DNA of 43,634 nucleotides from positions 1 to 43,634 of the forward strand of contig JAFYIZ010000015.1 of assembly GCA_017538365.1 (NCBI GenBank), in the 5' to 3' direction. Below, piece by piece: positions 1-43,634 of this stretch (position 1 is its first letter; each line of letters begins with the position of its first letter). Under the pieces are notes generated by a model. It saw only the letters and a program-made list of their open reading frames with translations. It was not told the DNA's origin and did not search any database. Source of the DNA: a bacterium. Its GTDB lineage: Bacteria; UBP6; UBA1177. A program made the translations under genes and the position numbers.

Positions 1-657
1 GGAAAAGCCTTTTCCCATTTCAAGTAAGAAGTCTGCTATGTGCGAAATTATCGCACTTTCCAGATCATTTTCGTGATAAGACGGTTTTGATTCAAGTCCT
101 AAAAACTCAAGAAGCATAGGCTCTTTGATAATTTCCTGCGGTGTTTCTGGAATGCGCTCTCTGCGGGCGATTGCAAGAATAGTTTCTTTATCGTTGCTGA
201 GCAGCAGCCTTTCGTAAAGCTGACTGTTTATCTGGCGTTCCGTTTCTCGTCCTGTCCAGCAGTTGTTTACGGATTCAAGTTCGTAGAACTCCCTTTTATC
301 GGGATCGGAGATTTGAATAAGTAAGCGATATTGCATCCAGTTTAATTGGGAACGCAGTGCGTTCCCAATTGGATAAATGCGGTAAAATTGCCTGCAAAAT
401 TTTAATTGCCTTTCGGAAAACCCGCTACCGTATTCCGCTTCCAGCTGAACAGAAAGGTTTTTGATAATATAAGCTCCGTAATCAGCTCTTTCTTTGCCGT
501 CCTGTTCTTCTTCCAAGATTCGTTTTCCCAAGTTCCAATACATCTGAACCCGGCAGAAATCCACGCTCCGCACCGCATTGCTGCGGGATCTTTCAATGAT
601 TTGTCGTGCATCTTCAACAATGTTCCCTGTTTTGATGTAGATTGAAAGTTCTTTCAT
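1..657 (-). CDS. YhcG-type DUF1016/PDDEXK nuclease family protein, partial
   Basis: The reading frame starts at an ATG preceded by GGAG and stays open for 219 codons to the window's left edge, so the C-terminus is missing. The N-terminal part matches what I know of the DUF1016 domain of the YhcG family: an amphipathic helix region, then Y-W-N-L-G-K-R-I near residue 45, then F-S-E-R-Q-L-K-F-C-R-Q-F-Y, then a N-W-x-x-Y-R-L-L motif. The end seen here (LLEFLGLE, then a helix ending LLEMGKGFS) is where the PDDEXK nuclease domain begins in the family. Members are putative nucleases often carried near restriction or other defence genes; the precise role is unsettled. A perfect palindrome is embedded in the frame and encodes part of the I-G-N-A-L-R-S-Q stretch. 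The family assignment is from recalled motifs, not a search. Confidence 0.8.
   Translation of the reverse strand, partial: MKELSIYIKTGNIVEDARQIIERSRSNAVRSVDFCRVQMYWNLGKRILEEEQDGKERADYGAYIIKNLSVQLEAEYGSGFSERQLKFCRQFYRIYPIGNALRSQLNWMQYRLLIQISDPDKREFYELESVNNCWTGRETERQINSQLYERLLLSNDKETILAIARRERIPETPQEIIKEPMLLEFLGLESKPSYHENDLESAIISHIADFLLEMGKGFS
344..370. repeat. Perfect 12-bp-arm palindrome inside the DUF1016 gene
   Basis: The arms AATTGGGAACGC and GCGTTCCCAATT pair perfectly around the 3-nt loop AGT. The element keeps the reading frame open, which is compatible with an in-frame insertion of a palindromic repeat. Its outer bases resemble those of the hairpin near position 796 (AATTGG...CCAATT). 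Confidence 0.8.
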
Positions 658-795
658 TTTTCACTCCATTGAAACAAAAAATCAATGAAACAATAAATAT
701 TAGATTAAAAAAGTAAAATTTAATTCGATATTAGTTTGAAAATATTTACTATTTGATTGCAATAAATTTATTTGAAGGAACAAAATGGGAAATGA

Positions 796-826
796 AATTG
801 GAGGTCGCAAAATGCGACTTCCAATT
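796..826. repeat. 14-bp-arm hairpin between DUF1016 gene and amidohydrolase
   Basis: The arms AATTGGAGGTCGCA and TGCGACTTCCAATT pair except for one G-T position, around the loop AAA. No U-tract follows on either strand, so a simple intrinsic terminator is unlikely. The outer AATTGG/CCAATT bases and the 3-nt loop match the palindrome in the neighbouring gene, suggesting one repeat family. The rest of this roughly 270-bp gap is AT-rich and shows nothing else I recognise. Confidence 0.7.
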
Positions 827-927
827 CTGATAAAACGGGATTTCAATAAAAAACCTCATTTTCTTGCCGGTATCGGCAAAAAACTCACCTTTTTAGAGCT
901 TTTTTGCTAAAAATCTTGCCGATAGAT

Positions 928-1677
928 TTACTTAATTCCCATGAATTTTGCGGCGTTGTTGTAGAAAACGTCTTCAAGCTGGGAGTCGTTCAGTCCGCAC
1001 GAAAGGACGCGCTGGATCTCGACTGTCGGATGGTGGAACGGCGAATCGATTCCGAACATCACGCGTTCGCTGCCGACTGTTTCGTAGGCGTTTTTGATCT
1101 GGCATCCCATCGGCATTCCGGAGCATTCCAGCATGAGGTTGTCGAACTTTTTCGCCATCGTGATACTGCCGTCGATATAGACTCCGTGACCATGCCCCAT
1201 GTGGATCATTACGACACGGACCTGCGGATGGCGCTCGGCGAGAAGACCGATCTGCCACGGCAGCGAGAACGGCGGATGACCGCAGTGGATGAAAACCGGT
1301 TTGTCGTATTTTTTTGCTATCTCCATGATCGGATCGACCATCGGCGAATCGGCTGTGAAAGCGTCAAAAAGAGGCTGCATCTTGACACCTGCGAACTTTT
1401 CATCGCGCAGATAATGCTCCAGTTCGTCGTAAGCCGCCTGCCCGAAATTCGCGTTGACCCAGAAAAGCGGGATTATTTTGTCGGGCAGCTTTTTGAAAGC
1501 GTCGTTGAGCTCTTCATTCAGCGTGCACGCCGCCGGACAGAGTATCGTCTTTTCGATATTGTATTCTGTCATCTGCTCAAGCAGCAGCTTGTCGTTGAAA
1601 TCGACATTGAAAGGGCTTCCGAAGTGCCCGATATGCGAATGTGCGTCTATTTTTCTGAATTTTGCGAAATCGTTCAT
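928..1677 (-). CDS. Amidohydrolase family protein (ACMSD/amidohydrolase-2 type)
   Basis: A 249-residue TIM-barrel metal-dependent hydrolase of the amidohydrolase-2 family (PF04909), by motif. It begins near residue 11 with D-A-H-S-H, the HxH metal ligands. Later come F-I-H-C-G-H-P, a G-H-G-H run and F-G-I-D-S-P, which carries the expected late aspartate. I chose the ATG that follows a strong AGGAGG rather than the in-frame start 7 codons upstream. No signal peptide, so cytosolic. It follows tyrS by 20 bases on the same strand and is probably co-transcribed, though no shared pathway is evident. The substrate cannot be deduced; related proteins act on carboxylated or amide substrates. Confidence 0.8.
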   Translation of the reverse strand: MNDFAKFRKIDAHSHIGHFGSPFNVDFNDKLLLEQMTEYNIEKTILCPAACTLNEELNDAFKKLPDKIIPLFWVNANFGQAAYDELEHYLRDEKFAGVKMQPLFDAFTADSPMVDPIMEIAKKYDKPVFIHCGHPPFSLPWQIGLLAERHPQVRVVMIHMGHGHGVYIDGSITMAKKFDNLMLECSGMPMGCQIKNAYETVGSERVMFGIDSPFHHPTVEIQRVLSCGLNDSQLEDVFYNNAAKFMGIK

Positions 1678-1697
1678 TTTTCCTCCTGAAATCCGCA

Positions 1698-2975
1698 CTA
1701 CCCTTTCGTGACAAGGTGATAATTCTTTTTCCCGCAGCGAAGAACGAGCATCGAACCGTGAAGAAGGTCCGTTGTTTTGAGCATCATGTCTGCATTGTCT
1801 GCCTTTTCGTTGTTGACGTAAAAGCCGCCCTGCGCGATCATCGCTCTCGCCTTGCCTTTCGAAGGCTGCATTTTTGTGAGGACGAGAAGATCTGTGAGAT
1901 TTACACCGTTTTCAAAGTCTGCAGCCGGAACTGTTGTTGAGGGAACATCCTTGAAAATGCTGAGAAGGTCCTTTTCGCTGAGTCCGTGGAGATCTCCGCC
2001 GAAAAGTGCCGCACTTGCAGCCTGTGCGCTGCGCAAACCCTCTTCGCCGTGCATGATTCTTGTCGCTTCAGTCGCCAGAAGGATCTGAGCTTTTCTCAAA
2101 TGTGGCTCTTTTTTGTGCTCTTCGACAACTTTTTCGATCTCATCAACATCCAGAAACGTGAATATTTTCAGCATCTTTTCAACGTCTTCATCAGTGACGT
2201 TGATCCAGTACTGATAGTATTGGTAAGGCGAAGTTTTCTCGGCGTCGAGCCATACCGCATTTCCTGCACTCTTGCCGAATTTTTCGCCGGTGGATGTCGT
2301 CATGAGCGGGAAAGTCATGCCGAAAGCCTTGCCTGCATCGTCGGGATTCATCCTTCTGATGAGCTCTAGCCCTGCCGTAATGTTGCCCCACTGGTCGTTT
2401 CCGCCGAACTCTACCGTGCAGTTTTTCTCCTTGAAAAGATGAAGAAAATCGTGAGCCTGCAGGGTCATGTAGCTGAATTCGGTAAAGGAGATTCCGTTTT
2501 CCGAAGCGATTCTCGTTTTGACCGAATCTTTTGTCAGCATGTAGTTGATAGTGAAAAATTTGCCGACTTCGCGCAGCCAGTCAAGGATCGACATATTTGC
2601 CGTCCAGTCGTAGTTGTTGACTATCTCAGCAGGATTTTCGCCGTCGAATTTAAGGACTTTTCCCATCTGCTTTTTTATAGCTTCAACATTTTCCTTAACT
2701 TTTTCAATGGTTTGCAGATTTCTTTCAGTCGATCTTCCGCTCGGGTCTCCGATCATGCCGGTAGCACCGCCGACAAGGGCGAGAACGTTGTTTCCGTATC
2801 TCTGAAAATGCGCGAGCCCCATGATCGGAACAAGGTTTCCGATATGAAGGCTGTTTGCCGTCGGATCAAAACCGCAATAGACCGTGACTTTGTTATTTTT
2901 CAAGTGTTCAATGATACCTTCGTCAGTGACCTGCGCGATAAAACCGCGTCTTTTAAGTTCGTCGAAAACAGACAT
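1698..2975 (-). CDS. tyrS: Tyrosyl-tRNA synthetase
   Basis: Charges tRNA-Tyr with tyrosine in the cytosol. The 425 residues match the usual bacterial length. The class I signature is H-I-G-N (residues 44-47, in Y-C-G-F-D-P-T-A-N-S-L-H-I-G-N). The second motif is the TyrRS-type K-F-G-K-S near residue 232, and a C-terminal S4-like RNA-binding domain ends in V-L-R-C-G-K-K. The start is the ATG seven bases downstream of GGAGG; an upstream in-frame TTG overlaps that ribosome-binding site and is unlikely. A promoter-like element lies just upstream, and an amidohydrolase gene follows after 20 bases. Confidence 0.96.
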   Translation of the reverse strand: MSVFDELKRRGFIAQVTDEGIIEHLKNNKVTVYCGFDPTANSLHIGNLVPIMGLAHFQRYGNNVLALVGGATGMIGDPSGRSTERNLQTIEKVKENVEAIKKQMGKVLKFDGENPAEIVNNYDWTANMSILDWLREVGKFFTINYMLTKDSVKTRIASENGISFTEFSYMTLQAHDFLHLFKEKNCTVEFGGNDQWGNITAGLELIRRMNPDDAGKAFGMTFPLMTTSTGEKFGKSAGNAVWLDAEKTSPYQYYQYWINVTDEDVEKMLKIFTFLDVDEIEKVVEEHKKEPHLRKAQILLATEATRIMHGEEGLRSAQAASAALFGGDLHGLSEKDLLSIFKDVPSTTVPAADFENGVNLTDLLVLTKMQPSKGKARAMIAQGGFYVNNEKADNADMMLKTTDLLHGSMLVLRCGKKNYHLVTKG

Positions 2976-3004
2976 TTTTTCCTCCAAAAATCAAAAAACG
3001 GGGA

Positions 3005-3032
3005 ATATTACTTATGAATATTAAAAAAGCAA
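3005..3032 (-). promoter_or_regulatory. Predicted promoter of tyrS
   Basis: Read on the minus strand: TTGCTT, 16-bp spacer, TAATAT, then the GC-rich discriminator TCCCCG followed by TTTTTTG. Neither hexamer is strong alone. The arrangement matches the pattern found upstream of many other genes in this window. Confidence 0.5.
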
Positions 3033-3060
3033 AAACGATTAGCCTAAAATCGGGAAAAAT

Positions 3061-5298
3061 TTACTTTTTTTCCAGGAATTTCGGTCTGAAAATGATGCAT
3101 ATCGAAGGAAGAAGAACAATGGAACCTACAAGGCAGACCGCGATACTGAGAACGATGAGAGTGCCGAAATAGCGTATCGGAAGGAACGAGCTGAAAAGAA
3201 GGATGACAAAACCGACCATGACGCTCACCGCATTGAAAATGATTCCGCGCCCTGTCGTCTGCAGGGTGTGGCGGACTGCTTCAGTCGTGTCGCCGTGCTT
3301 CTGCATTTCGATTTTGTAACGCCACAAAAAGTGGATCGTGTAGTCAACGCCTACTCCGATTACAATTGACGAAATAAGCGCCGTCGCGATATCGAGCGTA
3401 ACGCCGGTGAATCCCATGACTCCGAACATGAGCACGAGCGAAACTCCGAGCGGAATGCCCGCGATAAGCCCTGCAACTATCGATTTGAAGAGGATCATTA
3501 CAAGGATCGAAACCGAAATGAATGAAAGGAGAAGCGAAATGATCTGACCGTCGATAACGCTGTCGATAAGGTCTTTGAACATAACGCCGGAGCCCGTAAT
3601 TTCAGAGAAAATCGGCTCGTTTTCAATCAGTTTTTCGGTATCTAAAACCACTTTTTTTATCGTTTCGCTGCTTTCGCTGTTGAGCTGAACGATTATCTGA
3701 GCCTGCGTGAAATCGGCGTTTACGAGTTTGGTCAGTTCGTCCGGGTCGGCCATTTCATTGTATTTCGTGAGGAAAAAATCTACCGCGTTTTTGGTCTCAG
3801 GAATTTCACCGAAACCTTTTTCGCCCGGCTGATATGCACCTTTCGTCACGAGTTTTATGAGTTTTGCGATCGAAAGAGTATTTCCGACATTCGGGTTTTT
3901 GTTGATGGTCTGCTCGACTTCATCGATTTTTTTAAGGACTGCCGGATCTTTTATGTCGGCTTTGACATTGACGCTGATTATCTGCGAACCGCCGAAATTG
4001 TCGTTGATAAGCTGCGATGCGATCTGTGCGGGATGCCCTTTCGGATAGTAGCTTGCAAGGTTCGAGTCAACTATGATTTTCGGAATTCCGAACGCCATGA
4101 CAGCAGTCAGAACAATGCTTGCAACAAGAAGAGCTTTCGGATGTTTCGAGACAAATTCTGCAATATTTATAAGGAGTTTTTCGGTTGCAGGCCGTTTTTC
4201 CTTATTTATTACCGGAGCCGGGACCTTCATCATAGAAAGAACAGCCGGAATAAAGAAAATGCTTGCAGCAAGCGCGAAAGTGATTCCCGTCGAAGAGAGA
4301 ATTCCGAGCTGTGCCGCAGGAACGACTGTGTGAGTCATGAGGCAGAGCATTCCGGCAATCGTCGTAACGCCGGTGAGAAGAACAGGAACCGACATATCGG
4401 CATAAACCTCTTTTGCAAGTTCTTCCGCGCTTTTCTTGCCCTGAGATTCCATGTTGTGAAGCTGATAACGGCTGATTATGTGGATTCCGTAACCGTTTGC
4501 GATCGCAATCAGAATGACCGGAAGAATTATCGTGACGGTAGTCATTTTCCAGCCAAGAAGCGGAACCAGACCCATCGAAACGATTATCGACATGATGACG
4601 ACCGAAAACGGCAGGATTACGCCGCGGAGCTGCTTGAAACTTATGAAAAGAATACCCAGCATAATGAGAAGTCCGAGCGGCATGAAAACCATCATATCTT
4701 TCGGAACGTCTTCGGAAATGTGCTCTTTTATTACCGGAAGACCGCCCAGAGTGACTTTTCCCGGCCCTTCGATCTTCGCAACTGTTTCACGGATATTTTT
4801 AGTAATTTCAAGACCTTTACCGTTATTTTTCATTCTGACAAGAACTGTAGCCGCAGTAAAATCATCGTTTATCAGAGTGCGCATTACCATGTCGTTTCCT
4901 TTGAGCATATTGCGAAGCTCTTCACGCTGTGCCAGCTCTTCAGGAGTTCCCTCTTTCGGTTTTTCATCGGCAAAAGGATCGTCGTCGACCATCGGGATCG
5001 AGTTTACTTTTTCAATGTCGCCTACTTCTTTAAGCGCCGCAGCGATCGCGTTTATCTGCTCCAGAACAGCAGGACGCAGGACATCCTTATCCTCGACAAC
5101 GACAAAAACGATTTCCATTCCGCCGAACTTCTCTTCAAGCTCTTTGAGATGGATCTTCAAATGATCCGGCAGCATGTTTTCGACATCGGGATCGACCTCG
5201 CTGTCCTTGAGCGGAATCGCCATGATCAAAGTTACGACAATAAAAATTGCGATTATGAGACCGCGGAATTTTATAAGCCCGTCAGCAAAATTTTTCAT
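3061..5298 (-). CDS. RND-superfamily MMPL/HpnN-type membrane transporter
   Basis: A 745-residue inner-membrane protein with duplicated RND architecture: one N-terminal helix (residues 12-30), a periplasmic loop of about 180 residues, a block of about five helices (200-355), a second lone helix near 390, a second periplasmic loop, and a final block of helices (600-740). The repeated G-x-G-x-D-Y/G-x-H-type segments (I-A-N-G-Y-G-I-H and I-G-V-G-V-D-Y-T-I-H) are typical of the MMPL branch, which moves lipids, hopanoids or other hydrophobic cargo. The start follows AGAGG at normal spacing. No membrane-fusion or outer-membrane partner is adjacent, so the cargo is unknown. It is divergent from the large TPR gene. 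Confidence 0.85.
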   Translation of the reverse strand: MKNFADGLIKFRGLIIAIFIVVTLIMAIPLKDSEVDPDVENMLPDHLKIHLKELEEKFGGMEIVFVVVEDKDVLRPAVLEQINAIAAALKEVGDIEKVNSIPMVDDDPFADEKPKEGTPEELAQREELRNMLKGNDMVMRTLINDDFTAATVLVRMKNNGKGLEITKNIRETVAKIEGPGKVTLGGLPVIKEHISEDVPKDMMVFMPLGLLIMLGILFISFKQLRGVILPFSVVIMSIIVSMGLVPLLGWKMTTVTIILPVILIAIANGYGIHIISRYQLHNMESQGKKSAEELAKEVYADMSVPVLLTGVTTIAGMLCLMTHTVVPAAQLGILSSTGITFALAASIFFIPAVLSMMKVPAPVINKEKRPATEKLLINIAEFVSKHPKALLVASIVLTAVMAFGIPKIIVDSNLASYYPKGHPAQIASQLINDNFGGSQIISVNVKADIKDPAVLKKIDEVEQTINKNPNVGNTLSIAKLIKLVTKGAYQPGEKGFGEIPETKNAVDFFLTKYNEMADPDELTKLVNADFTQAQIIVQLNSESSETIKKVVLDTEKLIENEPIFSEITGSGVMFKDLIDSVIDGQIISLLLSFISVSILVMILFKSIVAGLIAGIPLGVSLVLMFGVMGFTGVTLDIATALISSIVIGVGVDYTIHFLWRYKIEMQKHGDTTEAVRHTLQTTGRGIIFNAVSVMVGFVILLFSSFLPIRYFGTLIVLSIAVCLVGSIVLLPSICIIFRPKFLEKK

Positions 5299-5338
5299 AA
5301 AAACCTCTGTTCAAAGTAACAACAACATTTTCGGACGC

Positions 5339-5367
5339 TTTTTACCGAAGCTCGGTTACAAATTCAA
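5339..5367 (-). promoter_or_regulatory. Weak predicted promoter of the MMPL transporter gene
   Basis: Read on the minus strand: TTGAAT, 17-bp spacer, TAAAAA, then GCGTCCG. The -10 is poor, but the GC-rich stretch directly after it fits the local promoter pattern. Confidence 0.35.
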
Positions 5368-5374
5368 GTAAATC

Positions 5375-5402
5375 TTGCATAAGTAAAGAAGTTTAATATT
5401 AT
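5375..5402 (+). promoter_or_regulatory. Predicted promoter of the large TPR gene
   Basis: TTGCAT, 16-bp spacer, TATTAT, followed immediately by the discriminator TCCGCGG. The ATG of the TPR gene is 36 bases downstream of the -10, behind GGAGGG. Confidence 0.6.
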
Positions 5403-5438
5403 TCCGCGGCGAAGATAAAAATTTATGCGGAGGGTTTC

Positions 5439-8400
5439 ATGGAAAAAATCGTAATTGCAAACGATTCGACTCTTGAAAACGTGAGGTTGAATTTCAGGCA
5501 CATCCTGCCGAAAAGCGCAGAAATCGAGGAAAAACGCGGTAGTTTCAAGCCTCTCGAGACTTTGTCAGGGAAAGCGCCGGAAAATTTCTTCCCTGCGGCT
5601 CTCACTTCGATGCCGGCGGAAGAAGCTCTGAAGACACTCACCGGAAACGACGAACTCGAACTTTTTTTCACTCTCCTCCTTTCCAACCCTTCCGAATACG
5701 GACTTTTTGAAAAACTCAAAAGCGCATCATCTTCGACAAGCAGAGAGAACTATTTGAATTTACTGATATTTTTACTGATAAAAACAGGATTTGCGAATGA
5801 AGAACTCATTGATGAAATAAAAAAACATCTCACCGAATCAGATCCCGTCACCGACCTTGTTCTCTCTTTTTACGACAAATCTCCGCACGAAATAGCCGAC
5901 ACAAGCTCGATGGAATCGCTCTGCGCATCGTTTTTTGAAGCGGTCAAAGCCGAAAAAGCCGGAGATTACGGCAAGGCGTTCACTCTTATGCTCAAAGTTT
6001 TCGAAGAATCGGACCTTCACCCCTTCATTTTCGAGATTCTGAAGTTCTACATCATGCAGTACAGCGGCATTTCGCCAGAAAATATCGCAGCATTCACCAA
6101 AAAAGTTACCGAGAGTTCGCTTCAAGTCTCCTTCACGACGGTAAAATTCGTCGAATTCTGCTACTACTACAAAAACAACATCGAAGACAAACTAGAAGAA
6201 ACGGTCTCCGCGCTTGCCGAAAACACAGATTCGGTCTTCATTTTAAACATCATCGCTCCGATTCTCTACAAATATAAAAAGTGGCACCTTGTCGGAAAAT
6301 TCTACAAACTCTCTTCCAAAAAAGCGGTCGGCGCAGAAAAGACGATGTATCTCGAACTTCTCGCCGACATCTATGAAAACAAGCTGGAACTCCCCGATTT
6401 TGCTGCCGAAATATACAGAAACATTGCTGAAGAAGATCCTGTAAACTGCACATTTTCACTTTCGAAGGCAGCAGCAATATACGAAGAAAACGGTTCATGG
6501 GAAAAACTGGCTTCGCTCTATTCGATGGTTGCAGAAAGAGAAAGCAGCACCGCAAATCAGGCACTATTCTTTTACAAAACGGGCGAAATATTCAAAAACA
6601 AACTGAACGATCACGACAAGGCTGTCGAATACTTTGAAAAAAGCATCGCCGCGCGCTATTCGTCCGAAGCGGCAAGAGCCCTGGCCGAACTATCGTTTGC
6701 AGCGAAAAACTATGACCGCTACATAGAACTTCTCGAATATGAACTTAAAAGCGCCTTCGAAGACTCCGAGCAGATAAAATTACTCGAAAAACTTGCAGAA
6801 TGCTGCATAAACAACAAGGGAGACCTTGTAAAAGCTGAAGGTTATTTGACACAAATCCTTGATATTGCTCCGAAAAATCTTAGTGCAGTCAAAAAACTCG
6901 GAAAAATATACTACAGGACGAAAAACTGGGAAAAACTCACCGAAATCAACTTCAAAGAGATTGATATTTCAAAGGATATCGCGGAAATCGCAAACCTTTA
7001 CTACAAAAACGGTGTAATTTTTTACGAAAATATCAAAGATCTGACACGCGCAACCGAGTGTTTCAGAGAGCTTTTGGAAATCGAACCTGAAAATCTGCCG
7101 GCTCTTTTCTACCTCGAAAAGATATTTGCAAAGACAAAAGATGCCGCAGGATCAAATCTTGTAGTTTCCCAGATTGCGGACATGACCAAATCGGCAAAAT
7201 CGCGTATATCTCTTTCATACCTTACCAAACTTGCAATGATTCTAAGAGAAACAGGAAAGACAAAAAAAGCAAACGAAATATTCTCAGAAATACTCAAGCT
7301 CTACCCTGAAAACATAACCGCAAAAGAAAATCTGAGGATGTCGGAAGGAAAGGCAGACTTTACTAATATTGAAACAGAATCTATCGATTATAACGAAAAT
7401 AATTTCGAGCTGTTTATCGAATATATAAAACAAAGCAATTCCTCTTTTATGACAGACGAGATACTCAAACGTGAAGGATCGTCATTCTGGAAAGAACTTT
7501 ACTTTTTATACAAGGAAGGAACTTTTGAAAAATCAGAAACGCCTTACAGCGACAAAGAGAAATTTGTTCTCTCGCTCCTTGAAAAGGATTTCTCAATAGA
7601 CATTTTAACTAAAAATTCAGCTAAGAAAACAGCTTTGATGTTCTTAGTCGGCGAATATATAAAGGCAGGATTTTTTGAGGGAATTTCGATTATATTGGAC
7701 TACTATCTGAAATTCGAACCGAAAAACAAGCGAAAAATCTGGTCATTATTCTTTAAAGGATGCGAAAATCCGACTCTTCAGGATGACCTTGAAGAGCTGC
7801 TTACGACAGCCGAAGACAACCGGACTTACGATATTGTAAGAGACATTCTGGAGCATATTTACATCAAAAACAAAGATTTCGACACTCTTCTTTTCCTCAG
7901 AAACGTCACATTCCAGAAAATCGAAGACAACAAGGAAAAATGCCGCTTTATCGATGAAACGATCTCTCTTGCCGGAGAAAACATCGCTCCGTACAAACTT
8001 ATGGATTTATATAGAAACCGTATCAATTTTACAGATTATGAAAATCTGGATGATTTCCTGAAAATTTATGAACCGGCTCTTTCGGAAATCGGAGCAAATT
8101 CGATTCTGATTCCAATATATGAAAAAAAATGGAATAAAGAAAAAGAAACCGTTTCGGGTGAAAAACTTCTTAATATTTATACAGCTAAAAAAGACTGGAA
8201 AAACGCCGGAAAAGTCGCCGAAGAGCTTTTCAAAGCCGATAAGACAACCGCTTCTCTTGAACGCTATATCTCGATTTTAAAAGAATCGGGCGATAACGAA
8301 GCCGCTCTTCAAATCATAAAAACGGAACTTTCGGCTTCTGTTGACGAAGCGCAGAAAACAGAACTTAAAGGAATGCTTTTCGAAATACTTACAGAAACCG

Positions 8401-9404
8401 GAAATATGGAAGAAGCTGCTGAATTTTTTGCAGATTCTCCGCAGGAAAGAGCAAAAACCGAAGAAAAGATACGCGAATATATCGCCGAAGAAAACTTCGA
8501 GGCTGCAGAAAAGGCGACAAATGTTTTCATCACTGAAAATTTGAAAAAACAGGAGCTTTTCTCGCTTGCTGCAAAAGGGAAAAATGATTCGGAAAAAGAA
8601 AACGAGCTTCTGAAATCCACAGTTTTCGAAGCCATAACAAACAAAGATCCCTACCCTCTGAACCGCCTTATCGAACTGAACCGCGATAAAAAGCACTTTA
8701 CCCTTTTCCTTGAAAAAGCACTCGGTTTCATCGGTGAAAGCGAGGGAATTTCAACCGAGCCTTTCCCCAATTTCTTTGCCCTTGAAAAAGAAAAATTATT
8801 TGAATTTGCCGGTTTCAACGAAAAAGACGACTTCTTAAGAGAGTTTGTCCAAATCATTTCAACGATCCCGAACAAAACAAAAATAACGGCAAAACCGCTT
8901 CACACAAACAAGCACCGTATTTTAACACAACTTATTGAATACATTAAACTTTTGTGCAACTTCGACGAGCTTGAAGGATTGTGGGATGAAGAAAGCAAAA
9001 CTCCTGTAAAAGCTGTTCTTTCGCAGGTTCCCTACATTATTTTCGGCCCCGATTCACTAAAAACCGACTTTGAAAAACTGAAATTCATGACTCTCAGAGA
9101 ATCTTTCCTTCTTTCCTGCGGACTTGACAACGCTTCGCCGGAAACAGCGGAAAAAATCTTAACGACACTTCAGGGAGCCGTAAAAGAGAAAATAAAATTT
9201 GCAAGAAGCATCCGTCCGACATTCCAGAACCGAGCGCTTGAACTCGTGAGATTCCTTGAAAACACCGATGAGTCCGAAATAAAATCGTATCTTGAAAAAT
9301 TGAGCGTTGCCTCGTTCTGGCATGCATTCTACCTCGATCCCGATATCGAAGAAGCAAAAGACAACCCGAAAACCGAAGATTTCATAAACCGTTATTTCCT
9401 GTGA
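5439..9404 (+). CDS. Giant TPR-repeat protein (1321 aa)
   Basis: A cytosolic-looking protein with no signal peptide and no convincing membrane segment. It is built almost entirely of helical repeats. Canonical TPR-like units are clearest around residues 340-635, with A-L-F-F-Y-K-T-G-E-I-F, A-V-E-Y-F-E-K-S-I-A-A and L-L-E-I-E-P-E-N-L-P-A-L style helices. Degenerate repeats probably fill the rest. The protein is rich in Glu and Lys. The start is the ATG after GGAGGG. Such proteins usually act as scaffolds; no enzymatic domain is visible and I do not assign a function. It stands alone between divergent and separately promoted neighbours. The base composition matches the surrounding core genes, so it does not look recently acquired. 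Confidence 0.85.
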   Translation: MEKIVIANDSTLENVRLNFRHILPKSAEIEEKRGSFKPLETLSGKAPENFFPAALTSMPAEEALKTLTGNDELELFFTLLLSNPSEYGLFEKLKSASSSTSRENYLNLLIFLLIKTGFANEELIDEIKKHLTESDPVTDLVLSFYDKSPHEIADTSSMESLCASFFEAVKAEKAGDYGKAFTLMLKVFEESDLHPFIFEILKFYIMQYSGISPENIAAFTKKVTESSLQVSFTTVKFVEFCYYYKNNIEDKLEETVSALAENTDSVFILNIIAPILYKYKKWHLVGKFYKLSSKKAVGAEKTMYLELLADIYENKLELPDFAAEIYRNIAEEDPVNCTFSLSKAAAIYEENGSWEKLASLYSMVAERESSTANQALFFYKTGEIFKNKLNDHDKAVEYFEKSIAARYSSEAARALAELSFAAKNYDRYIELLEYELKSAFEDSEQIKLLEKLAECCINNKGDLVKAEGYLTQILDIAPKNLSAVKKLGKIYYRTKNWEKLTEINFKEIDISKDIAEIANLYYKNGVIFYENIKDLTRATECFRELLEIEPENLPALFYLEKIFAKTKDAAGSNLVVSQIADMTKSAKSRISLSYLTKLAMILRETGKTKKANEIFSEILKLYPENITAKENLRMSEGKADFTNIETESIDYNENNFELFIEYIKQSNSSFMTDEILKREGSSFWKELYFLYKEGTFEKSETPYSDKEKFVLSLLEKDFSIDILTKNSAKKTALMFLVGEYIKAGFFEGISIILDYYLKFEPKNKRKIWSLFFKGCENPTLQDDLEELLTTAEDNRTYDIVRDILEHIYIKNKDFDTLLFLRNVTFQKIEDNKEKCRFIDETISLAGENIAPYKLMDLYRNRINFTDYENLDDFLKIYEPALSEIGANSILIPIYEKKWNKEKETVSGEKLLNIYTAKKDWKNAGKVAEELFKADKTTASLERYISILKESGDNEAALQIIKTELSASVDEAQKTELKGMLFEILTETGNMEEAAEFFADSPQERAKTEEKIREYIAEENFEAAEKATNVFITENLKKQELFSLAAKGKNDSEKENELLKSTVFEAITNKDPYPLNRLIELNRDKKHFTLFLEKALGFIGESEGISTEPFPNFFALEKEKLFEFAGFNEKDDFLREFVQIISTIPNKTKITAKPLHTNKHRILTQLIEYIKLLCNFDELEGLWDEESKTPVKAVLSQVPYIIFGPDSLKTDFEKLKFMTLRESFLLSCGLDNASPETAEKILTTLQGAVKEKIKFARSIRPTFQNRALELVRFLENTDESEIKSYLEKLSVASFWHAFYLDPDIEEAKDNPKTEDFINRYFL

Positions 9405-9427
9405 TATTATTTATTACATCTATTTTT

Positions 9428-9455
9428 TTGACTATCAGGATTCTACCGATAGAAT
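9428..9455 (+). promoter_or_regulatory. Predicted promoter of rlmB-rnc with overlapping inverted repeat
   Basis: TTGACT, 16-bp spacer, TAGAAT, then CGCCCGG. Both hexamers match the sigma-70 consensus at 5 of 6 bases. An inverted repeat, GATTCTA and TAGAATC around CCGA (9439-9456), spans the spacer and the -10. It could be an operator, or a coincidence of the promoter sequence. Confidence 0.6.
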
Positions 9456-9488
9456 CGCCCGGAAAATGTTTTTTTAGGAAGGTTTTTT

Positions 9489-10220
9489 ATGGCAAAATCG
9501 TCTATTGAATATGTCTACGGCATAAATTCGTGCTTTGAAGTTATCCGCGGCGGAAAAAGAAAAATTTATCAGGCTTATCTGAATGAAAAGTCGGTAAACA
9601 ATCAGCGGATCAAAAAACTTGCTGAATTTATTGAGAAAAAAGAGATAAAACTTGAGTGGGTTTCGCGAGAAAGACTCAACCAGCTTTCAGGCTCGACCGA
9701 CAATCAGGGTGCAGTCATCAGAGCATCGGTCTACAAATACGCAGAACTTGAAGATATCATCGGCAAAAAGAAAATCCTTCTTTTCGACAACGTAGAAGAT
9801 CCGCACAATGTCGGCGCAATTCTGCGTAGTGCCGAAATTTTCGGCTTCGATTCAATACTCATGCCGGTGCGCGGCGTTCCCGAGATTTATCCTTCAGTCA
9901 TCAAAGTGAGTGCCGGAGCAAGCGAACACCTGAACATCGTCAGAGAATCAAGCTCAAATGTCTATGTCAAAAATCTTCAGGAAAAATACGGATATACGGT
10001 AATAGCTCTCGACGGAGCGGGCAAAAGTTCGTTTGAAGACGTTGCAAAAGCAAATCCCGAAAAAATACTGCTTGTAATCGGCGGCGAAGACAAATCTGTA
10101 GGACAATACATTTTGAACTGCGCCGATTTCGTCGTTTCAATAAGACAGTTCGGCAAAATAAATTCGCTCAACGCTTCGGTTGCCGCAAGTATCGCGATGT
10201 ATGCTTTAGGAGGGAAATAA
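9489..10220 (+). CDS. rlmB: 23S rRNA (guanosine-2'-O)-methyltransferase, RlmB/TrmH family
   Basis: A SpoU-class (SPOUT, trefoil-knot) methyltransferase of 243 residues that uses S-adenosylmethionine to 2'-O-methylate RNA, most likely G2251 of 23S rRNA. An N-terminal substrate-binding domain opens Y-G-I-N-S-C-F-E-V-I. The three SPOUT motifs are present: D-N-V-E-D-P-H-N-V-G-A-I-L-R-S-A, V-I-G-G-E-D-K-S-V-G and I-N-S-L-N-A-S-V-A-A-S-I. The start follows AGGAAGG. The stop overlaps the rnc ATG by one base (TAATG), indicating translational coupling with another RNA-processing gene. Other TrmH-family specificities cannot be excluded from sequence alone. Confidence 0.9.
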   Translation: MAKSSIEYVYGINSCFEVIRGGKRKIYQAYLNEKSVNNQRIKKLAEFIEKKEIKLEWVSRERLNQLSGSTDNQGAVIRASVYKYAELEDIIGKKKILLFDNVEDPHNVGAILRSAEIFGFDSILMPVRGVPEIYPSVIKVSAGASEHLNIVRESSSNVYVKNLQEKYGYTVIALDGAGKSSFEDVAKANPEKILLVIGGEDKSVGQYILNCADFVVSIRQFGKINSLNASVAASIAMYALGGK

Positions 10221-10933
10221 TGACTTCACTGCTTGACAGAAATAAAGTTATAGAACTCGAAAAAAAGCTCAACTACAAATTTTCAGACCTTGATCTGCTG
10301 GAGACGGCTTTCACACATCCGAGCGCCGAAACTGCCGAAAAAGGCAAAAATTATCAAAGACTTGAGTTCTTGGGTGATGAAGTCGTAGGGCTTGCCGTTT
10401 CCCGTCTCCTCTACCTCACTTTTCCAGATGCCGAGGAAGGAAAACTTTCAAAAGCACGCAGCAACTTAATCGATGAACAGGGGCTTGCTTACAACGCAAA
10501 AGGGCTTGAGCTCGGAGACCTGATAATTCTTGGTAAAGGCGAAGAAAAAATGTACGGCAGAGAAAAGGAATCGATTCTTTCCGACGTCTTCGAATCGCTT
10601 ATGGCAGTCATATTCCTTGAAGCGGGCTGGATGACAGTTCTCCGGATAATCACAGGAATTTTCACGCCGCTCATTGACGCTTCCCCGGACATCATCGATC
10701 TTCTGGATCACATAAACCGCGACTACAAATCACGCCTGCAGGAAATCGCTCAGGAACTCGCCCTTCCCGTTCCGACCTACACGGTAATCGACAGATTGGG
10801 ACCTGAACACGACCTCGTTTTCGTTATTGAATGTTCTTCAATGGGTTTCACTTCAAAAGGTTTCGGAAGGAACAAAAAGGCTGCCGAGCAGGATGCCGCA
10901 ATGAAAATCCTCAAAGAAATGCGTGTGTTATAA
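10220..10933 (+). CDS. rnc: Ribonuclease III
   Basis: A 237-residue endonuclease that cleaves double-stranded RNA in rRNA and mRNA processing. The catalytic signature is R-L-E-F-L-G-D-E-V-V (E49, D53) and the second metal-binding segment is S-D-V-F-E-S-L-M-A-V (D122, E125). A dsRNA-binding domain occupies the last 75 residues and ends G-R-N-K-K-A-A-E-Q-D-A-A. The usual small residue after G-D is Glu here (GDEVV), a mild deviation. It is translationally coupled to rlmB. It ends 8 bases from the convergent ligA stop; no terminator hairpin is visible between them. Confidence 0.95.
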   Translation: MTSLLDRNKVIELEKKLNYKFSDLDLLETAFTHPSAETAEKGKNYQRLEFLGDEVVGLAVSRLLYLTFPDAEEGKLSKARSNLIDEQGLAYNAKGLELGDLIILGKGEEKMYGREKESILSDVFESLMAVIFLEAGWMTVLRIITGIFTPLIDASPDIIDLLDHINRDYKSRLQEIAQELALPVPTYTVIDRLGPEHDLVFVIECSSMGFTSKGFGRNKKAAEQDAAMKILKEMRVL

Positions 10934-10941
10934 TCTTAAAA

Positions 10942-13643
<2,702 letters not shown>

Positions 13644-13672
13644 AAGAATTCCTCCTCAAAAAACAGCGCCGC

Positions 13673-13700
13673 ATTATATTAAAAAGAGAGTTTAGAGCAA
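13673..13700 (-). promoter_or_regulatory. Predicted promoter of the ankyrin lipoprotein-ligA unit
   Basis: Read on the minus strand: TTGCTC, 16-bp spacer, perfect TATAAT, then GCGGCGC. The -35 overlaps the end of the U-tract of the gdhA terminator, so termination and re-initiation are tightly packed. Confidence 0.65.
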
Positions 13701-13726
13701 AAAAAACGGGGAGCCGAAGCTCCCCG
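13699..13726 (-). terminator. Intrinsic terminator of gdhA
   Basis: On the minus strand an 8-bp stem, CGGGGAGC and GCTCCCCG closing a UUCG tetraloop, is followed directly by eight T. It starts about 25 bases after the gdhA stop. It is the clearest intrinsic terminator in the window. Confidence 0.93.
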
Positions 13727-13750
13727 CAAAAAACCGGAAAACAGGTTCGA

Positions 13751-15100
13751 TTAGAAGAGTCCCTGTTCCATCATAGCGGTTGCAACTTTCTCGAATCCGG
13801 CAATGTTTGCACCTGCAACGAGGTCGTAGCCAAGGCCGTATTTTTCAGCTGCTGCTGCTGAGTTGTCGTGGATGTTCTTCATCATCTGTTTAAGTTTTTC
13901 GTCAACTTCTTCAGCGGTCCAAACAAGTCTTTCGCTGTTCTGAGACATTTCGAGTGCGGAAACGCCTACGCCGCCTGCGTTAACTGCTTTCGACGGAGCA
14001 ACGATGATGTGTTTCTGAGCGCGAAGGAAATTGAGTGCATCGTTCGTGGTCGGCATATTTGCGACTTCGATGTAGTATTTTGCGCCACATGCAGCGATTT
14101 TTTCAGCCTGCGGCATTTTGACGTCATTCTGCATAGCTGACGGCATAACGACATCGCATTTTACGCCCCAAGGTTTCTCGCCTGCTACGAATTTGCAGCC
14201 GAACTTGTCAGCGTACGGTTTAACGTGCATCGGGTCTGTAGCTCTCATGGTAAGAAGGTAATCAACCTTTTCCGGAGTTGCTACGCCGTCTTCATCAAGG
14301 ATGTATCCGTCAGGACCCGAAAGGGTGATGACTTTTGCACCAAGCTGCATAGCTTTCTTGCAGATACCCCATGTAACGTTGCCGAAACCAGCTGCTGCGA
14401 TCGTTTTTCCTTTGATCGTGTCGCCTTCGTGTTTGAGAACGTTCTCAAGGTAGTAAACTGCGCCGTAACCGGTTGCTTCAGGACGAATGAGCGATCCGCC
14501 GTAGGTAAGGCCTTTACCGGTAAGAACGCCGTTTTCCCAAACGCCTTTAAGTCTTCTGTACTGACCGTAAAGGTAACCGATTTCTCTTCCGCCTACACCC
14601 ATGTCACCAGCAGGAACGTCGATGTCCGGGCTGATGTAGCGGTAAAGAGCTGTCATGAAGCTCTGGCAGAAACGCATAACTTCTGCATCAGATTTGCCGG
14701 CAGGATCGAAGTCCGAGCCGCCTTTTGCGCCGCCGATAGGAAGACCGGTAAGCGAGTTTTTGAAGGTCTGCTCGAAGCCGAGGAACTTAATGATTCCTTC
14801 GTAAACGTTCTTCTGGAAACGAAGTCCGCCTTTGTACGGTCCGATTGCGCCGTTGAACTGGCATCTCCAACCACGGTTGGTGTGGGTGTTACCCTGATCG
14901 TCGGTCCAAACAACTCTGAATGTGAACATTCTTTCCGGCTCAGTCATGCGGTTAAGAAGGTCAGCCTTCTCATACTCAGGATGAGCGTCAACAACAGGAG
15001 AAAGAGAAGAAAGAACTTCTTCTACAGTCTGAACGAATTCGGGTTCGTTAGCGTGTTTCGCTTTTACGTTTTCGATAACGCTTTCTACATACTTGTTCAT
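13751..15100 (-). CDS. gdhA: Glutamate dehydrogenase (NADP-type)
   Basis: Catalyses reductive amination of 2-oxoglutarate with ammonium to glutamate, or the reverse. The 449 residues match the hexameric GdhA class of E. coli. Family landmarks include G-P-Y-K-G-G-L-R-F, the active-site lysine segment L-P-I-G-G-A-K-G-G-S-D-F, D-V-P-A-G-D-M-G-V-G, and a Rossmann-like G-F-G-N-V coenzyme loop. The ATG follows GGAGG; an open frame 14 codons further upstream has no ribosome-binding site. NADP rather than NAD preference is inferred from class resemblance only. The gene is monocistronic: its own promoter with a palindrome in the spacer, and a strong terminator. Confidence 0.95.
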   Translation of the reverse strand: MNKYVESVIENVKAKHANEPEFVQTVEEVLSSLSPVVDAHPEYEKADLLNRMTEPERMFTFRVVWTDDQGNTHTNRGWRCQFNGAIGPYKGGLRFQKNVYEGIIKFLGFEQTFKNSLTGLPIGGAKGGSDFDPAGKSDAEVMRFCQSFMTALYRYISPDIDVPAGDMGVGGREIGYLYGQYRRLKGVWENGVLTGKGLTYGGSLIRPEATGYGAVYYLENVLKHEGDTIKGKTIAAAGFGNVTWGICKKAMQLGAKVITLSGPDGYILDEDGVATPEKVDYLLTMRATDPMHVKPYADKFGCKFVAGEKPWGVKCDVVMPSAMQNDVKMPQAEKIAACGAKYYIEVANMPTTNDALNFLRAQKHIIVAPSKAVNAGGVGVSALEMSQNSERLVWTAEEVDEKLKQMMKNIHDNSAAAAEKYGLGYDLVAGANIAGFEKVATAMMEQGLF

Positions 15101-15159
15101 ATAAACCTCCATAAAAAAAAGGATTAAAAAAACAAACCCCAATGAACATAAATCGATGC

Positions 15160-15188
15160 CTTATAAGTAATAAAAATTACTTAGTCAA
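15160..15188 (-). promoter_or_regulatory. gdhA promoter with an operator-like palindrome in the spacer
   Basis: Read on the minus strand: TTGACT, 17-bp spacer, TATAAG. The spacer is filled by a perfect inverted repeat, AAGTAAT and ATTACTT around TTTT (15165-15182). A protein bound there would block RNA polymerase. Its 12-bp core, TAATTTTTATTA, recurs in the promoter spacer of the gene starting at 24082. Confidence 0.65.
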
Positions 15189-15223
15189 ATAAAAAACAAA
15201 AAAATTTTTTTATTCCTTAAAAT

Positions 15224-15251
15224 TTGCACATTCCCCTTTTCCGTGCTAACT
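15224..15251 (+). promoter_or_regulatory. Weak predicted promoter of the first MATE gene
   Basis: TTGCAC, 16-bp spacer, CTAACT, then TCCGCGG. The -10 is poor. The TTGC start and the discriminator are identical to those of better promoters in the window, and the position is right. Confidence 0.4.
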
Positions 15252-15279
15252 TCCGCGGCTTTTTGTTTTTGGTGGTTTT

Positions 15280-16641
15280 ATGAAGAAAAATATCACTGAA
15301 GGTTCGATCCCGAAGATCCTGCTGGACATGGCTCTGGGAATGCTCATCGGCCACATCGCGATGACAGCCTTCAACCTGACCGACACATACTTCGTTTCCA
15401 AACTCGGAACGCTTGAGCTCGCCGCAATGAGCTACACCTTCCCTGTCGTCATGCTCGTAAACCACTTCCTTTTCGGTATCGGACTCGGAACGAGCGCCGT
15501 CATTTCACGCGCCATCGGGCAGAAAAACTTTCCTGAAGTCAAACGTATTTCGACCGACAGCCTTTTTCTCATAATCTGCCTTGGAACTTTTTTCGGTATC
15601 GCAGGTCTGCTTACGATAAGACCGATCTTCAGCGCACTCGGGGCAAAGGGCGAAACCCTTGAACTTGTCCTCAGATACATGCGGATATGCTGCTACGGAA
15701 TGCCGGTCGGCGCCGTTCCCGCAGTCATCGACAACGAGATCAGGGCTACCGGAGACACGAAAACGCCGGGTCTCATCATGGTGACAGTCGTTGTGATAAA
15801 CGTCATTCTCGACCCGCTTTTCATTTTCGGTATAGGCTTTTTCCCGAGAATGGGGATCGAAGGAGCCGCTTTAGCAACAATGATAGCAAAAATCGCGAGT
15901 GCCGCTTTAGTCGTAAGTTTCATGCACTTCCGAATGAAAATGTTCGACTTTTCCACGTTTAAACTTCCTGTAACTTTAGGATCGTGGAGAAAAGTCCTCT
16001 GGCTCGGCATTCCGACCTCTCTTTCGCTCATGCTCATGCCTATCTCAAATGCGATAGTTACAAGAATTACGGCTGGTTACGGAGACGAAGCAGTCGCCTC
16101 TTTAGGTGCCGGAATAAAAATCGACTCACTCCTTCTCGTAGGCGTTTTCTCTCTTTCGAGCGTACTGCTGCCCTTCACCGGTCAGAACTACGGCGCGGCA
16201 AGGATCGACCGTGTGAAAAAAGCACTCAAAATATCAGAAATGTTCTCGCTCTGCTGGGGCGCATTCATGATGCTCGTCTTCATAATTTTCCGCCGGAATA
16301 TCGCCTCGATGTTCACTGAAGACCCCGTCGTCCTCAAATATATAATGGAATACATGCTCATAATCGGACTCTCATTCCCGGCAATCGGCGCTTCGATCAT
16401 GTGCGTAAACGTCATAAACGGTCTTCACAAACCGATCCGCTCGACAATGCTAAACTTTATGAGAACGATAGTCATGCTCATTCCGGCAGTCTGGCTGGGA
16501 GGCAAAATCGCGGATGTAACAGGAATTTTCGCCGCTATCTCAACAACGAGCATCACGGCGTTTTTCATCTACCACGCGACAGCAAAAATAACTATGGAAA
16601 ATTCGGGATCACGGGATCACGGAATCTCGGGATCCCGGTAA
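15280..16641 (+). CDS. MATE-family efflux transporter (C-terminus extended into repeat array)
   Basis: A 453-residue multidrug and toxic-compound extrusion-type antiporter with about 12 hydrophobic helices in two related halves. Family-like segments include N-L-T-D-T-Y-F-V-S-K-L-G near residue 30, I-R-A-T-G-D-T-K-T-P near 155 and the matching G-L-H-K-P-I-R-S-T-M in the second half. It probably exports organic cations or other small molecules using a Na+ or H+ gradient. The ATG follows GGTGG. The last dozen residues (S-G-S-R-D-H-G-I-S-G-S-R) are encoded by the CGGGATCN octamer array, and the stop codon falls inside the first GCGCGC-containing segment. The native C-terminus was therefore probably replaced or extended by repeat DNA. 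Confidence 0.9.
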   Translation: MKKNITEGSIPKILLDMALGMLIGHIAMTAFNLTDTYFVSKLGTLELAAMSYTFPVVMLVNHFLFGIGLGTSAVISRAIGQKNFPEVKRISTDSLFLIICLGTFFGIAGLLTIRPIFSALGAKGETLELVLRYMRICCYGMPVGAVPAVIDNEIRATGDTKTPGLIMVTVVVINVILDPLFIFGIGFFPRMGIEGAALATMIAKIASAALVVSFMHFRMKMFDFSTFKLPVTLGSWRKVLWLGIPTSLSLMLMPISNAIVTRITAGYGDEAVASLGAGIKIDSLLLVGVFSLSSVLLPFTGQNYGAARIDRVKKALKISEMFSLCWGAFMMLVFIIFRRNIASMFTEDPVVLKYIMEYMLIIGLSFPAIGASIMCVNVINGLHKPIRSTMLNFMRTIVMLIPAVWLGGKIADVTGIFAAISTTSITAFFIYHATAKITMENSGSRDHGISGSR

Positions 16642-16772
16642 CATTGCGCGCCTTCGGGATACCGGAATCTCGGAATCTCGGGATCTCGGCAGGATTTGCG
16701 CGCTTCGGGATCACGAAATCTCGGGATACCGGGATCTCGGCAGGATTTGCGCGCTTCGGGATCACGGCATAT
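16604..16772. repeat. Composite satellite array, left copy (three full 51-bp units plus a partial)
   Basis: Each unit is four octamers of the type CGGGATCA/CGGAATCT followed by a 19-bp segment, such as CGGCAGGATTTGCGCGCTT. The octamer blocks are 16604-16635, 16655-16686 and 16706-16737, with 19-bp segments after each, then two more octamers before the pattern dissolves into the four-helix-bundle gene. The unit length is exactly 51 bp. The array encodes the C-termini of both convergent genes that meet here and lies at the left boundary of the accessory island. Confidence 0.93.
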
Positions 16773-17502
16773 CCCGCGTTCCGTTGCAATCGGGATATCC
16801 TGAGCAACTCCAGAATCCTTTTCCTGAGTTTTTCCCCTTTTTCGCAACGCGCTTTATCATCGGCTTGCCGCACTTCGGACACATCGGTGCATCAGCATCT
16901 ATGCTTTGTTCCGTGCGGTGAGCAAGGCGTTCTGCGGTCAATGCCTCGGTAAAACCGCCTTCTTCCCTGAACGCTGCAAGCCGGTTCGATATTTGTTTGC
17001 GCAGCATCATTATCAGACGCGTGCAGAGAATGATCATGCAGTTTGCTTCAACAATAGAATCATTCGAACAAAGCCACTTATCGAACTTGTGCTTTTGAGC
17101 CAGAATGTGAACAGCACTCAAATGCTGCACATCCTCTTTATAAGTCACCGGCTCCAGATCAATTCTGCTGATTTCCGCATATTCCGCCGATTTTACCGAC
17201 CACGGAATGCTTTCGTGATGCAGAAGCCAGTTGATATAGTCGTTTGCGAGTTCGGCAAGACTGGCGCGTGCCACATCAAAAAGCTTCATTTCGGTTTCTC
17301 TCGACGTATCGTGACGAGAATTGCCTTCGGCGATGTTTGCCGGAACAGAACGGGCTGCCTGCGTCATCTGGTCGTACTGGCGACCGCACGGGTCGTTGCT
17401 GCGGTCAAGATACCGTTGACAAAAATCCTGAGTCGAAAGCTGAATTACGTTTGCCAAAACCCAGGTGTCAAGCCAATAATAACTTAAATTTCCAATTTTC
17501 AT
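16762..17502 (-). CDS. Four-helix-bundle (S23-like) protein with C-terminal zinc ribbon
   Basis: 246 residues. The first 170 or so resemble the S23/'four helix bundle' family: W-L-D-T-W-V-L-A-N-V-I-Q near the start, then Q-M-T-Q-A-A-R-S-V-P-A-N-I-A-E-G-N-S-R, which is its characteristic helix. A C-terminal Cys4 ribbon (C208, C211, C233, C239; C-P-K-C-G and C-S-G-Y-P-D-C) resembles a topoisomerase-type DNA-binding ribbon. Together this matches the 'four helix bundle suffix domain' architecture (TIGR04258, from memory). Nucleic-acid binding is plausible; the role is unknown. The ATG with AGAGG eight bases upstream was chosen over an upstream in-frame start. The last residues and the stop lie in the composite repeat array. 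It sits alone on the minus strand beside the restriction-modification genes. Confidence 0.8.
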   Translation of the reverse strand: MKIGNLSYYWLDTWVLANVIQLSTQDFCQRYLDRSNDPCGRQYDQMTQAARSVPANIAEGNSRHDTSRETEMKLFDVARASLAELANDYINWLLHHESIPWSVKSAEYAEISRIDLEPVTYKEDVQHLSAVHILAQKHKFDKWLCSNDSIVEANCMIILCTRLIMMLRKQISNRLAAFREEGGFTEALTAERLAHRTEQSIDADAPMCPKCGKPMIKRVAKKGKNSGKGFWSCSGYPDCNGTRDMP

Positions 17503-17586
17503 TTCAAACCTCTCATTTTTCAAATTAAAGAAAAAGAACATACTTTGAAAATTTTATTTAAATCAAATTTTAAGTCAAATTTTTCA

Positions 17587-17646
17587 GCGCGAGCTTCGAG
17601 ATCTCGGGATCACGGAATCCCTGAATCCAGGTAAAAATGGTGCGTC
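17587..17646. repeat. Composite satellite, single middle copy
   Basis: GCGCGAGCTT precedes exactly four octamers (CGAGATCT, CGGGATCA, CGGAATCC, CTGAATCC; 17597-17628). A diverged form of the 19-bp segment follows (AGGTAAAAATGGTGCGTC). It has the same orientation as the left and right arrays and lies between the four-helix-bundle gene and the methylase promoter. Confidence 0.85.
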
Positions 17647-17660
17647 AAGAAAAAAAATTG

Positions 17661-17690
17661 TTGATTATTTGCTTTATTTGGATGTAAAAT
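17661..17690 (+). promoter_or_regulatory. Predicted promoter of the restriction-modification pair
   Basis: TTGATT, 18-bp spacer, TAAAAT. There is no GC-rich discriminator (TTTAACG follows) and the spacer is longer than in the core genes, which fits foreign origin. Confidence 0.45.
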
Positions 17691-17717
17691 TTAACGATTT
17701 TTTGAACGGAGCTGAAA

Positions 17718-18806
17718 ATGGCCGGAAACAGTGATTTAAATAGTGCGAAAAGTGCTAAAAAAGACGAGTTTTATACGCAACTTACCGATATTGAAAAGGA
17801 GCTTCGCCATTACAGGCAGCATTTCAAGGGTAAAACGGTGCTTTGCAACTGCGATGATCCTTTTGAAAGCAATTTCTTCAAGTATTTTGTCTTGAATTTC
17901 AACCGTTTAGGCTTGAAAAAGCTGATTGCGACCTGCTACACGGGTTCACCGATTGCGAATCAGCAGCTTTCGTTGTTTGATATTCTTGGTGAGAGCGCGG
18001 AAAATAGTGAAGAGAAGCCTTATAAAGCGGTTGTGACGACTGTTTACGACAAAACCGGTGACGGCGGCGTGGACATGCTTGATGTGGCTGAACTTTTCAA
18101 GTCAGGCGAAAACGAGCTTACAGAGCTTCAAGGTGACGGAGATTTCCGCTCGCCTGAATGTCTCGCACTTATGAAGGAAGCCGATATTGTGGTGACAAAT
18201 CCGCCGTTTTCGCTGTTTCGGGAATATGTGGCGACACTTATGGAACATCATAAGAAATTTCTTATTATAGGGAATATCAACGCTATAAGTTATAAAGAAG
18301 TTTTCCCTCTATTAATGCAAAACCAAGCGTGGCTTGGTAACGGAATGGGACGCTGGATATCAGGATTCATCGTCCCGAACACTTATGAATTATACGGAAC
18401 AGAAGCTCGAATAAATGATAAGGGCGAACGTATTGTTGCTACAAATAACTGCTTGTGGTTAACAAATCTTGATTTTAAGAAAAGGCACGAGGAGCTGATT
18501 TTAGTAAAACGCTATAATCCTGTTGATTACCCGAAATATGACAATTATGATGCTATTGAAGTTCGAAAAACTGCCGACATACCATGTGATTATGCTGGTG
18601 TAATGGGAGTTCCGATCACATTTTTGGATAAATATAGTCCTGATCAATTTGAGATTTTAGGCTGTTCTGAAAGTGAGGGTAAAGGATTTTCAAATGGTCT
18701 ATGGAATTCTAAATCTGAGGCAAAACAACCACTGATCAATGGACAGCGGCAATACAAGCGAATTTTTATCCGCAACAAGCATCCGGAACAACCGAAGGAG
18801 GATTAG
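17718..18806 (+). CDS. EcoRI-type adenine-specific DNA methyltransferase
   Basis: 362 residues resembling the EcoRI methylase family (PF13651, by recall). It would transfer a methyl group from S-adenosylmethionine to adenine N6 in the host's recognition sites. The catalytic motif is N-P-P-F (residues 161-164, in D-I-V-V-T-N-P-P-F-S). The N-terminus K-K-D-E-F-Y-T-Q and the segment G-K-T-V-L-C-N-C-D-D-P are typical of this branch. The ATG follows GGAG. The stop is separated from the nuclease ATG by one base, a tight operon with methylase first. Recognition of GAATTC is known for EcoRI itself and cannot be assumed here. Confidence 0.9.
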   Translation: MAGNSDLNSAKSAKKDEFYTQLTDIEKELRHYRQHFKGKTVLCNCDDPFESNFFKYFVLNFNRLGLKKLIATCYTGSPIANQQLSLFDILGESAENSEEKPYKAVVTTVYDKTGDGGVDMLDVAELFKSGENELTELQGDGDFRSPECLALMKEADIVVTNPPFSLFREYVATLMEHHKKFLIIGNINAISYKEVFPLLMQNQAWLGNGMGRWISGFIVPNTYELYGTEARINDKGERIVATNNCLWLTNLDFKKRHEELILVKRYNPVDYPKYDNYDAIEVRKTADIPCDYAGVMGVPITFLDKYSPDQFEILGCSESEGKGFSNGLWNSKSEAKQPLINGQRQYKRIFIRNKHPEQPKED

Positions 18807-18807
18807 C

Positions 18808-19914
18808 ATGGAGATAAAAGAATTAAAAGTTACTGTCGGCGAAGTTTGCGAAGGTTACTTCAACGATGCGGAAGAAGGTGTTGTCGGATATGACGGAAAA
18901 CTCGATATCCGCCCGAAATATCAGCGCGAATTCATTTACAAAGATGCGCAGCGCGATGAAGTCATCCGCACGGTTGTGAAAGGCTTGCCGCTGAATGTGA
19001 TTTATTGGTGCAAGGTGAAAAAAGCGGACGGAAGCGACGGTTTTGAGGTGCTTGACGGGCAGCAGCGGACAATTTCGCTCTGCGAATATGTTGACGGGTC
19101 ATTTTCTGTTGACGACAAATATTTCTATAATCTGCCGAAAGATCAAAAGGAAAAAATCCTGAATTATCCGCTTTTTGTCTATGTTTGCGACGGCACTGAC
19201 AGTGAAAAACTGGATTGGTTCAGAATCATCAATATTGCAGGAGTTCAGCTTTCTGATCAGGAGTTGAGAAACGCTGTTTATGCAGGTTCGTGGACATCCG
19301 ACGCAAAACGCTATTTTTCCAAAACCGGATGCGCTGCCGACACGCTGGCAGGCGATTATCTGAAAGGGGCTTCGATTCGTCAGGAATATCTTGAAACTGC
19401 GATTCTGTGGGCGTCTTCCGCTGAAGGTAAAACCATAGAGGCATACATGGCGGAACACCAGAATGATCCTTCAGCAGTTCAGCTTTGGAACTATTTCCGC
19501 TCCGTTATTGACTGGGTTCAGGCGATTTTTCCGAAAACGCGCAAAGAAATGAAGGGTTTGCCGTGGGGAATGTTCTACAATCAGCACGGCAAAAGGACAG
19601 ATCTCGACCCGAAGAAACTGGAAATTGAAATCCAGCGGCTTATGGGCGATGAGGATGTAACAAGAAAATCAGGAATTTATGAATATCTGCTGACCGGCGA
19701 AGAAAAAAAGCTTTCAATCCGCGCTTTCGACCGCCGCGATGCTTTAGCGGCTTATGAAAAACAAAATCACAAATGCGCAATCTGCGGCGAAACATTCGAG
19801 TTCGACGAAATGCATGCCGACCACATCATACCTTGGAGCAAAGGCGGCAAAACAGTGCCGGAAAACTGCCAGATGCTCTGCCGTGACTGCAATCTGAAGA
19901 AAGGTGCGCAGTAA
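18808..19914 (+). CDS. DUF262 domain protein with C-terminal HNH nuclease
   Basis: 368 residues. The N-terminal DUF262 (ParB/GmrS-like) domain carries the hallmark D-G-Q-Q-R-T near residue 83 and an early P-K-Y-Q-R-E-F. The C-terminus is an HNH endonuclease with paired zinc ligands (C323/C326 and C358/C361) around D-H-I-I-P-W-S-K-G-G (D338, H339). The ATG has a textbook AAGGAGG, which overlaps the end of the methylase gene. As the immediate partner of the methylase it is the likely restriction subunit. Because DUF262 domains can hydrolyse nucleotides and sense modified DNA (as in GmrSD), it could instead be modification-dependent. Which applies is not visible from sequence. Confidence 0.85.
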   Translation: MEIKELKVTVGEVCEGYFNDAEEGVVGYDGKLDIRPKYQREFIYKDAQRDEVIRTVVKGLPLNVIYWCKVKKADGSDGFEVLDGQQRTISLCEYVDGSFSVDDKYFYNLPKDQKEKILNYPLFVYVCDGTDSEKLDWFRIINIAGVQLSDQELRNAVYAGSWTSDAKRYFSKTGCAADTLAGDYLKGASIRQEYLETAILWASSAEGKTIEAYMAEHQNDPSAVQLWNYFRSVIDWVQAIFPKTRKEMKGLPWGMFYNQHGKRTDLDPKKLEIEIQRLMGDEDVTRKSGIYEYLLTGEEKKLSIRAFDRRDALAAYEKQNHKCAICGETFEFDEMHADHIIPWSKGGKTVPENCQMLCRDCNLKKGAQ

Positions 19915-20013
19915 AAACAACGCAAGTTCTAAGGCTAAATCAAAAAAAATAAGGAAAATTTCTGCACGCGAGCCGCGTGCGCTCCGACAAAAACCAAGAT
20001 TAAAGATTGAAAC

Positions 20014-20114
20014 CGGGATAGCGGAATCCCGAGATCACGGGATCTCGATAAACTGGCGCGCTTCGGAATCTCGGGATAACAAAATCCCGTGATCCCGGCA
20101 AGATTGCGCGCCCT
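20014..20114. repeat. Composite satellite array, right copy (two full units)
   Basis: Four octamers (20014-20045), an 18-bp GCGCGC-containing segment, four more octamers (20064-20095) and a 19-bp segment ending at 20114. Orientation is the same as on the left side, so the arrays are direct repeats flanking the island. Some neighbouring octamers are mutually complementary: CGAGATC with GATCTCG around ACGG, and CGGGAT with ATCCCG around AACAAA. Transcripts could therefore fold into short hairpins downstream of argF. The 100 bases between the HNH gene and this array hold only AT-rich sequence and one 7-bp hairpin. Confidence 0.93.
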
Positions 20115-20124
20115 GAATTGAAAA

Positions 20125-21123
20125 TTATTTTCCGATCGTTGCACACATAACCGCTTTGATTGTGTGCATTCTGTTTTCTGCTTCGTCGAAAACTTTGGAG
20201 TATCTGCTTCTGAAGACTTCGTCAGTGACTTCCATCTCTTTGATGCCGAACTTGTCGAAAATCTCTTTGCCGACTTTGGTGTTGAGGTCGTGGAAGCTCG
20301 GAAGGCAGTGAAGGAAAATGACGTCCGGATTGCCGGTAGCCTTTATCATCTTCATGTTTACCTGGTAAGCCTTGAGCTGTTTGATTCTCTGCTCGAAAAG
20401 TGCTTCTTCGCCCATCGATACCCAAACGTCGGTGTAGATGACGTCAGCGTCTTTTACAGCTTTCATCGGATCTTCGGAGAATTCGATTACAGCGCCGGTT
20501 TCTTTAGCGACTTCCTTCATCTCTTTTACGAGGTTTTTGTCGGGCCAGAGAGCTTTCGGAGCGCATGAAACGAAGTGCATACCCATTTTTGCAGCACCGA
20601 TCATAAGGCTGTTGCCCATGTTGTTTCTTGCGTCGCCGCAGTAAACGAATTTTACTTTGTTGAGGGGTTTCGCAACGTGCTCTTCGATGGTGAGGAAGTC
20701 AGCGAGGATCTGTGTCGGGTGGTAAAGGTCGGTAAGACCGTTCCAAACCGGAACGCCTGCATATTTTGCAAGTGTTTCAACAGTTTCCTGTTTGAATCCG
20801 CGGAATTCGATTCCGTCGAACATTCTTCCCAAAACTTTCGCGGTGTCTTCGATGGACTCTTTTTTGCCCATCTGACTGTCGTTCGAGCCGAGGAATGTTA
20901 CGCCTGCGCCTTCGTCCATTGCGCCTACTTCAAAAGCGCAGCGGGTTCTCGTCGAGGTTTTTTCGAAAAGAAGGACGATGTTTTTTCCTTCAAGCAGGTC
21001 GCCTTTGATTCCTGCTCTTTTCTTAGCCTTGAGGTTGTGTGCAAGGTCAAGAAGGTAGCGGATTTCTTCAGGTGTAAAGTCTTTAAGTGTCAAAAAGTTT
21101 CTTCCTTTAAGATTAACAGCCAT
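20125..21123 (-). CDS. argF: Ornithine carbamoyltransferase
   Basis: Converts ornithine and carbamoyl phosphate to citrulline, in arginine synthesis or, run backwards, in the arginine deiminase pathway. 332 residues, normal length. The carbamoyl-phosphate motif is S-T-R-T-R (residues 57-61), followed by H-P-T-Q, and the ornithine-site motif H-C-L-P-S-F-H-D is near the C-terminus. The start is the ATG behind GGAGG; about 27 upstream in-frame codons lack any ribosome-binding site and cross the promoter. The opening ([18 protein letters not shown]) resembles both ArgF and ArcB, and no other arg or arc genes are adjacent, so anabolic versus catabolic use is undecided. Confidence 0.95.
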
Positions 21124-21163
21124 TTTTTCCTCCAAAAAAACATGGTTAAACAAAAAACGCGGA

Positions 21164-21191
21164 ATTATAGAAAGCCGGAATAAAAAAGCAA
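21164..21191 (-). promoter_or_regulatory. Predicted promoter of the ornithine carbamoyltransferase gene
   Basis: Read on the minus strand: TTGCTT, 16-bp spacer, perfect TATAAT, then TCCGCG and a T-run. One of the best examples of the local promoter pattern. Confidence 0.7.
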
Positions 21192-21261
21192 CATGAAGCG
21201 TCAAAATAAAATTGATAAGATTCTTTTATTATGGTATATCCGCGCGGATTTTGGAGGGATG

Positions 21262-23019
21262 ATGAAAAAAATAGCACTGATTTTTCTCTTTTTTCTTTCT
21301 CTTTTCCCTCTTTCTGCCGAAACTCTCCACATGAATGCGTTCAGCAACAAAGATTTTGTAACAGACATAAACAACGCGCTTATAAGCGAATCTCCCGAAA
21401 TTCTCGTGAAAGCGGCATCACCCTATCTTTCCAAAATTCACGAACTTAACATTCCGAACTGCTTCGGATGCTCCCTCTATCTCATCAAAACAACCGAGAA
21501 CGCGGCACCTGAAATGCAGCTTGCGGCAGCAGATCTCGCCGTTAAATTTTCAGACGATCTTCCCGAGGTTCACCACCACTACCTGACGCGCCTTTTCCAT
21601 TTTGCTCCCAGCAGACCGGACAAAATAGTCGCTCATTTTTTCAAGGCTGCGGACAGATCGATGCGATTTGCTTTCGCGAACTCGGTAATTTATCTTTTTA
21701 TAGGCAAACTCTCGACTATATGTCTTATATTCTTCATACTTTTCAACGCGGTAATGTTCCTGAAATACACCGAACTGGTTATTCACAAGTACAAACACAT
21801 CGTCGGTTTTTCAAAGTTCTACGGAATAGGAATCCTGATAACTTTTGTCGTTTCGATGTGGCTTGTCGGCGTAAACTTCAACAATGTTGTCTTCCTTATT
21901 ATTCCTTATCTCCTGTTTTTCGGGGATTTGGGAACACGTTCCGAAAAAGCGGCTCTCCATATCGCGGTTTTCCTTTTTGTACTGACATCGGCTGTTTCGA
22001 TGAATGCTGAAAAACAAAAACCGAGTCAATATGATCAGGATATTGCATACAACCATCTTCTTGCCGTCATCTCACCGGATCTTCTGCCTGAAGAAAATAT
22101 CGACTTCTCCCAGCCGGGAGCTTATATGGCGAAAGGTTTCCTTTTTCTTTACAACGGAAACTTCAGCCGTGCCGCCTTCAATCTGAAAAAAGAACTCTCT
22201 TCAGTAAAAATTCCCGAAATAAAAATCATGCTTTCAAACGCTTTGGGTGTCGCTCTCGCTTCAAACGGAAACCACAAAGAAGCTATTCCTTATTTAAGAG
22301 ATGCTTACGAAAATTCAGGCAACCCGAAAATAGGCTACAATCTTTCAAAGGTTTTAGACGAAGCAGGTTTCAGGGAAGAGAGTTCGAGAATTGAAAAAAA
22401 ACTGATTTATTCCGGACAGTCCGAATCGTTGTACTATCCGTCGCTCTCCTTCTCCGATGCCTCTATAATATGGCGCTATCTCTGTTACGAAAACGATGCT
22501 GTCAGCCGCATAAATTCAATAAATTCAGCAGTTTACATCCTTGCAGCAATTTTATTTTATCTCTTCATAGTCCTGCTTAAATACTGCTACTTAGGCTCAT
22601 TTCAACTTTCAAGATGTCCGGAATGCGGCAACATAATGTGTTCTAAATGCAATGTCGGCGGCAACGACGTCTGCGCTGTATGCAAACTCATGAAAGCCGA
22701 TTATACACTGTTCAAGCGCGGCGAACGTGAAATTTACGAAGCCAAAAGGGAAAACTTTTTCAGACGGCGTTCGATAATCATGAATATTCTTACATTTTCT
22801 CTTCCGGGCGGAGGTCTGCTCTTTATCGACAAAACTCTCGAAGGAGCTGTCTGCCTCGCGGTTCCGCTCACGATAACACTCGTATATTTCATGAATACGA
22901 TGGGGCTCGTTGTTGACAAAGCAGACGGACCTTTAATGAAAATCATAATAATTTCAGCAGATTTGTTAATTTATTGCATTTCAGTAATCAGGGCTTTGTT
23001 TTCTGTCAGGAGAGATTGA
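21262..23019 (+). CDS. Envelope protein: signal peptide, membrane helices, TPR-like repeats, Cys-rich cluster
   Basis: 585 residues, no recognised family. A signal peptide (M-K-K-I-A-L-I-F-L-F-F-L-S ... A-E-T) is followed by an exported region, hydrophobic helices around residues 130-250, and a TPR-like stretch (A-Y-M-A-K-G-F-L-F-L-Y-N-G-N-F, A-L-G-V-A-L-A-S-N-G-N-H-K-E-A-I-P-Y-L). A further helix and a cysteine cluster follow (C-P-E-C-G ... C-S-K-C ... C-A-V-C), probably zinc-binding, then three C-terminal hydrophobic helices. The tandem ATGATG sits behind GGAGGG; the second ATG has the better spacing. It overlaps the next gene by one base (TGATG), so the two are coupled. The Cys cluster lying between membrane helices implies a cytoplasmic metal-binding module. 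Confidence 0.75.
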   Translation: MKKIALIFLFFLSLFPLSAETLHMNAFSNKDFVTDINNALISESPEILVKAASPYLSKIHELNIPNCFGCSLYLIKTTENAAPEMQLAAADLAVKFSDDLPEVHHHYLTRLFHFAPSRPDKIVAHFFKAADRSMRFAFANSVIYLFIGKLSTICLIFFILFNAVMFLKYTELVIHKYKHIVGFSKFYGIGILITFVVSMWLVGVNFNNVVFLIIPYLLFFGDLGTRSEKAALHIAVFLFVLTSAVSMNAEKQKPSQYDQDIAYNHLLAVISPDLLPEENIDFSQPGAYMAKGFLFLYNGNFSRAAFNLKKELSSVKIPEIKIMLSNALGVALASNGNHKEAIPYLRDAYENSGNPKIGYNLSKVLDEAGFREESSRIEKKLIYSGQSESLYYPSLSFSDASIIWRYLCYENDAVSRINSINSAVYILAAILFYLFIVLLKYCYLGSFQLSRCPECGNIMCSKCNVGGNDVCAVCKLMKADYTLFKRGEREIYEAKRENFFRRRSIIMNILTFSLPGGGLLFIDKTLEGAVCLAVPLTITLVYFMNTMGLVVDKADGPLMKIIIISADLLIYCISVIRALFSVRRD

Positions 23020-23996
23020 TGCCGGTCGCTATTGTTCAAAAATCAACTGCAAAAATCGCATTTGCCGGAGAGATCCGTGACAAAAAACTGATCGATGTCT
23101 TCACTGAAGCTTCTATTTTAGGACTTACGGGAATTCTGAAACTTAAAGTACCGCGCAACGAATACTACTTTTATTTTGTAAAGGGCTCGCTCATCTATTC
23201 GTCCACCCTGAAAAAAACAATGGATCAGACTGTTCTTGACATTATCAAATATTCCGGATTCATTTCGAGGGAAAAACTTCTCAAATGCGAAAAAGAAAAA
23301 GGCAAGGAGATGAAAACGATCCTCGAAATGCTTATTGACGAAGGTTTTGTCTCGATGCTGCTCTACTCCAAAGTCATAAGTCTCGCAATGAGGACGAACG
23401 TAATCGAAGCAATGCTCGAAACCGACGGAAACTACAGTTTTGAAATCAAAACCAAGATTGAATCTGTTCACGGAGTCAGACCTATTGCTATTACACAACT
23501 TAAAACAATAAGCACTCTGATCGAAGAAAACCGCGCCGCCGTGAAAGAAGTAGCGGATTCGCTATACTCCGAAATAGACAAATGCAACGGAGCGACTTAC
23601 CTGAAAGCAAATCAGTCGTTCCTTCACAATGCGATTACAGCCGACCTGGATTATCTGAAATTCTTCTCAGTCGCCGTTACGGACTTCATCGATAAAAAAT
23701 GGTCGTTTCCGAGCTTTTTCCTTAAAGACAAACTTTTGAATTCCATAGCCGTATATACTTTCAGAACTCTGATCGTCATCGGTCTGTGCACCTTTCTCTA
23801 CCTCGCCGTCATGACCACGACTTTCGACATCAAAAATGAAGAAATAAGCGGAAAAGACTTCTACTTCCTGCGCGGAAAACTCACGGAATCACTGCAAAAC
23901 TTCCAAAATATCGAGAAAAAGCAGAACACTCCGAAAGCTGCCGAACAAAAAGAAAGCGGCGAAAAAAATACCAAATCAAAAAATACAAAAAAATAA
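23019..23996 (+). CDS. DUF4388-like (PatA N-terminal-like) membrane-anchored protein
   Basis: 325 residues. The N-terminal 60 (F-A-G-E-I-R-D-K-K-L-I-D-V-F ... L-T-G-I-L-K-L-K ... Y-F-Y-F-V-K-G-S-L-I-Y-S-S) follow the pattern of DUF4388, a domain common in regulatory proteins of delta-type proteobacteria. A helical middle follows, then one membrane segment near residue 250 (T-F-R-T-L-I-V-I-G-L-C-T-F-L-Y-L-A-V) and a Lys-rich tail. Translation is coupled to the upstream envelope protein (one-base overlap, AGGAGAG ribosome-binding site), suggesting the two act together at the inner membrane. Function unknown; the DUF4388 call is from pattern recognition. Confidence 0.7.
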   Translation: MPVAIVQKSTAKIAFAGEIRDKKLIDVFTEASILGLTGILKLKVPRNEYYFYFVKGSLIYSSTLKKTMDQTVLDIIKYSGFISREKLLKCEKEKGKEMKTILEMLIDEGFVSMLLYSKVISLAMRTNVIEAMLETDGNYSFEIKTKIESVHGVRPIAITQLKTISTLIEENRAAVKEVADSLYSEIDKCNGATYLKANQSFLHNAITADLDYLKFFSVAVTDFIDKKWSFPSFFLKDKLLNSIAVYTFRTLIVIGLCTFLYLAVMTTTFDIKNEEISGKDFYFLRGKLTESLQNFQNIEKKQNTPKAAEQKESGEKNTKSKNTKK

Positions 23997-24007
23997 CTCT
24001 ATTATAT

Positions 24008-24035
24008 TTGATATTTTCATAATTTTTATTATGAT
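24008..24035 (+). promoter_or_regulatory. Predicted promoter with an operator-like palindrome upstream of the PEPCK-like gene
   Basis: TTGATA, 16-bp spacer, TATGAT, then CCACCG and a T-run. A perfect inverted repeat, CATAAT and ATTATG around TTTT (24018-24033), fills the spacer and enters the -10. Its core TAATTTTTATTA is identical to the core in the gdhA promoter spacer. Confidence 0.6.
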
Positions 24036-24081
24036 CCACCGTTTTTTTTGAATTTGTCTGACAATTTAGGGAGATTAAAAG

Positions 24082-25836
24082 ATGAGTACAGTAGATTTCA
24101 TTGAAGCCGGAACAAGAAAGAACGTTTCAGAAATTCAGGCTTTGGCTCTTACGATCATGAACGCGCCGGCAACTTCGGCTGTTTCCGTAAAAGATCTTTA
24201 CACAGCGGCGATGCAGCAGACAAGCGCCGTTTTTTCAAACCAGACAATGCCCCAAATCGATGAAAGTTTTCCGGAAAATGCAAACGTTATCTCGAATTTC
24301 ACGGGCGAAGACACCTGCGAAACCGACTGGTTCGTAAAAATAGTTCCGACGACGGAAGAAGCTGTCGCCAATCCCGATTCAGCTGAAGAAAGAGAAGAAC
24401 TTCTCGACATAGTCAGAAGAGCTTCATACGACCTTATTCAGCGCGAAATGTTCATTCATTCCGTTTACCTTACCGACAACCCCGATTTCAACTGTCGTAT
24501 AGACATAACAGCTCCGGTTCAGTTCCCGAAACTGCTTCTTGACGCTGCGATCCACTACTACCCGATCGATGACAAAACCTCGAAAAACTATGCGAAAAGC
24601 CGCAAACTCGATATGCCGTCGATAAGAATCGTATGCTATCCGGAATGGGAAAACGAGGAGTGGCTCTACTGGAAATCCAAAGCTCACAACGAGACAGAAG
24701 ACGAGCCCGAAAGACTTATGATGATCTATGACACTGAAACAAATACCGCTTTCCTGCTTGGCGCGAAAAACTTCTCCGAAATCAGAAAGGCTGTAAAAGT
24801 TCTTGCTTGGAACACTTCGATCGAAGCAACAAACGGTGAATTCCTTCCGGTAAACGGAACGGCTAAAACGATATCGATCAAAAAAACCGTCAACAAAAAG
24901 AGCGACACCTCTTCCGCAACGTTCCTTACGGTTTCCTGCTGCGAAGACGAAAGAAGTTTCTTCGGTCTTAACGTCCATGCTTCGGAAACTCCGGCGAAAG
25001 GCGAAGAAATCACCGTCACGACAAGCGGCGACTCCGGACTTCTTATGATTGCTTCGGCTCAGAACAAGAAGAAATTCCTTGTCAACTTCGGAAGAAACGC
25101 TTTCGGTTCGATTGACAGCGTAATCGCGGGATCGAAAGAGGCTCCGCAGATCATTTCCGCTGAAAATCTCGCTCTCGTAAAGACCGCGGAAGACAAAAAA
25201 GAGTTCCTTCTCAACCCGATGCTTTCCCCGAACGCGAAAATCCACACTCAGCTCAAACAGGAAGACAAGGATTTCCCGATGCCTGAATACGTAGTTCTCA
25301 TGGTAAACGACGGAAGCCTTCCTCCCGTAACTATGATAAAAGATGCAGACCTCATGACTTCGATGTGGTTCTCATACACCACCGAATGTGACTGCTGCTC
25401 CGATTCCGAAGTAATTCCGAGCGGAAATGCAGACGCAACATGGGAAGTAAACAAAGAAATCGAAATTTTCAACAAAATCGCGAAAAGAGGCAAATTCAAA
25501 CTTATCGTTGTAAATACAGCACCTTACAGCGAAAGCACACGCGACTCGCTTGCAGACGAGATCATCCTTTCGGTCTACACGAAAATCGCAAGAAACGAGA
25601 TCAGCTGGAAAGAATGGAAAGCTCTTCCTGGCTTCAACCTTCCGGACAAAGGAACTTTCAAGAACGTCAAGAAGGATTTCGACACAGTTTACGACACTCT
25701 GAAGTTCTCTGCTGATCCGATCTACAAAGATCTGCTCCGCGATTCGCTTGAAATGAAGATCGAATACTTGAGAACGATCGACGCTCCGCAGACTCTCATC
25801 GCTCCTTTCTACAAAATACTTGCAAAACTTGTCTAA
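24082..25836 (+). CDS. Possible PEP carboxykinase-like protein lacking the P-loop
   Basis: 584 residues, no signal peptide. I do not recognise a family with certainty. The segment around residues 125-245 can be laid on ATP-type phosphoenolpyruvate carboxykinase: V-Y-L-T-D-N-P-D-F-N-C-R-I-D-I-T-A for the 'vyvvDa..Gadp..rlkVRvite' strand, I-R-I-V-C-Y-P-E-W-E-N for 'iinaPefka', and F-L-L-G-A-K-N-F-S-E-I-R-K-A for 'LIGGTeYaGEmKKS'. The nucleotide-binding G-L-S-G-T-G-K-T-T loop is not found where it should follow, so an active carboxykinase is unlikely. The alignment was made by eye and could be wrong. The ATG follows GGGAG. It has its own promoter and probably leads the genes to 28607. Confidence 0.6.
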   Translation: MSTVDFIEAGTRKNVSEIQALALTIMNAPATSAVSVKDLYTAAMQQTSAVFSNQTMPQIDESFPENANVISNFTGEDTCETDWFVKIVPTTEEAVANPDSAEEREELLDIVRRASYDLIQREMFIHSVYLTDNPDFNCRIDITAPVQFPKLLLDAAIHYYPIDDKTSKNYAKSRKLDMPSIRIVCYPEWENEEWLYWKSKAHNETEDEPERLMMIYDTETNTAFLLGAKNFSEIRKAVKVLAWNTSIEATNGEFLPVNGTAKTISIKKTVNKKSDTSSATFLTVSCCEDERSFFGLNVHASETPAKGEEITVTTSGDSGLLMIASAQNKKKFLVNFGRNAFGSIDSVIAGSKEAPQIISAENLALVKTAEDKKEFLLNPMLSPNAKIHTQLKQEDKDFPMPEYVVLMVNDGSLPPVTMIKDADLMTSMWFSYTTECDCCSDSEVIPSGNADATWEVNKEIEIFNKIAKRGKFKLIVVNTAPYSESTRDSLADEIILSVYTKIARNEISWKEWKALPGFNLPDKGTFKNVKKDFDTVYDTLKFSADPIYKDLLRDSLEMKIEYLRTIDAPQTLIAPFYKILAKLV

Positions 25837-25879
25837 ATCTCAACCCATCTATTTTATTCAATAAATTGAGGAATTTTTC

Positions 25880-26692
25880 ATGAAAGACATTTCACTTTTA
25901 GAGAAAATTTTAAGTAAATTTCTCTCGCATGAACAAATTGCGGCTCTGACTGAAGAAATCTCTAAAGGGGTATCTTTAGTCAACGGCATCATTGATAAAA
26001 ACGAAAAAGTAAAGGCAACAAAAGAGCTTGTCGTCAGGACATTCAAGTCGACAGACAGAATGATCGCCCAGTCAGACAAAATTCCAGCGACCTTCAAACT
26101 TTTTTACGACACGGCAAAAGTCAAACTCCATGATCTTCTTGAACCGATAATCACCGGCATGGTTATGGAAAACGACTTTTCAGAACTCGACGACATTCCG
26201 GATGTCAAAAAATCCGACAACACTCCGAAACAGGGAAATACCGAAAGGTTTCAGGGAAACACCAATAACAATCCGCAGCAAAACGGCGGTGAGCAGGGCG
26301 GCAGACGCAGAAGAAACCGCAGACACGGACGCAACAGAAACAACAACCAATACCAGAACCAGAATCAGGAACAGAAACCCGAATCTGTACAAACGGTACC
26401 TGAAACAACTCTGAAACCGGAAACAAAACCAGAACCGAAACCGGAAATGAAACCCGCCCCGAAACCTGAACCCAAACAGGAACCGAAGCCTGAGACCTCT
26501 CTGCCATCTGAAAAACCGGCTAAACCGGAAAGAAGAGGCAGAACTGCAAAAAAACCGGCGGAAACACCGGAACCCAAACCTACCCATAAACCGGAACCCA
26601 AACCTGTAGAGACGTCACCTGAGACGTCTCCAGCAAAAAAACCGGCAAGAAGAGGCAGAACACCAAGAAAACCGAAAGAAATAAACGAATAA
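25880..26692 (+). CDS. Small helical domain fused to basic and Pro/Lys/Glu-rich disordered tail
   Basis: 270 residues. Residues 1-110 form a compact helical domain of no recognised family. After that comes low complexity: an Asn/Gln-rich stretch, an arginine patch (R-R-R-R-N-R-R-H-G-R-N-R-N-N-N) near residue 140, and repeated K-P-E-P-K-P-type motifs with three R-R-G-R-T-like basic boxes. The basic boxes resemble those of RNA- or DNA-binding tails, so nucleic-acid binding is a reasonable inference but unproved. The start follows TTGAGG. It ends one base before the ATG of the PBP4 gene, which lacks its own ribosome-binding site, so translation is probably coupled. Confidence 0.7.
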   Translation: MKDISLLEKILSKFLSHEQIAALTEEISKGVSLVNGIIDKNEKVKATKELVVRTFKSTDRMIAQSDKIPATFKLFYDTAKVKLHDLLEPIITGMVMENDFSELDDIPDVKKSDNTPKQGNTERFQGNTNNNPQQNGGEQGGRRRRNRRHGRNRNNNQYQNQNQEQKPESVQTVPETTLKPETKPEPKPEMKPAPKPEPKQEPKPETSLPSEKPAKPERRGRTAKKPAETPEPKPTHKPEPKPVETSPETSPAKKPARRGRTPRKPKEINE

Positions 26693-26693
26693 A

Positions 26694-28064
26694 ATGAAAA
26701 AATTTTTTTTTGTTTTTTTAGCTCTTTTTTATTCTGTTGCCTACGCCGAAACAACTCCCGCTTTCGATTTTTCACCCGTTTCCGAAGAGAATATTTCGCT
26801 TGTCCTTTACGACACTGAAACCCAGAAGGATGTTCTCAGCATAAACGCCGACAAGCCGTTTTTATATGCTTCAAACCTCAAACTTCTCACTTCGGCAGTC
26901 GCTTTGAAACAGTTGGGCGGCGGATTCAAATTCCTCACCATGTTTTCATTCGATAAAGAAAGCGGAACTCTTCACATTAAAGCTGGCGGCGATCCCGAAA
27001 TGGTCATCGAAAAACTCTGGGTCGTCGCATCCGACCTTAAAAGACTCGGCGTAAAAGGGATAAAAAAAGTTTCTGTCGATGATTTTTTGTACGGAAAAAA
27101 GAGCGCTCTCACGGCAGAAAGCGGTGACAAGGGCGACAACGGATACCTGGCTTTTATCTCGCCTCTCAGCCTGAACTACAACGCAATAGCGATATTCGTA
27201 AAAGCGCGCGAAGCAACACAGCCGGTTGAAATCACTCTTTCGGCTCCGAGCTCATACTTTTCGATAAAAAACACCGCTACAGGAACTCCCGACGGCAACA
27301 ACCAGCTCGTAGTCGGGGCGCAGAAAGCGGGCAATCAGACCGAAATCGTCGTAAAAGGCTCGCTCGGTGCGGCAAGAACGAAACACGAAGCGGTATTTAA
27401 AAGAGTCGCCGATCCGACACGCTACTACATTGTGACGCTGCTCAATCTCATGGGCGAAAACGAAGAGGCCCCGATCGAACGCACACATCTTGAAGATTCG
27501 TTTTTTACTGCAAAAGAGCGGATAAACTTCACCTACAAAAGCAATCCGCTGCGCGACATAATCCGCACGATGAACCTCTACTCTTCTAATTTCATTGCCG
27601 ACAGCCTGCAATTCTATCTTGGCGCGACCCTCCGCGGAGATGTCAAACAAGGTGTCGAAATTCTTAAAGAATTCGCACAAAAAGAACTTAATGAAACGAT
27701 CGACATTGTAAACGGCAGCGGGCTTGGCAACGACAAAAACTATCTTACCGGTAATTTTTACATCAAACTCTTGAAACTGGTTTTTTCAGATTACTACGGC
27801 AGTATCGACTTTTTCTCGTCCCTTCCTGTCATGGGCGAAGACGGAACTTTGAAACGTGCGAATACGAGCAGCGAAAATTCGGGATTTGTCCGCGGCAAAA
27901 CGGGTTCTCTAACAGGCGTTGCGGCACTTTCGGGCGTCATGAAGGCAAAAAGCGGCAAACTTTACCTTTTCGCTTTCGCGATAAACGGATTTCCTTCAAA
28001 AAGTTTCAAACCTATGTGGGCTCTCCGCGATCGGGTCATGAACGAAATCTGGGAGAAATATTAA
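26694..28064 (+). CDS. dacB: D-alanyl-D-alanine carboxypeptidase/endopeptidase (PBP4, peptidase S13)
   Basis: Periplasmic peptidoglycan hydrolase that trims or opens peptide cross-links. 456 residues with a signal peptide ending A-Y-A-E near residue 19. Penicillin-binding motifs: S-N-L-K (S60-K63, in Y-A-S-N-L-K-L-L-T-S), S-S-N (297-299, in N-L-Y-S-S-N-F-I-A) and K-T-G (about 402, in G-K-T-G-S-L-T-G-V-A). The large insert between the first and second motifs is typical of class C PBP4. It is an interesting companion for the preceding disordered basic protein, but no mechanistic link is known to me. Confidence 0.93.
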   Translation: MKKFFFVFLALFYSVAYAETTPAFDFSPVSEENISLVLYDTETQKDVLSINADKPFLYASNLKLLTSAVALKQLGGGFKFLTMFSFDKESGTLHIKAGGDPEMVIEKLWVVASDLKRLGVKGIKKVSVDDFLYGKKSALTAESGDKGDNGYLAFISPLSLNYNAIAIFVKAREATQPVEITLSAPSSYFSIKNTATGTPDGNNQLVVGAQKAGNQTEIVVKGSLGAARTKHEAVFKRVADPTRYYIVTLLNLMGENEEAPIERTHLEDSFFTAKERINFTYKSNPLRDIIRTMNLYSSNFIADSLQFYLGATLRGDVKQGVEILKEFAQKELNETIDIVNGSGLGNDKNYLTGNFYIKLLKLVFSDYYGSIDFFSSLPVMGEDGTLKRANTSSENSGFVRGKTGSLTGVAALSGVMKAKSGKLYLFAFAINGFPSKSFKPMWALRDRVMNEIWEKY

Positions 28065-28067
28065 AAT

Positions 28068-28607
28068 ATGCTGATACATTCAGCTCAACACATCACCTAT
28101 CTGGGAAGACACCTCAAAATCAACTCACCTTCCGAATTTTCAAGCGATTCAACAATACTCGTTCTGACAAAAAACATAAAGATTCCGTTCAACGTCAAAG
28201 AAAAAACGAGAATAACTTCAGAAGAGATCGCCAAATCGACAGGACTCAGAAAATTTCTAAAGCTTTCGGAAGGAACCACTGTAAAAGTCGGCAGTTTTGA
28301 AATCAGAATGGCTGAAATCACCGAAGACAAAAGCAAATTCAATTTCTTTATAAACCAAGAGCTTTACTTTATGACGTTCGTTCCCGAAATATACTTCCCT
28401 TTTCAGGAGAATTTGACTCTGCTCATTCAGACAGATTCCGATTATTTTCAGGAGGACGATTTCGAAAAAATTCAGGCTTTTATCTCCAAAAGCCATCCTG
28501 CAAAAACAGTAATTTCCGGAAATTATTCGGAAAAATGGTTTTCTGCTTTTAAAAACAGAAAAAATATCGCCGTCCGCAACGAAATATCACAGCAGAGCAT
28601 ATTCTGA
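28068..28607 (+). CDS. Hypothetical protein (179 aa)
   Basis: Starts three bases after the PBP4 stop and is surely in the same operon. There is no signal peptide, membrane helix or cysteine pair. The composition is rich in Lys, Phe and Ile with predicted alternating strands (I-L-V-L-T-K-N-I-K-I-P-F-N-V, T-V-K-V-G-S-F-E-I-R-M-A-E-I). One could read strand pairs followed by Y-F-M-T-F-V-P-E-I-Y-F-P as a fragment of a metallo-beta-lactamase-like fold, but no histidine cluster supports that. No function assigned. Confidence 0.7.
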   Translation: MLIHSAQHITYLGRHLKINSPSEFSSDSTILVLTKNIKIPFNVKEKTRITSEEIAKSTGLRKFLKLSEGTTVKVGSFEIRMAEITEDKSKFNFFINQELYFMTFVPEIYFPFQENLTLLIQTDSDYFQEDDFEKIQAFISKSHPAKTVISGNYSEKWFSAFKNRKNIAVRNEISQQSIF

Positions 28608-28617
28608 TTTTTCTTTA

Positions 28618-28645
28618 TTGATTTAAAATCCTTAATCTATATAAT
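28618..28645 (+). promoter_or_regulatory. Predicted promoter of the VWA lipoprotein gene
   Basis: TTGATT, 16-bp spacer, perfect TATAAT, then CATACGG and a T-rich leader. The ATG follows 35 bases later behind CGGAGG. Confidence 0.7.
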
Positions 28646-28679
28646 CATACGGTTTTATTTTGATCTCACGGAGGTTTAC

Positions 28680-30446
28680 ATGAAAAAGTTATCAATTTGT
28701 CTAATCTGCTTTTTCTTATTCTTCGGGTTTGTTTCCTGTGTTTCAGATGATGATGGAACTGACACGTCTGTTTCAGGCGACACTGACAAACCTGACACTG
28801 CCGATACTGGTTCTGGAGATACAGGTTCCGGAGATAACGATTCAAGCGACAGCGGAAGCGGCGACAAAACTGATACGGCCGATTCAACCGATACTAATAA
28901 TCCTGAAGATCCTTACGATACCAACGAATGTATCTGCGGCGCCGGAGACCTTGATGACGACGGCGACGGAATCCCGAACAGTGTCGAAACATGTGATGAT
29001 GCCGACGGAGATTCTCTGCCGAACTGCATGGATACAGACAACGACGGTGACGGTATTCCTGACAACATTGAATGTCCTGAACAACCTTGCAGAGATACAG
29101 ACGGAGACGGAATCCCCGACTTTTTAGACAGAGACAGCGATAACGACGGACTTTCCGACAAAAAGGAGAAAGAACGCGGCACCGACCCGTGCAAAATAGA
29201 TACAGACGGCGATGGTGACGACGATATGGCTGAAATAGCTTTCAACACAGATCCGCTCGACGACAGCAGCCACGTTCCTTCAGGAAGCATGTATGTTGTT
29301 CTGCCTTACAACGCAAACTGGAATGCAAGCAGAAAATGGGAATTTGACACCGACATTTCAAAAATCGATGTCGCTTTCATGCTCGACCTCTCCGGCTCGA
29401 TGGAAGAGGAACAGCAGAACCTTAAAGACAAAATTAAAACTGACGTCGTCGAGAAAATAGCAACTTTGAATGAAGGAACGCTTGACGCAGCTTATGCTTT
29501 TGTCCATTTTATGGATTTCGACAACGATATGAGCAGAGTTTACAAAGTTGACACTCTCGTTACGAAAGATATTGATGAACTTAAAGCTGCAATTGATTCT
29601 ACACCGACACCGTACGGCGGAACAGAATGCGACTGGCTTGTTCTTTATGCTGCCACAACAAGCGAAGACATTTACGGGCCGTGTTCAACAGACTCTGAAT
29701 CACCTATTTTCCCGGGTCTTACATCAGAAAAGGCGACATGCAACATTCCGCTTCCCGACTGCACCGGTCGTGAAGGTGACCGCGCAGGACTCTGCTTCCG
29801 TGACAAGGCAATGCCGATTCTCATTATAATAACCGACGAACCCCCGACAGACACTAATATGCCGCCAGTCAACGATAAAGCTTCTAAGTTGGCTCTCCAA
29901 ACTATGAGCGCTCAAAATGCTAAATTTATCGGAATAGACTCATCCAGCACAAGTGGCAACAACAATATTTCCAACTTTTTCGAAACAGTTTCAAAAGCCA
30001 CAGGAACACTTGATGCAAACGGCAAATCTTTCAACTTTACAGTCGGCAACGATGCGGTTGCGGCTGACGGAAAAGCTATGAGCGAAAAAATCGGCGAAGC
30101 AATCGAATCACTCACCTCTTTCGTTCAGATGGATGTCTGGGTTGCAGGAAACTCGAACGAGCTCTGCAATGGAACGGATACTAGCGTTGCAAACTTCATC
30201 CTAGGCGGAATTCCCATTAAGGCAGAACCTCCTGAAGGAGCCCAAATCGACACGGCAAATATGAAGTTCCGCGCTGTAAATCCCGGAACCATTGTAACTT
30301 TCGACGTTCAGTTCCACAATGACTTCTGCCCGAACCTGACAAACGCACCCGTTCTTTACAAAGCCGAAGCAATGGTTTTAGGTGAAGGCGCATATCTTTC
30401 CAAAAAAGAAGTTCAGGTCATCGTTCCCGAAACCGAAAGCAAATAA
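28680..30446 (+). CDS. Lipoprotein with thrombospondin type-3 repeats and VWA domain
   Basis: 588 residues, probably surface-exposed. A lipobox (F-V-S-C, Cys20) is followed by an acidic Asp/Ser/Gly/Thr linker to about residue 75. Several calcium-binding TSP3-like repeats come next ([31 protein letters not shown]). A von Willebrand factor A domain has a complete-looking metal-ion-dependent adhesion site: D-x-S-x-S (D236, S238, S240), a G-G-T-E segment and I-T-D-E-P (D386). A beta-type C-terminal domain ends the protein. Roles in adhesion or envelope structure fit the family. It has its own promoter. This architecture is common in Myxococcota-like predatory or gut lineages. Confidence 0.92.
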
Positions 30447-30458
30447 GTCAAAAATTAC

Positions 30459-30486
30459 TTGCAAAACACATTTTTTTTCTTATAGT
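30459..30486 (+). promoter_or_regulatory. Predicted promoter of tRNA-Ala
   Basis: TTGCAA, 16-bp spacer, TATAGT, then CCGCGCCGCG. The strongly GC-rich discriminator fits stringent control of stable RNA promoters as known in proteobacteria. Confidence 0.65.
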
Positions 30487-30497
30487 CCGCGCCGCGT

Positions 30498-30573
30498 GGG
30501 GCAATAGCTCAGCTGGGAGAGCGCGTGCTTCGCATGTACGAGGTCGCCGGTCCGAATCCGGTTTGCTCCACCA
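30498..30573 (+). tRNA. tRNA-Ala (anticodon CGC)
   Basis: A complete 76-nt cloverleaf. The acceptor GGGGCAA pairs with TTGCTCC (one G-U), the D-stem is GCTC/GAGC, and the anticodon stem CGTGC/GTACG has loop TTCGCAT, giving anticodon CGC for GCG codons. The T-arm is GCCGG-TCCGAAT-CCGGT, the discriminator base is A and the CCA end is encoded. It lies 32 bases before a MATE gene with no terminator between, so the mRNA of that gene may carry the tRNA at its 5' end. Confidence 0.96.
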
Positions 30574-30605
30574 TTCTTCTGTTTTCCCGCAATTTTGGAG
30601 AGTTT

Positions 30606-31946
30606 ATGACAAAAACACCGGTCGATTTGCTTAAAGACAAGCCTTCAAAGGCGATACTTTCGCTCTCCATCCCGATAATACTGCTCAACATTTTGAAAGG
30701 CGGCTTCAACATAGTCGATATGTTCTGGCTCGGGCGGCTCGGAAAGGAATTCTTAGCCGGAGTAAGCGCGTCAGTTTTCATGGTCTGGGCGGTAAACGGC
30801 CTAACCTCTCTCGTCACAGTCGGGATCGTCGCAGGAGTTTCGCGGAATATCGGCGAAGGGCGCATAGAAACTGCAAAAAGCAACTGCATGAGATCGCTTG
30901 AGCTCACATTTCTTCTCGGCGCCGCCTGCTCGATCATGCTTTTTCCGCTGATAAATCCGCTTGTTGACATGATAAAACTTGAATCAACCGCAAGAACTGC
31001 CGGGGTCGAATATCTTCAGGTAATGATGGGAACTTCGGTCATCACTTTTCTTATGTTTTCGCTCCACTCGATTCTCATTGCGTGGGGAGACACAAAAACG
31101 CCTGTAGTAGTTGAAATCATTACGTTTATTTTCAATATCGTACTTAGCCCGCTCCTCATGTTCGGCTACGGCCCGATACCGAGACTTGAAACTGTAGGAG
31201 CTGCGGTCGCGACCATAATCTGCTACGTGATAGCATCTCTACTTTACCTTTATGTCATCGTAAAAAACAAATGGATCCGTCTTAAAAGAACGGGGGATGA
31301 GATCCGTTTTTTCCGCTACATAACGCTCGGTTGCCCAGTCGCGCTTTCAAGCATGTTCTTTTCATTCATCTACTTTTTCATAGCGAAAGTCACAGCCAAT
31401 TTCGGCTCCGGAGCAATAGGTGCAATGGGTATCGGACACAAGATAGAAAGCGTTTCATACTTCGTCGCCCACGGTTTTGCGTCTGGTCTTTCGACTTTTG
31501 TCGGCAGAAACATCGGCGCAAAGCAGGAAGAGCGCACTTTCGAAGCCTCGATATTCTCATTCAAAGCAGTGTGTCTGCTGACCGCAATCTTTTCACTTGT
31601 CACGATAGTTTTCGCACGCCAGTTTGTCTCGTTTTTCAATTCCGACCCAGACCTTCTCCACCACGGAATGCGCTACCTCTGGTTCGTAATGCCGGCTGAA
31701 ATAATCCAGTGCGGCGGTATCGTCTTTGAAAACGGCACATTCGCAGGTTCGGGCTACACAAAACCCTCATTTTTTGTCGCCATGCCGATAATTTTCGCCC
31801 GTATTCCTCTTTCATGGTTCCTTGCAGTCAAAGCTGGACTCGGAGCAAACGGAGTCTGGCTTACCATCGCTCTCACGATGGTCATTACAAACGGGATCTT
31901 CTGCATTTTATACAGACAGAAAAAGTGGTTAAAGATTAAAATCTGA
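30606..31946 (+). CDS. MATE-family efflux transporter (second copy)
   Basis: 446 residues, about 12 helices. The helix-1 motif is N-I-V-D-M-F-W-L-G-R-L-G near residue 35, with I-A-W-G-D-T-K-T-P near 160 and A-G-S-G-Y-T-K-P-S as its second-half counterpart. It is related to but clearly different from the MATE protein at 15280 (for example a different D/W content in helix 1), so it is a paralogue rather than a recent duplicate. The start is the ATG behind GGAG; an open frame reaching back into the tRNA is ignored. The stop abuts the convergent frr stop with no intervening base. Confidence 0.92.
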   Translation: MTKTPVDLLKDKPSKAILSLSIPIILLNILKGGFNIVDMFWLGRLGKEFLAGVSASVFMVWAVNGLTSLVTVGIVAGVSRNIGEGRIETAKSNCMRSLELTFLLGAACSIMLFPLINPLVDMIKLESTARTAGVEYLQVMMGTSVITFLMFSLHSILIAWGDTKTPVVVEIITFIFNIVLSPLLMFGYGPIPRLETVGAAVATIICYVIASLLYLYVIVKNKWIRLKRTGDEIRFFRYITLGCPVALSSMFFSFIYFFIAKVTANFGSGAIGAMGIGHKIESVSYFVAHGFASGLSTFVGRNIGAKQEERTFEASIFSFKAVCLLTAIFSLVTIVFARQFVSFFNSDPDLLHHGMRYLWFVMPAEIIQCGGIVFENGTFAGSGYTKPSFFVAMPIIFARIPLSWFLAVKAGLGANGVWLTIALTMVITNGIFCILYRQKKWLKIKI

Positions 31947-32510
31947 TTAACCTTCTAAGATCTCTTTTTCTTTAGCTTTCGTGATGTCTTCGAGTTTTTT
32001 GGTGTAGTCGTTGAGGTCTTTCTGGATTCTGTCGGTGAATTTCTTCTCGTCATCCTCGGTGATCTCTTTGTCTTTCTGAGCGCGTTTGATCTCGTCAAGT
32101 GCATCTCTGCGGATGTTTCTGAGGCTGACTTTGAACTTTTCCGAAAGCTGGCTCAGCTGTTTTACGAGCTCTTTTCTTCTTTCCTGGGTAAGCGCGGGCA
32201 CCGGAACTTTTACGACGATACCGTCATTGCTCGGGTTGAAACCGATGTTCGCGTTTCTGATAGCCGTTTCGATTTTGTTCAAAGCCGAGCGGTCGTAGGG
32301 CTGAACGACGATGAGTCTTGCGTCGGGAGTCGTGACCGAAGCCATCTGGTTGAGCGGGGTCTTCGTTCCATAATAATCGACCGAAATGCTGTCGAGAAGT
32401 TTCGGGGAAGCCTTTCCCGTTCTGTACTGTCCGATCTCGTTTTTGTAGGAATCGATCGATTTGTCGTAATTTGACTTCAAATTGTCAAAAAAAGCTTTCT
32501 GTTCAAACAT
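31947..32510 (-). CDS. frr: Ribosome recycling factor
   Basis: Splits post-termination ribosomes together with EF-G. 187 residues. Conserved features include R-T-G-K-A-S-P-K-L-L-D, the central V-V-Q-P-Y-D-R-S-A-L hinge region and L-R-N-I-R-R-D-A near residue 130. The ATG with GGAG six bases upstream is preferred over the in-frame ATG that overlaps the pyrH stop, four codons earlier, which has no ribosome-binding site. It directly follows pyrH, the usual pyrH-frr order; rpsB and tsf, the normal upstream partners, are absent here. Confidence 0.95.
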   Translation of the reverse strand: MFEQKAFFDNLKSNYDKSIDSYKNEIGQYRTGKASPKLLDSISVDYYGTKTPLNQMASVTTPDARLIVVQPYDRSALNKIETAIRNANIGFNPSNDGIVVKVPVPALTQERRKELVKQLSQLSEKFKVSLRNIRRDALDEIKRAQKDKEITEDDEKKFTDRIQKDLNDYTKKLEDITKAKEKEILEG

Positions 32511-32521
32511 CTTTTTCTCCA

Positions 32522-33232
32522 TTAATATGTAACTAAACTACCTACTTCGTCACTTGTCAAAGCCTTGAAAATATTGCCTTTTTCAAAAATATTTATGATT
32601 TTTACCGGCAATTTGTTCTCTTCGCAGAGAGTTATTGCCGTCATATCCATGACTTTGAGTTTTCTTGCCAATGCATCCTGATAAGTCGTCTGTTTGATAA
32701 AGACTGCGTCTGCGAATTTCTTAGGATCTTTGTCGTAAAGGCCGTCGACTTTCGTAGCTTTAACCAGAAGATCAGCCCCGATCTCGACCGCTCTCAGAGC
32801 CGATGCCGTGTCTGTCGTGAAAAAAGGATTTCCCGTTCCGGCACCGAAAACGACGATCCTCCCCTGTTCAAGGTGTTTCACCGCGTTTTCGCGGACAAAA
32901 TATTCGGCGACTTTGTTGATTTCTATCGCCGACATGACGGTCGTAGGCATTCCGTGAGCTTCGAAAGCCGCCTTGAGTGCGAGCGAGTTTATCATCGTGG
33001 CGAGCATTCCCATGTTGTCGCCCGTAACGCGGTCAAGCCCGGTTTCGGTATTTGCCGAAAGCCCTCTGAAAATGTTGCCGCCGCCGACAACGATTGCGAC
33101 CTGAACGCCGGCATCAATCAAAGGTTTTATCTCGTTTGAAAGGTATGAAAGGAATTCCGAATCGATCGGTTTTCCGTCTTTGGCAAGCATCGCTTCGCCG
33201 CTCACTTTAAGCAAAATTCTTTTGTATAACAT
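32522..33232 (-). CDS. pyrH: UMP kinase
   Basis: Phosphorylates UMP to UDP in pyrimidine nucleotide synthesis. 236 residues of the amino-acid-kinase fold. Motifs are L-K-V-S-G-E-A-M near the start, I-V-V-G-G-G-N-I-F-R-G, D-R-V-T-G-D-N-M-G-M-L-A-T, F-G-A-G-T-G-N-P-F-F-T-T-D-T-A and D-P-K-K-F. The ATG follows GGAGGAG. It shares its upstream region with the divergent secreted-protein gene, where a 19-bp palindrome overlaps a weak possible -35 (TTGAAA) for pyrH. Confidence 0.97.
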   Translation of the reverse strand: MLYKRILLKVSGEAMLAKDGKPIDSEFLSYLSNEIKPLIDAGVQVAIVVGGGNIFRGLSANTETGLDRVTGDNMGMLATMINSLALKAAFEAHGMPTTVMSAIEINKVAEYFVRENAVKHLEQGRIVVFGAGTGNPFFTTDTASALRAVEIGADLLVKATKVDGLYDKDPKKFADAVFIKQTTYQDALARKLKVMDMTAITLCEENKLPVKIINIFEKGNIFKALTSDEVGSLVTY

Positions 33233-33284
33233 CGGCTCCTCCGTAAAAAAGTCTCAAAAGATTATTCATCGTCATATTTTTTTC

Positions 33285-33303
33285 AAGTTTTGCCGCAAAA
33301 CTT
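33285..33303. promoter_or_regulatory. Perfect palindrome between divergent pyrH and secreted-protein gene
   Basis: Arms AAGTTTTGC and GCAAAACTT around a single C. It lies between the predicted promoter of the rightward gene and a weak TTGAAA-type -35 for pyrH, which it overlaps by two bases. This is a typical place for an operator; the regulator is unknown. Confidence 0.5.
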
Positions 33304-33315
33304 CTGCCTCTTTTT

Positions 33316-33344
33316 TTGACAAACAACTCTGCGCCATGTACTAT
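33316..33344 (+). promoter_or_regulatory. Predicted promoter of the secreted Cys-rich protein gene
   Basis: Perfect TTGACA, 17-bp spacer, TACTAT, then CCGCCG and a T-run. The ATG follows 33 bases downstream behind AGGAG. Confidence 0.6.
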
Positions 33345-33376
33345 CCGCCGTTTTGTTTATTTAACAGGAGACGATT

Positions 33377-34603
33377 ATGAAAAAATTGGTTTTGATTCCA
33401 TTGTTTTTAATGTTTTTTGTTTCATTTTTAGCAGCAGATTCATGGGATTGTTCCGCTGACACGGACTGCCCCGAAGGAACGACCTGCGATTCGACTTCAA
33501 ACTCATGCGTTATGACAAAAGGAAAGATCGCCGATTACGCCACGATAACGCTTTCCATCGGCGAAAACTCACCTTCAGCGCTCGGTGCAGACAGAATTTA
33601 CGTTACGCAACCGGCTACCGATCTTGTTCTCGGTCAGCTTGCAGTCAACTCTTATACCGGCGGCGGCGAAGGTCAGCTTTACTTCATAAAAGAACTTTCC
33701 GTCGATCTGGCAGTTTATCCGAGCACGATAATTTTTGAGAATTTCAAACTGATCCACGACGCAAACGGAAACGGCGTTGCAGACTCTTCCGAAAGAGTCG
33801 TTGCAGAAGGCATTCCCGAAGGTTTCGGCATGAAATTCGAAATCGAGCAGAAATATCAGGCTTTCAAAATGAATCAGACCGAAAATTTTCTCATCGTCGG
33901 TTCGTTTTCAAGTGAAAAAGAAATCACCGATTCGAAGTTCAACGCGACCGTAAAAAGCAACTACATCAAAACAAAAACCTACACCGGCGAAGGTGCCGTA
34001 GCCGCAACTGCTGATATAGTTTTCCCGTCGTTTGCATTCGAACCCGAAAAAGGATACTTCCTTCTTTCGTCAGGCAAAAACTTTCCGAAAGCACCCACAT
34101 GGAAAGAGATGAACAAAGAACAGGAAATCATGCACCTCAGATTGAAAGCTCTCGACGGCGCAAACGACCTTTTAACTCTGAAAATCGAACTTTACGGTAC
34201 GGCTGTTTCTTTCGGCAACGGAGTTGAAAAAATCGCTCTCTGCACCGATCCGAACGGCAGCGGCAAATGCGGCGAAGTCATTGCCGAGCTTTCCGATTTC
34301 GTCGAGCCTCAGCAGTCCGTTTCTTTCCAGATTCCTGCAGGAAAGGTTTCTCTTAACGCCGGCGAAGAAAAATATCTGGTCGTAAAAGCCGGCCTCAATT
34401 TCTACCAAAACCAGAACACCTATTTTTTCATTACAGAATCTGATGTCACGTTAAAAACCAGACAGAAAATTGCAGGAACGCCAATAAAAACCGAAAGTTT
34501 CAAATATTCATGCAAAGAAGATGATCCTGATTGCCGCCTCAAACCTGAAGAACCGACGGAAGAAAGCAGCGATTCCGGATGTTCACTCCTGTTCGTTGAT
34601 TGA
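33377..34603 (+). CDS. Secreted protein with Cys-rich head and C-terminal SGC motif
   Basis: 408 residues. A signal peptide ends L-A-A-D near residue 21. A short cysteine motif of the CxxDxDCPxGxxCxxxxxxC type follows (C25-C44), familiar from Myxococcota exported proteins. The main body is beta-rich and unrecognised, with a D-A-N-G-N-G-V-A-D-S-S-E segment (calcium-loop-like) near residue 130. The C-terminus has E-E-S-S-D-S-G-C-S-L-L-F-V-D. Ser-Gly-Cys near the end recalls CTERM-type sorting signals, but the expected hydrophobic helix and basic end are missing, so this is either a truncated signal or a coincidence. No function assigned. Confidence 0.8.
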   Translation: MKKLVLIPLFLMFFVSFLAADSWDCSADTDCPEGTTCDSTSNSCVMTKGKIADYATITLSIGENSPSALGADRIYVTQPATDLVLGQLAVNSYTGGGEGQLYFIKELSVDLAVYPSTIIFENFKLIHDANGNGVADSSERVVAEGIPEGFGMKFEIEQKYQAFKMNQTENFLIVGSFSSEKEITDSKFNATVKSNYIKTKTYTGEGAVAATADIVFPSFAFEPEKGYFLLSSGKNFPKAPTWKEMNKEQEIMHLRLKALDGANDLLTLKIELYGTAVSFGNGVEKIALCTDPNGSGKCGEVIAELSDFVEPQQSVSFQIPAGKVSLNAGEEKYLVVKAGLNFYQNQNTYFFITESDVTLKTRQKIAGTPIKTESFKYSCKEDDPDCRLKPEEPTEESSDSGCSLLFVD

Positions 34604-34617
34604 TCCAAAACACCTCA

Positions 34618-34774
34618 CGTCATGTTGAGGCTTGCCGAAACATCTCTGCAACATTAAAGATCTCAGATTCTTCGTTTCCGCTCAGAATGACGACTTTTTC
34701 GTCATGTTGAGGCTTGCCGAAACATCTCTGCAACATTAAAGATCTCAGATTCTTCGCTTCCGCTCAGAATGACG
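34618..34774. repeat. Tandem pair of a 75-bp repeat with imperfect terminal inverted repeats
   Basis: Two copies (34618-34692 and 34700-34774) differ at one base and are separated by 7 bp. Each begins CGTCATGTTGAGG and ends CTCAGAATGACG, so the ends are imperfect inverted repeats (CGTCAT...ATGACG). This is the layout of a small dispersed palindromic or MITE-like element. It fills the gap between two convergent genes and could serve as a bidirectional transcript end. Confidence 0.92.
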
Positions 34775-34783
34775 TCATAATTT

Positions 34784-36091
34784 TTACAATTTTTCCGGTT
34801 CTTCGGATTCTTTTTCCGGATCAAGGATTCTTATTTCGACTTTTAAGATATTTTTTTCGTTGCTCTCGACTACTTTGAATTCGTAATTTTCATAGTTGAG
34901 AACAAATCCGGTCGGAGGCACTTCGCCGTTTTCGCTGACGATAAAACCGCCGAGACTGTTGTATTCGCCGTCATCCGGAATTTTGATGTCGAGTTCTTCT
35001 TCGAGGTCGCTTATCGAAATGTGGGCATCGACAAGAATGACGTCGTCGCCGATTTTTTCGAACTGCTTTTCGTCTTTGTCGTTTTCGTCGCGGATTTCTC
35101 CGACAAGCTCTTCAAGAACGTCTTCAAGCGTTATGATGCCGGAAGTTCCGCCGAATTCGTCAACTACGATACCAAGGTGATTTCCTTCCGCCCTCATTTT
35201 CTTCAGAGTTTCGTTTATTTTCTGAGTTTCCGGGACATAGAAAACGCCCGTTCTCGCAACCGAAAGAATGTTGTCGTTAAGCACAGACTTGTCTTTCGTG
35301 ATGAGCATAGCCAGATCTTTGACATAAAGGATTCCTTTGATGTTATCGACAGAATCTTCGTAGACCGGAATTCTGCTGTGACCCCACTCTTCTATTTTTT
35401 CCATCGCTTCGGCGATAGTCGTATCTACTTCGAGGAAATTGGAATCGGTTCGAGGAGTCATTATCTCTTTGACGAGAGTATCCTTGAATTCAATTACGCT
35501 CGTAAGAAGCTCACCCTGCTCTTCCTGCTCGAAAACGCCTTCATCACTTCCCTTTTGTATCATGTATTCGATTTCGTTCTGCGTCATTTCGGAGTATTCA
35601 CTCTCGCCGCCCATGAATTTGACGACCCAGCTTGCGAACTTCGAGAGGACGAACGCAAACGGAAGAAGGATCCAGCTGAATATCCTGAAAAGAAGAAGTG
35701 CCGGGAAAAGCCAGCGCTCCGGCATTAGTTTCGCAAAAGTCTTAGGAGTGACTTCACCAAATATGAGAACGAAAAGAGTCATCACAGCAACTGCCGTTGC
35801 ATCCGCGACAGCCTGACCGCGGCTTGCAAGTGCGAAAGAAGCGATCTTTCCGGCAAGCAGAGCACCGAGAATATTCACGATGTTGTTGCCGACAAGCAGC
35901 GATGAAAGGATAAGGCTCGGATTTTCTTTCCATTTTTTAAGAACAGGCGCAACAAAAGGATACTTATCTTTCATTATCTCCGATTTAACTTCCGAAAGCG
36001 CTGTAAGTGCTGTCTCAGTGCCGCTGAAATAGGCACTCATGATAATGCAGATAATAACTCCCACTACTTGAAATGTAGGGAACGCGTCCAA
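34784..36091 (-). CDS. CorC/HlyC-type DUF21-CBS membrane protein
   Basis: 435 residues. An N-terminal DUF21 (CNNM) membrane domain with about four helices includes S-G-T-E-T-A-L-T-A near residue 25 and G-E-V-T-P-K-T-F-A-K near 110. A tandem CBS pair (residues 205-330) contains I-M-T-P-R-T-D and H-S-R-I-P-V-Y-E-D, and a C-terminal CorC_HlyC domain contains Y-N-S-L-G-G-F-I. Family members are implicated in Mg2+/Co2+ transport or tolerance. The start appears to be TTG, well spaced from GGAGG; the next in-frame ATG would delete much of the first helix. The leader carries two direct copies of AATAGCCCG. Confidence 0.92.
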   Translation of the reverse strand: MDAFPTFQVVGVIICIIMSAYFSGTETALTALSEVKSEIMKDKYPFVAPVLKKWKENPSLILSSLLVGNNIVNILGALLAGKIASFALASRGQAVADATAVAVMTLFVLIFGEVTPKTFAKLMPERWLFPALLLFRIFSWILLPFAFVLSKFASWVVKFMGGESEYSEMTQNEIEYMIQKGSDEGVFEQEEQGELLTSVIEFKDTLVKEIMTPRTDSNFLEVDTTIAEAMEKIEEWGHSRIPVYEDSVDNIKGILYVKDLAMLITKDKSVLNDNILSVARTGVFYVPETQKINETLKKMRAEGNHLGIVVDEFGGTSGIITLEDVLEELVGEIRDENDKDEKQFEKIGDDVILVDAHISISDLEEELDIKIPDDGEYNSLGGFIVSENGEVPPTGFVLNYENYEFKVVESNEKNILKVEIRILDPEKESEEPEKL

Positions 36092-36114
36092 CTCGACCTC
36101 CGTAAACAGTTCGT

Positions 36115-36142
36115 AATAGCCCGCTATCTCAAAAATAGCCCG
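36115..36142 (-). promoter_or_regulatory. Direct 9-bp repeats in the leader of the CorC-like gene
   Basis: AATAGCCCG occurs twice, 19 bp start to start (36115-36123 and 36134-36142), just downstream of the predicted promoter. GCTAT and ATAGC around TTTTGAG can also pair as a small hairpin in the transcript. A binding site or leader structure is possible. Confidence 0.35.
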
Positions 36143-36145
36143 TTA

Positions 36146-36173
36146 TTCTTACAATTAATTAGCACATTGTCAA
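36146..36173 (-). promoter_or_regulatory. Predicted promoter of the CorC-like gene
   Basis: Read on the minus strand: perfect TTGACA, 16-bp spacer, TAAGAA, then TAACGGGC. The -10 is weak, but a perfect -35 at the right distance supports it. Confidence 0.5.
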
Positions 36174-36192
36174 ATTTGCATATATTTTTTAA

Positions 36193-37479
36193 TCAAACTT
36201 TCACCAGATCTTCCGGCAGTTTGGCGTCTGTGACATATATCGCTTTGGCGTTTTTGAAGTTGACAAGTCCGGCAGCCATTCCTTTGCGTTTGGTGACGTT
36301 TTTACGGGCGGTGAACCACACTTCCCCGCACTTGCCCTTCTTTGCTTTGCTGTAAAGAATGGCGAGGGCGCAGGCAGTAAGGATGTCTTTCTGTTTGGGT
36401 TCTTCACCTTTTTTCATCCGCATAATGACGTGGCTTCCGTGGTAATCTTTCGCGTGGAACCAGATATCATGGGGAAGTGCGACTTTGAAAGTGAGCTCGT
36501 CATTATCCTTTTCCTCTTTTCCGACTAAGAAAACACGTCCGTTTGAAGCATGAAATTCGTGATAAGGAACATGTTCGTTCTGCTTTTTCTTCTGCTTGAA
36601 AACGCTTTTGGGTTCTTCCGTCAGTTCACTGATTTCATTGATTTTTTCAAGCTCGGTAGATAGTGCAACGAGTCTTTTTCCCGAGTTTTCGATACCGTTT
36701 TTCGCCTTTTTTATGTTTGCAAAAAAGCGCTCCATATTCTGCAGAAGAGTTTTTGCTGGATCAAGCTTTATCTCTTTTTCTTTGTTTTCGTAATCAGCTA
36801 AAATCACTGAAGTTTTATGTTCGGACGAATCAAATTGCCACAAGTTTGCCTTGAGAAGAGAGGCAAATTCCGAAAATTTCGCAAAATTTTCCTCGTGCTT
36901 TTTTATATCTTCCTTAACGGTGTTTATCGAAGAAACGATCTTGCTGCGTTTTTCTTCGATTTTTTTCTTCTTTTCCTCGTCGCGCTCTTTATCAGATTTT
37001 TCGACGAACCACGATTCCCAGAAAAGCGGATCATCGAAAGTGAGCGGAAAATCCTTCATCGGTTTTTCGAGTAAATTCAAGCCGTTGTCTTTTTTATCAC
37101 GCCACAATTCCTTGCCCGATTTATCCTGAATCAGAACCGATTTTCCCGCAAAAAGAGGAATTATGAGCTCACAGTTTCCAGTCTCGATTTTTACGACTTT
37201 GCCGTATTCCTTCATCACCGAAAAAGCTGTAATTTTGCCGAAAAAGTTGCTGCGCAAGCCCTCTTCAAGCCTCGTTACAGGCTCTTTCGGAAAAGCTGAA
37301 AGGTTCTTCACGGGAATTATGATCTTTTCTTTCAAATGGAAGAAAAAACCTGAAATCTCAGTTGAGCCGTAAAGTTTTACCAAGGTTCCACAGCGCGATC
37401 TGGATACGGCTGTTACCAAAGAGTTTGACGCAAATTTATTAAGAAAATCAACAACTTGAATCGTGTCAGAAAGATACAT
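36193..37479 (-). CDS. NFACT/RqcH-family protein (short form)
   Basis: 428 residues. The C-terminal NFACT-R domain is clear: P-Y-H-E-F near residue 310, L-P-H-D-I-W-F-H-A-K-D-Y-H-G-S-H-V (the diagnostic D-x-W-F-H-A segment), and C-G-E-V-W-F-T-A-R-K. Coiled-coil-like helices occupy about 160-290. The N-terminal region is weakly conserved and the protein is shorter than B. subtilis RqcH (about 570). RqcH works in ribosome-associated quality control, adding Ala tails to stalled chains. Whether this short form does so is uncertain. Last gene of the gpsA operon, 11 bases after the GlmU-like gene, without a clear ribosome-binding site. Confidence 0.85.
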   Translation of the reverse strand: MYLSDTIQVVDFLNKFASNSLVTAVSRSRCGTLVKLYGSTEISGFFFHLKEKIIIPVKNLSAFPKEPVTRLEEGLRSNFFGKITAFSVMKEYGKVVKIETGNCELIIPLFAGKSVLIQDKSGKELWRDKKDNGLNLLEKPMKDFPLTFDDPLFWESWFVEKSDKERDEEKKKKIEEKRSKIVSSINTVKEDIKKHEENFAKFSEFASLLKANLWQFDSSEHKTSVILADYENKEKEIKLDPAKTLLQNMERFFANIKKAKNGIENSGKRLVALSTELEKINEISELTEEPKSVFKQKKKQNEHVPYHEFHASNGRVFLVGKEEKDNDELTFKVALPHDIWFHAKDYHGSHVIMRMKKGEEPKQKDILTACALAILYSKAKKGKCGEVWFTARKNVTKRKGMAAGLVNFKNAKAIYVTDAKLPEDLVKV

Positions 37480-37490
37480 GGCTTAAAAAT

Positions 37491-38225
37491 CTAGCGGTTC
37501 TGAAGAACTTTTTCTACTTCCTTAAGCTGTTCCTGATCGTTTATGCCGGAAATGGAAAAAGAATCCTTTTCAACGTAAGCAGTGACTTTTTTGTGCATGT
37601 TTACCGCGATTTTTACGATATCGGTAAGGTAATACTCCTTTTTCGCGTTGTTGTTTTTGAGTTTGTATATCGCCTCTGTGAGAAAACGCTTGTCAACGAG
37701 GTATATTCCGCTGTTTATCTCTCTTATTTCACGCTGCTTTGCATCGGCATCAAGAAATTCGACAATCCCTGATACATCGCCGTTTTCAGCGCGTTCGATC
37801 CTGCCGTAACTTCCCGCGTCGTCAAGAATCGTGCTGACGATTACAAGGTCGGAGCCGCTTTCGACAAAGAATTTTTTCGCTCCTTCGAAAGTTTCAGTTT
37901 TGACAAGCGGAGTGTCACCGGCACAGATAAGAACCGAATCAATGTTACCCGAAACATTGGGAATCGCCGCTCTGACTGCGCCGCCGGTACCGTTTTGCAC
38001 TGCCTGAAACGAGAATTTCACATCGGGGAAATTTTTGCTGATATACTCTTCAACAATGCCTCTGCCGTGTCCTGTAACAACATTCAGCACGTTGCAGACC
38101 GGCTTCAGTGCCTCAATGATCCAGGCGATCATCGGTTTTCCCGCAACATTGTGCATAACTTTCGGAAGATCTGATTTCATTCTTGTTCCCTTGCCTGCCG
38201 CAAGGATGATTGCTTCAATGTTCAT
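37491..38225 (-). CDS. GlmU-like UDP-GlcNAc pyrophosphorylase domain only
   Basis: 244 residues of the nucleotidyltransferase fold. Motifs as in the N-half of GlmU: L-A-A-G-K-G-T-R-M-K-S-D-L-P-K-V-M-H, N-G-T-G-G-A-V-R-A-A, C-A-G-D-T-P-L-V, G-S-Y-G-R-I, E-I-N-S-G-I-Y and G-I-N-D-Q-E-Q-L. It would make UDP-GlcNAc from GlcNAc-1-phosphate and UTP. The left-handed beta-helix acetyltransferase half of GlmU is absent; the frame closes normally and the next gene begins 11 bases later, so this is a natural single-domain form. A related sugar-phosphate specificity is possible. Start behind AGAGAGG. Confidence 0.88.
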   Translation of the reverse strand: MNIEAIILAAGKGTRMKSDLPKVMHNVAGKPMIAWIIEALKPVCNVLNVVTGHGRGIVEEYISKNFPDVKFSFQAVQNGTGGAVRAAIPNVSGNIDSVLICAGDTPLVKTETFEGAKKFFVESGSDLVIVSTILDDAGSYGRIERAENGDVSGIVEFLDADAKQREIREINSGIYLVDKRFLTEAIYKLKNNNAKKEYYLTDIVKIAVNMHKKVTAYVEKDSFSISGINDQEQLKEVEKVLQNR

Positions 38226-38234
38226 TTTTCCTCT

Positions 38235-39413
38235 CTATGCGTTATAAGTCATTGGAATCGTTATAATAAAATCAACTGTCGGATGTTTTTCGCTCTTATT
38301 TTCGACATAAATCGTGCCGCCCATGAATTTCAGAATCTGCTTTGATATCGCAAGTCCGAGTCCGGTTCCCTTCTCTGCTTTTTTCGTGGTGAAAAACGGC
38401 TCGAACATCCTGTCGAACACATCTTTCGGAATCGCAGGCCCGTTGTTTGAAATAACAATATTGGTAAGAAAATCATCGCCCGAAACAACTATTTTCAGCT
38501 CTTTCTGCCCCTTTACTTTAGCATCTTCAAAAGCATCGACGGCATTGTTGACAATATTCGTGATGACCTGAATCAGCTCCTGTTTTTTGCAGAACAGTTT
38601 TTTCGGCGCATTTTTAGCAATTTCTACGGAAAAATTGATATTGTCGCGCTTGATGTTGTAGTAAGTGAGATTTTTCACCTCGGCAAAGAGTTCAGAAAAA
38701 CCGACTTCACTCGCAGTATCGTCGCGTCTGTAGAAGCGCCTGAACGACTGCAGAAGTTCTTCGATACGCTCGATCCCCTTCATCGACTCTTCCACACTCG
38801 GCAGAATAAGACGGTCGAATACCGAAAGCACTTCTTCGTTGTCTGTCACTTTTTTTACCTTGTCGTAAGCGTATCTGCACATCTCCTGATTGGCTTTTAT
38901 AAAGGTAAGCGGCGAACTTATTTCGTGAACTATTGAACTTACCATCGTTCCGACAGTAGCCAGCCTGTCGGCATGTATCAACTGTTGCGTGCGTTCCGCG
39001 ACGATGTCTTCAAGGTTGCACTGATAAAGAAGAAGCTGCATATTGTTCTTCACTTTTATCGCAAGTTCGTGCCACTTTACAGGCTTTTCCATGAGGTCGA
39101 TCGAACCTTCCAGCAAAATCTGGTTTCTGATATTTTCGTCGTTTACGAAATTTTCGTCACCCGTGATGAAAATGACTCTCTCTTTTTTGGAAACAGCCGA
39201 AATTCTTTGATAAATTTCCATGCCGGTCTTTCCGCCGAGCACGATATCGATTATGAAAATTATCGGTTTGTCCTTTTTTGCAAGGCTGACCGCCTCTTCC
39301 GGATCGGTCGTAAAAACGCCTTTCATATCGGGCAGAAATTTTTGAAGCGCGCCTGAAGCTACGGCAAGAAAATCCTGTTCGTCGTCAAGAACGCAGTATG
39401 TTCCTTTCATCAT
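38235..39413 (-). CDS. Response-regulator-first histidine kinase
   Basis: 392 residues, soluble, with reversed hybrid order. A receiver domain (residues 1-120) has the acidic pair D10/D11, phospho-acceptor D56, T84 and K110-P111. A helical linker leads to a HisKA domain with H163 in S-S-I-V-H-E-I-S-S-P-L. The HATPase domain has the N-box N-I-V-N-N-A-V-D-A and G-T-G-L-G-L-A-I-S-K. There is no membrane or sensor domain, so the input is probably phosphotransfer to the receiver. No cognate output regulator is nearby. The ATG follows the PilZ-like gene's stop with no gap (TAAATG), so translation is coupled. Such receiver-kinases are frequent in delta-type proteobacteria. Confidence 0.92.
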   Translation of the reverse strand: MMKGTYCVLDDEQDFLAVASGALQKFLPDMKGVFTTDPEEAVSLAKKDKPIIFIIDIVLGGKTGMEIYQRISAVSKKERVIFITGDENFVNDENIRNQILLEGSIDLMEKPVKWHELAIKVKNNMQLLLYQCNLEDIVAERTQQLIHADRLATVGTMVSSIVHEISSPLTFIKANQEMCRYAYDKVKKVTDNEEVLSVFDRLILPSVEESMKGIERIEELLQSFRRFYRRDDTASEVGFSELFAEVKNLTYYNIKRDNINFSVEIAKNAPKKLFCKKQELIQVITNIVNNAVDAFEDAKVKGQKELKIVVSGDDFLTNIVISNNGPAIPKDVFDRMFEPFFTTKKAEKGTGLGLAISKQILKFMGGTIYVENKSEKHPTVDFIITIPMTYNA

Positions 39414-39761
39414 TTATGCTCCGAACAATGCGGAAAGTCTCGTTCCCCAGAGATTTCCGTATTTATCTATAACAATTTCCTTTAATTTTTCGTCTATAAG
39501 CCTTTTGCTTTCATCATCAAAAGCAAACTCAAGTCCGATTCCATTTTCCGACATGTCGTTTTCACCGGCAAAAATCACGGTTCCTTTTGCCGAAAGCGGC
39601 TTTCCGAGAGCCGAAACTTTGATGGAAAATGTAAAATTTTCCCCCAGAGCGTGTTCTTCGTCGGAAATCAGAAATAAATATCCGCGGCTCAGACTTTTGA
39701 TGTAGTCTTTAAGAAAACTCGAAAATTTTTTGTACTCTATTTTTACAGTGTCGTTTTCCAT
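39414..39761 (-). CDS. PilZ-like domain protein (TIGR02266 style)
   Basis: 115 residues. The pattern S-L-S-R-G-Y-L-F-L ... G-E-N-F-T-F-S-I-K-V ... A-K-G-T-V-I-F-A ... G-I-G-L-E-F-A-F matches the short PilZ-like domain described as a Myxococcus paralogous family. The R-x-x-x-R c-di-GMP-binding motif of classical PilZ is not evident at the N-terminus, so ligand binding is doubtful. It is translationally coupled to the histidine kinase, suggesting a signalling pair, and begins 11 bases after dapB behind GGGGG. Confidence 0.75.
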   Translation of the reverse strand: MENDTVKIEYKKFSSFLKDYIKSLSRGYLFLISDEEHALGENFTFSIKVSALGKPLSAKGTVIFAGENDMSENGIGLEFAFDDESKRLIDEKLKEIVIDKYGNLWGTRLSALFGA

Positions 39762-39772
39762 TTTCCCCCTTG

Positions 39773-40510
39773 TTACGCCGTTATAACATCGCGCATCGAG
39801 TATCTGCCCGCCTTTTTCCCGATAAGAAACCTGGCGGCGCTCAAAGCACCTTCAGCCAGAACAGAGCGGCTTCCAGATTTGTGCGAAATCTCGATTCTTT
39901 CGCCCGCAAAGCCGAAAATTGCCGTGTGCTCGCCGACAACATCACCGCAGCGGATCGCGTGATAGCCGATTTCGTTCGCCTCTCTTGCTCCGACCATTCC
40001 GCTTCTGCCGTCACGTCTGGACAAACCGCGTTCAGACTGGATTTCGGAAATTATTTTTCCCATTTCAAGAGCAGTTCCGCTCGGAGCATCCTTCTTTTTG
40101 TTGTGGTGCATCTCCATTATTTCGATGTCGGCATCGTGCGTGAATTTTGCGGCCGCTCTCAAGATTTCAAACATAATATTGACTCCGCGGCTCAGATTTG
40201 ACGCCTGCAGAACAGGGATTTCCTTTGCCGCAGCATCTATCGCAGCGTGGTCTTCTTCATTAAGTCCTGTCGTTCCGATAACAAGCGGCGTTTTGGTTTC
40301 GTAAGCCCACAGAATCGCTTTTTTAAAACCGTCACGCGAACTCAAGTCTACTGCGACATCGACATCATCGCCTTTAATTTCATCAATATTTTCAAAACCT
40401 TGAGCAATATCTACCTTATGTGTGATTTTTATATCGGAATAGTTTTGGGCTGCTTCGGCAATCGCACGCCCCATTCTTCCTGCTGCACCGCTGAGAAGTA
40501 TTCTAATCAT
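39773..40510 (-). CDS. dapB: 4-hydroxy-tetrahydrodipicolinate reductase
   Basis: Reduces the dihydrodipicolinate precursor in lysine and diaminopimelate synthesis. 245 residues. The NAD(P)-binding loop is S-G-A-A-G-R-M-G-R-A-I (start), followed by V-I-G-T-T-G-L and the family signature E-M-H-H-N-K-K-K-D-A-P-S-G-T-A near residue 135. The ATG overlaps the end of gpsA by 8 bases, so the two are coupled. A diaminopimelate pathway fits a peptidoglycan-bearing cell, as do the PBP4 and GlmU-like genes nearby. Confidence 0.96.
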   Translation of the reverse strand: MIRILLSGAAGRMGRAIAEAAQNYSDIKITHKVDIAQGFENIDEIKGDDVDVAVDLSSRDGFKKAILWAYETKTPLVIGTTGLNEEDHAAIDAAAKEIPVLQASNLSRGVNIMFEILRAAAKFTHDADIEIMEMHHNKKKDAPSGTALEMGKIISEIQSERGLSRRDGRSGMVGAREANEIGYHAIRCGDVVGEHTAIFGFAGERIEISHKSGSRSVLAEGALSAARFLIGKKAGRYSMRDVITA

Positions 40511-41528
40511 TGTCGCCCCCGTAGGAAAGAAGCTCGTCCTTGAGGCTTCTCGACATCAGTTTCGAGATTTTTTCCCTGATATCGGCACCGTTGTAAAGCA
40601 CGTCGTAAAGAGTTTCGGTGATCGGCATTTCGACATTCATCTTTGCCGCAAGATCGTGAGCTGAAGCAGTCGTCGGAACACCTTCGGCAACCATGAGCAT
40701 GGAATCAAGGATATCCTTTATCTTTTCGCCCTGACCGAGCCTGATTCCGACCTGTCTGTTCCGGCTGAGATCACCCGTGCAGGTCAGCACTAAGTCGCCT
40801 ACTCCGCTTAGTCCGGAAAGCGTTCTCGGGTTGCCGCCCATCGCAATTACCAGCCTCGACATCTCCGCAATCGAGCGCGTAATGACGGCTGCCTGCGTGT
40901 TTTTTCCGAGTTTCATTCCTTCAAGAACGCCTATAGCCACAGCAAAGACGTTTTTCAGAGCACCACCGAGCTCGACTCCGACAACGTCACGTGAAGTGTA
41001 GATTCTCATGTACGGCGAATTGAAAAAGTTCTGGATTTTGCCGACATCTTCCGAATTTTTTCCCGCAACGACAGCACATGTCGGCATCTTCATTGCAAGT
41101 TCGCGGGCGAAAGTCGGCCCTGAAATTACAAAAATATTTTTGTAAAGTACCGGCGGAAGGATCTCTTCGGCAATCTGATACATCATTTTGAGAGTCGAAT
41201 TTTCGATTCCCTTCGAAGCCAGAACTATAAAAGTTTTATCCGAAATTATCCCGGCGATCTGTTCGATCGACTTTCTCATAAACTGCGCCGGAGTCGCAAT
41301 TACGACCAAATCTTTTCCGATGACCGCATCCTTGATGTCGGCAACCGCCTTCAAAGATTCAGGCAGCTTTATCCCCGGCATGAAAAGTTTGTTTTCATGT
41401 TCCGAATTTATTGATTCGACGATCTCAGGCTCTCTCGCCCAGATCACAGTTTCATACTGCTTGTCGGCAAGCATTCCGGCCAGAGCCGTGCCCCAGCTTC
41501 CCGCGGAAACAACACCTATTTTTACCAT
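40503..41528 (-). CDS. gpsA: Glycerol-3-phosphate dehydrogenase [NAD(P)+]
   Basis: Makes sn-glycerol-3-phosphate for phospholipid synthesis. 341 residues with the two-domain family layout. The Rossmann loop reads S-A-G-S-W-G-T-A-L-A (8-17). The usual opening Gly of G-x-G-x-x-G is Ser8, a notable change in an otherwise standard motif. K-G-I-E, G-P-T-F-A-R-E-L, the catalytic-lysine region G-G-A-L-K-N-V-F-A and G-L-S-G-V-G-D-L-V-L-T-C are intact. First gene of the operon gpsA-dapB-PilZ-kinase-GlmU-like-NFACT; the ribosome-binding site GGAGG is about ten bases from the ATG. Confidence 0.95.
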   Translation of the reverse strand: MVKIGVVSAGSWGTALAGMLADKQYETVIWAREPEIVESINSEHENKLFMPGIKLPESLKAVADIKDAVIGKDLVVIATPAQFMRKSIEQIAGIISDKTFIVLASKGIENSTLKMMYQIAEEILPPVLYKNIFVISGPTFARELAMKMPTCAVVAGKNSEDVGKIQNFFNSPYMRIYTSRDVVGVELGGALKNVFAVAIGVLEGMKLGKNTQAAVITRSIAEMSRLVIAMGGNPRTLSGLSGVGDLVLTCTGDLSRNRQVGIRLGQGEKIKDILDSMLMVAEGVPTTASAHDLAAKMNVEMPITETLYDVLYNGADIREKISKLMSRSLKDELLSYGGDND

Positions 41529-41558
41529 AATGAATTACCTCCGAACAAAAAACCTTAA

Positions 41559-41586
41559 ATTTTAGCGATACGCAGAATTTAGTCAA
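41559..41586 (-). promoter_or_regulatory. Predicted promoter of the gpsA operon
   Basis: Read on the minus strand: TTGACT, 16-bp spacer, TAAAAT (both 5 of 6), then TTAAGG and TTTTTTG. The discriminator is less GC-rich than elsewhere. Confidence 0.65.
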
Positions 41587-41698
41587 ATTGAAAAACACCG
41601 TTGCAAGCTGCATAAAAATAACGTCTCATCTGAGGGCGAAATGATCTTTTGTCGGAACGCTGGCGGCTCGCCCGCAGGTTTTTGAGGTCAAGACGGGC

Positions 41699-42079
41699 TT
41701 ACAATTCCTTGAATCTCTCAGCCAACTGTGCAAACGATGAATTACGGGATATTTGTCCTGCAGGAATGAAAAGATATCTCCATTCTTTATATCCTTTGCA
41801 CCATGATGATGCAGTCTTGCAATATTGAATACCGCGTTCTTTTTTGGCTATTATATCAGGATCTTTAAGTTTATCTTCGCCTTTCACCTCTACCAGACAA
41901 ATCATATCAGATGTTTCTACAACAAAGTCAGGCACATATTTATGACCGCGGTTGTATGTTATATCAAATTCGTTTGGAGCCGGTCTCAGCCAGTTGATAA
42001 CATTAGGATCTGTTTCTAAAATTCTCTGACCCGCAGAAATTCTCCACAGCGTGGAGAATATTGACTTGGAGCCACTACA
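41699..42079 (-). pseudogene. 3' remnant of a type III restriction subunit / DEAD-helicase nuclease
   Basis: An open frame of 126 codons without a plausible start. The readable part (from about 42037) is R-I-L-E-T-D-P-N-V, then Y-N-R-G-H-K-Y-V-P-D-F-V-V-E-T and I-C-L-V-E-V-K-G, which is the P-D...E-x-K nuclease core found at the end of type III Res and related helicase-nucleases. It ends with W-R-Y-L-F-I-P. The helicase part is absent from the window and a stop closes the frame at 42080. Homology ceases at a perfect palindrome (42039-42059), which may mark the breakpoint. Confidence 0.75.
42039..42059. repeat. Perfect 9-bp-arm palindrome at the truncation point
   Basis: Arms ATTCTCCAC and GTGGAGAAT around AGC. 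Like the palindrome in the DUF1016 gene it has a 3-nt loop and lies in frame inside a nuclease coding sequence. Confidence 0.75.
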
Positions 42080-42120
42080 TTAATGAAATACATTCCGAAA
42101 ACTGAACATATAATTCGACC

Positions 42121-42174
42121 TGTCGGAAATTCCGACAAGTTCACAGTTTTAATTGTATCGAATTCGGTACAATT
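42121..42174. repeat. Two adjacent palindromes downstream of pyrE
   Basis: The first has arms TGTCGGAA and TTCCGACA around one A (42121-42137). The second has arms AATTGTATCGAA and TTCGGTACAATT with no loop (42151-42174, one G-T pair) and covers part of the pyrE stop codon. No T-run follows on the minus strand. They may act as 3' mRNA stabilisers or be members of the AATT...AATT palindrome family. Confidence 0.75.
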
Positions 42175-42847
42175 ACTTCGCCCCGTAGATCTTGTAGTAG
42201 TCTTCGATCCTCGATTTCATTTCGTCGTCGATGAGGACTTTGCCGCCTACTTTTCTGCCGTAGAGGTATTCAACGACTTCGGCCATTGTGACGATGGAGA
42301 ACGTGTTCATTTTGAAGTCGTCTCTGATCTCATCGAGTGCCGATTTTTCGCCTGTGCCGCGCTCCATTCTGTTGACTGAGACTGAAAGTGCCGCAAGCTC
42401 TATGTCAGCTGCAGCTTTGAGGAGAGGAACCGTTTCGCGGATGCTTGTTCCTGCAGTGGTGACATCTTCGATTATGAGGACTCTGTCTCCTTTCTGGAGT
42501 TTGTGTCCGATGAGATTTCCACCTTCGCCGTGGTCTTTGACCTCTTTTCTGTTGAAGCAGAAAGCGACGTTTTTGCCGTATTTCGCATCAAGCGCGATGG
42601 CGGTCGAAACTGCAAGCGGGATCCCTTTGTAAGCCGGGCCGAAAAGGACGTCGAACTCCCCACCAGTGTTTTCCATGATCGATTCAGCGTAAAATCCGCC
42701 GAGTTTCGATATCTGCGCACCGGTCCTGTATTTGCCGGTGTTTACGAAGAAAGGAGTTTTTCTGCCGCTTTTTGTGACGAAATCGCCGAAAGTGAGAACT
42801 TCGCATTCGACCATAAAATCTATGAAATCATGTTTGTAGTTATTCAT
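42173..42847 (-). CDS. pyrE: Orotate phosphoribosyltransferase
   Basis: Joins orotate to PRPP to form OMP in pyrimidine synthesis. 224 residues. The PRPP-binding loop V-L-I-I-E-D-V-T-T-A-G-T-S lies near residue 125, preceded by L-F-G-P-A-Y-K-G-I-P-L-A and F-C-F-N-R-K-E-V-K-D-H-G-E-G-G (flexible active-site loop). The start follows AGAGG. It lies 51 bases downstream of ackA and may be co-transcribed. The stop codon is inside a 24-bp palindrome. Confidence 0.96.
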   Translation of the reverse strand: MNNYKHDFIDFMVECEVLTFGDFVTKSGRKTPFFVNTGKYRTGAQISKLGGFYAESIMENTGGEFDVLFGPAYKGIPLAVSTAIALDAKYGKNVAFCFNRKEVKDHGEGGNLIGHKLQKGDRVLIIEDVTTAGTSIRETVPLLKAAADIELAALSVSVNRMERGTGEKSALDEIRDDFKMNTFSIVTMAEVVEYLYGRKVGGKVLIDDEMKSRIEDYYKIYGAK

Positions 42848-42898
42848 TCTGACCTCTGATGAGAAAATTTCTGATTAGAAAAAATATCAGTCAAGGAG

Positions 42899-43634
42899 TT
42901 ATTTCTTGCCGAACTTCTCTTCGTAAAGTTTCTTGGAATCCCTTGCAAGAACGAGCTCTTCATTCGTCGGGATGACCATGACTTTAACTTTGGAATCGTC
43001 GGTGCTGACTATCGCTTCGCTTCCGCAGATCGTGTTGTTGAGCTCTTTATTCATCTTGATGCCCATGAATTCAAGTCCTTCGACCGATCTTTCGCGGATC
43101 TCGCCTACGTTCTCGCCTATTCCACCTGTGAAGATGACAACGTCAACTCCGCCCATTGCAGCAGCGTAGGAAGCGATGTACTTTTTGATTCTGTATGTAA
43201 ACATTGCAAGCGCAAGAGCAGCGCGTTTGTTACCCTCGTCGCGAGCTTTACGGATGTCGCGCATATCGTTGGAAATGCCGCTTACACCGAAAAGACCGCT
43301 GTTTTTATTGAACATTTTATTAACAGCCTGGTGTCCGCCCTCTTTGTCAGCAAGGAAGAAGATAACGCCAGGGTCAACGTCGCCCGAACGGGTTCCCATC
43401 ATAACGCCTTCGAGAGGAGTCATACCCATCGTGGTGTCGATCGATTTTCCGCCGTCAACTGCAGCCATCGAGCAGCCGTTTCCAAGGTGGCAGGTAACGA
43501 TCTTGAGGTCTTTGATGTCTTTGCCGAGCATTTCAGCGGCTCTGTTGGAAACGAAGAAGTGGCTCGATCCGTGGAAGCCGTATCTGCGGACTCTGTATTT
43601 TTCGTAGTATTTGTAGTCTATCGGATACATGTAA
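42899..43634 (-). CDS. ackA: Acetate kinase, C-terminal part (cut by window edge)
   Basis: Interconverts acetyl phosphate plus ADP and acetate plus ATP, the energy-yielding step of acetate fermentation. The 245 codons present run off the right edge, so roughly the first 150-160 residues are outside. Visible motifs are R-R-Y-G-F-H-G-S-S-H, C-H-L-G-N-G-C-S, D-T-T-M-G-M-T-P-L-E-G-V-M-M-G-T-R-S-G-D-V-D-P and F-T-G-G-I-G-E-N. The internal ATG near 43630 is not the real start, since homology continues upstream of it. Confidence 0.96.
   Translation of the reverse strand, partial: YMYPIDYKYYEKYRVRRYGFHGSSHFFVSNRAAEMLGKDIKDLKIVTCHLGNGCSMAAVDGGKSIDTTMGMTPLEGVMMGTRSGDVDPGVIFFLADKEGGHQAVNKMFNKNSGLFGVSGISNDMRDIRKARDEGNKRAALALAMFTYRIKKYIASYAAAMGGVDVVIFTGGIGENVGEIRERSVEGLEFMGIKMNKELNNTICGSEAIVSTDDSKVKVMVIPTNEELVLARDSKKLYEEKFGKK

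Follow-up and report, generated by a model that had tools for sequence, protein, structure and literature searches.

Pseudoenzymes (e.g. pseudokinases) are well known: their sequence is conserved although catalytic residues have been lost, and the cell also has an active relative. For the canonical ATP-dependent PEP carboxykinase (PEPCK) of Escherichia coli (i.e. PckA; PF01293, PDB 1AYL/1AQ2), single residues serve as Mn ligands or oxaloacetate binders, with R65, Y207 and H232 being substrate/metal residues. ATP-, GTP- and PPi-dependent forms of PEPCK are described in a review of the PEP-pyruvate-oxaloacetate node (PMC8100219), the available part of which describes no inactive relative. A literature search confined to open-licence papers gave, among the papers listed, no case of a PEPCK pseudoenzyme or PEPCK-like family of this kind.

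The stretch of DNA analysed here (i.e. the window) spans 43,634 nucleotides of contig JAFYIZ010000015.1 from a UBP6 bacterium and carries a gene for a PEPCK-like protein. As compared to canonical ATP-PEPCK, including the copy encoded in the same genome (L020), this protein would share the common fold and motif order but differs in giving no significant direct profile match and in lacking the R-loop, P-loop and lid signatures. The original prediction was of a catalytically dead, PEPCK-like protein that had been repurposed, and this is borne out by homology via intermediates, loss of the signatures, purifying selection and the presence of a separate canonical PEPCK. Catalytic residues have been lost relative to intact relatives whilst the gene is under purifying selection and, judged from its sequence, the window protein is very probably a PEPCK-fold pseudoenzyme.

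An intact PEPCK-like gene in UBP6

The open reading frame at 24082-25836 (+) is intact, with an ATG at 24082 and a stop at 25836, and encodes 584 aa. The protein is acidic (net charge -23) and has no strongly hydrophobic segment, and presumably no signal or membrane segment. In a phylum-wide search, homologues of this putative pseudoenzyme were detected in 17/28 UBP6 genomes, comprising 16 of the 19 genomes from the family of the window (f1) and the one genome of a sister family (f2), with none in the five genomes of f3 or the three of f4. The f1 genomes without the gene were G005 and G010, which are 72-77% complete, and G018, which is 91% complete. No internal stop was present in any of the 16 f1 copies, all from separate assemblies. 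Among named records, the close relatives of the window genome were MAGs from rumen and gut; two of these carried the label UBP6 (UBA1177 and UBA1196) and two that of 'uncultured Spirochaetales'. Two scans of viral contigs found no relative, and a PADLOC search with the window protein gave no match. A promoter scan carried no weight (9 observed versus 11.6 expected from shuffles).

Homology to PEPCK through intermediates

No match was obtained for the window protein in Pfam, NCBIfam or PDB sequences, and PF01293 was absent at E ≤ 1. Comparisons of the protein or its profile with canonical ATP-PEPCK profiles gave E-values of 0.04, 0.1 and 0.058, none of which is significant, and profile A1 had no match among PDB sequences. 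With no significant direct match to canonical PEPCK, the homology of the window protein to PEPCK rests on intermediates. The f1 profile matched a divergent, P-loop-bearing PEPCK clade of other phyla with an hhalign E-value of 2e-52, as compared to 0.09-0.46 for five column-shuffled controls and 0.35 for a reversed control. This divergent clade in turn matched canonical PEPCK at E 1.3e-17 (hhalign). A second intermediate was the f2 protein, L017, from the same order, which aligned with the window protein over the full length at 35% identity (E 5e-107). L017 also matched the NCBIfam PEPCK model NF006821 over residues 28-568 (E 1.7e-22, below the model cut-off), and with PF01293 it fell just short of the cut-off (E 7.8e-6); against PDB sequences, its sole match when used alone was a chance ribosomal one (E 0.73). 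NF006821 was similarly the best curated name for L018 and L019, the two members of the divergent clade that were scanned, and was again below its cut-off.

A tree of 27 proteins, in which the trait columns were kept, grouped f1 with L017 (100/100), then these with the f131 group (100/98) and then with the rest of the divergent clade, canonical PEPCK standing apart. Members of the divergent clade share full-length collinear homology and a length class with the window protein, and the f131 group (L030) additionally shares a PEWxNxxWxxW segment. At the level of sequence, these comparisons show the window protein to descend from the divergent ATP-PEPCK clade, with homology to the PEPCK superfamily being established via intermediates. 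The resemblance noted originally is hence beyond chance, though through intermediates only (hhalign E 2e-52 against at least 0.09 for controls, together with L017). The HMM-HMM comparison proposed as a check failed for direct canonical profiles (E 0.04-0.1) and succeeded via the divergent clade (E 2e-52, then 1.3e-17). A suggested link to DUF4914 was not upheld, as this model was absent from the Pfam matches (E ≤ 1) of the window protein, L014, L015, L017, L018 and L019.

Structure prediction with AlphaFold gave poor models both for 13 congeneric sequences (pLDDT 36.4) and for the C-terminal 380 residues of 12 congeneric sequences (pLDDT 40.9). A Foldseek search with the first of these poor models produced 111 matches, of which none was at E ≤ 0.001; PEPCK 1aq2 appeared at rank 23 with an E-value of 0.7, which is not evidence. 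A separate feature of the intact f131 protein (L030, L075 3409-5649) is a long low-complexity insert of TTAPSxIDQN repeats located just before the P-loop.

Loss of the active site

Active-site residues were compared at 15 columns taken from the canonical PEPCK of the window genome, with E. coli numbering counted along the 1aq2 chain. All 25 of the full-length divergent-clade proteins examined outside UBP6 (i.e. L022-L030, L097-L101 and L109-L119, with the matches of one set of relatives listed to E 1e-20 only) read RYKKHGSGGKSDDER at these columns, which equals canonical PEPCK except for an S in place of T255. The proteins left out of this count were L032-L034, which the tree places with canonical PEPCK (L034 having an M at K213); L018 and L019, being the same genes as L022 and L023; L102-L104, which are pieces of counted genes; L031 (G285), a C-terminal fragment without the P-loop half; and weak partial matches without loci. 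The PEPCK-like L031 fragment, of 261 aa, comes from another lineage, a relative of which (L029) carries the full gene, and is possibly a separate truncation.

L017 reads LCKKNGSGGKSDDER, having lost R65, Y207 and H232 whilst keeping the nucleotide site (i.e. the P-loop), D268-D269, E282 and R333. The window protein reads ENRKNSCEERSDSGK and differs from the divergent clade at 12 of the 15 columns. Of the ATP-PEPCK substrate/metal residues R65, Y207, K213, H232, D269 and R333, only K213 is retained, as K236 (24787-24789, +), and in the alignment this was the sole active-site residue kept throughout the six f1 lineages.

All three PEPCK active-site loops (i.e. the R-loop, P-loop and omega-loop lid) have been remade in the window protein, as judged by alignment. 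In the former R-loop or substrate loop (residues 75-90; 24304-24351, +), the equivalent of R65 is E80, and this position is E, D, T or S in the six f1 lineages versus R in 25/25 outside relatives. The H232 position is occupied by N258 (24853-24855, +), with N or S in f1, N in L017 and H in all other rows. The former P-loop (residues 285-292; 24934-24957, +) reads SCCEDERS in place of the GLSG[ST]GKS of relatives, and the P-loop glycines are gone throughout f1 except for scattered ones, with E or D at the G253 position in 6/6 lineages and a basic residue (R or K) at the K254 position. At the kinase-2 position, D268-D269 correspond to D317-S318 (25030-25035, +); across the six lineages, D268 is D or N and D269 has become S in all. 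The window protein accordingly has SCCEDERS and DS where ATP-PEPCK has the P-loop GLSGTGKT and the kinase-2 DD. Other changes were G337 at the E282 position (25090-25092, +; 1aq2 numbering) and K386 at the R333 position (25237-25239, +).

No Walker A motif was found in any of the 16 f1 copies, whether at the P-loop site or elsewhere in the protein, whilst L017 has one; the lack of the kinase P-loop noted originally is thereby confirmed. One candidate, NGTAKT at residues 258-263, was rejected as a Walker A since it aligns with the H232 region and not with the P-loop. A new motif, C436-x-C438-C439 (25387-25398, +), is present on the shortened former omega-loop lid and corresponds approximately to E. 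coli residues 391-394 in the alignment. This motif was conserved as C[DE]CC in 16/16 f1 copies and was absent in L017.

Coexistence with canonical PEPCK

The window genome also carries a canonical ATP-PEPCK (L020, 565 bits), and no GTP-PEPCK was found in this genome. Canonical PEPCK was detected in 27/28 UBP6 genomes, including every genome with the divergent gene. L017 resembles the window protein both in coexisting with a canonical enzyme (L051) and in the loss of R65, Y207 and H232, but differs in the retained P-loop, D268-D269, E282 and R333, in having no CxCC and in its gene neighbourhood (see below). Outside UBP6, the divergent clade differs from the window protein in keeping 15/15 active-site residues and in being the sole PF01293 protein, the intact divergent copy having no second PEPCK of this family beside it in 13/13 genomes tested (9 + 4; the 11 genomes of L109-L119 were not among these), whereas the window protein coexists with canonical PEPCK. 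GTP-PEPCK was found in 0/12 genomes tested, a set that excludes G290-G293. On the simplest reading, the divergent protein would carry out the PEPCK reaction in genomes that have no other PEPCK, and the divergent gene would have been free to change in UBP6 because the canonical enzyme is present.

Purifying selection on the remade protein

Of 12 within-genus comparisons with the window gene, 11 gave dN/dS values of 0.037-0.125 and one (L069) was not computable. When examined by block, values of 0.004-0.083 were obtained in every block tested, including the P-loop remnant (0.038 over residues 280-300), the lid (0.035) and the R-loop (0.004). Canonical PEPCK of the same genus gave similar values (0.019-0.075, five comparisons). 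The PEPCK-like gene, with a dN/dS of 0.04-0.13, is therefore no pseudogene. The 15 active-site columns were all invariant in 14 intact relatives, in which 53/523 columns were invariant overall, versus only 3/15 in f1, in which the overall figure was 177/576. Low dN/dS combined with 3/15 invariant columns at the old site indicates that the protein has been kept but that, across f1, selection no longer guards the old active site in particular. Loss of active-site residues from a sequence that is nevertheless held by selection makes a non-enzymatic job probable.

Conserved linkage to a PBP4 gene

Gaps of 43, 1 and 3 bases separate the PEPCK-like gene and the next three genes, all on the forward strand. 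The first of these (25880-26692, +) encodes a 270-aa protein with a conserved helical-looking N-terminal domain, an LDDIPDV motif, an Arg-rich and KPEP-rich tail and a net charge of +13. This protein has no family match at curated cut-offs and carries a RRRRNRRHGRNRN tail; in the genus of the window, the tail is Arg-rich. The second gene (26694-28064, +) encodes a PBP4-type D-Ala-D-Ala carboxypeptidase (S13) with SxxK, SxN and KTG motifs (PF02113, E 1.9e-53; TIGR00666). The third (28068-28607, +) encodes a 179-aa protein with no assigned family, and is the conserved fourth gene of the cluster. All three were linked to the PEPCK-like gene in 14 of the 15 f1 loci examined, consisting of 12/12 congeneric loci and those of two other genera (L071 and L072); the locus from a third genus (L073) meets a contig end. 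Short gaps and conserved linkage support the earlier proposal that the PEPCK-like gene heads an operon with a basic disordered protein and PBP4. No linkage to the cluster of the 270-aa basic protein, PBP4 and 179-aa protein was observed for the f2 (L074) or f131 (L075) loci. In L071 (9500-10100) and L072 (9914-10510), a gene for a TetR-like regulator directly follows the PEPCK-like gene and precedes that of the basic protein, a position at which the window has none; the L072 regulator matched TetR_N at E 1.4e-16 and that of L071 was judged by eye.

Proposed function and alternatives

We consider it likely that the window protein is a pseudoenzyme that arose by stepwise loss and that acts by binding. 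The sequences show that the ancestor common to f1 and f2 had already lost R65, Y207 and H232. Subsequently, f1 lost the P-loop, D269, E282 and R333, with shortening of the lid and gain of CxCC at this site, under purifying selection that is ongoing. The intermediate state, with the P-loop kept and the substrate site lost, is known from one genome (i.e. that of L017). The window protein would now neither bind ATP in the manner of a P-loop nor decarboxylate oxaloacetate, a reaction that the canonical PEPCK would cover, and would instead serve as a binding protein, either a scaffold or a sensor, encoded in an operon that contains PBP4. The most likely candidate for a binding partner is the adjoining Arg-rich 270-aa protein, which is put forward tentatively. 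The lid cysteines (C436, C438 and C439), perhaps with K236, could form a putative metal or thiol-redox site near the old nucleotide pocket, an assignment that is similarly speculative. It is somewhat doubtful that every element of the fullest account holds together, i.e. that the fold of a central-metabolic enzyme was converted stepwise for use in a non-catalytic protein encoded by a cell-wall operon, with three remade loops, a cysteine metal/redox site on the lid and an extant intermediate in the sister family.

The whole path is visible in living lineages, consisting of 25 intact relatives, one intermediate and 16 copies without the nucleotide site and with the cysteines. This provides an ordered, testable case of how an enzyme turns into a non-enzyme when its reaction is taken care of by another gene. 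Additionally, current family models are a poor fit to the divergent intact clade, whose members are the only PF01293 proteins in 13/13 genomes tested.

Residual or altered chemistry may have persisted, because K213 is retained, the D268 position carries D or N and that of K254 a basic residue. One alternative is that the protein remains an enzyme, its old cleft having acquired new chemistry; it might, for example, act as a nucleotide-independent lyase or transferase through K236, the basic residue at K254 and a metal bound by CxCC. The invariant K213 equivalent, the R or K at K254 and S at D269 in all six lineages, the C[DE]CC motif in 16/16 f1 copies and the purifying selection acting on the altered loops within the genus are all consistent with such a function. 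However, invariance at only 3/15 old-site columns against 177/576 overall is unlike an active centre, and Pfam and NCBIfam recognise no new catalytic motif, such that this alternative is regarded as improbable.

Degenerate binding of a nucleotide or metabolite, by a metabolite sensor controlling cell-wall genes, would fit the basic residue at K254, the D or N at D268 and the link to PBP4, and the complete P-loop of L017 implies that nucleotide binding was lost late. Against this are the disappearance of most P-loop glycines, the E or D at G253 in 6/6 lineages and the loss of R333 and R65, which make a sensor of this type very improbable. A decaying pseudogene or assembly artefact, as might be suspected from the loss of nearly all catalytic residues, is refuted by the uninterrupted reading frames of 16/16 f1 copies in separate assemblies and by dN/dS values of 0.04-0.13 (0.004-0.083 by block). 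An unrelated fold with a chance likeness to PEPCK, for which the missing direct match to canonical PEPCK and the poor predicted models (pLDDT 36.4 and 40.9) might speak, is highly improbable: the alignment via L017 and the P-loop clade is full-length and collinear, and shuffled controls came nowhere near its E-values.

Other genes in the window

Beside the cluster, a gene at 28680-30446 (+) encodes a protein that has TSP3 repeats of the bacterial type and weakly matches VWA. A restriction-modification pair is located at 17718-19914 (+), in which an EcoRI-type adenine methylase (PF13651, E 2e-149) overlaps a GmrSD_N/HNH type II restriction enzyme. The gene at 16762-17541 (-) encodes a 259-aa protein of unusual make-up, in which a domain of 23S rRNA intervening-sequence proteins is fused with a zinc ribbon of the topoisomerase type.
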